From contig WBVU01000003.1 in NCBI GenBank assembly GCA_009192285.1, forward strand, positions 2,139,973-2,203,972: 64,000 nt of DNA. Reading direction: 5' to 3'. The notes beneath the pieces were generated by a model. It saw only the letters and a list, made by a program, of their open reading frames with translations, was not told where the DNA came from and made no database searches. Source of the stretch: Morchella semilibera (Eukaryota; Ascomycota; Pezizomycetes; Pezizales; Morchellaceae). This document shows positions 1 through 64,000 of this stretch, one piece after another (position 1 is the first letter of the stretch; the number at the start of each line of letters is the position of its first letter). Position numbers and translations under genes: made by a program.

Positions 1-2269
1 TCTGGGGGAGATCTCATGGTCAAAATCATTGTTTACTAATACCACCAACATTAGAATAAGCAAATCCGCAAAATGAGGAGTGATTAGCTAAACCTGCGTG
101 GAGAGTTTGTGTCAGCGTATCTCAACTCTGGAGACTTGGTTCTGATTGTTGATTATTAAATTTGGTTTGTTGCCCGTAGCCCCGTAGGGCCCGATGTTGG
201 CCAGCATTTTCAGGCAGCCCAAGATAGCAAGACGGGTAGGTGCAATGATACAATCAATACATTAATAGAATTCTCTGTCGTTGCACCACACCCCCATGCA
301 ATTGTTTACTTCCCAATCAGGGTCTGGCTGGGGTAGACCTGCACCGATCGGTGGTATCTGGAAACTCGCATACACGATTCAGGGTCCGCTATAATATACA
401 ACCAGGTTTCTCTACACTACGTAGGTGGAGATTTTCAACTCTACGTACTTTACCTCCGGTCCACATACCCCTAAAACTTGAAAGATTGACTATCTCCGGT
501 CAGGAATTACCTCCTTAATGAGTGTTGATCAGGTCTGCTAATAGTAATTTTGATCTCATATGCACAGCCAATTTTTGAGTTTCCCTGCTCGCCGAGTCCC
601 TTAACAACTGTGAAAACTGGCCGACAAAGAAATATTTGTGTCTTGGTTCTCGCTCAGCAGAGAACTTGTTGAACAGGGGAACGGAGTAAGGTGAAAACTA
701 GAGCATACATGTCTTATTCAAAGCTTATAGCAAATAATCAGCTAACTAGAACCCGATAGGGTTTAATTAAGGCTTCATTTGAGATACGCATGTACGAGTA
801 AATAAGGAAGTGGGGTGTTTGAGTGTTAGGGCTGGTGACTTGCAGATAATACGTGCTCTGACCGAGCCGTAAGAGCGCCCTATCCACCGGGAAGTATGAT
901 CCGGTCACCCTATCCACCGAGCACTTGTTTTAGCAGAAGAAGCTCAAAGGGCCCACCGGCCAGCGGGGGACTCCACCAGCAACCCTCAGTCTTATGTGTC
1001 AAACGATGTAAAAGTGTTGATTTGATGCTGAATATAATTGACCGATAGTCTACGGCTAAAGGCCTATTATAGTCAGCGACATGAAGAAGGAAGTAGCAAA
1101 ACACAAACAAAAGGGACTTGCTAGAAAACAGGAAAGAAATCGAAGAGGATGCCATATTGTCTAGACACAGCTGTGCTTGTGCGTGACAGGCTATCTCATG
1201 GCGGCCCTACCACTGCCCCCCCGGCCACCCCTTTATCCTACTAGCCCATCTTATTCCTCCACCCCATACACCTTTTGTGCTCCAGAAAACCAAGCCTTCT
1301 TTCACTATATGCTTAAGTCTTCCAATTACTCGCGCCAATTTTCTATCCCGAATTGTTATAAAAAAATAACCATAAAAGGTGTTCAACTTAGGACTGAATT
1401 ATCCCAACCAATTTCTAAACCTATCGTCAAACAGTCAATAAATGCCAATCCTGTCTCACTAAACCAACGAAGAATACTGGTATATAGGATTGGGGGGGGG
1501 GGCAAGAAAACAAAGAATACTTTCCCAAAAGAGAAACATTGAATCTTTACCTTAGTAGCTCGAGTGGCTCGAGCTTCAAGTAAATCTTGTTTCAACACTG
1601 GGCCACCGCCGCCACATGCAGCTTTGCGCGCCCCGCCACCTGGATGGAATTTTTCATTACGAGTGGGACACTATCGTCACAATACGATATAATGGTTTTC
1701 TGGTCGATAGTGCGGCCAATTTGTATTTTCTGTTGTATAGAGCGACATCCGGGCCCGTAGGACAGAATATTGAGCTGTAGATTAACCAAAACCCGAGTGA
1801 CTTTACAATGTAGGTAAGGGGTATATAGTATACTGGTTCGCTTGCAAGGTGGTTGTTATAACCCAGAAATCTGTGTCTGGTTGACCCTCGACAATTTTGT
1901 TTTTAGAAGCATGGATAATAAGGGGGAGGTTATGGTAAAGCCCCTACCCAAAGGTTTTCGTGAAAGCCTAAAAGCAGTTGAGTGGTGAAACCCATACAAA
2001 TCTACCTAGAAACGGGCTCTCCACTAAAATATTTTATTACACCTTAACTACTTCTTTTTACCACTTCAAAATGTGCAAGGGGCTTCTCCCAAGGGTCAAA
2101 ATATTTTATCTCTGTTCATCGTAATAAATTAATTGTGTCGTGGTTCTACACTTTGAACCTGGGCCCACCTAGTTTGGATGGTAATTGGCCCTTTCACGAA
2201 AACCTTTGGGTTGGGACTTTACAACAGAGGACGTTGCCTTTAGTACTAGCAATGCTGAATTTAATATAG
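1..2269. other. No gene recognised
   Basis: Only short open frames without recognisable domains, codon structure or splice-site support are present. There is a run of G at about 1491-1502. I see no transposon ends with target duplications before the solo LTR that begins at 2275. Confidence 0.5.
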
Positions 2270-2274
2270 ATCAC

Positions 2275-3082
2275 TGTGACGGAGTAACCCGATGCAAAGT
2301 AGAATATGACAATGATGACGTAGAAGGACTCGAGGAGCACAGCAAGCACAACGAGGACATTGAAGAAAACAGGACTAACAACGGGCGGGCACAAGCACAG
2401 GCACCGGCAAAGGCAAAGGCAAAAGCAGAGCCAAAAGGGCGCAGGGCAGGGAGAGTGAGGACCGGATAGACCTCAATGGGAATGATGAGAAATCAGCAAG
2501 ACTTCATTTGTCTCTTGATGTCTCCAGAGCCTCAGGAGACTCAAAAAATATTGAGGAGTCTCAGGAGACTCTCAGGAGACCCAGGAGACTGCTGGGAGAA
2601 TCCAGTCACAAGTTGAGTTTGCTGATGAAGGTACTATGGATTTCCTCTAAAGAGGACAGAGTTTTGGGTGCGAGGAGCTATGGCTTTAAGAATAAGAGTA
2701 TATTCCTATGTACCGATATAACAGGAAGGCAAAACAGAGAAGAAAGAAAGAAAAAAACTAAAGGAAAAAAACCTTCCCGCGCTATTTAACACTCTCCACC
2801 GCCAGTCCGATATGACTCATACTATCGCCCCATAGAATCCTATAGAAACCACTCACCACCACATCTCGTATTTCTCCCCACCATTTCTTCTATTTACATT
2901 ACAAATCCATCACGGCATCCATTAGCAAACTTTATGTAAAATCTTGCTGATGTCGAACCTCCTAGAATCCAATGACGACACCCTCTCCCCAGCACACCCC
3001 TTCATCGCTTAGCATTACCTTAACGGTCACAGCATTGCTTCGACTACCGAACCTTTGGGACCTATGCCAAGGCGCCGGGACA
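2275..3082 (-). mobile_element. Solo LTR, family A
   Basis: The element runs from TGTGACGG to CCGGGACA and is flanked by the exact 5-bp duplication ATCAC (2270-2274 and 3083-3087). No internal retroelement coding follows, so it is a solo LTR left by LTR-LTR recombination. Its sense strand is minus, judged from the TTAAATA-like box and CT-rich tract that are clearer in other copies. A 137-bp hairpin element (2491-2627) has inserted into it. Related copies in this window lie at 8738, 24736, 26362, 28478 and 30860. Confidence 0.88.
2491..2627 (+). mobile_element. 137-bp hairpin element, copy 1
   Basis: The ends are (C/A)ATCAGCAA and TTGCTGATG and the length is exactly 137 bp, as in four other copies of the window. 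The interior is built almost entirely from GTCTCCTGA / TCAGGAGAC modules that can fold back on themselves. Flanking dinucleotides are GA and AA, consistent with a 2-bp duplication with one later change. It interrupts a family A LTR. Confidence 0.85.
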
Positions 3083-3087
3083 ATCAC

Positions 3088-3829
3088 GTGACGAGGCTGG
3101 CGGAATGGAGGTTTGGCGATATGGAGGTTGGACGTCAACGATTGTTACAAAGCTATACGGAAGCCTAATAAAACCCCACAAATAAGCAAATTGGAGTGAA
3201 TCAAAGTAAATACAGGAAACTCCTAGCCATGGAAATTATTATTTCTCCCATGCTCAGTAATTTAAAGTAACTTGTTCCTTACATTTGAACAGTGCATGTT
3301 GATAGTTTGAATAGGAAGTCACTCCCACTCCATCCTAATCAACCTTTTAGCCTCTACTTTACTTTCTCGACTCTGCTCCGGGAGGTGATGTTGAGATAAA
3401 TTATTTTTAGAGTGGTCCAGAAACATTCTATCTTATCAGTATCAGGGGAATTTGATGGCTAATTTAGAGACTTAGTCCCAAGCCTATCACTTTCCTCCTT
3501 ACTCAACCTCTTGCAGATAACATGCCAGTGAGCAGGTGCGTTATCCTCCAGCAACCACTTTTCATAACCTGTTTCCCTCTGTAAATTTTGGATACAAGGA
3601 TAGAGGAGTTGTCTTGCAATTTTCTCTCTATAGAGAATTCAATCAATACCACCATTCAATCGATCCCCTCTTTCAATAATATTTTCTTTGAATTCCCACT
3701 GTGGGCAACGTATCTTCCTCTTTCTACCAGGTGGTGAAGAATCAAATTCATCTAGCCTTTTAACTTCTTCATTTTGTTTTACCCAAAGATTATACTTATG
3801 ATGGCGCCACCTTCTGCACCTCGCCTCCC
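3088..3829. other. No gene recognised
   Basis: AT-rich intergenic sequence. A 158-codon open frame on the minus strand (3639-4115) has no recognisable domain and overlaps the LTR-like promoter of the old Gypsy, so I do not call it a gene. Confidence 0.4.
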
Positions 3830-4319
3830 GCCAAGGTGTCTTCGGAACAGGGTTGTTAAATAATATCGGTTGATGTCGGAAGCAGGATAACGAGTTAGGA
3901 AGGAGCCCTGGTGATAGAATGTAAGCACTAGAAAGGATTGGATGGTAACGGGATAGAATTGGGGTTTTTGGGAATAGTATGGGTGGTACATGAATGTAGG
4001 AGTTTCTATACGATTCTACGGTATGAGTCATCGGTATGGCGGATAAGTTGTATAAATAGTGTTCGTCTTTCCTATGTTTCTGCCTCTCTAGGCAACGTCT
4101 TCTTTCTGTTAGCAATACATTACTTTGGCTTCAGCCCTTCTGTCCTCACTTCGCTCCTGAACCTGAACCTGAACCTGAACCTGAACCTGTTTCGCCTCTG
4201 GTATATCCTGAGCCGACCCCGTCCTGTCCCAACTCCCCGACCTTGTTCCCGTTCGTCTCCGATCCCGATCCTGTCCCGTTAGACTACGTTGCCTCCGCCT
4301 TCAGCTCCCGATATACAGC
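3830..4319 (+). promoter_or_regulatory. Probable 5' LTR/leader of the old Gypsy (Gypsy-2)
   Basis: This segment sits directly upstream of the Gypsy-2 gag start codon. It has the promoter layout of the solo LTRs in this window: a TGAGTCA box at 4024-4030, a TATAAATA box at 4051-4058 and a pyrimidine-rich stretch after it. Five copies of a CTGAAC hexamer follow at about 4155-4190. The left LTR boundary is not resolved and no matching 3' LTR is present, so the LTR assignment is inference. Confidence 0.5.
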
Positions 4320-4345
4320 ATGTCTGCTCAAGCAGAATGGGTATT

Positions 4346-4737
4346 TGTTACAGGATTGCTTGGAAGTGCGGTACTGGTAGTACAATGGTATTGTCCTGGT
4401 ATGACGGCGCGATGAAAGAGTGACGTACGCCCAGAAGCGGGGTTCGGTTATAACTCGGCAACCACTACCACACCTTATGAGTGGACTCTTGGTTACCCCA
4501 CCTCGTAGGAAGTCGGAGCAGTAGCGGGGGCATTGCGGGAGATTTGCTATTGGAGGAGTTAACGGGTTTAAGGGGGTTCTTCATGTATATATAGCTAGTA
4601 GGATTCCCGTCGTCTTAGGGGAAGCACAACCCTCTCAAGCGAACGGAATCCGGTCTACAATATTACAAGTTTAAAAGCTACAGATCTATCGCTTAGCATT
4701 AGCCATATCTTAGTGACTTCTGAGATATCCCTTTACA
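4346..4737 (+). repeat. 5' LTR of Gypsy-1
   Basis: A 392-bp direct repeat of 12007-12398 beginning TGTTACAGG and ending CCTTTACA. It carries a TATATATAGC box near its middle. A solo copy on the minus strand is at 16534-16924. Confidence 0.95.
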
Positions 4738-5152
4738 CTATATTGTACCTTATCCGGTCGCATACCTCCTAAGCGAGCCTACTACTCTTTCGAGATAACA
4801 CTTCGATTACCTTGTGTGATTGCTAGGTACGGATAGTACACGGGCACTCGGTATAAGAAGTAGTGATCAAAGAAGAGTCAGTATATGCTTTGCTTCCCCT
4901 GTGAGACTTCCTTTTTCGTTCCTCGAGGGAGCGCAGAACATCTCTACTGCGGCTACCTCCAACACCAAGGCTTCTTCTCGGAAGCACGCACTATCGCCAC
5001 CTTCAAGGAAAGTATCCTTGAGCCCAATTTCACCCCCTCCATCCTCATAACGCTTCGCCAGAACTCCTCCGACTTAGCGCACTCGGTACCTTGGTTTACC
5101 CCTCTACCTTGGTGCATCAACACCCCCGACCTCCTCATTGAATTCTTTAAAG

Positions 5153-7324
5153 ATGTCCCTTCCACTAGCGTTAACCTCGCGGGAAGACCACGACATGACG
5201 GAAGCTATCGTGGTCCGAGACAAAGACACCGCCATGGCCCAGGCCCATCCAACAGTAACCAGCAGGGCCAGAGACACCCCCACCACAGAGCTATGGAACC
5301 CTGCCCTCCTGAAAGCCAAAGCCCCGAAGAAGGTCCGCAAACGAGACCCGAAGAGGATCACTCGCAGCTCCGCCAGCATGGAACTCAACCCTTTCGAGAC
5401 CCCAACCAGGCAAGCCACTATTACAGTGAGGCGCTCTGGTTCGGATGGGGATATGAGCGACGCCAGCTACGCGAGCACCTCTTCCATCGGAGAACGGCCC
5501 TACGAGCAAGAGACCCCACGACCCCTCAGGACCGAGGTACTCGTACAGGGCATGAAAGGTCTCGCAGCTCAGACAGGCCTAGCCCTTCAGGCAGAAGCCA
5601 GGGCAAGGGAGCACCAACACGGCCAGGTAGTCCAAGGCGGACAACAACTGGTGGGAGAGTTACAAGGGAAGTTCCGGGAAGTAGAAGGAAACCAAGGACA
5701 GATAACCACCGCCCTCGGCACCTTAGCCAGCCACTTCCAAGCCTATGCGCAAAACCAACAGGCGGAAACTGAGCTGAGGTTCAGACAGATGGCCCTGGAA
5801 AATGAACAGCAGAGGCAACGGACCCAGGAGCTCGTGGCTTATATCCAGGCCCAGCAGGCGGAAAAGAATCTGGAAGTACCTGAGGGACTAGCGGCGACGA
5901 TTACAGCCACCCAGGCAGCCCTACCCGCAAAGGCGCCCGTCCCTACGGTCGACCCCCTTCAGCCAGAGTTGAGGAAAATGCTGAAGGTAGCCCTGAAAGC
6001 ATTTAAGGAGAAACAACCCCGGGTTGAGTCTGAGAATGATTCCCCAGGAGAAGGAAGGGCACCGCCACCCTCACCCCCAGCCAACAGGAGGAGGAGTAAA
6101 TCCCCGTCTCCACCACCCAAAAGATCCCACGGTAAACGTAGGAGGGAGGAGGAGCCTGTACTGGAGAAGGGAGCGGCAGGAAATGGTGGAGGAAATGGTG
6201 GCGGAAGAGGAAGAAGGAGGCACAGGAGGGATGACAGTCCAAGCTCATCGGACTCATCCAGCTCCTCCGATGATGATAGGAGAAACAAGAGAAGAAGAGG
6301 AAGGCACCACCAACGAGCAGAAACGCAGTCACCGGTACCCCACAGCCATCGCAAGGGAGAAACACCCAAGCAGGCAAAGATCCCCTTCTCTGGCAAACCC
6401 GACGAAGATGTCCGCCACTGGATCGATCGTATGGAGATCCTGATGGACCTTCAACCCCGAGTCATATGGGATGACAAGACTCGGATCCTTTGGGCATCCT
6501 TGGAATTCACCGGGAGTGCAGCAAGTTTCTGGCGCAACTTTAAGGAAAGGCTTAGTGTAGAACCTAGGCTCGGTACTTGGGAACGCTTCAAGCAGGAACC
6601 TCGCATCCAGTATGGTAATCGCACCAGTCAAGAACAGGCCAAACAGAAGATGGATAATCTCCGTCAAGCTGGCCCTATCGACGATTACATCAATGAGATG
6701 CAAAACCCTGAGTGGGATGCTCGAGTTGGCCCAATCGTCATGAAGTCCATGATTCTAACAGGAATAAACTCCACGTTAGAACAGAGACTATCCGCTGCGA
6801 TTGAAGAACCATCTGAGTTCCCAGATTGGTTAGCATGGGTTCGAAGAGTGGGAAGAAAAGATGCTGAAGTCAGAGCCCGCCAGAAGATTCTGCGAGGGAG
6901 AGAACCAGCAAGACCCCAGGAAACTCGAGAACCTAAGCACCAAGAATCCAAACGCCAGCGATCCCGCCCCCGTAGAAAGGAGCGCGACGAATCCCGTCCC
7001 CGTAGAAAGGAACGAGATGACTCCCCGCACAAACCTCGCCCAGCGACAGGTAGCTTAGGAGCCACCCAGACAGAGAAGGATCAATGGGCCAAGGAAAATA
7101 AATGTCTTCGGTGTGGAAGAGAAGGTCACTGGACAAAGGAATGCTACTCAGCCACGAAGGTCAGAATGGCAAGTGGGACGGAAAGATCAAGTGGGAAAAA
7201 GAGGAAAAAAGAGAATAAGACTTCGAGGACGAACGAACCGGAAGGGGAGAGTGAGAAAAGACAGAAGCTGGGACCTCAAGGCGAGGCATTTAGGGCCAGG
7301 ATTACGGCACTTGGGGAAGATTAA
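5153..7324 (+). CDS. Gypsy-1 Gag polyprotein (intact)
   Basis: A 723-codon frame encoding the structural protein that forms the retrotransposon particle and binds its RNA. I chose ATG 5153; the frame remains open a little upstream but without another ATG. The first half is Gln-rich and probably coiled-coil. A basic Arg/Ser-rich and acidic Ser/Asp segment follows (about 6040-6330). The retrotransposon gag (capsid-like) domain spans about 6390-6900 and is recognisable from its Trp-rich segments. Arg/Lys-rich repeats and one CCHC knuckle (CLRCGREGHWTKEC, about 7103-7145) are at the C-terminus. The frame is uninterrupted, unlike the neighbouring pol, which fits the youth of the element. Confidence 0.88.
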   Translation: MSLPLALTSREDHDMTEAIVVRDKDTAMAQAHPTVTSRARDTPTTELWNPALLKAKAPKKVRKRDPKRITRSSASMELNPFETPTRQATITVRRSGSDGDMSDASYASTSSIGERPYEQETPRPLRTEVLVQGMKGLAAQTGLALQAEARAREHQHGQVVQGGQQLVGELQGKFREVEGNQGQITTALGTLASHFQAYAQNQQAETELRFRQMALENEQQRQRTQELVAYIQAQQAEKNLEVPEGLAATITATQAALPAKAPVPTVDPLQPELRKMLKVALKAFKEKQPRVESENDSPGEGRAPPPSPPANRRRSKSPSPPPKRSHGKRRREEEPVLEKGAAGNGGGNGGGRGRRRHRRDDSPSSSDSSSSSDDDRRNKRRRGRHHQRAETQSPVPHSHRKGETPKQAKIPFSGKPDEDVRHWIDRMEILMDLQPRVIWDDKTRILWASLEFTGSAASFWRNFKERLSVEPRLGTWERFKQEPRIQYGNRTSQEQAKQKMDNLRQAGPIDDYINEMQNPEWDARVGPIVMKSMILTGINSTLEQRLSAAIEEPSEFPDWLAWVRRVGRKDAEVRARQKILRGREPARPQETREPKHQESKRQRSRPRRKERDESRPRRKERDDSPHKPRPATGSLGATQTEKDQWAKENKCLRCGREGHWTKECYSATKVRMASGTERSSGKKRKKENKTSRTNEPEGESEKRQKLGPQGEAFRARITALGED

Positions 7325-7726
7325 ATAATTAACGGTTATATTTCTTATGGTTTTCATAATTATGGTTATTTTTTTGGGCTATAGATAAATTGGTATTAGG
7401 ACGCGGAAATAAATCTTCTTATAAAAACTATACTGCAAGGAAAGCAATGGCCAATGCCAGAATCCAAGACTCAAGTCTAGAAGTTCGGAAATCAGAGGGG
7501 CCACACAGATAGCGGACAGTAGACGCACAGCGCACTGTTGACTTGCCATAACCCTGTGGAGAGACTGCCAATGCAAAGTAAGAACTCGTGACTAGGGCAA
7601 GGCATTCTTTGGGCATGACGTGTCAGAGCTACCCCGCACTTAGCTATATAAGAAGACCCCATCCGCCTCAAGGAGAAGATCATCAACCATCCTCCGTTAC
7701 CATTACTACAACCTACCTATACTACA
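7325..7726 (+). promoter_or_regulatory. Gag-pol spacer with internal TATA box
   Basis: About 400 bp separate the gag stop from the pol start, which are in the same frame number but divided by stops. A clear TATATAA box lies at 7645-7651, 76 bp before the pol ATG at 7727, followed by a CA-rich leader. This may be an internal promoter for pol, or the spacer may be removed by splicing. Both are inference. Confidence 0.35.
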
Positions 7727-10700
7727 ATGACTACCATCACCCGAGAAACCCGCCTCGAGATAGAAATCTCATGGCTCAACTCCAAAACCAATAAACACTT
7801 CATCCATACTGTCCAAGCCTTACTAGATAGCGGTACTGAGACATGGATTATGTCCTGGAAATGCGTCAAGCAGGCCGATATCCCAGTTCAGACTCGCACC
7901 ACAACTCTCCTCATTAAACAAGCTGATGGCTCACGCATGCCTCACTCCGGTACTCACATCACCCAACCTCTCACACTCCGTATTGGTAGCCACCTCGACA
8001 GGTTAGTCACCTGCGAAATCGGTACCTTTGCTGGAGAAGATCTCGTCATACCACATCGATGGCTCGAAGAGCATCAACCTACGATACATTGGGGCCAGAA
8101 CAAGGCTACCTTCAATAGTATCAAGTGCCAGATTAAGGGTTGCATGATGACAGAAGGAGACATGTATGAAGAAGGCTGGCAAGAAAAGGTCGTCAGACTC
8201 CTACTACATATGCCTGAACCTGACATGTCTCTCGAGTCACACCCTTTCTGGGCACGAAGTACGGGAAGCGAGACTCTCGCTAGTGCTATCCCGGAAGAGT
8301 TCCAAGACTACGCAGATGTGTTCTCTCCTGAAGGAGCAGGACGCCTGCCGGAACATAGTGAGTGGGATCATACGATTCCTCTCTTGGACGGAAGCCAACC
8401 TCCATGGGGTCCTATTTATGCATTGTCACCCCCGGAACAGAAAGCGTTGAGGGAATACCTGGACGAAATGTTAGCGGCAGGTAAAATTGTCCCATCTTCC
8501 AGCCCAGCAGCGGCACCAATCCTCTTCGTCCCTAAACAAGATGGGTCACTACGGTTATGCGTTGACTACCGCGGCTTAAACTCCGTCACCATCAAAAACC
8601 GGTACCCACTGCCTCTCATGACAGAGCTGGCAGACTCGACGAAAGGCGCTCTCTTCTTCACCAAGATCGATCTCAAGAACGGTTACAACCTAGTAAGGAT
8701 CACCGAGGGGGAAGAGTGGAAGACAGCTTTCCGGACCTGTCCCGGCGTCTTGGTATCTGTCCCGACAGTCCGGTAGGCGATGCATGGTTATGATTGTTGT
8801 GGTAATGTTAAGCGAGGGCGGGGAATGCGAGTTGGAGGTTGTCGTCATGAGGGTCTAGGAGGTTCGATGGCGTGATAGATTGGTAATGTAGAATAGCGGA
8901 GATGGTGGGGAGGATTACGAGGTGTGGTAGTGACGGGTTTCTATGGGGTTCCATGAGCAAAAGTGTGAGTCATAGCGGACCAGTGGAGGAGGTGTGTTAA
9001 ATAGCGGGGATAGATGTTTTTCTTAGTTCTTTCTTTCTTTTCTCTCTGTCTCGTCTTCCTGTTATCTCGGTACATAGGAATCTACTCCTATTTCTAAGCC
9101 ATAGCCTCTCGTACCAAAGACTCGATCCTCTCACAAGGGGAAACTCATACTATCTATCATCGTTCTCGTCGAGGTCCATCTGGCCCTCACCTTCCCTGCT
9201 CTGCGCTCTTGTGCCCTTGCTCTTGCCCCTGCCTTCGCCTGTGCCTGTGCTTGTGCCTGGCCGGTGTCACCTCTGTCTTCGTCAGTCCCCTCGTCGCTTA
9301 GACTGTGCTCCTCGGGTCCTTCTGCGTCATCATTGTCATCTTCTTCTTTGCGTCGGGTTACTCCGTCACAGGACCAAATATGGCCACTTCGAATATAGAG
9401 TAATGCCTTTCGGCTTGACCAACGCCCCGGCAACGTTCCAGGCAATGGTTAATACCATATTCAAGGACCTGTTAGATCAGGGCCTGGTGGTTTACTTGGA
9501 TGATATCCTGATATATTCCAAGTCCAGAGAAGAGCATGTAGCTCTTGTGCGCAGGGTGCTGGAGCGGCTACGACATAACCACCTATTCGGCAACCTGAAA
9601 AAGACTGCTTGGTTCCAAACGGAGATAGAATTCCTAGGATTCAAGCTATCAGGTAGCGGCACCCAGGTCTCACCCGAGAAGGTGAATGCTATCACCGAGT
9701 GGTTGATACCCACAAAAGTGAAGGAGCTTCAGTGCTTCCTGGGGTTCGCCAACTTCCTAAGGCGGTTCATCTACGGGTATTCTGCGGTATGCAAGCCCAT
9801 GACAGATCTCCTGAAGAAGAATGCTGTATGGAAGTGGGGTCGGGAGCAGCAGGATGCTTTTGAGGGGCTCAAGAAGCTATTTACCACCGCTCCTATCCTC
9901 CGACACTATGACGAACATCGCATGGCTGTCCTTGAAACAGATGCCAGCGACTGGGCAGAGGCTGCGGTCCTGTCACAGGTGTTCGAAGATGGTAAGTTAC
10001 ATCCGGTGGCCTACCACATTCGCAAGTTCAACGAGGCCGAAGTCAACTATGAGATCTATGATAAAGAGATGATCGCAATAGTTTCCGCCCTCCTGACTTG
10101 GAGACATTGGCTGGAAGGTACGGACATACCTATCCAGATCTATTCTGATCACCAAAACCTCCAGTACTTCACAACGACCAAGAAGCTGTCAAGAAGACAG
10201 GCCCGTTGGGCTGAGAAGATAGCACCTTTTCACTTCAAGATCCACTTTCGACCAGGCGACAAGAACGGGAAACCTGATGCTTTAACCAGGCACCCGGAGT
10301 ACGCTATGGAAGGGGGAGTAGTTCGGGAGCAGCCAGTAAAAATGCTCCTCTCACCTGAACACTTCGCGGAAAGAAACCTCCTCCCGGGACATTTTGCAAG
10401 AAGGACACAAGCGGGAATAGAACCTCGTGAAGAAATCCTCTGCAATCCCTCATTGGAAGTGCGTTCAGTGGATCAGTGGGTACACATACCAGGAGTGGGA
10501 ATGCCTGCGGCTCTGCAGAACTGGTATGAGGAAGAGGGTCGATGGACTCGTAGGATAGTTCCGGATGAACTCCCTGAAAACGAAGATCCTGAGGACTTGT
10601 GGACCCGGCAGACCATCTTGCGGGAGGCTGCAACAGAGTGGGATCCCGATCAGAATACAGCGACTCATGAGGGACGCTGGGTAGTGCCTGGGCACGCAGT

Positions 10701-11913
10701 CAAGCAGGTCATAGAAGACCATCACGACCGACCCACGGCAGGGCATCTAGGCAGAGACAAAACCTTGGAATTGATTGACAGGAACTACTGGTGGCCAGGA
10801 ATGACCATGGACGTAGCCAAGTATGTCAGTACGTGTGATGTATGCCAAAGAGCCAAACAACGACGACGACATATGTCTCTTCCACAGCCCCTAGAGTTAG
10901 CCACGACCCCTTGGTGCGACATCTCCATGGATTTTGTAGTAGAAATGCCCAAGGAGCGGTCAAGTTTCCGGAACGTCATGGTTGTAGTGGACCGCTTCAG
11001 TAAAATGGCGCACTTCATCCCAATGACAGGAATCAACGCGGAGCAAACCGCACAAGCATTCGTCAAGGACATCTGGCGCTTTCACGGACTCCCGCGATCA
11101 ATAGTATCGGACCGAGGAACACAGTTCGTGTCAGCCTTCTGGACTGCGATTACAGAACGACTCGGGATTCGTAGAAGACTCTCGACCTCGTTCCATCCGC
11201 AGACAGATGGTCAGACGGAAAGGACCAACCAGCATATGGAGTCCTACCTACGAGCGTTTACGGCCGGCACAGGTAAAAAGTGGAGAGACCTACTTCCTAT
11301 CTGCGAATACGCCTACAACAACGCCAAACACTCCTCTACCGGGCAGTCACCATTCTATTGCAATTATGGGTTTCACCCTCGCTCAGACTGGCCTACGGAT
11401 GTGGAGATAGAGCAGCTGGATGCCGAAGGGAATAACCACCTGGACGAAATCCTCACCGCCCATGAGCTAGCCCGGGAGACCTTACAGCAGACGTACGATA
11501 AAATGGCGTCACGCCCTGGTCCCGCAGTACAACAGTTCGAACCTGGGCAGAAGGTCCTGTTAGATACAAGGAACCTCGGCGGTTATAACAAGTGGTCAGA
11601 TAAGTTCACTGGACCCTTCGAAGTACTAGCCAAGATCGGTAATAGAGCGTACCGACTGGACCTACTGGCAGACTGGAAGGTTCACAACGTGTTCCATGAG
11701 ATGCTCCTACGACCTTATCGTGAAGATTTGGATCCCAACCGGAAGCAGAACACACGCAAACGACTGGCAACACCCGAGCCTCAAGAGGCCTTGGCTGAGG
11801 AGAATGCCAAACCAGTTGTTAGTAACCGTCCACGCACTCGGAGTCAAGTGTCAGTAGCCCCGGAGTCCGGAGCACGGCAGACTAAGAGGCAACGACGATT
11901 GACAGAGCAATAA
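7727..11913 (+). pseudogene. Gypsy-1 Pol, interrupted in RT by a solo LTR
   Basis: The frame starts at ATG 7727 and encodes an aspartic protease (LLDSGTETW near 7830), RT (PxFVPKQDGSLRLCVDYRGLN, then MPFGLTNAP and YLDD near 9495), RNase H (ETDASDW near 9937), integrase with an HHCC zinc finger (about 10722-10860) and a D,D,E core (about 10930, 11110, 11220). It ends with a basic C-terminus lacking a chromodomain. A solo LTR at 8738-9370 splits the RT between its early palm motifs and the MPFG block. Both halves are in frame with each other if that LTR and one GGACC duplication are removed (about 1182 codons). No other stop was seen, so the LTR is the single lesion. Confidence 0.92.
8738..9370 (+). 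mobile_element. Solo LTR, family A, inside Gypsy-1 RT
   Basis: The element runs from TGTCCCGG to CCGTCACA and is flanked by the exact duplication GGACC (8733-8737 and 9371-9375). Promoter features are a TGAGTCAT box at 8966-8973, a TTAAATA box about 30 bp later and a CT-rich tract. It provides false starts and stops to both halves of the pol frame. Confidence 0.93.
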
Positions 11914-12006
11914 TCCCGATACCTTCCCTCATCATGGCTTTTCCCACAGGGTTTTTTCCATGGAAGGGTTTAACGGTCGAGTACGACGGCTTGGAAGGGG
12001 GAGTAG

Positions 12007-12398
12007 TGTTACAGGATTGCTTGGAAGTGCGGTACTGGTAGTACAATGGTATTGTCCTGGTATGACGGCGCGATGAAAGAGTAACGTACGCCCAGAAGCG
12101 GGGTTCGGTTATAACTCGGCAACCACTACCACACCTTATGAGTGGACTCTTGGTTACCCCACCTCGTAGGAAGTCGGAGCAGTAGCGGGGGCATTGCGGG
12201 AGATTTGCTATTGGAGGAGTTAACGGGTTTAAGGGGGTTCTTCATGTATATATAGCTAGTAGGATTCCCGTCGTCTTAGGGGAAGCACAACCCTCTCAAG
12301 CGAACGGAATCCGGTCTACAATATTACAAGTTTAAAAGCTACAGAACTATCGCTTAGCATTAGCCATATCTTAGTGACTTCTGAGATATCCCTTTACA
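12007..12398 (+). repeat. 3' LTR of Gypsy-1
   Basis: A 392-bp direct repeat of the 5' LTR, followed by the target duplication GTATT. It differs from the 5' copy by eye only at about 12071 and 12345. Confidence 0.95.
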
Positions 12399-13734
12399 GT
12401 ATTTCCTACTGCTCTTACTAAATTCCAATGCCAATTCAGTGTTGACCCCATCGTGTTACGAAACCTGACCGCGATTGCTCAAATTTGGGACCGAGTCCTG
12501 GAAGAAAGGAATGAAGCCCGTGCTGACCTGGCCCATGTTACGGCCGAATTAAACCATGCCTTAAACGCGACGGATGGCGCCCAAGACCTCCCGGCTCAAG
12601 TGGCCGATCTACAGACCCAGTTGGCGGAAGTCCGTCATATTAATGAGAGTTTTCGTGTCCAGGCTGCTGCTCCTCCCGCTGTTCCTCCTGCTCCTCCCCC
12701 TCGAAAAATACACTTTGAACTTCCTGCACCTCCGGTTGCCCCTACTCTTGCTCTTCCTGTAGCTCCCCCTCCGGCCGCTGTAACTCCCCGCTCCGAGAAC
12801 GTTCCTGACCCACCTAAATTCGATGGCAAGAGGGAGGAACTTTGCCCCTTTGTTACTCAACTCCGCCTGAAGATGCTCGCCAATCATGATCGTTTCCCTG
12901 CTGCTCAAGCCCGCCTCGCCTACGCCATTAAGTCTCTCTCCGGTCGTGCTCTTGTCCAGGTGATGCCCCTTGTTGTTGGAGGGGGCATCGACCTGGAGGA
13001 TATTGAAGCCTTGATTACTATTCTGGAAACCGCCTTTAGAGATCCAGACCGTATTGCCACCACCGAGCGAGAAATTGAAAGCCTTACCCAAGGAGGCCGA
13101 GACTTCTCCATCCACTTCACCGAGTTTCAACGCTTGGCTGCTGAGGTTAGGTGGAACGATGAAGCCAAGAAGCATGCACCTACTCAAGGTCTTTCCCGAG
13201 AGTTTCGTTCTGCCATGATTTACCATGATGTTCCTGCCGCCACCTCCGAGTATGTTCTCTTACTTCAGAAGTTGGACAACAGGCTCCGGGATGCTCGCGC
13301 TAGGGACCGCTCCTCCCCCTTTGTCGCTCGTCAACCCTTTGCTCCCTCCGCTTCTGCTCGTGCTCCGGCCTCCCTTGCTGTTGCTCCCGCTCCTGATCCC
13401 TCTTATTCTCCTGGCGGTGCAAGACCTATGGATCTCTCTGGTGCCCGCCGCTCCCAGCGCCGTGGCCCCATTACCCCAACTGATTGTGCCCGCCCCGCCG
13501 CTCAAGGACTCTGCATGTACTGTGGAGGTCCTGGGCACTTTGCCGCTGAATGTCCTGCTCGTCCCGTTGCTCATCCTGCTCGTGTTGCTGCTACTTTTGA
13601 GGTCCGCGTACCTCTGGTTATGTCTGGGGCCGGCGTGCCCCCTGTTGTTAACCATGCTTCTCGTCTTTTTTCCAGTTATGTGTTTGGTTTTCCTTTTGGT
13701 GCTTCTTCCTCTTCTCCTTCTGGTTGTTACGGAG

Positions 13735-14257
13735 CGAAGCGGAGACGATGAGACAAGGGACCAAGGTTCACAACCGAGGCAATACGAGACCAAGGCGAGG
13801 ACTATGGGAAGACAGGGACTAGGGCGAAGACGAAGACGAGGACGAGAGCGGGGGCGAGGACGAGAACGAGGACGAGAACAGGGACGAGGACGAAGACCAG
13901 GACGAGGACAACTATGGCAGAGCGGGGAAGTCACGTGGTCCTTGGCGGCACGCCAAACGAAGATACTTAGAGATACGATCTGATATTACTAGAGACTAAC
14001 CAAGACTAAAGACGAGACACGAACCCTATGTATAGGGGTGGATAACAGGAAGAAGAAGTAGAGAAGAAAGAGAAAAGAACGAGAAGAAGAAGAACCCATA
14101 GCCGAATATATATACTAGTTCCTACCCCTGTCCGTAATGACTCATAACTCGTGTAACGGAAACCCATAGAAACCCAAAGATCCCAAAAGAGAAAACCCAA
14201 GCCGCAACCATTCCTAGATATCCTTCCTTCCCGTATAGCCCGTAGTACGCCGTGATA
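13735..14257 (-). mobile_element. Solo LTR, family B, inside Gypsy-2
   Basis: On the plus strand it runs from TGTTACGG to CCGTGATA with exact 5-bp duplication CTGGT on each side (13730-13734 and 14258-14262). It contains a degenerate CGAGGACGAG array (about 13830-13912). It separates the zinc knuckle from the protease region of Gypsy-2. A copy in the opposite orientation lies at 18425-18888. Confidence 0.9.
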
Positions 14258-15548
14258 CTGGTTCTGGTTCTTCGGGTTTGGGTTCTTCTGGTTCGATTTC
14301 TGCGGTTTCTCCATATCAGTCGGGTTTTCACGAAGACCTGTCTTAGGTGGCTTAGGCCAGGTCCCCTCTCTTTCTTTGTCTGCTTCTGCTGCTTCTGGTG
14401 TCTCTGGTGAGAAGGTTTCGGATAACAATCATCTTGTTGTTTCATGTATCTTATCTGATGAGAATAAAACTGTTAAAACCTACTCACTTGTTGACACCGG
14501 GGCTTCCGGATTTGCATTCATTGATGAATCGTTTGTACGCCACAAGGAATTCCTACTACTCTTCTCCCCAATCCTCGTGCCCTTCATGTTATCAATGAAA
14601 GAGAAATCTCCTCCGGTAGCATTACTCACATTGCTCATTTTTCCCTTCGTATTCAATGCCATACTGAAAAAATCTTCGCCTATGTTACTCGCCTGGGGCA
14701 TTATCCGTTGGTGCTAGGTATTCCCTGGCTTCGCCGACATAATGTCACTATTAATTTTGCCGATAACTCGTTGACTTTCAGGTCCCCTCGCTGTCTTCAA
14801 CGTTGCAATGATGATCAGGTTCCCGCCTATGTTAAAGGAATCTCTTCGCCAATTCCCGCCAACTATGATTTTGAAATCGTTAGTGCCGTCACCTTTGCTG
14901 AAACGACCCAGGGACTTACCGTCTATGCCCTGTTTCTTGTTGGCTCTACAGAATCAATTCCTTCAGAAATTGCTGCCCTGGTTCCTACTGAACATCAACA
15001 GTTCTGGCAACGGTTTGAAAAAGAAGGTCCCCAGAAGCTGCCACCGCACCGCCCCTACGATATTCGCATTAATTTACACGAAGGAAAGGAACCCCCCTTT
15101 AGCCCCCTCTATATCATGTCCCGGGACGAATTAGCCGTATTAATTAAGTATATCGACGATATACTAAAGAAGGGATTTATTGAGTTTAGCTCCTCTCCCG
15201 CCAGATCTTCTGTTCTGTTTGTAAAGAAGCCTGTTGGTGGGCTCTGGTTCTGTGTGGATTACCGAGGGCTAAATGCTATTACTGTTAATAATCGCTATCC
15301 GTTGCCACTGCCCAAGGAAACTTTTAATCAGCTCTGCAAAGCCAAATGGTATACCAAGTTGGATTTGAAGAATGCCTACAATCTGGTTCGAGTCGCAGCT
15401 AGAGACAAATGGAAAACTGCGTTCCGCACCCGGGTTGGCCACTTCAGTATAAGGTTATGCCATTTGGGTTGACTAATGCCCCCACTGTCTTCCAACATTT
15501 TATTAATGATACTCTTTGCCCTTTCCTGGATCGCTTCTGCACGGCATA

Positions 15549-15685
15549 CATCAGCAAACTCAACTTATGACTGCAGTATCCCAACCGTCTCCCTGGTCTC
15601 CTGAGAATCTCCTGAGACTCCTGGAGATTCTTTGAGTCTCCTGAGGCTCAGGAGACATCAGGAGACAAATGAAGTCTTGCTGATG
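15549..15685 (-). mobile_element. 137-bp hairpin element in the RT active-site codons
   Basis: Exactly 137 bp, from CATCAGCAA to TTGCTGATG, flanked by TA on both sides. It lies between the Tyr and Leu codons of the YLDD motif of Gypsy-2 RT; removing it with one TA restores the motif in frame. This gives an exact definition of its ends. Confidence 0.93.
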
Positions 15686-16533
15686 TACCTCGATGATATT
15701 CTCATATATAGTCAGAATTTGGAATCACATCGCGACCATGTCGATCAAGTTCTTCAAGCCCTTACTGATGCTGATTTGTACTGCTCCCCCGAGAAATGCG
15801 AGTTTCAAGTTAAGGAAGTTAAATACTTGGGCATGATTGTTACCACTGAGGGTCTTAAGCTTGATCCCCAAAAGATTGAAACTATTGTTAAGTGGGCCCG
15901 TCTTTTAAATGTTAGGGACATACAGGTACTCAACGGTGGGGCGAATTTCATTCGACGCTTTAATAAAAATTATTCCGGGATTGTCTGTCCTCTTACTACG
16001 CTTAGCAAAGGAAACGTGTCGTTTATATGGTCACCAACTTGCGAAGCTGCGTTCGAGAGATTAAAAACTGCCTTTACTACTGCCCAATTCTTCCTCACTT
16101 CGACTTCGATCGCCGGGCCATTGTGGAAACAGATGCATCAGACTACGTTTCCGGTGGTACTCTCTCTCAGTACAGTAATGAGAATATATTGCACCCCGTT
16201 GCCTTCTTCTCCGGAACCCACTCTCCCGCTAAATGCAATCACGAGATCTATGATAAGGAGCTGCTAGCCATTATTAAGTGTTTCGAAGAATGGAGAGCTG
16301 AATTGATGGGTGTCGCCGAATCTATCGAAGTCCTGAGCGACCGGAAGTTAGAGTATTTTATGACCAAGAGGGATTTGAATCGTTGACAGGCACGCTGGTC
16401 AGAATTTCTTTCTCGGTTTAATTATGTGATTAAGTATCGGCCAGGGAAACAAGAGGGGAAACAGGATGCATTGACTAGGAGATCAGGAGATCTGCCTAAA
16501 GAGGGAGATGAACGCCTGACATAGCAAAGTCAG

Positions 16534-16924
16534 TGTAAAGGGATATCTCAGAAGTCACTAAGATATGGCTAATGCTAAGCGATAGTTCTCTAGCTTTTAA
16601 ACTTGTAATATTGTAGACCGGATTCCGTTGCTTGAGAGGATGATAGTTCCCCCAATCATGACGGGAATCCTACTAGCTATTTATACATGAAAGACCCCCC
16701 TTAAACCCGCTAACTCCCCCAATAGCAAATCTCCCGCAATGCCTCCGCTACTGCTCCGACTTCCTACGGGTGGGGTAACAAGGGTCCACTCATGAGGTGT
16801 GGTAGTAGTTACCGAGTTATAACCGAACCCCGCTTCTGGGCGTACGTCACTGTGCCAGCGCACCGTCATGCCAGGACAATACCATTGTACTATTAGCACC
16901 GCACTTCCAAGCAATCCTGTAACA
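16534..16924 (-). mobile_element. Solo LTR of the Gypsy-1 family inside Gypsy-2
   Basis: Reverse complement of the Gypsy-1 LTR with more divergence than the two LTRs of the complete copy show from each other. The exact duplication GTCAG is at 16529-16533 and 16925-16929. It lies between the RNase H and integrase segments of Gypsy-2. Gypsy-1 family elements therefore inserted in this old element at least twice. Confidence 0.93.
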
Positions 16925-18377
16925 GTCAGACAGTGTTGAAGTCCCAGAATTTGGGTTTGTTGGCAGCCATTTCGGCTGTCCGAGGACAGTCACCCCTAGA
17001 AAAACTTTTTGAAGAGGCATACATCACTGACCCATTCCCGAATAAGATCCTAGGACTCCTTCAAGACAGCGTCAGACATTCTCGAGAAATTACCCTGTCG
17101 GAATGTTCGACCAGAAAGGGCCTTCTGATCTATCGCGGAAAGCTCTTCGTTCCAAATGATACAATTTTGCATCTGCACTCACTCCGAGAACATCAGTATA
17201 CCCCGTTCAGCGGCCACCCTGGGAAGGCTTAGACTTTTCAATTGTTGTCTCGCTCTTACTATTGGTTCGGGATGCGCAATACGGTAGATCCCTATGTTAG
17301 AAATTGCCATACCTGTAGTCGAAGCAAGACCTCTCGCCATACCCCCTATAGAGTTCTTCGTCCCCTACCGGTTCCTCAGAGACCTTGGGCATATATTTCT
17401 ATGGACTTCGTTACAGAACTGCCGGAGAGCAAGGGAAGAGATGCGATTCTGGTGGTGGTCGATCGTGTGTCAAAGATGAGACACTATATTGCCTGCAATA
17501 CTACGACCGGATTTGAAGATCTTGCACGCCTATTTATTGATCATGTTTGGAAACTTCATAGTCTCCCAACCAGCATTGTTTCTGATCGTGGTACTCAGTT
17601 TACATCTAGGTTCTGGAAATCCCAGTGCAAGGCCCTCAAGATTAATATTGCGATGTCTTCTGCCTTCCACCCCGAAACGGACGGCCAGACGGAACGGATT
17701 AATGCAGTAATGGAACAATATCCGAGAAGTTATGTTTCCTATCAACAGGACGACTGGGTGGATTGGCTATCGCTTGCTGAACTCGCCTCTAATAATCAGC
17801 CCTCAGAAACGACACAGGTCTCCCCCTTTATGGCGAACTATGGCTTCGACCTTCGCTTTACGGAAAACCTAGCACTGCCCCCGCTAATGGATCGCTCTCT
17901 GGATACCAATGCTCTCGTTCAAAAAATGGCTGAAATCCACGACCACTTGCAAGCTGAGATACGCTATGCTCAGGATCGACAGGAGACTAACGCCAATGCC
18001 CATCGAGTTCCCGCTCCCGTTTACCATGTAGGTGATGAAGTATGGTTGAATGCCAGGAATATTCAGACCATTAGGCTCTATCGGAAGCTTGATTGGAAAC
18101 GGCTCAGCAGATTCAAAATTAAGTCTGTTATCAGCCCCCATGCCCACGCGCTCGATCTGCGCCCTACAATGAAGATACATCCTGTCTTCCATGTTTCGAA
18201 GTTGGAACCTTGCGCTATCGACCCCCTACCAAGACACGTTCCCCCTCCAGAACCTCCGGTGAATGTTGACAGTGATGAAGAATGGGAAGTCGACAAACTC
18301 CTCGACTCCCACCTCCGTTACTTACGCCTGCAGCATTTGGTTAAGTGGAAGGGTTATGATGCGCCGACCTGGGAGTA

Positions 18378-18983
18378 CATCAGCAAACTCAACTTGTGAC
18401 TGGAGTCTCCCAACAGCCTCCCGGTATCACGGCGTACCACTGGCTACATGGGAAGGAAGGATATTCAAGAATGGGTTACGGTGCGGGGTTTTCTCTTTTG
18501 GGTTCTTTGGGTTCTATGGGTTTCCGTTACACGGGTTATGAGTCATTACGGACAGGGGTAGGAACTAGTATATATATTCGGCTATGGGTTCTTCTTCTTC
18601 TTCTTCTTTTCTCTTTCTTCTCTACTTCGTCTTTCTGTTACCACCCTCCTACATAGGGTCTTCATTTCGTCTTTAGTCTGGTCTCGTCTTGTCCTTAGGA
18701 ATATACGATCGTATCTATAAGTATCTTCGCTTGGTATACCACCAAGAACCATGTGACCTCTTCGCCTAGCCACAGTAGTCCTCGCCCATAGTCCTTGTTC
18801 TCGTCCTCGTCTCCGTCTTCGCTTCCCGTTTCGCCTCGGTTGTGAACCTTGGCTTTCTGTTCCATTGTCTTCGCTTCGCTCCGTAACACCCGGGTCTCCT
18901 GAGAGTTTCCTGAGACTCCTGAATATTTTTTAAGTATCCTGAGGCTCAGGAGATATCAGCAGATAAATGAAGTCTTGCTCATG
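18378..18983 (-). mobile_element. 137-bp hairpin element split by a family B LTR
   Basis: The outer ends are CATCAGCAA (18378) and CTTGCTCATG (18983), flanked by TA. Subtracting the nested LTR and one CCCGG duplication (469 bp) leaves exactly 137 bp. It sits in the chromodomain codons at the end of Gypsy-2 pol. Confidence 0.92.
18425..18888 (+). mobile_element. Solo LTR, family B, nested in the hairpin element
   Basis: Runs from TATCACGG to CCGTAACA with exact duplication CCCGG (18420-18424 and 18889-18893). Promoter layout: TGAGTCAT at 18539-18546, TATATATA near 18569 and a TTC-rich pyrimidine tract. The sense strand is plus here. Confidence 0.92.
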
Positions 18984-18985
18984 TA

Positions 18986-19389
18986 TACCACTTGTTTTCT
19001 GAGAGTGGATACAAGGTCTCGCGAATCAAGGGTAGTGTAGTTGGTATCGATTTTTGATTGTAAATTCATTTAGTCTTTGATAGTACACGCATAAGAGAAG
19101 AGATCTATCAGCCTTTTTGACAAATAGTACCGGGCCCACAGCTGGTGATAAACTTACGCAGATTAAACCCTTAGAAAGGTTCTAACGAATATAGTCCCTT
19201 AGTGCCAATAACTCATCCCTGAACATGCTATACAGAGGTCTAAATATCGGTTCCTTCACTTCATTAAGAGAGATCCTATAGTCATAAGGGCGGCAAGTTG
19301 GCAAATTTTGGTACAGGGCTTCGTCAAACATATTTATTTGGTGATGATAGCGTTCTGGGATTTTTTGTTTCCATTTGTCTTCCAGGGCG
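18986..19389. other. No gene recognised
   Basis: AT-rich sequence downstream of the Gypsy-2 chromodomain. I searched it for a 3' LTR matching 3830-4319 and saw none. Confidence 0.4.
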
Positions 19390-19526
19390 CATCAACAGAC
19401 TCAACTTGTAACTGGAGTCTTCCAGCAGTCTCTCGAGTCTCCTGAAAGTCTGCTGAGAGTCTTCGATATTTTTTGAGTCTCCTGATGTTCAGGAGACATC
19501 AGGAGACAAATGGAGTCTTGCTGATG
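19390..19526 (-). mobile_element. 137-bp hairpin element, copy 4
   Basis: Exactly 137 bp with ends CATCAACAG and TTGCTGATG, flanked by CG on both sides (19388-19389 and 19527-19528). The duplicated dinucleotide differs from the TA seen in other copies. Confidence 0.9.
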
Positions 19527-19699
19527 CGTCGTTGAGGGCCTTTTTGATTTCGTGGAGAGTTATACTGCAGATTTGTAATTTCTTGCGACGGGCGAAGCGG
19601 TCAAAAGAGACAATGCCAATCATTATATACATTTGGGGTTTGATACCTGGGATAATATCAGTAGAATAAGTGTTGGAATATGGGGTAGGGAGATACTTG

Positions 19700-19790
19700 A
19701 GGGATAAATGGATGTGGAGGTGAAGATGGAGGCGGAGGTGAAGGCGGAGGTGGAGGTGAAGATGGATGTGGAGGCGGAGGAGGGCTTAGG
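19700..19790 (+). repeat. Purine-rich minisatellite
   Basis: Short units such as GGAGGTGAAGAT and GGAGGCGGAGGT repeat in variable order over about 90 bp. No coding role is evident. Confidence 0.7.
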
Positions 19791-19879
19791 AGACTGCACG
19801 TGAATTTGGGACAGGCTAGTCCCGATCGGAATTAGCGTGATCCGGCATATCACTTTTCTGCCGACATATCACATTTTGG

Positions 19880-20263
19880 CGTTGACCAAAAGACGACCTG
19901 TCATTTCCAGGACGAGATTAGGCGAGCTTAGGCGAGCTTAGACGACCTAAAGACGAAATGTCGCTTTTGGACGCGCTTGGACGAGCCAAATGTGACCTGT
20001 CACCTTTTGGAGGCACCCGATATCTGGGTCTTTGGAGACACGGTGCGTCTTGGGGGAAACCTATTTTTTGCTGATGTTAAGTCTAGACTTCATAAGAGAT
20101 GGCATAATAAAGAGAGAAGGCCTCATAGTGCAGAGAAATTGTGGAGAGCTGCTTTTGAAGACTGGGAAAATATTCCTCAAGAAACCTTTGATAGCTGGGT
20201 TGATAGTATGCCAAGAAGGGTGAACCAGTGTTATGCTGCTAGTGGTGGTCATACAAAATGGTA
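19880..20263 (+). pseudogene. Tc1-type transposase C-terminal fragment
   Basis: The frame ending at the stop near 20262 has the typical C-terminal signature of Tc1/mariner DDE transposases: an LW..A..DW.NIPQE segment followed by SMPRRVNQCYAASGGHTKW. The catalytic domain is absent. The upstream 150 bp has reiterated CGAGCTTAGACGA and AAATGT.(A/G)C.TTTTGG motifs and matches, in reverse complement, the segment at 51930-52110. It is a truncated element. I did not find an intact terminal inverted repeat pair. Confidence 0.8.
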
Positions 20264-21606
20264 GTTTGTTAGCTAGTCATTCTATATTTTTCATTTCATG
20301 TCAATTAGATCTGTGGTTGTTGAGTCATTCACAATTGAATGTTGGTTCGTGACCCCGTTGCTATGGTTGGGCTCCGGAAACTTCGTAGACACGGCTGTAC
20401 GTAATTTCAATAATCTTCTCAACATCGTATCCAGCTTTCGGTAGTTCGACATGCGGTGTTGAATGAGACCCTTACCGGAACGATGTATGGCAGCACTCCT
20501 CTGGTCTATGGAGGCTTCGCTTATATTATCCGAGTGGACTATTCCCTTGATACTATAACTCGGCGGGACCGGGACTTCCTTGTTGGAGGTAATTGATTGA
20601 TTGATACTTCATACATGTGTGCTCCTTGTTGGAGGTATGTACATATGTGAGATTTGGATCCACTTTTTCTTTTGCTGTAGCGCTTTGTAGGCGGTCATAC
20701 GGAGCAGGTAACGGCAGCATCGAGCATGGAATATTGAGAAGAGTACATATCATTTCCGCGCTTGGTACAGAACTGTCGATTGGTCCAAAGACGATTCAGA
20801 AACCCAACTAACATGATGCCCGCGACCGATTTGGAATGCGGTAACTACAATGGATTATTACGTTTTTGTATTTACGTTCTTTGGCGGGGCCGAGGTTTCG
20901 GCTGGTCTGGTGATAAAGAATGTAACAACGCTTTCATTTGTTTATTTGAATGGAGTGGCGCTAATCTGCCATACAAAGTAGGCATTTGCATTTTATAGTA
21001 CTTTATCCCAGACACGAGTACAGACGAAGGGATTTGACCACTTTCATCCGTCCATGGGGTAGCGTAGCGCACTGGATGAGAATGGCCAGATCAAAACGCA
21101 GAATCCAGGACTCCCTATTCAACAAAGCCAAGTCACGTTCCCCCGAATAATAGAGCGTGGCTTAGTGATGAAGCACCAGGCTCGGTGACTCTGCCACTGG
21201 AAACCACCAGTGAAGCTGCAAGGCATTCCAATTCCTGGGGCGACCAATCATCACGTCCGATCACTCGGAGGAGCAAGGCTATTATGCTGCCCGCCTAATG
21301 ATTCATATTGGGCCACATCATTGGAGGATCCTGGCCGGCGTCTCAGCCGGAGAATGGGAGGCCTAAAACATGCTGAGAGATATATTGAAGTCGAATTGTG
21401 TACTTGAGAGGGGCCCCCCCCTTCTCGCTAGCCTATCTGCTATCTACAAACTCTGATCTAGAGACGTCCTTTCGCTTATTCGTTGCGTGCAATTATACTA
21501 GTACTGGATTAGTAATCGTAGGCGCTGGTTGGGTTCGGGTTAATTGTATGAAACCCATTCTTCTCTTTTCCCGGGCTCTTGACTTATATGATACTGGTTC
21601 AAGCAG
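20264..21606. other. No gene recognised
   Basis: Mixed-composition intergenic sequence between the transposon fragment and the methyltransferase gene. Short open frames lack domain or splice support. The promoter of the gene starting at 21607 must lie here, but I see no clear TATA box near the start. Confidence 0.4.
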
Positions 21607-22878
21607 ATGGCATCAAATCCCTTTTCAGCCATTGCGAAGAAAACTGGCGATCCAATCAGTCCTACCAGTCCCGGAGGCGCAGGGTCTAGAAATAAGTTTT
21701 GCTCTCCCTCAGCGGAGCCTAAATGGTCAGCTATAGCGTCGTATCTCGAGGAAAATGTAGAAATATACAGGGAACTGCAAGCCCTCTGTGAAGAAGTACG
21801 TATCTGCGTCTGTTATACCGGACCTATAACTTACCGAATTATTGCTATCTAGGGCTGGAAATCGGAGGAAGCAGAAAAGTTCTTCAAGAGTCAACAGGCT
21901 TACGCCGACAATGCAAACCTTCAAAAAGAAAGGGGCTTCTTCAATATGATGACTAAGATTGCCGCCGAAATCAACGATGCCACCAAGGTCTTCAGCCACT
22001 TTAATTGCCAGTCCGTCCTCGACCTTTGCATCGCCCCCGGTGGCTTTTCCGACTACGCACTCCGCCAGAACTTCCGATGTGTGGTTGACGGAACTACCCT
22101 TCCCCTAGAGAAGGGTGGACATCGAGTGCTCCTAAATCAGGCAAAAAGTAACGTGGCGATCACATATACGGACATTACTATGCACTCCGTATTCCTCCCG
22201 GCTGGTGCGAGCATCCCCGAGGATGCGCCTGATAAGGACAGATTTAGCAAGAATAGGCAGTTACCAAAGCTATGGAGCTATGGGCTCGTCATATGCGACG
22301 GAAACAGGCTGAGGACTCATGAGCATGGAATGCTCAGAAAGTGGGAGCCACTGAGACTAACGATATCCCAGATGATCCTGGGGCTGACACACGTGCGGCC
22401 CGGGGGGTCAATGATTGTCCTGTTTCATGGGGCAGATAACTGGGATACGGTGGCGACGTTTTACCGGTTCAACCAGTTCTCCGATATCTCCCTGTACAAG
22501 CCCAAGTATGCGCACAGGAATCGTTCAAGTTTCTATATGATCGCAAACAATATCAAGCCGGAACTAGCGGCGCCGTGGGTAGAGAATTTAAAAAAGTGCT
22601 GGTACCGGACCACCTTTGGGGGTCAGGACGGATTGGGTGAGCATTGTGATATCGACGAGAACCTGGATGTGGACGTTGTTTTGAAAGAGTTTGGTCCGAA
22701 GCTGATAGATCTAGGGAGGGAGGTGTGGAGGATTCAGAAGGAGGCCTTGGAGACTTCTGGCTGGAGTAGCAAAAAATTCTCGACTTCAAATGCAGCGGGG
22801 GATAGATCTGTGAAAAGGGATCAGTTGACCGGAGGAATGGCGAGTCTTTCTTTGGGGAGAGGGGCGGCGACGGTTTGA
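21607..22878 (+). CDS. FtsJ-like SAM-dependent methyltransferase
   Basis: Two exons, 21607-21795 and 21853-22878, joined in frame across a 57-nt intron (GTACGT...ATCTAG), giving 404 residues. The centre holds the Rossmann-type SAM-binding motif I (SVLDLCIAPGGFSDYAL, residues about 117-133), a later acidic motif (YGLVICDGN) and a GGSMIVLF strand, as in the FtsJ/RrmJ methyltransferase fold that usually 2'-O-methylates RNA. The usual third (Lys) and fourth (Glu) residues of the K-D-K-E tetrad are not visible: GGSMIVLFHG and RSSFYMIA occupy those places. The substrate is therefore uncertain and activity may be altered. The N-terminus is Ser/Pro-rich and the C-terminus low-complexity. It is a single gene in a transposon-rich area with no operon-like neighbours and is likely a real host gene. 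Confidence 0.8.
21796..21852 (+). other. Intron of the methyltransferase gene
   Basis: 57 nt, GTACGT donor and CTAG acceptor with a CTTAC branch-like site. It contains in-frame stops, and its removal joins residues 63 and 64 in phase 0. Confidence 0.8.
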
Positions 22879-23147
22879 GTAGATTCGAGAGTCCTTTGAC
22901 CCCCATAGAGCCGGTACTCGCTTTATGGATGTGTATGTTCTCATTTGATTTTTTACTGACGTATAACGCGAAACGGCCGCTCACTCTCATCTCTGTTTGT
23001 TTCCTTTTTGTGCTTTTTGACAGTTTCCGGTTTTACTGGAGGGCGTCACTTTTCATTGTATTCTTACCGTTGCCTGGGAGACTGTGAGACAAATCAAAAA
23101 AATATTCGAGTTCTCTGTCAGGGTTGAACCACCGGGTTAACTTACAA
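22879..23147. other. 3' flank of the methyltransferase gene
   Basis: No second gene is visible. Sequence is pyrimidine-rich downstream of the stop codon, with no assignable terminator. Confidence 0.4.
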
Positions 23148-23149
23148 TA

Positions 23150-23407
23150 CAACCGTGTCCCATAATTTTCCGGATGTCGCGCTGCAACGAACCACGAACC
23201 ATGACCCCGCAACCCCACGATGACCACAAATCCTAGAATTAAAAGTTATAGGAGTGAGGATAGGAGGAAAACTATTGTAACCCTTCATGATATTTATTAT
23301 CTAGCCCTATATAGTCTTTTCTTGCTTCGTTCGTTGGTTCGTTGGCTCGTTCGTTGGTTGCCATATATGCGCGCGCGCGACATCCGGAAAATTATGGGAC
23401 ACGGCTG
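23150..23407. mobile_element. MITE with 32-bp inverted repeats, TA duplication
   Basis: Terminal inverted repeats at 23150-23181 and 23376-23407 match at all but one position and are flanked by TA (23148-23149 and 23408-23409). 258 bp in total with no coding capacity. TA duplication and repeat length fit a non-autonomous Tc1/mariner-type element. Confidence 0.9.
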
Positions 23408-23409
23408 TA

Positions 23410-24735
23410 CATCGATCCCAAAACATCGTAAAAGCACTCATGCCTCTGATGACTTAGTACGTATACGGTAGCGACGTTATGTTCTTGCAATAAGGTCGGT
23501 CTTGGTTTCCGACTAGCTACATGGTCCCACCCATATCTCAATGTCCAAAATGATAATCAGTGATTATCTCAATCACACAATGCCACTCGATGTGACCGAT
23601 TCCGCCGATAGGATTTGTTCTATGCACTCAAGAGAGGCTATGTTAGCGCTTTGTACGTGCAGGATTAGTAATAACTTAGAATCCTAACGATTTGTCTCGG
23701 GGGCTAGTCATAAGATCAGCCCACACCCAATCATAGTATGGGTCGTATCGGTACCGAGAGAAGCCATGCTTAGTAAATAAAGTTTTGGTAGATATTGACC
23801 CCCTCCCGTCTTATAGATACCTGAGCCTGCTAGCTGGAGTCCTCCTTTCCCTTTCCTTTCGCTCTGGGCTCATGCAGAGTGTTTTCTCTTAAAACGGGTG
23901 GGTTCGTATCATAGTTAAGCCAGAGCTTTTTTGCCTATAACTACTATTAGCTTGGATCGGGTCAATTCACGCCCAGAATGATGTTCGTTGTAGGCTCTTT
24001 TAACCCCTAGGGTGTCTAGTTTTAGTCAGTATTGTTTTGGGGGTATTTGCGCGCGATAGCATGAACATGTGTAAACTAGAGTCCCGGGGATTACTCACTA
24101 GTAAGATACTATAAGTATGAAACATAGTTATTAACCAGTTATAAACTCTGGCATAATAGAAGGGAGTAAGATACTGTGTGGGGGATATGGGTACTTAAGC
24201 GAATAATTTTCAACGCATTACCAAATAAGTACAAACGATACCATGACTACTCATTTCCGAGTGATTGCAAAAGATACAAGCTAGAAACAAGCGACACAAA
24301 CCCAAGAGAAATGTAAGTAGCATTAAGGAAGATAGACAATTATTATTTGATAATAAGGGTAATCGGTTGTTAGAATAGCTTTTAGATTTTCTTCAAACGA
24401 TGAACCTAGTCCTTTGCCTAATACAGAAAACTCTCCGTACTCCTTGCAGTCTGAAATCTTTATTGAAGAAGAGTGGGAGATCTTCCTGAGTAATAGCCAA
24501 TCTTTGGAAGCGAGCGTTCAGCAAAATCAAAACCCTACTGTATATGCTTCGATACAGTACACTGAAGAATAGGAAAGACATGCAACTCACCCGGCTATAA
24601 AAAGAAACAAGTTATCAACTGTACCACAAGCAGGAATAGGTGGTAAACCCTGAGATAATGATGCAGATGAATTAACGGAAGTCAAAGATGGTATTATCTA
24701 TTGTAAGGGGAACTATCAATTACAGACCGACAAGG
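23410..24735. other. No gene recognised
   Basis: AT-rich intergenic sequence. Short frames only. The last few hundred bases may belong to the upstream edge of the decayed hAT element that continues after 27042. Confidence 0.4.
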
Positions 24736-24756
24736 TGTGACGGAGTAAACCGACGC

Positions 24757-25255
24757 TTTCATGGATACGCTAGGTTCGGAGGGCTGGAAGGATTGGCAGG
24801 GTTGGGATTACTGTAAGCTAGGAGGCGGGGATGAGTCAGAATAGGTTCTATAGGCTTCTGTTACGCGAGAATGTGAGTCATGGTCGGGATTACGCGAGGG
24901 TATGAGTCAGGCTTGGCGCCGGAATAAGAGATATATAAGGGAGGCAACGGTGCCTACTTCGGTTCTTTTCTTTCTTTCTCTTTTCTCTTTACGCAACGTC
25001 TTCTGTAACTAGTATTCAATACATTTCATAGTCTCTATTCCTAGTGACTATCGCTGTCCAACTTTTATACCTCTCCTTACCGAGAAGTATCGCTGTCGCC
25101 TATCTACCTTCTATGTCTGTGGAGAGAGCCATCTACTGGTATCTTCGCTTACACGTCGCGATTAAAGACTCCTTGTGGACTCTCTGTCCTACTTTACTTC
25201 TTCTATAATTCGGTGCCCTGTGGAACGAAGCTACACCACCACCCCCTCCTTGAGA
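24757..25255 (+). mobile_element. Solo LTR, family E, nested
   Basis: Bounded by exact GACGC duplications (24752-24756 and 25256-25260). Ends TTTCATGG and CCTTGAGA are degenerate relative to other families. It holds three TGAGTCA-type boxes, the last at 24903-24909, then TATATAA at 24932-24938 and a CT-rich tract. Confidence 0.85.
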
Positions 25256-25288
25256 GACGCAAAGAAGAAGATGATAATGATGACGCAG

Positions 25289-25859
25289 TGTTACGGAGCA
25301 ACACGGAGACAACAGACAAGAAGGTCGAGGTACACAACCGAGGCGAGGGCGGGGACGAGAACGAGAAGCGAGGACGAGAGAACTTAACCGAGGAGCAGGG
25401 TTGTAGGGCAGAGGGTCCAGATGGCCTCTCTGACGAAGACGTGGAGACGAAGATATCAGTAGACGACACGGACTACGGTCATGGACTATGTACGAGGCGG
25501 GGCGAGACGAGGCGAAGCGAGGCGAGGCGAGGCAAGGTACTATGAGAGACCCAAGGGGGTCTTGGCAAAGACTATGGTTATGATGTAATGTATTCAGAAC
25601 TAAAGACACAAGACAGGACAAAACTAAACCGTAGGGTTGATAACAGGAAGAACACGTAGGAAAAGAAAGAGAAAGAAAAGAACAAAGGAAAGATCCGTAG
25701 CAACATATATATACCCCTCCTAATCCCTGTACAATCACGACTCATAACATCGTGTAACGGAACTCATAGAAACTCCAAGAACCCAAAAACACACCGCAAC
25801 CTAAAGAACCCATTCTCGAATATCCTCCTCCTCTGCGAAATCCATAGTACGCCGTGATA
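25289..25859 (-). mobile_element. Solo LTR, family B, nested
   Basis: From TGTTACGG to CCGTGATA on the plus strand, with exact duplication CGCAG (25284-25288 and 25860-25864) created in the family A host LTR. Confidence 0.92.
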
Positions 25860-26361
25860 CGCAGATAGGCTCGAGGAGCACAGTCTACGCGACGAGGAAA
25901 CTGACGAAGACAGGAGCAACACTGAGCAGGCACAAGCAAAGGCACCGGCGAAGGCAAAGGCAAGGACAAGGACACAAGGGCGCAGGGCAGGGAGAGTGAG
26001 GACCGAATAGACCTCAACGAGAACGATAATAAATACTATGGGTTCCCTCTTTTGAGGAGGACAGAGTTCGTGGTTCGAGAGGCTATGGCTTGAGATCAGG
26101 AGTAAATTCCCATATACCGAAATAACAGGAAGACGAGACCGAGAGAAAAAAAAGAAAGAAGTAAAGAAAACATCTCACGCCGCTATTTAACACTCCCCTC
26201 CACCAGTCCGCTATGACTCATGCATCACCTCATAGAAACCCATAGAAATCCATCGCATCCACATCACAGATTCCTCCCCACCATCTTCGCTATTTACATT
26301 ACAAATCCATCACGCCACCGAACCTCCTAGAATCTAATGACGACACCCCCCTTTAGCACAC

Positions 26362-26951
26362 TGTCCCGGCGTCTTGGCATCGGTCCCGAGGGTTCGGTAG
26401 TCGAAGCGCTGTTGTGATTGTTTAGGAATAGTTAAGCGAGGAAGGGGTGGTTGTCGTCATGGGTTTCTAGGAGGTTCGATGGCGTGATGGATTGGTAATG
26501 TAAAATAGCAAAGATGGTGGGAAGGAATAGGAGGTGTGGTAGCGATGGGTTTCTATGGGATTCCGTGAGTGATGAGGTGAGTCATAGCGGATTAGCAGAG
26601 GAGATGTGTTAAATAGCGGGAGAAGATGTTTTCTTTAGTTTTTTCTTTCTTTTCTCTCTGTCTCGTCTTTCTGTTATCTCGGTACATAGGAATCTACTCC
26701 TATTTCTAAAGCCATAGCTCTTCGTACCAAAGAATCGGTCCTCTCGGAAGAGGGAACCCATAGTGCCTCTCATCGTTCTCGTTGAGGTCCATTTGGTCCT
26801 CACTCTCCCTGCTCTGTGTCCTTGTGCTTTTGCTCCTGCCCTTGCCCTTGCCTGTGTCTTCGTCGGTCTCCTCGTCGCTCCGGCTGTGCCCCTCGGGCCC
26901 TTCTGCGCCATCATTGTCATCTTCTTCTTTGCGTCGGGTTACTCCGTCACA
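26362..26951 (+). mobile_element. Family A solo LTR nested in another family A LTR
   Basis: From TGTCCCGG to CCGTCACA, flanked by CACAC and CAGAC (one mismatch), inserted in the opposite orientation into a copy of its own family. Confidence 0.88.
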
Positions 26952-28212
26952 CAGACCCCTTCCTCGCTTAGCTATTCCTAAACAATCACAACAGCGCTTT
27001 CACTATCGAACCCTCAGAACTAATGCCAAGACGCCGGGACACAAGGTTGGCTGCGCAGCCAAATGAAAATATAGGGCACTGACCAGAATCAAAGCTCACG
27101 CAATGAGTTGTGATTTCCTGCCAGAAAAATTGAAGGAAGGTGTCCAACAAGGAATGCAAAATAAATCATTGTCCCAACAGGTTGAAGGAATACAGGCTGG
27201 TGTCGTTGAGAAGAAAGAGGAATTGTTGAAAGCGAATAATTGTTGTCTGACATGTAATGTACCAGTTTTCTCTCTATTGGGAAAACTTCAAGATTGGATC
27301 AATATTTCTTAACTTCCCCTAAAGCCGGCTTGTGTAAGCAATTGACAGCACAGTTCGATTTAGCAATTGTGAAATTATTTATTGTAACAGGTATTCCACT
27401 GGATGCTCTTGACAATCCATTCTTCAAGGATTGCATGTCTACTTTATGATCGGGTTATACTTCACCTTCTTCAACCAGATTTCTTGAAAATCTACTTCCA
27501 AACGAAGCAACAAATGCACGAGGGAAAGTACTCGAAATTGTTAGAGCCAAAAAACATTTTACTTATAGTTTTGATGGTTGGACAACTCGAAATAGTCTGA
27601 ATATTTATACTTCAACTACTACTTTGCCATACAGTCGATCCTTTACTATTGATGGTCATGAACATTCGAGACAGAGTCATATTGGAGTTTTTATTACTGA
27701 TATTGCTATTAAGGTTAATAGCTTATTTATTCCTGTATTGATATGTTTATGCTGACGGCTATTAGGATATTAAACGAGTTGGTTCAGATCTATATTCTGG
27801 TGTTTCATCCGACAATATAAGCAATACCAGAAAAGCTCGCCAACTTATTGTATCGATATTTCCCAAAATCATGAACTTACCTGATCCCACACATCACTTG
27901 AATAATACAATCAAAGATATCGCCAAGTTAGATTAATTCTCTAATTGTATATAACGTTCCGCTGCAATTGCGAAATTCTTCAAAAAAAGTCCTATGGCAA
28001 ATCGGAAACTCCAAGAACCATGATCCTTACATAATATCAAACCCAGTATCGAAGGGATTTCTAAAACACGCTTTTCAATATCATATCTTTCTTCCAACTC
28101 AGCTTTCCGTTGTTTACCAGCAATTACAGCTGTCTGTCGTAACACCTCTTCTCAGAATTTATTTCAACTCCCTAACGTATCCGATCTCAGAAATCTACAT
28201 AAGCTAGTTACT

Positions 28213-29313
28213 TATCACAGAGCGAAGTGAGGGCAAGGTCGAGACTTGCCAAAGTATAACATTAAAAGCAAATCGAGGCGAGGCGGGGTAGGGGAAGCAG
28301 AAGGGCGAAGCGATGCGGAACACTGTGGGTCACTATGAACGAGAAACGAGGTAGAGGCCAGAGTCGGGAGAAAGGAATCCGGAAGTTTGCATTACGTAGT
28401 TGACAGGAAGGTTGCTTGAAGAAGAAAGAAGAGAAAGAGAAATCCTACAAGCGAGGGAGAGAGCTCTCTATAAATAGTGTTCCGGCGTCTTGGCATTTGT
28501 TCCGATAGTTCGGTAGGCAATGCGTGGTTGTGGTTGCTAGAGTAATGTTAAGCGAGAATGCGGACGGTGAGATGGAGGTTGTCGTCATTGAATTCTAGGA
28601 GGTTCGATGGCGTGATGGATTGGTAATGTAAATTAGCGGAGATGGTGGGGTGGATTACAAGGTATGGGAGCGATGGGTTTCTATGGGGTCCTATGAGCGA
28701 AAGTGTGAGTCATAACGGACTAGTGGAGGAGGTGTGTTAAATAGCGGGGATAGATGTTTTCCTTAGTTCTTTCTCTCTTTTCTCTCTGTCTCGTCTTTCT
28801 GTTATCTCGGTACATAGGAATCTACTCCTATTTCCAAGCCATAGCTCTTCGTATCAAATACTCGGTCCTCTCAAAGGAAGGAACCCATAGTACCTCTCAT
28901 CGTTCTCGTTGAGGCCCATCTGGTCCTCACTTTCCCTGCCCTGTGCCCTTGTGCCTCTGCCCTTGCCCTTGCCTTTGCCGTTGTCTTCGCCGGTGCCTGT
29001 GCTTGTGACCGCTCGGTGTTGCCTCTGTCTTCGTCGGTCTCCTCGTCGCTTCGGCTGTGCCCCTTGGGTCTTTCTGCGTCATAATTGTCCTCTTCCTCTT
29101 CGTGTCGGGTTACTCCGTCACAAATAGCCCCAAAATCCCCTCGCTGACTCATACCCTAGAAACCTATAGAACCTCAGAGAAATCCTTCTATTAGAAATAC
29201 ATGCACACCGTTGACTCATAGAATCCCTATAATCGAAACCTATAGAACAGCATAGAAAGCTCTGACTAATCCTTCTTCCCGCAATGTCCTCCAGTACGAT
29301 CCACGCCGTGATA
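28213..29313 (-). mobile_element. Solo LTR, family D, inside the hAT relic
   Basis: On the plus strand it runs from TATCACAG to CCGTGATA with exact duplication TTACT (28208-28212 and 29314-29318). It contains a complete family A LTR (28478-29122). The remaining sequence matches the reverse complement of the family D copy at 32640-33087. Confidence 0.92.
28478..29122 (+). mobile_element. Family A solo LTR nested in a family D LTR
   Basis: From TGTTCCGG to CCGTCACA with exact duplication AATAG (28473-28477 and 29123-29127). The insertion falls just beside the TATA box of the host LTR. Confidence 0.92.
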
Positions 29314-30305
29314 TTACTAATAATTGCGAATTACATAACTTTAAAGACGATATTCAGTTGCTAAATGCAATACTTAGTCCAATAGCACATGGGTTAAAAT
29401 TTATTGAATTAAGACAAACTAATCCTGATACTATTTTCTGGGCATGGATTAAAGCAGCCGCACAATTGAAAGATTTGTCAATCCTATTCGGAACCACTAT
29501 AATGGTTTATCATTACCTCGCATTCCTCACTCATTACAAACAACTGTTGTTGATATTTTCAACAAACGGTATACCAAAATGATTGAGTCCACACCTACCG
29601 ATGTATACCTACTAGCTTTCTTTTTAAATCCATGTATGTTCTCATATTGTAATAGTTGTTACTAAACTAACTTCAATGGATTACTGAAGATTATCTATCC
29701 TAAAATTGTGTACGTGTCAAGACCCAACGGAGTTACGCAAAAGAATTTTTTCAGAAGCTCTACGAATATTTAATATTGAAACCGGTGCTGTCGGAATCAA
29801 TATTATAACTCAAATAATGAGTCAATTGGAGACATATGAAAATAATGCGACTCCATTTGAGAAACACCATCAAGATTCCGAATCCATTCTTTCATGATGG
29901 CAAATATTGCTACATAATTCATGGGCAAAAATTCTTTATCGGTATATACTTTATATCAATATAATTTTGTACAGTTCTAATGAATAGGATTTAGGAAATT
30001 GCTATTAAAATTGTCAGCGTAACACCAACATCAGAGAACGATGAACGTACAGCTTCAATAATGGGCTAGTATAATTCTTACAAACGTGAAAGAATGAATA
30101 CCAGCACACTTATGAATCTTGTTCAAACCCGGGAGTATTATCTAAATTCATTGGAGGAAAAATCTCTTCAATTCAACAATTCAAGCGGACGACTGAACTA
30201 TGAATTTAAATGACTATCAATAAAAAGCTCTCCTATGAAGGTTGCGAATATATTGCAACACCCAGAAGCTGTACATAATTACTTAACTGAAGGGATTGAT
30301 CATTG

Positions 30306-30442
30306 CATCAGCAAGACTTCATTTGTCTCCTGATGTCTCCTGAGTCTCAGGAGACTCAAAAAATATCTAGGAGTCTCAGGAGACTCTCAGGAGACCTGGG
30401 AGACTGTTGGGAGACTCCAGTCACAAGTTGAGTTTACTAATA
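30306..30442 (+). mobile_element. 137-bp hairpin element, copy 5
   Basis: Exactly 137 bp, starting CATCAGCAA and ending in the decayed TTTACTAATA, with TG on both sides (30304-30305 and 30443-30444). Confidence 0.88.
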
Positions 30443-30444
30443 TG

Positions 30445-30859
30445 GTTTTTGCCATTCTTATCAACTCCGTCAATAGCATATCACTCAAATACGTCTGAAC
30501 CGATTTTACAAGAAGACCCACTGTATATCAATTCTTTTTCAAACACACTATTAGTATTTTTCTGGGAGAAAATGTTCAACTCTCACTTGTCAGATGGAAG
30601 TTGGACGGTAACGAGAGGATTGAATTTGATGCTTCCGAGAAAAAAGGGAAAAGGACATTAGAAGAACCAGATATGGATAGCTGGACAGTAGCAGAAGCTT
30701 GGGAGATACATACTAAAAACAAATTAATTACAGTTATTGGGCTTTATACATTCAATTTTTGGAATCCCATTCCAACATTTTTGGCTCCAATAATTCCTCA
30801 AGCTTATCATTTGAAAACTCCCCCTGTCCTTCTCAAATTTCTTTCAATCTTTCAGTTTT
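30445..30859. other. Possible decayed coding relic, part 1
   Basis: AT-rich. On the minus strand it reads on from 31492-31856 across the family A LTR (a Lys/Glu-rich segment), suggesting one decayed gene or transposon protein split by the LTR. I do not recognise it. Confidence 0.3.
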
Positions 30860-31491
30860 TGTGACGGAGTAACCCGACGCAAAGAAGACGATAACAATGA
30901 TGACACAGAGGGACCCGAGGAGCACAGCCTCAACGACGAGGAGACCGATGAAGACAAGAATAATGCTGGGCAGGCACAGGCACAGGCACCGGCAAAGGCA
31001 AAGGCAAGGACAAAGGCACAAGAGCACAGAACAGGGAAGGTGAGGACCAGATGGACCTCAACGAGAACGATGAGAGGTACTATGAGTTTCCTCTTTCAGG
31101 AGGACGGCGTTTTTGGTACGAGAAGCTATGGCTATAGGAATAGGATTAGATTCCTATGTACCGAGATAACAAGATAACGAGATAGAGAGAAAAGAAAAAA
31201 AGAACTAAGAAAAACATCTAACTCGGCTATTTAACACTTCCCCTTCACCAGTCCGCTATGACTCATACCTCAATTCATAGAAACCCACAGAAACCCGTCG
31301 TACCCACACCTCGTATTCCTCTCCACCATCTCCACTATCTGAATTACCAATCCATCATGCCATCGAACCTCCTAGAACTAAATGACGACAACCTCCTTTA
31401 GCACACCCCTTCCTCGCTTAACTATTCCTAAACAATCACAACAGCGCTTCGACTACCTAACCCTCGGGACCGATGCCAAGACGCGGGGACA
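30860..31491 (-). mobile_element. Solo LTR, family A
   Basis: From TGTGACGG to CGGGGACA with exact duplication GTTTT (30855-30859 and 31492-31496). Confidence 0.92.
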
Positions 31492-31856
31492 GTTTTGCTG
31501 CAACTTTTGCTGAAGCCCACTTTGCTTTTCTAGTATTTAATGCTCTCCATTGTGCTGAACTAGCTCTTTCCTGTTCCCTTTTTTGCTCGGCTGATATTAT
31601 TAGTACATAAATGTTTTGGTACATAGGGGACATATACCAGAATGCTTGCTATATCTTAATTTTTTCAGAGCATCATATGCCTCTTTATGTTTTGGATCTT
31701 TAGTAGCAAAATAGTGAAGATGTTGAAACAGCCATATGGGTTTCAAGCCGGTGATTGAAGTCCTTTAAGCATACCGGGCAATTTTGAAACTGTGAATATC
31801 TGGATTTGAATTTTTCATAAGAATTGGGTACTGAAGGTGTTAGAACTAAAGATTTC
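31492..31856 (-). pseudogene. Possible zinc-finger transposon relic, part 2
   Basis: On the minus strand, broken frames show CPVCLKDFNHRLETH and later GICPLC, followed by a basic Ala/Lys-rich stretch. Two Cys-x-x-Cys pairs suggest a zinc-binding protein, possibly transposon-derived. It has several stops and frame changes. Function unknown. Confidence 0.35.
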
Positions 31857-32432
31857 TGTTACGGAGCGAAGCCGGGGAGAGAGAGTACGAGGAAGGTCTA
31901 TAGTAAAAGCAGAGTCGGACAGAGGGTCCACAGGGAGTCTCTGATTAGAACGTGAAGGCGAAGGTACCAGTAGACGATTCGGACTACTGGCATATGCGAG
32001 TCGGGGCGGGACAGGAGGCCAAGGGGTTGACCGAGGCGAGCAGGTTCAGGACACGGTGTCACCAAGGGGCACAACCGATAGCGGAGACGAAGGCAAAGAG
32101 TATAACCAAGTATATTATAAATAAGAACCGGGAGAGGAGGAGAATCCCCAAAAGTAACTAGAGACAGGAACCCAAAGAGAAAGATTGATAACAGGAGGTT
32201 GCGTAAGGAAGAAAGGAAAGAAAAGACAAAGGAAATCCCAGCCCCTATATATAGCAACCCACACCGTTGCTTACTAATCCGTATCACGGAATCCCATAGA
32301 AACCCAAAGAACGAATACCCATTACTCATAGGCGATCCTCATACTAACACCCGATCTGTCCAACCCGGGAAAGCCCGATACAAATTACTAATCCCTCCTT
32401 CCGTTTCCTAGCGCCCAAAATATGCCGTGACA
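31857..32432 (-). mobile_element. Solo LTR, family B/E-like
   Basis: From TGTTACGG to CCGTGACA with exact duplication ATTTC (31852-31856 and 32433-32437). Internal segments resemble both the family B copies and the family E copy. A minus-strand TATATATAG box lies near 32245. Confidence 0.9.
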
Positions 32433-32594
32433 ATTTCAAAGGCTTCTTCCTGATTCTGCCTGTAGCTGTATAGCAATAAGGTGCAGCGTTGGTGTCTGGC
32501 TTTGGGGTTGTCACTGTTGAGGTTGCGTGGAGATTGCTAGTCAACGCAAACATGATCCATATATAAAGCTGATCAACGGTAACATGATTTGCAA

Positions 32595-33225
32595 ATCAGT
32601 GCAACAACCCTCCACCCTAGCGCAATCCTCCACCCCAACTATTACAGCGTAGAGCGTACTGTGCGATGTTGCGGGAAGAAAGATTTTCAAGGTTTTCTAT
32701 GGTGTTCTGTGAGGTTCTGTTACAGGGGTTCGATGAGTCAACGGTATATATGTATTTCTAATAGAATGATTCTTTGGGGTTCTATTGGGTTCTATGAGAT
32801 GAGTCAGCGAAGGGATTCTGGGGCTATATATAGGGAGCTTTCTCCCTCGCTTGTAGAGTTTTCCTTTCTCTTCTTTCTTCTTCGGGCAACCTTCCTGTCA
32901 ATTACGTAATGCAAACTTTAGGACTCCTAGGTCCCTATTCTGGTTTCTGTTTCGTTCCTCATTCCTAGTGACCTATTACATCCTGTCTCGCTCTATCTCT
33001 CACTTCGTCTTGCTTCGCCTCGCTCTGATCTGCTCTGGTATTATACCTTGGCAAGTCTCGACCCCGCCCTCGCTTCGCTCCGTGATACCAACGCAACCCT
33101 CCACCACATCCCAGCGCAACCCTCCAGCACAACCCTACACCACCACCATCACACCCCAGCGCAACCCTACACCACCACCACACCCCAGCGCAACCCTATA
33201 CCACTACCTCCAGTTATAAACTCCA
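32595..33225 (+). repeat. CCACC-rich minisatellite split by an LTR
   Basis: Units of the form CGCAACCCTCCACCACATC repeat on both sides of the family D LTR (32595-32639 and 33088-33225). Four or more imperfect copies lie on the right side. Confidence 0.75.
32640..33087 (+). mobile_element. Solo LTR, family D
   Basis: From TATTACAG to CCGTGATA with exact duplication CCAAC (32635-32639 and 33088-33092). TGAGTCA at 32800-32806, TATATATA at 32825-32832, then a CT-rich tract. Confidence 0.92.
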
Positions 33226-35484
33226 GTTTCCAACAGCACAAGTATCTTGCCCTGTTTTAGACACGCTCTCGAGTATTTCACGGCACCCTAGTGTAAACAA
33301 CACAATGTCCTTGTAGAAATTGTATTTTTGCAAAACATACCGCACCTAGTGGGGTCCATGAGCTGAGCCAGCCTGAACATTGGGCTCGAGCCACTAGAGC
33401 CCTTTCCCTCCAGGCTCGAGATTAGGCCCGAGCTCAAACTAAGTACTCGCAATTTCATTGCGTTTTTGAACACGACTTAAATATTGCATACACACAAAAA
33501 ACCGCCAAGACTACATTTTTAATAGGGGTTGTGTTCAGAAACGCTATGAAGATGCGAGTATTGTACTCTAGGTGATCGGTTACTTTTGTAACCCTACAAA
33601 ACCTTTCGCTGGACCTAAGGGGATGTGGGGGCGGTGAGGTGGAGATTTGTGGGCTGCCAAGGACATTGGGATCTATCACCGATCTAACCGCTTTCCCCAA
33701 TGAAAATGACTATAGCTGCTACCTGGTATAAGGAAATCTTGTTTTTATAATCCTCGACCACCAGCTCAAGCCATTTTAGAGTCTTCACCTAAGGTTCGAG
33801 CTCTGTGAGCCTATTCCCCCAAGAGGCGGGCCAGCTCGAGCCAGCCCATTGACCACGCGCTGTCCGTACCGGATACTTGTACCACGGTGCGAGTCAGTCA
33901 GTCCAATTAGTAGCCGGAAGAAAAGAGTACGGTTGACTGGGAATGACCTTAAAAATTGCCCCATACAATTAAATAATAAACAAAAAAACACCAACTTTTA
34001 CTCGGTAGTAAACCTAACCCTAACTCCATGAACCTCGTTGTTGCGGATGGATCTGATAATCTAATCTGCCTGTCTCTTGGGTAATGATTGGTTGAAATGT
34101 GCATGTGTTGCGGACGCCTGCCGATATATGCTCTTTTGTGCCTAGACCTATCAGTGATATTAAGGTAGCCAAATAATTGCCTAATCGGGTATTTACACCG
34201 CCCAACGCTCTAGAACTATTGCGACATTCATGATGTAGAGCGGAGGCTAAAGCATCATTTAACAGAGAGAGAATAATTGTAGGTGTTGTGGTTGGAAAGC
34301 CATCACCCCGCAAATGTTGGGGTCAAATGTCCCATAACCGCTGACTGGTCATGCTGCACCCTGTTTTTCCATCGTTCCGGTCGCTGGGACGCGGGCCGCC
34401 CCGGCCCGCAGCACGGCCATGGATTTGAGTTGTGGCGGGTTGCCAAGAATCGCGGCTCCTCGGTAAGCTTCATCCGCACTCCAACTTCTCCGCTTCAACA
34501 TCCACCCGACGGAATATTATGGACTTTTGCGCGCAGTTCAATGGGAGAGTAAACACGATTTGGCCGACAGACAGAAGGCAGGAAACAGACATCAGGTCTC
34601 TGTGAGTACTGTAGCCCCTGGATACCCGTTTTTTCTCGGCCATTCTGTTCAAGCCCAGATGCACACCCCGAGGCATAGATGGCTCTCTTGTTCGAGGCTG
34701 GTGCCTCCTATGCACACGCGGACCTTCCCGCCCATCCGGCGCAAAGCGCGATAAGAGAGCCGCCGCAAAGGGATCCCAGGTAACATCCGTGCCCTTCACT
34801 GCCTGAGGCTAGCCTAATATCTGACCAAAGTATTCCTACACCTCCGGATAAACATCAAGATCATTTCCAGCCGGCCAGAGATCGAGATCCTTAAAGACCA
34901 CCGCTCCAACAAAGACTCGGCCAATCTCACAACACGCAAGGGTCCCCCCCCCCAATTACTTCACCGTTGGCGACGATAAACGGCTATTTGACGATGGGGG
35001 GGATGAGAAAAGGACTGGCGGCGCGCTGGGGCAGGGGGGTCAGGCCGTGATATGCCCATCAACCTCCACCCCCGATTTAGGCTAGCTGGGGACCATATAC
35101 CGGCGTACATTAGGGATAGTTACTGGAGGTAAGACAGCTCGTGAGGTCTTAAATACCACCAGAACCCCCCCTCCCGATGCCGCCCGCTCCGTTCCACCCC
35201 CGGCCCCCCCGATGCCACCCCCGATTCCGTCTCTGACTTCTTTTGCAATGTCCCCTCCCGGGTTATACCGAGAACCAGAAATGTCCTTTCTTATATCTTT
35301 TGCAGCGCCGGTTCGCCCGGTATGCCAAAGCCACAGAGCTTAATATAGCAATTATCAATAGCATAATTGATAAGATTTGGACTGCTCAATCGCATTACCC
35401 GGTTCAACCCCCATCCAAACCGCGAGCCGCTTTCATTTTTAATTTTTGAGTATAATGTGTTTACTAAATTAAGATATATATACG
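33226..35484. other. No gene recognised
   Basis: Intergenic. GGCTCGAGC-type palindromic words recur at about 33384-33440 and 33790-33845. A single CCTAACCCTAACT tract is at about 34012-34024. GC content rises after 34350. None of the frames has a recognisable domain. Confidence 0.4.
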
Positions 35485-35760
35485 GAAATAAAGATTCATT
35501 TCCGGATTCATTTCCACAGTGAATAGATCTAGAGAATATGATATCAAATAATGCGTACTCCCAGGCATTAATTCAATATTAAAGAAATGTGTAAATAAAA
35601 GTCACAGATGCGACTTAAGGTTCATTTCCTCGTTCATTTCCACACCAAAAATTGATTCATTTCCACTGGTTAGTTGAGGGCATCAGGAAGCACATTTCCA
35701 GCGGTGCATTTCACACAAAGATATTTACGTATAAGATTGATTCATAACCTATTCATTTCT
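35485..35760 (+). repeat. Cluster of TTCATTTCC words
   Basis: The word TTCATTTCC or a one-base variant recurs about seven to nine times in about 270 bp of AT-rich sequence, irregularly spaced. No coding frame is present. Confidence 0.6.
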
Positions 35761-36700
35761 ATAGACTATAGGGCGGGGAGCATTGCAACTCCACTAGCTC
35801 CCCGCCGAGTTCAACTTCGTCCTCGTCCCCGTGCTTGTCCTTGTCCTTGCCCCTGCCCCTGCCACCTCCACCACCTCCTTGTACCGCTGCTTGAAGGCCG
35901 CCCCGGACACCACCCTCGGGGAGGGACCACACTGCCACCGCGCATCCGCTGCGATCCGCGCGCGAAAGAAGGGCTGAATCCGGCTGGCGTAGCGACCCGC
36001 CTCGCAGCTCCACGTTGTGGGCACCCGCCAGCACCACGTGAGACCGCTCTTCGGCGGAGATGCACGCTGCGCAGATCAGCGTATACCTCCGACAGTCACC
36101 TGTTGCATGAGCGCGTCGTGGATGGCTGTGATCATGCTTCGGGGTGTAAGGGTGCTGGGCGGCGCGTCGTATGCGTAGCTATTCATGTTAGGACGCAGAT
36201 ATATCATCATATACCTTTATTGTTGGGGGGAAGCTATTAAACAGGAGGAGTTTGCCCCAGCTGCTGTCTATTACCCAGCTTGCACCAGGCGATGTCATCA
36301 CGCTGGCCACCCCCGACCCGGCCCAGTGGCCGCTCCCGCACCCGCTGCTGCTGCAGATGCATGACCTGTGTGGGCGCGTGAAGCGCTTACGCGCCACTGC
36401 GGGCTGGCCGGTACTGCCATATGGGGATGGGGGCGGGGTGAGGGGGGGCAGGAGGGGCAGGTCGGGGTGCGGGATGGGGATGGCGAGGGGGGGGGGGTCA
36501 AGGCACGCTGGGGGGGGGGGGGGGATGTGAAAGGGCGGTGGCTGTTTTGGGCTGCGGGGCGGCGCAATCTGAGCCCGAGACTGAGATGGCTGGGAAGGCA
36601 GGAAACGGGGGTTTGGTGCTGCCATGGGTGAGGAGCAGGAAGGGAGGGGGGATGGAGATGAGATATTGGGGTGGCCGAGGGATGTGGCATGTTAGCCAAC
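35761..36700. other. GC-rich segment without an assignable gene
   Basis: Sharp change from AT-rich to GC-rich sequence, with long G runs at 36485-36530. Overlapping open frames exist on both strands because stop codons are rare in such composition. A plus-strand LPHPLLLQMHDLCGRV segment and a minus-strand GAHNVELRGGSL segment look coding-like, but I cannot build a model for either. Confidence 0.3.
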
Positions 36701-36832
36701 AGCCTATAAACTACGCAAATAATTATAAACTATTGATTTGGGGCAATTAGCTAGTACTAGTAATGGATGCCATTCCCCAGCGAAATCCGCAATCCGGAGA
36801 CGACACCTTTCGCTCGCCGCAAACCCACCTCC

Positions 36833-36895
36833 GCCGCCTGCGCCGCCTGCACCGCCTGCACCGCCTGCACCGCCTGCACCGCCTACACGTGCACC
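36833..36895 (+). repeat. 9-bp tandem repeat
   Basis: CACCGCCTG repeats about six times in tandem with minor variation. Confidence 0.8.
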
Positions 36896-37073
36896 ACCAC
36901 TCCCGTATAAATAAATACAATATAAATAAAGTATAAATAGTAAACACACTGTCCCCCGTTCCGAGACGATACCCATAAACCGAGCAGAGGGTAGTACTAG
37001 TTGATCACAGCTCGAAATGCTAAGTGGTGCGGGAATGCGTAACAGTCAGCGAACTAGCTCCTCTCGTAACGCT

Positions 37074-40000
37074 TTAATACAGGGCGGGAGTTGGAGAAAT
37101 ACCGGTTGAATGACTTCTTTTCCTCCTGGACCCTTCCCCGGGGTACTGTTCAGCAGTTTCATTGATACAAGGCCCCCCGTCAATTGTCGACTCTTCAACC
37201 ACTAGATTTGCCATCATGAGCCACTGGAACGGGCTACAGCACACGATGCATCCATCACTCAGTGCACTGGTAATATTGACGCCCCATCCCCGGTTTATAG
37301 CAAAATCTAATGGTGTTGCTAGGTAGCTGTCATAGACGTGTATGTTGGCACTGGCAACCCGCAGCAGGGTTATAATCGTGAGACAGCCGTTCTGCGCAGC
37401 CAGGTGCAATAAGCTCACTTGATTATTGTCAACAGCGTTTACATCTGCACCCGCAGCAATCAGTATCCGGACCCCATTGTCCCAGCTGGAATCGATCAAA
37501 TGCTTGAGTGGAGTGTTTCCCTCGATGTCCCTAGCGTTTACATCTGCACCCTTCTCTGCTAAAAGTTTTATCTTCTTATCCGCGTCTTTGGATCCCTTAT
37601 CCAGCACTGCGTAGTGTAGAGGTACTCTTCCGTTGCCATCGCGAGCGTGTATATCGGCACCGGCCTCTAAGAGCAGGGCTAGGATCTCTTTGCTATGCCT
37701 CCGCGCAGCCAGGTGTAATACCCCTTTTTGATCATTGTCGACAGCGTTTACGTCGGCGCCTACGGAAATCAACTCCTTGGCCAATCCCAAATTCCTCGAC
37801 TCCCACCAATACTCAAGTCGCTCGCTCGGCTCCATACCCAACAGATACTGAAGTGGCGTGTTTCCATTGATGTCCTTGGCGTTCACATTTGCACCCCTGC
37901 TTTTCAGGTCTCTGATCGTTGATTCGGAGCCGTACTCTCGGCCGGCCACGCAGTGGTGGAGCGGGGTTCTTTGATTGGAGTCGGGTGCGTTTACGTAGAC
38001 CCCGGCATCTAGGAGTAAGTTCACCATCCGATTGTGACTTCCCCGCGCGGCCCAGTGCAAGAAGCTCACTTGATTATTGTCAACGGCATTTGCATCGGCA
38101 CCCGCAGCAATCAGTATCCGGACCCCATTGTCCCAGCCGGAATCGATCAAGTGCTTGAGTGGGGTGTTTCCCTCGATGTCCCTAGCGTTTACATCTGCAC
38201 CCTTCTCTACTAAGAGTTTTATCTTCTCATCCGCGTCTTTGGATCCCTTGTCCAGCACTGCGTAGTGTAGAGGTACTCTTCCGTTGCCATCGCGAGCGTG
38301 TATATTGGCACCGGCCCTCAGGAGTAGGGCCACCGTCGTACGGCTACTTCCCCGCGCGGCCCAGTGCAATAAGCTCACTTGATTATTGTCAACAGCGTTT
38401 GCATCGGCATCCGCAGCAATCAGTATCCGGACCTCATTGTCCCAGCAGGAATCGATCAAGTGCTTGAGTGGGGTGTTTCCCTCGATGTCCCTATCGTTTA
38501 CCTCTGCGCCCTTCTCTACTAAAAGTTTTATCTTCTCATCCGCCTCTTTGGATCCCTTATCCAGCACTGCGTAGTGTAGAGGTACTCTTCCGTTGCCATC
38601 GCGAGCGTGTATATCGGCACCGGCCTCTAAGAGCAGGGCTAGGATCTCTTTGCTATGCCTCCGCGCAGCCAGGTGTAATACCCCTTTTTGATCATTGTCG
38701 ACAGCGTTTACGTCGGCGCCTACGGAAATCAACTCCTTGGCCAATCTCAACTTGCTCAGCTTCCTAAAAGACCAATATCCAGGTGGCTCGCCCCACTCCA
38801 TACCCAACAGATACTGAAGTGGCGTGTTTCCATTGATGTCCTTGGCGTTCACATTTGCACCCCTGCTTTTCAAGTTTCTGATCGTTGATCCGGAGCCGTA
38901 CTCTCGGCCGGCCACGCAGTGGTGGAGCGGGGTTCTTTGATTGGAGTCGGGTGCGTTTACGTAGACCCCGGCATCTAGGAGTAGGTCCACCATCCAATTG
39001 TGACTTCTCCCCGCGGCCCAGTGCAAGAAGCTCACTTGATTATCGTAGACAGGGCCCACGTTGGCCCCCGCCTCGATCGATATCTTTACCGAGCTATGGT
39101 AACGGCTAGGAATCAGGAACCGTAGTGGGGTATTTCCATTTTTATCCCTGGAGTCTGCTGAGGCTCCCGCTTTCAACAAGAGGAGAATCACGTCGCCATT
39201 TTCGTTGCCTTTCTCAGCTGCGTGGTGTAGCGGTGTTCTTTGGTGAATATCACGTGCGTCAACGTCCAAACCCTTCTCTATGAGAGCCGATAACGCCCCC
39301 GATCCACCTGATGCTACAGCATGATGCATTGCTGACATTTGGTCGTTATCTCGTGCTTGCAAGTCCGCCCCATTTTCTAGCAGCAGGTTTACCAGGCCCG
39401 CAAAACCCCACCCTGCTGCCGTGTGAAGCGGTGTCACTCCGCGCCTGATTCGCTGATTTACGTCCACTCCGGCTTTTATCAAGAGACGCATATCCTTTAC
39501 AGCTCTCTCCTCCGCCCAACACCTCCACTCCCGCCATGCGGTAAACGCCGAATCCCCGTAAATGTCTATTACATTAGGGTCAGCGCCCCGCTCAAGCAGT
39601 ATGGCAACAGCGTCGTCTGCCGCAGAGTGTAGGGGTGTCCTGTGATCTATATCCCGTATATCGATTGGTAAACCTTCCTCGATGAGCAGTGATACTGCGG
39701 CCGCACTTCCGGACGCGGCGGCGTAGTGCAATGGAGACGCCTGCGTATCGTCCAGGATATTTATGTTCGCATCCGCATAGCACAGGGGGGTGCGGCCGGC
39801 CCGGTTCCGCGGATCGACAGCACCAGCCCGTTCATGCACCTCCGGCGCCCGAATGCCGCGACCGTGACCAGGCTCTTTCCCCGTCGATAATCTTTTGTCT
39901 CTCCCAAAGTTCAGAAGGAGCCGGAGGAAATCCGTGTGGCCCCACTCTGCCGCTACGTGCAGCGGTGTCTTCCCCTCCCAATCCTGTGCGTCCACTAGTC

Positions 40001-43000
40001 TGCCGGCGGGTGCTTTATCCCCGGGACCGCATTTACCGCAGTAACAATAACCATCGCCATCGCCATCCCCGCCTGCCTCCTTCCCCTCGCACTCATGCTG
40101 TAACAGCAATCGGGCTATATCTACATTACCCTCCTCCGCAGCCACATGCAGTGCTGTCCATCCCCCATTACAATGGCCGCGTATTCGCGCGCCTTTCCGG
40201 AGTAGGAACTGAACAAGTGTAGGGTGTTCACCCGCTATGGCACTTAGTAGCATATCCTCCCGGCTGATCGGTTCATCCACCCCATGTCCAAACTCGAGCA
40301 CGAGCTCCAGCATATCGATGCTGCGGATAGATTCGAAAGGGCCGTGTAGAAGGCTACGGGCTGCTCGACAAGCGCCTCGCCCACTCCCGGTCCCGGCTGA
40401 GCAGTACCCGAGCCACATCCACAAAATCGTTTTTGAATGCATCGATGAGGTATCTCCCTTTCAACCAGTCCCTGTCATCCACACAAGACCCCTCGTCTAC
40501 CCAAAACTGGGCCAGATCTAGCAGGCCTTCGTTGACAGCAACACTCAGTGGTGTTGGGTCCTCCCGGCCAGAGCCGTACAACAGCCCGTCATCCAGCAGA
40601 TGTTTGACGAGGGTAACACTTCCCCATGCTGTTGCTTCATGTAACGGCCGATAGATGTTCACCGGGAAGCAGTCAGTTCTTCTTGGCATTCCGCCAAGGC
40701 ACTTTAGTAGGTTCTCGTTCCGCAAAAATCTGAGCAGAGTGTCGGTGGGAGCGATGTGGTGACAGGCCTGCATGTGGGTGTGAAGGTTCTCTCTGATGTA
40801 CCGGGTCATCTCGTCAAGCTCCTCCGACCACCTTTGCAGGCGGCTTTTAGCTGCCCCCCCGCGTCGCCCAGCCCACGCTCCTCCCAGCCCCCCCCCCCAG
40901 TCCCACAGGCGCCCGGACCGCTCCACGCACATGACGCGAAACTCAAACAAACGAAGGCAGCCAAGAGCAACCATAAGATGGCGGTCCGCTGAATCCCCAA
41001 TCGCACAGGTTCCTTCGAGATATTCCTGAACGGAGTAATGGGCAAACCTGATAGTACCGGTATGATCGATGATCACTAGCCCACGACACACGTCCAAAAT
41101 TGATGCAATGTCTGGTATATCTGTCTCGTTTAAAAAGTCGGTATCGAGATCCTCAAACGGCGGAAGGCTCTCGTCCCTCATCGCGACAGCCATACAGAGC
41201 CCGGAGACGTCGAGAGGACGATGTGCGGTTAGAAGCCAGGTCAGGGCTTTTATGGCAAGTGCGGCGCGAGGTACAGGCTGTTCCCGGATACTTTTCATTA
41301 CTCTACTGTATGTCCCATTCAATGCGCCTTCATTCCCGAGTGTTGACTTTATATTGTCAAGCGCTCGTCCAATCTCCCTTGTCGTCGGGTATTGACATAG
41401 GTCATCAATATAGAAATGCACCAGCAGGAACCTACAACGACAATTGGGTTTCAGTTCAAACCAGTGGGCAAAGAGTATTATCAAAGCACGGATGATGGAA
41501 ATATAGGGCAGCGGCAACTCACATTCCTTTACATGCGTCGACGAGTCTGGAGACGACTTTTGCTCTGAAATCGCCCGTGATCAGGTCTCGAGCTTTGGTG
41601 CTATGTTCTTCAATTGTTTTCTCGATGTAAATCCTCACATCCTCCTCCTTGGCCGCTAGGTCTAGTTTCTGAACATGATTGTTGAGGTTGGTGGGTGTTA
41701 GGGAATCTGCAATGTCGATGGGGTAAGGACGGCTCGTGAGGAAGACTCTAGCCCCACTGCGCACGATCCAATGTATTAGTGGCAGCAGGTCTTTCCGTAT
41801 ATCTTCTTTACATTCATCCATCGCATCAAAGGCAAAGAAGGTTTGCGCGAACAACTTGAGGCTAGAAAGCAGAGCATCCTGCAGGTCCTTCAGGTCTGGC
41901 TTGCTACCTGCTGCAACATGCTTTTTGTAGATGGATTGAACCAGTTGAGGAAGAGGAAGGCCCAGCGCGCGAGGCCTAGTTATGAGTTGCCGGATAAGAC
42001 TGCAGAGAATGGTAACTGCTTTTTGTTGCTCCTGGTCCTTGTAATTCAAGTAAAAGTATGCCAATCCAGTGGTGCTTGTACGTTTGCTTGATTCCCTGTC
42101 AAGCTCATCGATCACTAGGGAACTGGTCAAAAGCTGTTAGTTGGGTGGAGTAGTCACATGTCAGAGCAAATACCTCAGATAAGTCTTTCCAGCACCAGCT
42201 AATAGTATCTGACCGTCAGTCTATAAACTAGAAAAAGGAGAGATGCAAGAGGATGCGGACTGAACGGGACCATAGCAAAAATGAATTACCAAGGGAGATG
42301 ATCTACTCACGAATTCCACAACCCCAAAACAGAGGAGGCCCTGAGTTTTCCTTCCAAGATATGAATTGGTCATCAACGAGAAGCCACCCGCCGGTGTTCT
42401 TTTGCCTTTTACGGCTAATCTCGGCGTGTATCTCATTAAATGCGCCAGGATAAAGCCATTTGCAGATTTCTATTCTTTCCTGAAATGCAACTGTTATCTC
42501 ATTAGCATCCGGAGGAGAGCATGCCCCCATACACTCTTGGATAGATACCTGCGGTTTCTGTTAGGGCGGTTGATATCGTAGAGGCAATTTCCAACAGCTT
42601 GCGACGAACAAGCTGATAATCCTGGTCGGCGCGGTTCGCAAATTTCACAATCGAAGAATGATCGGCCTCCATCGAAAAGTATTGGCCATTCTCCGCAGCA
42701 TGCTTAACTGATTCCCCGTTGACCATTCGAACGTAGGGTCCGCTTCTCCTCCACACCCCGGGACGTACCTCCTAGAGCGAAGACTAATTAGCTCGTCCTT
42801 GCATTCCAATCGACAGCGGAGTGAAGGTCACCTCGACGGTCGGGGTTTCTTTCGTCTCATAAAAAGATATGATATTGGGGCCAATTCTTGTAGGGTTGAT
42901 TTGGTGACCAAAAGACTGATCAAGACTGTGCAGGTACTGACTATTCCCGCACAGGTCCTGAACTAGATTCTCGTTGGGCTGGCCGTGTACCATGGGCATC

Positions 43001-43884
43001 AGACCAGCCTCTGCAAGCCCTTGGTGTGGGACACTAAATAATAGCATACCAGCACACTGGCGTAGAGTGCTCTCCGGACCTTCTTCAAAAGACAAGACAA
43101 CGGCCTGTATTTACTTAGCGGGAGTCCCTCATATACCTGATCTAAAGGGTAGATTTGCCTTTTTGATTATCAAACCGCCGAGGCTGTGTCCGATCAGGAT
43201 TAGTGGCCGAGTGGGATCCTATGTACTATAAGTATTTGGACCTCCTGCGTGTAGCGATATCTTTCCTTACCATACCCCTTGCCCCCTTCACCGCCTCGAG
43301 AAACTGACTGGAGTGATCGTTCACCCCCGAATGTGAGTGGCTTCCGTTGAGTGTTGTATCATAGCCATAGATCAAAATCCTTGCCCTATAACCGTTATCC
43401 TCCATATCCCCCGGAAGAAAATCCCGTAGCCACATCGTGGTCGGCCGCTCCCGCGACCTCCATGAGCCAAAGGCATGTCCAGCTAAGCCAGTGACGGCGA
43501 TGATACTACAAGCTCAAGTCAGCTCTATAGAGCACAGAACGAACGGGCGGATACTACACACTCAATCACTGGGTCCTTGGGATTGTTAAGCTGTGTTAGT
43601 CCTCGAAAATGATCGTCTACTGTGACTTCAAATCTAGCTTTCGGTGGCCCCAATCTAAGAGAGGTAATATTAACAGTAAGCTGGGAGAATGTCACCGTCG
43701 CTACCTGGAATCGCTGGCGGTCTTCGTCCGAGGCGTCCGGAGCCAGTGATATGTAGAGATTGCCAGCACTGTCCTTAGCAATGGTACCGCACGGGATATC
43801 TAGCTCTTTGAGGTATTTTTGTAGAACATCATGGGAAATCCATATTGGGAGGTTTGAAACTCGGAGGGTTTTGTTCTCTGTCAT
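37074..43884 (-). CDS. NACHT-ankyrin immune-type receptor (fungal NLR)
   Basis: Nine exons with consistent phases: 43884-43562, 43505-43271, 43218-43159, 43104-42832, 42771-42549, 42490-42311, 42198-42174, 42122-41523, 41431-37074; about 2,090 residues. ATG at 43884. Order of parts: a short N-terminal module of unknown fold; an alpha/beta-hydrolase (putative lipase) domain with IIAVTGLAGHAFGSW and the nucleophile motif GHSLGG; a NACHT NTPase with Walker A GIPGAGKT, assembled across a 25-nt exon; Walker B FFAFDAMDEC and sensor FLTSRP; a winged-helix-like FAHYSVQEYL segment; then a long ankyrin array. Such proteins are cytosolic sensors of non-self in fungi. One net frameshift lies near 40354-40442, and intron 3 needs a GC-AG border. 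No transmembrane segment is seen. The ligand is unknown. Confidence 0.85.
37400..39060 (-). repeat. Near-identical duplications inside the ankyrin array
   Basis: Coding blocks repeat with spacings of about 960 bp (for example 37919-38090 against 38885-39056) and 309 bp (38077 against 38386), differing at only a few positions. These are in-frame expansions of ankyrin units, far more alike than ankyrin repeats usually are. Confidence 0.85.
43105..43158 (-). other. Probable GC-AG intron of the receptor gene
   Basis: 54 nt read on the minus strand: donor AAG/GCAAAT, branch-like GCTAAG, acceptor TACAG. It contains an in-frame TGA. Removal leaves a 20-codon exon in phase and joins the lipase nucleophile region correctly. 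Confidence 0.6.
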
Positions 43885-44042
43885 CCTCGGGAAGCGCTTT
43901 ACTAGGTATGATCAGATCGGGGGGGGGGTGGGGAAGGTAGATGTTAATACCGCTGCGAGCGGGGTTGGCGAGATCACGGGCGCCTAGCCTTGCGGCGCGC
44001 CCACGATACCGCGATCGGCAGACAGATCAAAATCTCAGTTTA
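43885..44042 (-). promoter_or_regulatory. Upstream region of the receptor gene
   Basis: Contains a G/C homopolymer tract (43919-43930) just before the start codon. No clear TATA box is present. A TIR element follows at 44043-44161. Confidence 0.3.
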
Positions 44043-44161
44043 CTCGCCCGTCTTTGCCAAGGATTTTCACCTGACCACCCTCTCCATAGGTTCACCACGA
44101 TATTCTCCAATAAAACCTCCCAGTGCGAGTCACGTGAAAATCCTTGGCAAAGACGGGCGAG
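44043..44161. mobile_element. 119-bp fold-back MITE with perfect inverted repeats
   Basis: Inverted repeats of 28 bp (44043-44070 and 44134-44161) are perfect and flanked by TA on both sides. Loop of 63 bp. It lies 159 bp upstream of the receptor start codon. Confidence 0.92.
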
Positions 44162-44163
44162 TA

Positions 44164-44942
44164 CATAATCCCCAGAGTCGGGGCCTTTTACAGCCAACAT
44201 TGCTCTTGGCAACCGCCCGTATCTCTTTTGCTGGTGAAGCTGCGAACATTTGAGGAGGCCGCAGAGTGCACCCGGAAATTCCCTCAGAAATACGCCGCCT
44301 GGTTAACGGTTCTCACGGTGGTGGAGGTGGCTTCAAAGGCTGGCGGCATTTAATCACCAGCGAAAGAGATATATATACATACCGCGATAGGCTGCGCGAG
44401 ATGGTTTAACCACGTGGGGCGAAGATTAGGCAACCAGCGTGTAAGCGAGGGCTGAGAGCGCGGCTAGAGATTAGCGCGCCTTGGCGCCTTGGCGATGATT
44501 TTGTCACGTGGCGCGTTTGATAGTTCTTTGCTTTGTTTCCTTTCGTTCATCTCCACCTATCATCATCAATATCATCATCAGTTTCACGTTTCATCGGCTC
44601 GATCATAGTTTTCGAGCATATGAGCACTGTGAATAGGTGAACGAATCAAATAATCAAAATCATCGTCACTAAAGCCTCTATCTAATCTAAACCTCTTTCT
44701 CTACCCAAAACCTTTAATCTCGTGTCCGCAGCCACAACGTTTTCTCGCACAGCTTTGGCGGAAACTTATTCTCGGGGTAAGTACATGTAACTTACCTACA
44801 GCCGCAGAGCCTTGGTAACCTCCTTAAAATCCACAATTGTAATAAATAAAGCAACTTGGTTCTCTCTGGGTTTCTCCTTGCAGTTAAGTACTGTTGATAT
44901 GATCATTCAAACCCCGGGGTCGCGGGGAGTCGGAGTGACGGT
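44164..44942. other. No gene recognised
   Basis: Intergenic; a GATGATTTTGTCACGTG-containing stretch near 44495 and ATCATC-rich sequence near 44560-44580. No supported frames. Confidence 0.4.
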
Positions 44943-45239
44943 CCAGTGTTTTCAATGGTTGTAACCGGTTTGTATTTTCAGCAAAACTAAACTGGAACAG
45001 GAACCGGCAGAGCCGTCCTGCGGTCTTGGCGGCAGTAAAGCAGGAACTATACAGCAGAGGTGGTCAGGGCTAGGGCCCCCTCTAAATAAAGTGTTCGCAA
45101 TTTGTATGACCGGTTTCACCCTAGCCCAAAACTGAACTAAACTAAATAGAGACAAACAAAACTGAACTGAACTGCTTTGTTAAACGGTTTTAGTAAACCG
45201 GTTTGAACTGGTAAACCGTAGAACCATTGAAAACACTGG
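44943..45239. mobile_element. TIR element of 297 bp, possibly a hAT MITE
   Basis: Perfect 18-bp inverted repeats (44943-44960 and 45222-45239) read CCAGTGTTTTCAATGGTT from either side. Subterminal ACCGGTTT words occur in several copies near both ends. The CAGTG start recalls hAT ends, but I see no matching 8-bp target duplication. Confidence 0.75.
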
Positions 45240-46019
45240 CGGGACTTGCTTAGGTAGCTAGCCTATGGTCAGCAGCAAGGAGCTAGTACTTGTAGGGGAT
45301 ACATATGCCCGAGACTGTTTTAAAGCTTGCGAGCTTTCTCTCGAATAAACCTGTGTCCATTTACCCACTGAGCCCTAATTACATCTAACTCTTACCCGCT
45401 GGTGGAACTCACCTTGTTCAAGATATCCAGCGAGATATAAGGATAATACTACGTGCTATGGTACCTCATTGTTCCTAACACAGGTTATTTATGAGGAGTT
45501 TGGCTTGTATCCTGACCCTATCATGTTTTTAGGGGACAGGGGGTTGGGTGCGAGATACCAGGGCCAATTTATATATAAGCATATACATATCTTGTCACCG
45601 CACAGCGGCATTGCAGGGAGTACGTGCGGTAGGACATCCATGACTTACTGTTCAAATCCTTGCCATAAACCCAACCAGGCATCAGGGATACCACACATAA
45701 GCTTTAGATTATAAAGGTAATTATCTATATGCTATGCTAATGGGAAAATATTTTGATTTTGAAGCTTCACAACCCCCAATAGTCGATTAATAGTATATAG
45801 CTCTATTTAACTAGGGTCATTGGGTTTTAGTTCTGATAGTTGAGCGTTGTGATGCGTTCTGTTCACCTGGCTTTGAAAATCCAATAAAGAACAGGAAACC
45901 GAGACGAGCATGGTTCTATTTAGAGGATGCACGTTTACGGGCCTTAAATAGAACATAAAGTAATAATAACACCAAAGCAGAAACGGTTACAGACAGAGTG
46001 TCAATCCAACCAGTAAACA
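45240..46019. other. No gene recognised
   Basis: AT-rich intergenic sequence without supported features. Confidence 0.4.
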
Positions 46020-46640
46020 CCGTGGTTGTTCATTACATCAAGATGACACCTCCACAGCGTTGTATCATAACCATAGGTCAAAATCCTTGCACCGCAGCCT
46101 TTATCCTTCATATCCTTCGGAAGGGGATCCCGCATGATCGACCAACTTCTCCCGCCACCTCCATGAGCCAAAGACATGCCCAGCTAGGCCAGTAACGGCG
46201 ATGATACCACAAGCGCGGTTAGTTCCCGGCCGTAAAGAGGAAACAGACGGATAGTACGCACTCAATCATTAGGCCCTCGAGGTTACTGAGGGGCGTTAGC
46301 CCCCGAAAATGGCTGTCTACCGTCCCTCCAAATCCGGCACCAGGGGGCCCCAGGTAGACATGAGAGGGAACATCAACAGGTCGTGAGAACGCCATGGCCG
46401 CGACAAGGAACCGCTAGCAGCCTCCGCCCGACGCGTCAGGCGCAGGTGATATACAGAGATTGCCACCAGCCCCCTCTGTAATGGTGCCGTATCGGGTACT
46501 CAGATCCTGCGGGTCGAGAACCCCCGCCACCGCCCCGCTCGTGTTCCTCACGGCCGATACCCAGTCGACAATCGCCGCATCGTCCGCCTCTCGATCCAAG
46601 CCGCCACCGCTACCATATCGTCCGCACACGCCCCATATCC
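46020..46640 (-). pseudogene. Relic of a receptor (NLR) 5' end
   Basis: Matches the first two exons of the receptor gene (43270-43870) on the same strand. The minus strand reads a GTIT.GAGGNLCISPAPDAS segment like GTIAKDSAGNLYISLAPDAS of exon 1, then an IIAVTGLAGH.FGSW segment like exon 2. Frameshifts and stops break both. The NACHT and ankyrin parts are missing. This is a decayed partial duplicate. Confidence 0.8.
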
Positions 46641-47265
46641 GTGCTCTCCCAGCGCCTGAAAGTAGTATTGGTTTTCCGGCGCGAAGCGCACGACCGGGCT
46701 GCTGGCGAGCGCCGCGTACCAGATTTCCGGGTTGCGCTTCCGCGCCCGAGCTACCTAACAGTGGCAGTGCTAGGGTAGTCAGTAGTCGGGATATCGTTCC
46801 TGCCGGGTAGGTATTTTGCGCGGATAATCAAGCGCGTGGTCCGGCGCGATTCGCCTGGCGGGCTGTGTGTTTCCTGTAAGCACTTTGGAGGGATCGAATA
46901 GATGACAGTGGACCCATAACAGTTTATATATACTTTACCGCCCGGTCGTATAAGAATATCAGTTTGGTTTGGACCTGGTTTCAGTCTGATATCAAGCCTT
47001 TATGATTTTATGACTGATATTATAGGTCAGGTCTTAATTAGACTATGATTTCGCTAAAGCTGATATTTTGTGAAGATTATGGCATATGATAATGCCGATA
47101 TAAAATTGATTTAATCCACTGAAAGATCTGGATACGCGGGTAGGCCAGCATTCACACTTGTTCTGCATAGGGAAATTTCACAGATTAAATTCTTATTTAT
47201 CTCACGATTTAATACTATATACATATATTACTACAGCGGCTTGCCTGATTGCCTGCTTGCCCGCT
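46641..47265. other. No gene recognised
   Basis: GC-rich near the pseudogene, then AT-rich after 46900. Words such as CTGATATTATAGG recur loosely. No supported frames. Confidence 0.4.
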
Positions 47266-47289
47266 TCATTGCATATTCTATATGGTACG

Positions 47290-47440
47290 CTACAGTACGG
47301 TACAGTACGGTACAGTGCTTGATTCCGCCGGCGCGCTCGTTTGGATTCGCTGGATTCATTGGATTAAGTGCTGAATTCGCTGGATTCGCTGGATTGAGTG
47401 CTGAATTCGCTGGATTCGCTGGATTGGGTGCCTAATTCAC
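47290..47440 (+). repeat. Two adjoining minisatellites
   Basis: TACGGTACAG-type units at about 47288-47318, then a unit near 30 bp composed of TTCGCTGGA subunits (47335-47440), about three copies. Confidence 0.75.
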
Positions 47441-47489
47441 CGATTAGCTCATATCCTAATGATGATGATGATTAATTAGGAGGAGGGCG

Positions 47490-47575
47490 TAGATGAAGCC
47501 GTAGAGATGAAGGTGTAGAGGTGAAGGTGTAGGGGTGAAGGTGTAGAGGAGATGAAGGTGTAGTAGAGAGCAGTA
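47490..47575 (+). repeat. GATGAAGGTGTAGAG minisatellite
   Basis: About five imperfect 15-18 bp units in tandem. Confidence 0.75.
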
Positions 47576-48790
47576 GAGAGCGCAGTAGAGATATATCTCT
47601 GCCCACAACCCTAACCCTTATTCTGCTGAGAGTTTTTGATCATCTGATTTTATTCGCGCATGCCAGAAAGAGCCTGATCGAGCTTTATTCAGCCATAATT
47701 AGGCACCGAATGTCAACATTATCGCCCAAACAGGCCAAAATACGGCTTATCCTATATATAAAGCATATATCAAGCTCCTATCAGCTCTAGGTCTACAAAA
47801 CAGGCTGATATCCTTATACGGACCGGCGGTAATGTAGGTATACTTAATCATTTTCAGATCCTCAGTGACAGGCTTGATGGCCTTGATAGTCCAGCGATAC
47901 CGATCGACTAGACCCCTTCCTCAACTCTTTCTCGGCAATGCGGGGAGCCGATAAGTGACGCGTCTTCGCGAACTTCATCCACGCAGGCGTCATCGCCAAT
48001 CCAGCCATTGCCAGGATGATCTCGACTAGATTATCGACCTAAAAATCGAAAACGTCCGCGGGTGGTTCTCGCTACCGGAGCTTGGAGAACTTCGCTCGTG
48101 GCTACCGCCCACTCCGGGGTCGATCGGTGCTTTGCCTATGCTCGTCACCAGTATGAAAAGGTAAGTGTCTGGACCTAACTAACCCTAACTAACCCTAAAA
48201 GGGATCCAGCCAGAGTTACCGCGAGGGATGGTAGGGTCCAATATCTGGAGCATGATCTTGGACCACTGTCTGGACGACCTTGATAACTTTAACCGAGATT
48301 GCGTCGAAGGTTGGGTGTCCGGGGCGGAGGTTTGGTGGCTTTTTCTTGGAGGGGGATTGAGTTGCAGGTGCAGGAGTCAAAAAAGCTTAATTCTGAGAGT
48401 CGAACAAGCATGTTTTCAAGGAAGACTATGCAATCTCCAGGCGCGATTAGGAAGCATACCCAGGCTAGTACATCTAGGCGCTCAGCGCTGATTAGCCGTC
48501 ACCTCAAGGAGAACCTGCGCGCGGATCCTATCTCGCTTATCGTAAATTAGCCAAAATATGACAGGTCGCTTTTGGTGCAGGAAGCTGGTGGGAGATTAGG
48601 CGCCAAACACACCAGGCGTTTTAGGCGCGCCATGATGTAAAGTTCGCGAGGGGGCAGGGCCCATACCGACGAGTCATCACAGCACCCCCTCATCTCTGCC
48701 TCGACCGCCTTCAACCCTCACCACCACCAACACCAACACCACCACCACACCATACTCCTTCTGCTTCCTTTCATACGTCTCGCTAGATCG
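47576..48790. other. Mostly non-coding; possible exon relics
   Basis: A potential splice pair at 48161-48201 (GTAAGT donor, CTAAC branch, AAAAG acceptor) is made of CTAACTAACCCTAA telomere-like repeats. The flanking frames do not give a convincing protein, so I list it only as a possible gene relic. A segment at 48540-48650 has words like those of the Tc1 relics (CAGGTCGCTTTTGG). Confidence 0.25.
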
Positions 48791-51482
48791 ATGGTACGCC
48801 TCGATACCCTCCGACCCCCCCCTCTGTTCACGGCGATGCTGACCACCTTGTCGCCTCTGAGCTGCAGGCCCGTCGTCCTAAGATTCACCCTTACTTTTTG
48901 GAAAACGCGCCTTCTCATTGGGATATAATTGCTTTCCTCGAACAGCAATTAAAGGAGCAGGGCAAGTCTTTCGACCAGAACAAGGCGATCGGCAACTGGA
49001 CCGCATCACTTAAACATCTCAGTCAGGATGAGGATCCCGGGAGGTCGTCGGTCGCAAAGGATAAATCCGGGAGATACTACCTCAATAGCCGCCGGGTAAG
49101 TCTCCCACCCTAAAAAAAACACCAATCGTTTGGCCATGCCCTTTCACCGGGGTACAGATAACTCTCGGGTTATCTGACCTCTGGCCCGGTGACCGCTCTG
49201 GGCTGCGTACCGTGCACGCCTTTACGTCGTCTGGTTCGCGGTCCAGCTTGGCGGGTCCTCCACGGTTGCAGATAACTTTCTGGTTATCTGATCTGCGCCC
49301 CAGCGCCTTGGCCGTGCGAGGACGTAACTCGGTCACACTTGACTCTCGGGTCCTGTGTCTCTGGCCGTTTGGCGCACTGGGTTACCAACTGACTCTCGGG
49401 TCGTTGGACCTCTAACTCTGTGTCTTCGCTGGGTTGCAGGCGACTTTCGGGTCGTCCGAGTCCTTCTGGCCCAGCGGGGTTGGTCTTTGTCTGATTTCGG
49501 TGACTACTGCCCAGGGTCAACCATCCGATAGAATACTGGCACAGAACTGGCTCGATCGAGTCAACAAGGGCAGAAGGAGGAAAGAGCAGAGGCGGTTAGC
49601 TCAGACACCTCCCGCCCCCGCGGGGCCAAAAATCCGAAATACCTTCAACCTGAGCGGGGGTACGAATAACGTTGTTGGGGCGGGGATGATGAATAACCGA
49701 TCTGAAGGGTCAATCCCCCCTCCGAGCACCACTGGCCACTCCCGAGAGTGCTTGAGGTAGCAGTTCCGGTGCTTCTATATATCCCTGGACATCAGCCAGC
49801 TAACGTACTATCGCCCCAGCGAGAACCTTGGCGCCGCCAGCCCTTCAAACACCAGTCCTTCAAGCACCTCCGGCGACCCCCTCGAAGAAGATCAGGAAGC
49901 TACCCACCTCAGGGAAACACGCCTTAGTTGTGGTCATTTGTATCGCAACATGGTCGACAAGTTTGCCCTCTCCGACGGTCGCCTTCTCGAAGATATCCTG
50001 TACAACTATGCTGTTACGTTGGACAAATTGAGTCCCGCACACTTCTTCATTGTCGACGACAAACTCCTAAAAAGAGTCCTAAAGAAACCGGAGGAGAAGG
50101 AGGTGCCGCGTAGGGTCCTGCGTGGGGTCCGGGGTGGGGTCCTGCGCATCCCGCCGTTCCCGAAGACCTTGCACGCTAGCATGATGCGGGTACCAGGACT
50201 CAAAGACTACCGCTCAGTGTCGGGCTATTGCGAGGGATAGCCCTGATGATGAAGATGTACACTGGATTGACGATGTTTTTCGACACATGTTTGTTCCCAC
50301 CTATTCTCCTACCCGGTGAAATATGGATGTTAACTGTGTTTTGGGGCGAGGGGGTAGTGTCGAGTTGATTACGAATTCCGGCAACATCCTGTCCTACGAC
50401 TTTCTCAACGAAGGGGTCTGGGACTCCCTCGTCTATCCTCCCCTGTGGGACAAATACCTAGCGAGCATCCCCACCATAGTCCTCCAGCGGTATCTCCCCT
50501 ATACCTCGTCCTCTCTTCTCCACTAACTTCCGCTCCCCTTGCAGCAAGGAAATACAACTTGTATCACTCGCGCCATACTCATATCTCCCTGGGCGCCCAC
50601 CCCACTATGACGGTGTAGTCCAATCCCGATCTCTGCGCAACCGCCGTAGCGACCGTCGTAGCGACCGATATGAGTTTGCTATCTTCGAGGTGTCCCGCAG
50701 CCCAGACCCAAAGAAACTGAGTGCCGATCGAGAGAAGCTGGTCGCAGGCTGCAGGGCTATGCTGTCTTCTTTGATGGAGCTGGTCGAGTATGACACAGAG
50801 GCAATTCGGAGGCTCGTCGTTGTGGGCGTCTTGCAGGGCGGTGCGTGCTTGTTTCTCTCATCCTCTGTCGTGGGCTTTGTTGGTGGACTGACGGTAGCGG
50901 CGGGGAATAGGGCGTGGCACGCGTCTCCTAACAATGTCGTGTATCGGTCGAAATGTGTTCTATCTTGCTGAGGGCTCGTGCTGGGAGCTGCCAGTCGAAG
51001 TGAAGAAGCTGACAGCCGTCAATGATGTCCTTCGTGATGTCTGGAAGGCAAAGGTACGTAGGGGATGGAGGCGGTGCACCTCTTTTATCTTTATCGTACC
51101 CATTCTATCCACTTTCAAGGTGCCCATGGAGTGTATCAAACCCGCATCTCTACAAAAGGCCCCCTTCCAAAAATAAACCAGGGTCTGAGAACTTGCCCCC
51201 CCCCACCCTTTTTCTTTTTCTTTCTCCCCTCCTCCCACTCTCCCCTCTATCTTTTGAGCGATAGATTCATGGCTAACAGGATATTGGTAGTGGGCAATTA
51301 TGAACACGGCGGCTACAATTGATGAGTTCTTTGCGAAGAAGGACATAAAGGAGGAGGAGGAGAGGAGAAGGCGGTGGGAAGAGGAGGAGGAGGAGGAGGA
51401 GGAGGAGGAGGAGGAGGAGGAGGAGGAGGAGGAGCATCAGGAGGAGGAAAAGGGAGATGGTGAAGGAGAAGATGAAGACTGA
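48791..51482 (+). CDS. Multi-exon gene, possible PD-(D/E)XK-like region
   Basis: Exons I can place: 48791-48793 (start codon only), 48868-49095, 49515-49756, 49820 to about 50110, about 50205-50315, 50358-50489, 50545-50840, 50911-51053, 51291-51482. Phases agree at every placed junction, with CTAAC/CTGAC branch sites; the junction near 50110-50215 is unresolved (intron or frameshift). The start, directly followed by a 74-nt intron, is the least certain part; a frameshift at the C8 run near 48824 is the alternative. The frame through exons 7-8 has YEFAIFEVSR, then DREKL and a VVVGVLQGG strand, resembling the E...D..KL pattern of PD-(D/E)XK-like nuclease folds; this is a weak assignment. The tail is poly-Glu with a C-terminal acidic end. 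Function unknown. Confidence 0.6.
49096..49514 (+). other. 419-nt intron carrying five hairpins with a shared loop
   Basis: Bounded by GTAAGT and CCCAG in phase 0. Inside are imperfect palindromes with loop T(C/T)TC(G/T)G always closed by AC/GT: centres near 49166, 49280, 49347, 49397 and 49448. The stems differ in sequence (CAGATAAC/GTTATCTG twice, CCAAC-T-GAC/GTC-GTTGG, CGAC/GTCG and a weaker one) while the loop core stays the same. The first has an outer CACCGGG/CCCGGTG pairing as well. Confidence 0.65.
51378..51437 (+). repeat. GAG trinucleotide run coding poly-Glu
   Basis: An almost pure run of GAG codons in the last exon of the 48791-51482 gene, encoding about 19 consecutive Glu residues. 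Likely variable in length. Confidence 0.85.
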
Positions 51483-51929
51483 GTGTGATTTAATATGTAT
51501 CTCTAATTTTTATTGCGTTTTGGCAGATTATCAACATTTGATGAACAGAGTTATGTATTGATTACCATACCCAAAATATTGATGCCGTATTCAAAACTAT
51601 ACGAAACCATCTTCGTGCTCCTACGAGTCTATCAGCTCCCTATCAACCCAAGGGCACGATATCCACCGGTTTTCTAGCAATATAGTTAAATTTAGGTCAC
51701 TGAATAGATACGTGATCCGGATTTCATCCGTAAGCAGGTAACGCACTCCACCCTGTGCCTGTTTTCACTGTGTAACCGTTTCACTTAAGTCATCAAGGTT
51801 GGGGACCCGGCTTGCCCAAGTGATGACAGGTGAGGTTGGTTTTGACGTACCATCAACCAGTCAACATGGTCCGCCGCCAGGAGAGGCAAAGGCTGGAGTT
51901 TGAACTGCGCTTAGAAGAAGCAAAGGAGG
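51483..51929. other. No gene recognised
   Basis: AT-rich 3' flank of the preceding gene. Confidence 0.4.
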
Positions 51930-52110
51930 ACTTGTCTCAGGAAGCGCATGGCTTACATCAGGAAAAAATAGGTTTTCCCAAGACGCAGATATCAAAAAGT
52001 CCTCGTCTGGTTGCGCCTCCAAAAAGTGACAAGTCGCATTTGGCTCGTCTAAGCTCATACAAAAGTAACATTTCGTCCTTAGCACGTCTAAGCTCGTCTA
52101 ATCTCTCCTA
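51930..52110 (-). mobile_element. Tc1-associated fragment, inverted copy
   Basis: The reverse complement matches 19890-20080, including the CGAGCTTAGACGA words, the TTTTTGGAGGC segment and the AAACCTATTTTTT(C/G)CTGATGT segment at the start of the transposase tail. The transposase C-terminus itself is absent. Confidence 0.75.
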
Positions 52111-52363
52111 GGAGTGACAGGATTTGGAGCGTTGCGCCCGGGTGTTAGGAAAGATTCTGGTATGGGGAGTTCGCCTGTTGTGGTCTTAATAGACCTTTTC
52201 TGCCATGCGCGCCAGGTGCAAGAGAAAACGGATCGGCAAAAAAAGTGATACGCAGTGCTAGAGCTGGAGTGGAAGTTCTGGACAACTTTTGATTGAAAAT
52301 GGAAGTGAGCTGCGCTGAATCACTGGCTTTAGTTGACACAGGTCCGTCTACTGCAAATAGATA

Positions 52364-52513
52364 CCGCAAAAACTAGCCTCAGTGGCCGGTCACACAAGAC
52401 GTCGAAGTTACCTTTGTAAGCCTGTATGAGCGAAAATTAGGGGGCGTATTCAATAGCTGAACAGGGGAATTCCAACGTCTTGTATCACCGGCCACTGAGG
52501 CCAGTTTTTGCGG
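52364..52513. mobile_element. 150-bp MITE with TA duplication
   Basis: Inverted repeats start CCGCAAAAACT and end GTTTTTGCGG, about 28 bp with one mismatch and partial pairing further in. TA flanks at 52362-52363 and 52514-52515. No coding capacity. Confidence 0.9.
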
Positions 52514-52689
52514 TATGGTTTCCACCAGTCTTCGTTCCACCATGAAAATGAACATCAACAGCTTAGCCGAAACCAATTGCGCCATTACACTTTTATCAAA
52601 ACCCTTCACCTAATAGGACTGTTAGCAACCTTTACAGTCAAAATGAGGAGGGGTTCAATACCAGAGAACCAGGAGATGACGGTCTTGAG

Positions 52690-53325
52690 CATGCAGTCAC
52701 AATGTCAGGGATGGAGCGCCTAAGAGAAAGTAGGGTACTCTGTGATATTGTTATTGGGGTCCGACCCTGGATAGGCAAGCGAGGTCAAGTGAGAAAATTG
52801 TGGAAGAGTATTTTTGATGCAATGGAGGCCAAAGCCTTTTGGAGCGAAAGAAAAGTGCATATCCCTTTGTGCGCGACTTCATTGAAGACTTGATTGCATA
52901 CAAAAATACCTTTGGCCAGTATGCAGCGGATGCTTCTGGAGCCGAGAAAGAGAATGAGTCTGTTCCAATCAGTGTTCATTCAAGTAGCAAGCAGAAAGCT
53001 AGAAGGATGCGGAACCTCGGGTTTAGTGGTGATGAGGTAGGATAGCTTGACCTTAATCACGTACTGACTGTAGCAGATAGCAAATGAACTTGCTTCGGCA
53101 TTAGAGTTGATTGAACATGGAATGGCCGATACTGCAGAAGCTCAAACAACAGCTATTATCCAGGGAAGGCGGGCGGAACGAGATGAAATTGGACGGGCAA
53201 AAGTTCTAAGGGCCAGTGCCAGTGTCGGATCGGTTCGCACTTTCAACCTTGACTTTGCACTTGCGGATGATAGGATAGAAAATTCATCAATTACGGAGCA
53301 TCAGCCAATCCACAGAGACATATAG
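52690..53325 (+). pseudogene. Unrecognised gene fragment with one intron
   Basis: The reading frame from about 52839 to 53036 joins in phase to 53077-53325 across a 40-nt intron (GTAGGA...TAGCAG, branch TACTGAC). The product includes PFVRDFIEDLIAYKNTFGQY and a basic QKARRMRNLGFSGDE stretch, then a helical Ala/Glu-rich end. Upstream, a segment with VRKLWKSIFDAMEAKAFW in another frame looks like its continuation, separated by a one-base frame change near 52840. The Trp- and Lys-rich upstream part suggests a DNA-binding-like protein, but I do not recognise the family. Confidence 0.45.
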
Positions 53326-53639
53326 TTAGGCAGCGGTCAGGGATACGAAACAGAATTAGGAGAACGAATAGCGGTGGGATATTGAGGGAATCTTTGCCTA
53401 TTGATATTGGTTAAAATGAATCGCATTTGTTAAATCAACCGTTTTGTATTGGGTTTTCATCTCTTTTACCACAACACAATCCCCGTTCATCCGACAGAAA
53501 TTGTAGGAGCAACGGTTCAACAAGCGGGTCACAGCAAATAGATTCAGGGGCATTATTTGGGGTTGCGCCTGACATAATGCTACCCGCGGTTCCGCCCCCG
53601 GAATTATTTTAGCGGGGTTTCGCCGCGCCCGCACCCACA

Positions 53640-54490
53640 CCCATACAGCGCCCACGCCCACGCCCACACCAACACCCACACACACGCCAAGGTCATCATG
53701 CTACGATAGTCCCAGGAGGTGCCACCTTCGCCAGAGTCATCGGACGACGGTATTAGTAGGAGGCGCCGGCCCTCCCAAAGTCGCCGCCTGTGCCTGGAGG
53801 TGCCTCCGACGATACTACTGACTATGCCGCCATGGACACGCTCAAAATCACTCCATCGACACGCCCAAGTCAACACCATGGACACGGCTATAGCGAAGCC
53901 TAGGACATACACGCCCAATCACTCCACCGACAAGCCGAAATCAACAACATGGACATGCCTATAATGACATGTAGGAGACTCCGTGGACCGTGGACACCCC
54001 CAAAATAACGCCCAGGATACGCCCAAATCCACGGTTAGGACATACTTAAAGTAAAGTCTATAAAATACCATGTACCTTTAAAAGACTCTATGGACACGGC
54101 CAAATCAACAGCATGGACACGCCTATAATGACGCATAGGATAAGGAATGGATACGCCTAAATCGAGACCATGCACACGGCTAAAATGACGCCTAGGACAC
54201 GCTCAAATTGACGCCTAGGATATGCCCGAATCGACGCTATGGACACGCCTAAATCGACACCTACGGCCTGCCTTGGATAGGCCCAGAATGACGACTAGAG
54301 CACACCCGAATCGGCGCCATAGACGGACATACCTAGATCAACGCTATGGACACGCCCAAAATAATGCCTAGGATACTCCCAAATCCACGGCTAGATACAG
54401 ATACCCAGATCAACGCCATGGACACGGCCAAAATGACGCCTAGGACACGCTCAAATCAATACCTAGGATATGCCATTGACATTCCCAAAG
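53640..54490 (+). repeat. Degenerate minisatellite of GGACACGCC-type units
   Basis: About 850 bp of variants of ATGGACACGCC, CCTAGGACACGC and AAATCGACGCC words at irregular spacing of roughly 25-40 bp. No coding frame. It ends directly at a TTAGTTAGGGTTAG tract. Confidence 0.75.
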
Positions 54491-54504
54491 TTAGTTAGGG
54501 TTAG
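54491..54504 (+). repeat. Telomere-like spacer 1
   Basis: TTAGTTAGGGTTAG joined directly to TGATCAAG, the antisense of the 3' end of the retroelement copy that follows. Confidence 0.85.
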
Positions 54505-54954
54505 TGATCAAGCTGTATTTGTTTTAGGGTACAAATAGCAAACCACAGCTAGGGAAAGCCTAGGCACATGACTACAACTATAACCGCAGGTACAAAAATG
54601 AAACCCCATCCACCCCTAGGAGAGCTCAACCCAAAATTCGAAGGCACAACCCTCAAAGCCGAGTCTTACAACACCCAAGAAAGAAGACAAGAACAACACC
54701 AAGCACGGGTCCTATGCATGCCATCACCCTTATAACAGCAATCCATGCGAGGGAGGAAGAGCCCCTACCCGAACCAACAGCTCAACCCAAGTCAGAGGCA
54801 CAACCCCCTAAGTCGAGTCTAACAAATCAATCCAGCAAAGACCAAAACCCAACAGCCCAATCCATAACGAGGCACAACCCCGAGACCAGGACTAACAACA
54901 GGTACATCCTCCAAAGAAAAAAGAAGCCAAAGAAACCGGATAACCCCACAAAGA
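54505..54954 (-). mobile_element. LINE-like element copy 3 (3' end only)
   Basis: Positions 54505-54925 match 56879-57299 without a difference that I can see, so this is a recent copy of the 3' region of element 1. It is 5'-truncated near 54926-54954, where it meets the next telomere-like tract. No RT remains. Confidence 0.85.
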
Positions 54955-54973
54955 TAGGGTTAGTTAGGGTTAG
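54955..54973 (+). repeat. Telomere-like spacer 2
   Basis: TAGGGTTAGTTAGGGTTAG joined to TGATCAAG at the 3' end of element copy 2. Confidence 0.85.
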
Positions 54974-56860
54974 TGATCAAGTTTATTAACTATCTACTCA
55001 AGCTAAGGAGAATCCCAGGAGCCCCGATCAAACTACCACATTCCTCAAGCCCCCAACACCGCCTTTCCGGATCAGTGCAGGAAGATCAGAAGGGAGGACA
55101 CAAGAGACCCACAACTAGAAACCCATGCGAGGGAGGAGAGCCCCCACCCGAAACCGCAGCCCAACCCATAAACAGAGACGCAATCCCCGAGTCGGGTCTA
55201 ACCAACAGCACAGCAAGGACCAAAACACTTCCAGAAACCTCAACAGCCCAGCCACAAAGAGGCGCAACCCCCAGACCAGGACTAACCAGAAGCACAGAAG
55301 CGACACCTCCAGAAAACCACACACAACAAAAGCGAAAGGAGGCATGACAAAACGCATACCTCAAGCCAGGACAGGAGATGGGATACCCCACCACCCAGCC
55401 CCAACTTAGCGGCCCCAGACCTACCACAAACCACCCCAAAGTAAACCGCCAACCATATATAGACCAGCGGAAACAATCGATGGAAAAAAAGGAAAAAGGA
55501 ACACATGATAGAGACAAAAGTAAGATAAGGAGCGGAGATATACGATCAAAAGAAACAAAAAAAACAAAAGAAAGAACTCGATAATCATTATCCTCCATAC
55601 CCTCCCAGTCCCCCGTCCACCATCAACAATCTTTCAGCCTCCTCCGCCCTGAACGCATCAGCAAGGCATTTATTCCAATCAGTCAATATCCGGTAGGCCC
55701 TATCGTGAGCCTTGATGTTCAACAAGTAATCGATAACTGTATACTTGGTGTCGGGAGGGTGGAACAGTCGATCAAACTCCATCATAGCCCTCTCCTCATC
55801 GTTCAATACATGCTCCAGAGCCATACATCTAGTGTGACCCCTATCCCACCTCTCACCACAGAGACATTTCCGACCAAAACAGTAAAGACCCCTCCTCCAA
55901 TCCCATAGCATAGTCTGCATACCAGGATCAGATATACCTACAAGTCATACAATCAAAAATCAGTCAACAGAAAAAAAAAAAAAAAACATCGACAGAGCAT
56001 AAGGTGTGTATATTAAATTAAAAGAGATTAATATAAAAAGAAAATCACATGCAAGAGTCAACCTCGTATCACCCGGTATGCCATACCAGTTGAACCAAAA
56101 AGGGAAGTGAGCTGTCAGAAGAGGAGAAAAAGGTATTGGAGTACTTCGTATCACTTGGTATGCCATACCAGTTGAACCAAAAAGGGAAGTCGAACGTTAA
56201 ATGAGGGTGAGAAGGGGATTGGGGTGTGGGGGGGGGGAGGAGAGGAGGGGTGGAGGGAAGGGCAGTAACAAAACACTGAATCATAACATACCAAGTACCG
56301 CAACAGCATCCAAACCCTTCAGTCTGGCATCAGGTTCAACAATATAAGACAGAGTTCCAGCAATCCCACGTTCCCTATCGCAAATAGTCACCGCCTTCCT
56401 CCAATAGATAAAGTCATCCAGCTTGGCCTTCAACCCTTGACCATGAAATCGATACCGTTGAGAGAGGAAGAGGCTATACATGTCATCCCTCCGCAGATAC
56501 CAAGCCATCATCGTGGATAGTTTCCGCAAAGTTACATCCCTCGCCAACACCTTTCCCTTCAAACCATCAAGTATCCGACGTAGAGGGTTATCGGCATGCA
56601 TGGAATCGATATGATGTTGGAACCTGCAGCGGAGATGCCTCATCCTATCCTTCACCTCGAGGACACCACACAGGTTACCAGCCAATCGAGCCCGCTTGGA
56701 GGTACCACCAGCCACCCATATCATGCATCTCTTCCAAGCATCCTCAAGCGGTGCAAGCAATCGCCTCCTCCTATCACGCCCACACGTAGCCACACTCCCA
56801 GAACGTACCCAAGGTTCAAACAGCGGTAGACCATACTCCATGACCGGACGTATAAAGAGC
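54974..56860 (-). mobile_element. LINE-like element copy 2 (truncated RT C-terminus)
   Basis: On the minus strand it starts abruptly inside the RT thumb region (VMEYGLPLFEPWVRSG, about 56841) and runs through a basic segment to AVAVL (56292). A 354-nt intron follows (55938-56291, GTATGT...TTGTAG), then GISDPGMQ, a CCHC-type zinc finger (CLCGERWDRGHTRC) and a stop near 55588. The remaining 600 bp is a 3' untranslated region. It shares the intron position and protein layout of copy 1 but is clearly diverged. The intron holds two copies of a GGTATGCCATACCAGTTG repeat. Confidence 0.85.
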
Positions 56861-56878
56861 TTAGTTAGTTAGGGTTAG
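56861..56878 (+). repeat. Telomere-like spacer 3
   Basis: TTAGTTAGTTAGGGTTAG joined to TGATCAAG at the 3' end of element copy 1 and to the truncated 5' end of copy 2 on the other side. Confidence 0.85.
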
Positions 56879-59800
56879 TGATCAAGCTGTATTTGTTTTA
56901 GGGTACAAATAGCAAACCACAGCTAGGGAAAGCCTAGGCACATGACTACAACTATAACCGCAGGTACAAAAATGAAACCCCATCCACCCCTAGGAGAGCT
57001 CAACCCAAAATTCGAAGGCACAACCCTCAAAGCCGAGTCTTACAACACCCAAGAAAGAAGACAAGAACAACACCAAGCACGGGTCCTATGCATGCCATCA
57101 CCCTTATAACAGCAATCCATGCGAGGGAGGAAGAGCCCCTACCCGAACCAACAGCTCAACCCAAGTCAGAGGCACAACCCCCTAAGTCGAGTCTAACAAA
57201 TCAATCCAGCAAAGACCAAAACCCAACAGCCCAATCCATAACGAGGCACAACCCCGAGACCAGGACTAACAACAGGTACATCCTCCAAAGAAAAAAGAAA
57301 CAGGGAGAACCAAGTAACCTCACGGAGGAGGAAACTGAGAAACCCAAATCTCTAGCGGCCCCAGACCTCCACTCCACCCCACCGTTCCAGTCTTAAGGCA
57401 GGAACAGTCGATGGGAAAATAAATAAGAAACAAGACATAGGAAAAATAATAAAATGAGTGATAGATATGAGATAATAGAAACAGCAATAAATCAATAACG
57501 AAATAGTATTTCCGTATCCTTCGAACCCAAGTAAACATATCGTATCTATCAATCTCAACCACCAAACTCATCCATCAACCGTCGTACCTCGTCCTCTTGG
57601 AATGCTGTTGCAAGGCGTTTGTTCCAATCGGTCAATATCCTGTACGCTCTATCATGCGCCTTGATGTTAAGCAGGTAATCAATGACGGTGTACTTGGTAT
57701 CCGGTGGGTGGAAAAGCCTATCAAACTCCATCATCTCCTTCTCCTCATCATTCAACACCAAGTCCAGATCCATACATCGGACATGACCCCTATCAAACCT
57801 CTCACCGCACAGACATTTCCTGCCCCAACAGTAGATTCCTCGCCTCCAATCCCAGAGCATTCTCTGCATGGTCGGATCAGATATACCTGTAACAGTAGAA
57901 AAAGGGTGGAGATGAGAAGGCAATATCAGCCATCAATCCATTGAAGGGGGAGGAGGAGCGAAAACCTAAACATGAATATTCGACATAGAAATCCATGCGG
58001 TCCACCAAGACATTAATGTCTAGGTGGACCATCAACTCAAACAAGGCAAAAGGGGGAAGGAGGGTTGGAGGGGGAGGTGGAGGGGAGGGGGGGGGGAAAG
58101 CCTAAACATAGATATTCGACATAGAAATCCATGCGGTCCACCAAGACATTAATGTCTAGGTGGACCATCAACTCAAACAAGGCAAAGGGGGAGGAGGGTT
58201 GGAGGGGGAGGTGGAGGGGAGGTGGGGGGGAATCATAGATGGGTGGGGGGTGGGGGGTGGGGGGTGTGGGGTTAGACCAACCAAGAACGGCAACCGCATC
58301 CAGTCCAGTCAACCTGGCCTCCGGCTCAACAATGGCACTCAAGGTTATAGTCTTCATATCCCTCTCACATACGGTCACAGTCTTCCTCCAAGCCAAAAAG
58401 GAAATCATCTTGTCCTTCAATTCCTTGCCATCAAATAGGTCTCGCTGCTCCAGGAAGGAGGAATACATCCGGTCCTCCAGTAGGTGACCAGCAAGGAGGC
58501 CATCGCATTCCCTGCATCGTCGTTTTTCCCCCCCCCCTACCCGGCGTGTCGACGACCTCGAAAGGGTGGACCTTCCATGACCCCTAGCAAGTCCAGAGTA
58601 GGAAGAGGAGGAGGAGGAGGAGGAGGAGGAGGAACAAATACCATCCAGGATCAGTCTCATCGGGTTGTCACTGTACATGGTTTCCAGGTGGTGTTGAAAT
58701 CCACACCTCAAGTGCTCCATCCGTCTCCGCATATCCAGCACCCCACAGAGATTTCCAAACAAGCAAGGTCTATTGGAGCAACCACCAGCAATCCATATCA
58801 TGCACTCCTTCCAGGCAACCTCCAACGGTACAAGGAACCTGCGGGCTCCAGCACGGCCACCACCACCACCACCACCGGATCGGACCCAAGGATCAACAAG
58901 AGCCAGACCATACTCCATGACCGGTCTTATGAATATCTTGAACATGTTCAGCCTGACCCTAGGAGTCCAAGTATCGGAGCTGAACTGGAGGAAACCCTTG
59001 ACACCCATCGCCTTCGCCACCATCCGGTCACGATGCGCCTCAAAGTCAATACCATCCCTATCGACCGGAAATCCCAGATAGCGATAGGAGTCAACAACCG
59101 GAAGAGGTAGATCATATAGGGTCAGAGGAGCATGTCCAATCCTACCCATCGACTCGCTGGCAACAATCCCGCACTTGGCCACCTTGAATCGCATATCATG
59201 GTCTTCGGCCCACCGCTCACAAATGGACAGGAGAGCAGAGGCATGAGACCAATCACGGCACATGAGAACCCCATCATCAGCATAGAACAAGGCCGACGGT
59301 AAACAAGAACCAGAATCAAGAAGCCGAGGTGGTGAAGGGTAGTCCAAATCGGATGAGTCGAGATCAAGTTCAGTATCCGTATCAATCTCAAAGTCAGAGC
59401 TATATCCAATATATTCAGGGATCTCAACTGAATGAGATTAGAATCAGATCAAATCACAGTAATCGTTAGCAAAGGAACATGAAACACGGATATCAAGTTA
59501 TGGTAATAACTAATGGGCAGCAAATCGGAGGAACTCACACTCAGAATCAATCTCGCAGTCAGAACCAACGATAAGATTATCCTCTGAATCAGAAAGCCCA
59601 CAGTAGTATCCTCTTCCTTCACCAGCGGAAGTAGTAATCAATCTCATTGAGCGTCTCAAACCAACGCTACTAACTGAATAGGGAAGATCAATAGAATGTC
59701 AGCAAACCCAATCAAAAATAGGAGCAACTCGAGTGAAGCAGTAACGTTCCAACATACCTGATTCAGACCCTGCACTTTGCTTCATTACCGGAGTGGGTAT

Positions 59801-61033
59801 CGGATCGGGGAGAATCGGAGTGGCAGAACCAGAGGAGTCGTCCATGTCCGTATCCATATCAATGGATTTGGCAAGGGAGTCGGCATCACCATCATCATCG
59901 GAAGCAGTATCAGGTAACAGGGTAGGACCCAACCGATTCAGAGCACGTAGAAGAGAATCCACAAACTTATTAAAGATGGCAGGTGATAGAGGCGAGCCTT
60001 GAGGTACCCCCACATTCCTATTCAGCGACTCCGAGGTATGACCATTGACAACCAATCGATAGGACATTGAACTGAACATCAACCGAACCACCAAGGCAAT
60101 CAGTATCTCAGGCATGCCCTGTTTCTCCAACTCACCCACAAGCTTCACCTCGGAGACCATATCGTAAGCCGCTTCAAGATCGAGGAACACAGCAATCGGA
60201 ATCGTACCAGTCGATAGCCCATGGTTGAGGGTAGCAGCATGTGTCAAGGTCGAGTAGCCACTCCTGAAACCAGCCTGACCACCATCAAGGACATTGTAGG
60301 GGTATCCAGGATCTTCAAACGCGGGAAGGATCATACCCTCGAAGATTCGACGGAACATCACAAGGATTGCGATGGGCCTAGTATTGGACGCGGTGTAAGG
60401 CTTCGAAGTATCCTTGTGGATCGGAAACAGTAGTGACCTGTTCCATCGCTGCGGTGTGCAACCAAACCGGACACAAGTCTGAAACAGTAGCGCAAGCTCT
60501 TCAACGAAGGAGGTGCCAAGTAGTGCTTTCATCTGCAATGCATGTATGCCATCCTCACCGCACGCTTTGCTGGTTGGTACCTTCCCAATGTAGTCGCCAA
60601 CTCTCTTCTCAGATACAAGGGATAGAAGCAGGCGAACAGTTTCATCCTCTTCACGGCAGAAGGCGGGGGTCTCAACATGCTGCTGCTGCCCATCAACAGA
60701 AACACCACGTTCGGCATCAATCGAATGATCGTTAGGCACGGCAGGGTGAGTCCCATCGGATCGAGTGGAGTTGTAAACCTTTTCGTACTTAGTCTTGCAT
60801 TCCTCCATAGGGGTGTCGTCGCCGCTGTCTGATATGATGGTACTGCCGTTTAGGGACGATCTCTGGATTCGTTTGAAGAGACCGATCGCTGAAGTGGTAT
60901 CGGTTTCAGACCCAAGGGAATTGGCCCGCCTATCCGGACCTTCCCTCTCTTTCAATGGCCTGACAATACCTAGTACATGTTCGGAGACGGCTTGCAACTT
61001 GGCTACCAACAGAGCATCGAGCAGGTCGACATC
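56879..61033 (-). mobile_element. LINE-like element copy 1 with RT domain, three introns
   Basis: Exons 61033-59758, 59673-59539, 59427-58282 and 57886-57555 join in phase (introns of 84, 111 and 395 nt, GT-AG) to about 960 residues. RT motifs: SKACGEDGIHA, LLFPIHKD...NTRPIAIL, GFRSGYST, FLDLEAAYD (catalytic Asp), VGVPQGSPLSP and, after an acidic insertion of roughly 130 residues, ALFYADDG (catalytic Asp pair), then a YLGFPVD block. A CCHC-type finger (CLCGERFDRGHVRC) follows. No endonuclease domain is visible in what remains. The 5' end is truncated: the open frame runs into the CTAACCC array. The 3' region, about 670 bp, ends TTGATCA at a telomere-like tract. The last intron carries a duplicated 90-bp segment. 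Confidence 0.88.
59428..59757 (-). other. Acidic RT insertion region with two introns
   Basis: Intron 59674-59757 (GTATGT...TTCAG) and intron 59428-59538 (GTGAGT...TTCAG) flank a 45-codon exon. Together with neighbouring codons they encode a Ser/Asp/Glu-rich insertion between RT motifs B and C. Confidence 0.8.
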
Positions 61034-61175
61034 AGTTAGGGTTAGTTAGGGTTAGTTAGGGTTAGTTAGGGTTAGTTAGGGTTAGTTAGGGTTAGTTAGG
61101 GTTAGTTAGGGTTAGTTAGGGTTAGTTAGGGTTAGTTAGGGTTAGGGTTAGTTAGGGTTAGTTAGGGTTAGTTAG
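61034..61175 (+). repeat. Telomere-like array, 10-bp unit TTAGGGTTAG
   Basis: About 14 copies of a 10-bp unit that alternates TTAGGG with TTAG, with one place (61141-61150) where two full hexamers adjoin. The G-rich strand runs toward higher coordinates, the direction expected for a chromosome end on the right. Confidence 0.92.
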
Positions 61176-61176
61176 N
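61176..61176. other. Single undetermined base at a sequence junction
   Basis: The only N of the window, exactly where the telomere-like array stops. It may mark a joined contig edge. Confidence 0.9.
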
Positions 61177-62685
61177 ACTATTCGTTATCGGTAATGGGTT
61201 ACCAACAGTTACGGCACTGCGGAACGGCATAGGATGATAGGTAAACAGATCAGAGGAAATCAAAGATCACGATGGGTTTCCTGACATCAAATGGATACTT
61301 ATGGGATACTGAAACCTAACGATAACCCCACCGGGGCTTGTACCTTCCCACTGAGACTTGTATATACTTCGGTGATACATGTATAAATGACGGAAAGTGC
61401 TACATGGAATCCTGTACTATCAAGATTTTCTTGATACCTTGTATGCAAGAAATGCGTTTCTCCGTCTAGCAATAAATTGTTATAAGTATCTAATACGTCC
61501 TTGCTGTTAACAGCAATAAGGGATCAGATGGTGCAACGGAAAGTTAATACACGTAGAGTCTGAAACTAAGATTAGAATCCTCACTGCATATTATTATTTA
61601 TAGGATATTACAGCAGTGTCAGGCATTGTCTCTGAACCATACGGTACCACTGATGCCCGAACAGCATTACTGATGGATCGGTATATCTCTGACCGATCTA
61701 GTCTCAACAGTGAGGGAAGACACATGAAATCTGACAGCAAAATTAAGTTCCTGACATGATTTTATTTAGGATAGTATGTGACCAAGATGTTTTCCGATTC
61801 GCCCAGCTTGTGTGTTGCTGCCGGCTTTGATACTAACGATGCTCATATCGAACTAGCGAGAGAACCTACGTTGAATCCAAGGCCACCAAAATGTTACTCT
61901 CAATTTCTTACCTTATAGCATATCCTCCCTGCCTCGTCGGGACTCCCCTTTCGGTCAAATTCAATGTTTTCCGTAGGTAGTTATAGTTACTGGTTTAGAA
62001 GTTGGATAGTGGGCTATGTGTATGCTACAAAATATATCAGCTAACTTTAAAAAGCAGGTCGGATTTGATCAAAAGTCAAGGTGGAGCAGTGCAATAGCGG
62101 AGTCAATATTTGTAACTGAGGTCTAACTACCCGCTGCCGTGGATTTATGAACTAGACATCTATGCACGGCTGATTGCATTATCCTTGAATATGTACCTGT
62201 ATTTTTCGATACAGTTTTAGTTGTAGGACCACTACCCCTCTAACGATTCATAACTAGTGGGTAAAGTTACAAGTGATTCGGATGTACCGGTCGACATTAT
62301 ACACCCGTGTCTGCAGGCGATGAGTTCGGAGAGGTTCCCGTGTTTTTACCATACTCGCACCAACGATCGTCCACGTGTCAACGGATTTCTCATAGGTTAT
62401 GCCACTAACCCGCAAAGTGCCGATTAAGATATATGGCAGTTACCGACAGTATAGTCCAATATACCAGGATCATAATCGAATAAAACCGAGATACATTATT
62501 GTTTCTGAGTTGTCACCGCATGCTTCATTATTGCTTCAGAGAATTATCGATTACCCATCAATAACTATTTCAGCCGTACTGGCAATTTCATATCCTAGTT
62601 GTACATGATATACCCATACGTCAATTGTTTATAGCAGTATTTCAAGAACCGGGTCGAGATCAACTGACCAATACAAGTTGCAACT
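61177..62685. other. No gene recognised
   Basis: AT-rich sequence unrelated to the retroelement array. No supported frames or repeats. Confidence 0.4.
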
Positions 62686-62689
62686 TCGA

Positions 62690-62815
62690 CAAGCACTTGG
62701 ATCATGAAAGATCACTCACCTCAATCCGGTCATGAGATATCACTCACCACTACTACCCGGTCATGGAAAATCACTCACCTATTATTCGGTCATGGGATAT
62801 CACTCACCCAATCTA
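62690..62815 (+). repeat. Tandem repeat of about 32 bp
   Basis: Four imperfect units built on CCGGTCATGRRATATCACTC (R = purine). Confidence 0.85.
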
Positions 62816-63480
62816 GGAACTAATACCGCAACAAAATACCATATTACGCGTCAATAGAGTGAGCTGCAGAGATATGGAGACTGCTAAAAAATTAGACGTA
62901 TCTAATCCATGTAGTTAGTATATCGCAAAGCTACATAATAAATTCTCCTGAACCGAAATCTTAACCTATTAGTATACGGTTGGCGTATAGGCGTCAACGT
63001 ATATATATAAATAAATCGAAACAAGTAAAAGGGGATGCAGGAGCGACCTGAAGAGATGTCTACTAGGGCGTTTTTTCATGCTGGGTGACTTAGCGATGTC
63101 ATATTCCCGATAAGGCATCACGCGGGACGTGTACGGCCACCGTCGACACTCGTACAGGTGTTCCAGGCAGCATCACTCTATGACCGCATGTGGGAAAAAT
63201 CATCCGGGCTTACCGGGTAATAGAGGAGCTCGACAGGAGAAATTTGGTTCACTTTAGGGCTCAATCGGACACCGTTTGGCCCAGTAAACGAGGTGGTAAT
63301 ATCAGTACTAACCGTTCAGCAGATACGTGATGTCAGTGGGATTTGAGACCACGAAAAGTCTGCTGGGTAGCTCCCGGGTCCTATGAGCTCTGAACGGATG
63401 AAATCCAGCTGCTTCATTGATCGTAGCTACTACCGGCGTTACTGACGAGTTCGGGACCGGATAGAAACTCGGGGAGGGGA
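62816..63480. other. No gene recognised
   Basis: AT-rich at first, more balanced after 63060. No supported frames. Confidence 0.4.
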
Positions 63481-64000
63481 GCTGTCGGAAATCCGAGATC
63501 ACCAAAAATTTCCTTGCATTTTTTTAGCTAGGATGGAATCCCCGGGCACCCCAGTGGATTGCTCCTCGTATATGGTATACCACCGCCGTCAGCACCATTA
63601 CGGGATGATAGAGCCCAACGGATATAGGGGCTATGGCAAATCCAGGACTGCGATATAATCCATGGTAGGGAATGAGTATTTTTGGTATATCTCACGGCCG
63701 CCCAGTGTGAACTCCAGCCCGCACGGAAACACCGGCCGTTTGGTAGATATCGACCATAGTATATCTCGACGGGAAGACGTGCCACATGAAATCCGACACC
63801 ACCAAAAATTTCCTTGCATTTTTTTGGCTAGGATGGGATCTCAAGGCACCCCAAGGGATTCCTCCTCGTATATGGTGTACCACCGCCGTCAGCACTATCA
63901 CGGGATGATAGAGCACAATAGATATACATCCTCTGATGAATCTGGGACCGTGGTGTGATTCCTGGTAGGAAATGGGTATTTTTGGGAATTCTCGCGGCCA
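63481..64000 (+). repeat. 300-bp satellite, running off the window
   Basis: The word ACCAAAAATTTCCTTGCAT recurs at 63501 and 63801, and TCCTCGTATATGGTRTACCA (R = purine) recurs at the same spacing. The period is 300 bp, with two units visible and the second cut by the window edge. Confidence 0.85.

Follow-up and report, generated by a model that had tools for sequence, protein, structure and literature searches.

Head-to-tail, 5'-truncated LINE copies joined to telomere repeats at a probable chromosome end of Morchella semilibera

LINEs that live at telomeres are a known kind of element, with MoTeR and SART/TRAS as examples. MoTeR (Pyricularia/Magnaporthe) and FoTeR (Fusarium oxysporum) are non-LTR elements of fungal telomeres that occur as numerous truncated copies, their 3' ends adjoining short tracts of telomere, about 3-7 repeats long in FoTeR; for MoTeR, tandem arrays, interstitial telomeres, a telomerase-bearing host and internal relics are described as well. 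These elements and their kin Cnl1 group with the CRE elements, and their endonuclease is of the REL type and C-terminal. The Morchella element differs in having introns, two ORFs and, at the N-terminus, a putative APE endonuclease, and the telomere unit beside it measures 10 bp. SART/TRAS of Bombyx (R1 clade) are LINEs with an APE-type endonuclease that are inserted in telomere repeats beside telomerase-type repeats; unlike the Morchella element, they are insect elements and have a poly(A) 3' end, which was absent from all 40 Morchella junctions at which we looked for one. HeT-A, TART and TAHRE of Drosophila, whose copies are stacked and truncated, are likewise LINEs added to chromosome ends. 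They replace telomerase, which the Morchella element does not, as TERT is present (RNA-binding domain on contig C11, 168 bits) alongside telomere repeats. The Athena-type Penelope-like elements of rotifers are telomere-associated too, and Penelope-like elements can hold introns; Athena, however, has a TERT-like RT without endonuclease, whereas the Morchella RT matches the R2/L1 type and the element carries an APE-like domain.

The array in the window and its counterparts at other contig ends

The window, that is, the whole 64,000-nt stretch analysed, lies inside contig C19 (positions 2139973-2203972 of 5569516). Three LINE copies at 54505-61034 follow one another head to tail in a single orientation, with the element sense on the minus strand (Table 1). 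The preliminary description had reported three such copies, 5'-truncated at different points, with one common junction and a 142-bp array behind the longest, and all of this is borne out: the TTAGGGTTAG|TGATCAAG junction recurs at 54504/54505, 54973/54974 and 56878/56879, the 3' end of each copy meets GTTAGGGTTAG at the identical base, poly(A) is absent at all three junctions, and the last copy runs directly into (TTAGGGTTAG)n. What it had taken as copies of a retroelement are indeed LINE copies, but not of one subfamily, as copies 1 and 3 are A-like and copy 2 belongs to family B, the two being about 75-80% alike where aligned. Copy 2 matches a long B copy on contig C23 at 95%.

Table 1. Features of the array in window coordinates; copy lengths are counted from the 3' end
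Feature	Position	Strand	Basis or remark
Subtelomeric minisatellite, unit about 23 bp, array base	53830..54490	.	TRF
Telomeric stub TTAGTTAGGGTTAG	54491..54504	+	sequence; exact telomere run 15 nt
Copy 1, A-like, 456 nt, 5'-truncated	54505..54960	-	3' end at 54505
Telomeric spacer	54955..54973	+	exact run 19 nt; overlaps end assigned to copy 1
Copy 2, family B, 1889 nt, 5'-truncated	54974..56862	-	
Copy 2 intron	55938-56291	-	last exon begins 55937, runs downward
Telomeric spacer TTAGTTAGTTAGGGTTAG	56861..56878	+	exact run 15 nt
Copy 3, family A, 4156 nt	56879..61034	-	5' truncation within ORF2
Copy 3, last exon	57555..57886	-	C-x-C...RGHxxC motif
Copy 3, predicted intron 3, 395 bp	57887..58281	-	contains 136-bp tandem duplication 57960-58232
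Copy 3, exon 3	58282..59427	-	FYADD box near 59293; RVT_1 1.2e-5
Copy 3, predicted intron 2, 111 bp	59428..59538	-	GTGAGT...CAG
Copy 3, exon 2	59539..59673	-	spliced model
Copy 3, predicted intron 1, 84 bp	59674..59757	-	GTATGT...CAG
Copy 3, ORF2 exon, RT N-terminal part	59758..61034	-	Pfam RVT_1 1.1e-15; open; splice bounds
Terminal telomere array (TTAGGGTTAG)n, 142 bp	61034..61175	+	TRF; same repeat at contig ends
Single N, probable assembly join	61176..61176	.	straight after telomere

The repeat, which had been called telomere-like, is the telomere repeat of this genome and caps 21 of the 34 contig ends examined; in the window it occurs at 20 sites where 0.13 are expected, which rules out a chance motif. 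No title on a 10-bp telomere was among the matches listed in a literature search for this repeat, further searches for it yielded one paper, on flax markers, or nothing, and a search combining LINE, zygomycete and telomeric repeats gave no match. The minisatellite at the array base resembles DNA 0.7-0.85 kb from the left end of contig C14 (81.5% over 130 bp). As the window array and all five other long internal telomere arrays that were read stop directly at an N, the chromosome itself probably ends at position 61175.

Across the assembly, where only the best candidates were scored so that copy counts are lower bounds, we counted at least 41 copies with a 3' end, of which at least 22 lie no more than 3 kb from the end of a contig, a zone of 0.24% of the genome (p 7e-47, computed as if copies were independent, an assumption that array members and paired contigs violate); these occupy 16 of 46 contig ends. 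None of 57 other RT loci lies in this zone, and 28 of the 29 copies within 60 kb of a contig end point outward, the location and orientation that had been predicted. One genome search gave 37 rows, of which 29 A/C-type copies were kept and eight family-B cross-hits left out; all 29 reach the same 3' junction, which runs counter to the objection that most copies might end in unrelated flanks or poly(A). From a second search, 30 of 42 rows were left out (A/C cross-hits and rows without a 3' end), among them B pieces lacking the 3' end at C16:1.02 Mb, C12/C13:1.56 Mb, C11:1.99 Mb, C14:1.23 Mb and C21/C22:0.56 Mb. Our statistical tests are not fully independent, because they include near-duplicate places (the inverted pair L045/L046 and L048/L051 on paired contigs) and count array members singly.

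Terminal copies abut telomere directly in the window and on C1, C4, C6, C12, C17 and C22 (on C22 a gap follows), and tandem arrays of mixed or like subfamilies occur on C1, C5, C6, C15, C22 and in the window. Copy lengths range from 13 nt to more than 7 kb, and truncation points vary among ends, the exceptions being contig pairs that are nearly identical and an inverted pair on C22. Two observations count against the explanation that we prefer below: 12 of the 41 copies are found over 60 kb inside their contigs, only some of them adjoining gaps, and in several copies the 5' end adjoins other subtelomeric repeats instead of telomere.

Coding capacity and class of the element

The spliced frame of copy 3 is open for 965 codons to the stop, the first three lying on the telomere side of the joint, and the RVT_1 match of exon 3 (25.5 bits) is under the Pfam cut-off of 29.6. 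Family B has a GTGAGT...CAG stretch in the linker corresponding to intron 2. Between subfamilies dN/dS is 0.06-0.15, with dS (1.8-2.4) near saturation, which indicates that the RT/ORF2 is under purifying selection.

The RT matches RVT_1, with R2 and L1 ORF2p as its best solved relatives. A profile built from 53 relatives aligns with L1 ORF2p 13-775 (mean alignment accuracy 0.69), and by eye the APE catalytic N, E, D-N and DH are in register with L1 ORF2p in that profile; the motifs are also present in the C23 copy and its relatives. None of the Pfam EN models fires on the putative N-terminal APE domain, and an EN-only profile of four sequences gave no hits in the PDB. From these sequence comparisons the element can be placed, broadly, as an APE-type LINE with two ORFs and introns. 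The preliminary description could not match the RT to HeT-A/TART or MoTeR, and this stands as far as the REL-bearing elements are concerned: compared by eye with the MoTeR1 motif, the spliced C-terminus lacks an RHD following the Cys-His motif, and a RAD is missing too, so that membership in MoTeR/CRE appears unlikely, the REL motif not being seen there. By definition, Penelope-like elements combine a TERT-like RT with an absent or GIY-YIG endonuclease, and both the R2/L1-type RT and the APE-like domain disagree with that class. We found 62 relatives. A search of viral_contigs gave relatives in none of 31 stretches, and one of genome_contigs gave them in nine of 26, at 22-33% identity over the RT and neighbouring region only. 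Among the loci found, endonuclease and ORF1 occur together at one, on C23 and 200 kb inside the contig, and no family-A copy with endonuclease was among the copies recovered, which counts against our preferred explanation.

How copies may arrive at chromosome ends

The explanation that we regard as probable is that a LINE specialised for telomeres has come to occupy a chromosome end. The element RT would copy element RNA onto a G-strand 3' end reading ...GTTAGGGTTAG, beginning at the RNA's own 3' end ...CTTGATCA(CTAACCC) without poly(A); copying would usually stop early, the 5'-truncated cDNA would become the new end, and telomerase would add repeats to it. A short telomerase-made tract could then be primed again, stacking the next copy outward. 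Of the order proposed in the preliminary description, end-priming followed by telomere addition, the second part agrees with the telomere repeats on the truncated 5' ends of terminal copies; we infer the RNA intermediate, priming either at the end of the chromosome or at a nick within the telomere, and capping by telomerase instead of another route. The location at ends, the outward orientation, the fixed junction, the varied truncations and the open, selected ORF all speak for this explanation. In its favour, too, 10 of 14 5' junctions overlap telomere (p 0.035, against a null of 0.44 that presumes even base use and with the 5' joint of window copy 3 left out for want of a longer copy), and the homologous empty sites described below have no telomere repeat at the break.

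At 36 of 40 junctions the telomere tract is exact over 11 nt or more and ends in GGGTTAG, and the remaining four, which have substitutions in the tract, were excluded from the length test. Of the 36 exact stubs, 24 measure 11-16 nt and 12 measure 19-37 nt; all are thus at most 37 nt long, where 35% would be expected at 40 nt or less (p 3e-17, under uniform insertion into terminal tracts of 70-251 bp and with copies not fully independent). This argues against the possibility, which we entertain tentatively, of site-specific TPRT within telomere repeats as in SART/TRAS, in which GGGTTAG would mark the point after which the APE nicks the G strand, with the distal telomere left where it was, since insertions are not spread over the telomere. 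The conserved APE catalytic residues, the one fixed register and a strand that is the same as for TRAS agree with such a nick, and long internal tracts may be lost through breakage, as is described for MoTeRs.

More doubtful is recombination, in which copies would pass from one end to another through break-induced replication primed on the telomeric stub and truncations would reflect erosion healed by telomerase, with little or no current retrotransposition. The last intron (acceptor side) is kept in all 12 fetched copies reaching it, which is unusual for RNA-mediated copying and counts against our preferred explanation, and copies 1 and 3 share 421 nt at 100% identity, diverging beyond, which points to recombination or a shared source and is likewise unfavourable to it. 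The one endonuclease-bearing copy among those found also fits recombination, and MoTeR truncation and array growth are documented to proceed also via erosion and break-induced replication (PMC7367193, PMC8381367). However, copied arrays would have common truncations and spacers, whereas truncation points here differ among ends; the purifying selection on ORF2 between subfamilies and the 3' end kept in all 29 A/C rows argue against recombination as well.

Unlikely, in our judgement, is that the element RNA itself carries the 10-15 nt telomeric stub as a C-rich tail, which would anneal to any exposed end, so that the element heals breaks. The minimum stub length and the predominance of the shortest class are consistent with a tail, as is the fact that TGATCAAG and the stub are common to subfamilies A, B and C; in all five homologous empty sites, moreover, telomere repeat is absent from the subtelomere at the break point (sites selected because homology reached the stub, with an uncertain boundary on C20 at 86% identity), and 1-2 nt overlaps are seen by eye at three of the five breaks. 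Yet the longer stubs exceed one fixed tail, and telomerase healing ahead of insertion accounts for the same sites. The short stubs are no proof of a tail either, because MoTeR interstitial tracts break when they are long, and those of FoTeR are likewise short. The wider proposal of a natural chromosome-healing system appears improbable: an unspliced, intron-bearing RNA with a telomere-complementary tail CTAACCCTAAC would be copied by an RT acting like a long-template telomerase, stub and cDNA would seal broken or eroded subtelomeres, and telomerase would cap them. An assembly artefact or one segmental duplication is hardly credible despite the single N at 61176 and further N stretches or joins in C19 and C22, as the same arrangement is seen at many separate contig ends, with differing flanks, truncations and subfamily order, and the window array, whose copies belong to two subfamilies with different truncations, is not one duplicated unit with its spacers.

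In our preferred explanation, an APE-type, two-ORF, intron-bearing LINE would occupy the niche that, among the fungal telomeric LINEs found in print, is held by REL-bearing elements of the CRE group. Its array anatomy is much like that of MoTeR and FoTeR, beside telomerase, which makes convergence on chromosome ends testable. The Morchella element thus offers a system for asking what keeps the telomeric stubs short, be it endonuclease, end structure or survivorship, and it poses the question of how a retrotransposon retains its introns.

Telomeric junctions of the copies

The three LINE-like copies of the window share one orientation, with the element sense on the minus strand, and, as the preliminary description had claimed, each is fused at its 3′ end to one and the same telomere-like junction, and the longest and outermost copy abuts an array of the same repeat (see table). 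Copies 1 and 3 belong to subfamily A and copy 2 to subfamily B, the two types being ~75-80% alike in alignable parts, and 421 nt are identical between copy 1 (54505-54925) and copy 3 (56879-57299), with abrupt divergence beyond, possibly through gene conversion or a shared source.

The flanks of copies across the assembly bore out this junction: at 36 of 40 3′ junctions the telomere sequence is exact for 11 nt or more and ends in GGGTTAG, and the remaining four have substitutions. These short exact runs, or stubs, measure 11-16 nt in 24/36 and 19-37 nt in 12/36 cases, and in a few copies (e.g., loci L012 and L053) an imperfect telomere tract extends slightly past the exact run. All 36 stubs are ≤40 nt, compared with 35% expected if insertions were spread evenly over tracts the length of the measured terminal telomeres (p 3e-17), and 24/36 are ≤18 nt, compared with 16% expected (p 8e-12). 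Survivorship of interstitial tracts could explain the short stubs, because in MoTeRs three interstitial repeats already suffice to promote breaks (PMC7367193).

Empty homologous subtelomeres were alignable at five places (contigs C16, C20, C5, C6, and C19), and these five copies occupy breaks or eroded subtelomere points, since homology ends abruptly at the stub in every comparison and none of the five empty sites has telomeric sequence at its break point. Joints between a 5′ truncation and telomere, terminal or array-internal, show 1-3 nt overlaps in 10/14 cases (0.44 expected for each; p 0.035), which weakly suggests that telomerase primes on the end of the cDNA. In other copies (e.g., L015, L030, L031, L008, L053-L055), the 5′ end adjoins subtelomeric sequence that is not telomeric. 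Four 5′ ends (L015:1445, L030:369, L031:411, L033:529) run without telomeric spacer into similar subtelomeric sequence beginning TATA, possibly a second end-associated repeat.

Contig ends and genome-wide distribution

The telomere of this genome (56.76 Mb in 23 contigs examined) is built of the 10-mer TTAGGGTTAG (TTAGTTAGGG), and (TTAGGGTTAG)n is present at 21/34 contig ends inspected (13/22 left and 4/8 right ends read, plus those of C1-C4 on the right, located in a repeat search), with terminal tracts of 70-251 bp (17 measured). Five of the 13 ends without the repeat break off within the element (both ends of C15; left ends of C16, C21, and C22), and at the right end of C7 the "copy" is only 13 nt, TGATCAAGCTGTA, between telomeric tracts.

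Two genome searches, after 8/37 and 30/42 rows were dropped, gave 41 copies that include the 3′ end; 22 lie ≤3 kb from a contig end, a zone amounting to 0.24% of genome length (p 7e-47 if the copies are taken to be independent), and are spread over 16/46 ends, and a copy on C17, 3.4 kb from the end, falls just beyond the limit. The 57 other RT loci are all more than 3 kb away from contig ends (Fisher p 5.5e-11 versus element copies). Within 60 kb of an end, 28/29 copies face outward (exception C11:2004752). Head-to-tail arrays recur elsewhere, and among the 12 contig-internal copies one of those on C22 sits immediately before an N.

The window array is itself internal to C19, with a single N directly after it. 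Among the matches listed, all five other long internal telomere arrays read end at an N or N run, and near ~714 kb of C19 an outward-facing copy adjoins an N run; N runs in the assembly may be gaps. Four shorter, imperfect internal tracts of ~40-60 bp (one on C1, two on C3, one on C4; L040-L043) have no N at their end. Because the long internal arrays end at N, scaffolds appear to chain whole chromosomes, and C19 probably joins several, with 61175 as a probable chromosome end. A chitin synthase domain (PF01644) in this genome marks the host as probably fungal. The contig pairs C9/C10, C12/C13, and C21/C22 have near-identical stretches where compared, and two haplotypes may thus be partly represented.

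Features of the element and of the telomere repeat (unprefixed coordinates, window; A, B, C after arrays, subfamilies in order)
Feature	Location	Strand	Remark
Copy 1	3′ end 54505	minus	456 nt from shared 3′ end; GTTAGGGTTAG directly before on plus strand
Copy 2	3′ end 54974	minus	1889 nt; GTTAGGGTTAG likewise
Copy 3	3′ end 56879	minus	4156 nt; GTTAGGGTTAG likewise
Telomere array (TTAGGGTTAG)n	from 61034		142 bp; meets copy 3
Contig-internal copies	window (three); C19 by N run (one); C22 (six); C20:3.98 Mb; C23:0.2 Mb
Other head-to-tail arrays	C1 (C-A); C5 (B-B); C6 (B-C-A); C15 (A-A); C22 (C-A)
Long internal telomere arrays ending at N	61176; C1:1462k, 4005k, 5770k; C2:4063.7k; C22:1663k
Short motif	56064-56106; 56146-56190		B intron
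Short motif, other loci	L065:2083-2125, 2491-2534; L034:5880-5990
Telomere-like interstitial tracts	48174-48198; 34014-34023		25 and 10 bp; no element
Tandem repeat	38037-38625		309-bp unit, 1.9 copies, 95% matches

Coding capacity and relatives

ORF1 and an endonuclease were found at one locus only, the contig-internal C23:193-201 kb (L034, L065; 193000-200900), where ORF2 combines an APE-like domain at its N terminus (GYINVRG, AETWY, LGDINTRF, TDH, TDH) with an RT. Pfam endonuclease models did not match this domain, nor did an endonuclease-only profile match the PDB; a profile built from 53 relatives, however, could be aligned with residues 13-775 of L1 ORF2p (8sxt), and in this alignment the catalytic residues are in register. 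For the A copies no full-length relative was found in the assembly; such relatives are perhaps hidden in unassembled ends, or A copies perhaps moved in trans.

Spliced at three predicted GT-AG introns, the window A copy is open for 965 codons. The last intron has the same position in A and B, its acceptor side is kept in all 12 extracted copies reaching it (10 A, 2 B), and no extracted locus has its spliced joint. Comparison of A with B gives dN/dS values of 0.125, 0.145, and 0.055 in three segments, with dS near saturation, which indicates that the element protein has been used. A short motif, GGTATGCCATACCA..TTGAACCA.AAAGGGAAGT, recurs within the intron of B, and again upstream of the long copy of that subfamily.

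With the best 8000 candidates scored, the related proteins form one group of 62 (P0001-P0003, P0006-P0064; 37-59% identity to P0001, itself excepted) with a score gap before the next ten, and an RT tree built without named reference sequences places A and B as sister to this group.

How the arrays may be built

Any mechanism has to accommodate copies that lie at ends, face and stack outward, are truncated at varied points, join telomere in a single register and carry telomere at the outer end, together with an RT under selection and the TERT domain found in the genome (PF12009, 168 bits). In our model, the G-strand 3′ end in register GGGTTAG would prime cDNA synthesis, synthesis would halt early, telomerase would cap the truncated cDNA, and repeated rounds would build arrays. 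The preliminary description already proposed that the RT primes on a chromosome 3′ end with telomere added later; end location, orientation, and the outer telomere stand as observations, and priming by a G-strand 3′ end and telomerase capping we infer.

Intron retention, the presence of just one long copy, and the 421 nt that copies 1 and 3 have in common argue for some recombination, and copies may have spread by break-induced replication. The primer may be a chromosome end or a nick introduced by the APE domain. A CRE element was rejected, as the REL motif was not seen, and so were a Penelope element and replacement of telomerase by the element.

A literature search that covered a minority of the subscription papers found neither this repeat described as a telomere nor a report of such an element. 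In its strand logic, the element would work like TRAS. The insect telomeric LINEs SART/TRAS were used for comparison (PMC10088271 and PMC7265360), and the fungal telomeric elements MoTeR and FoTeR work like the element of Morchella semilibera (PMC7367193, PMC8381367, PMC12857005).
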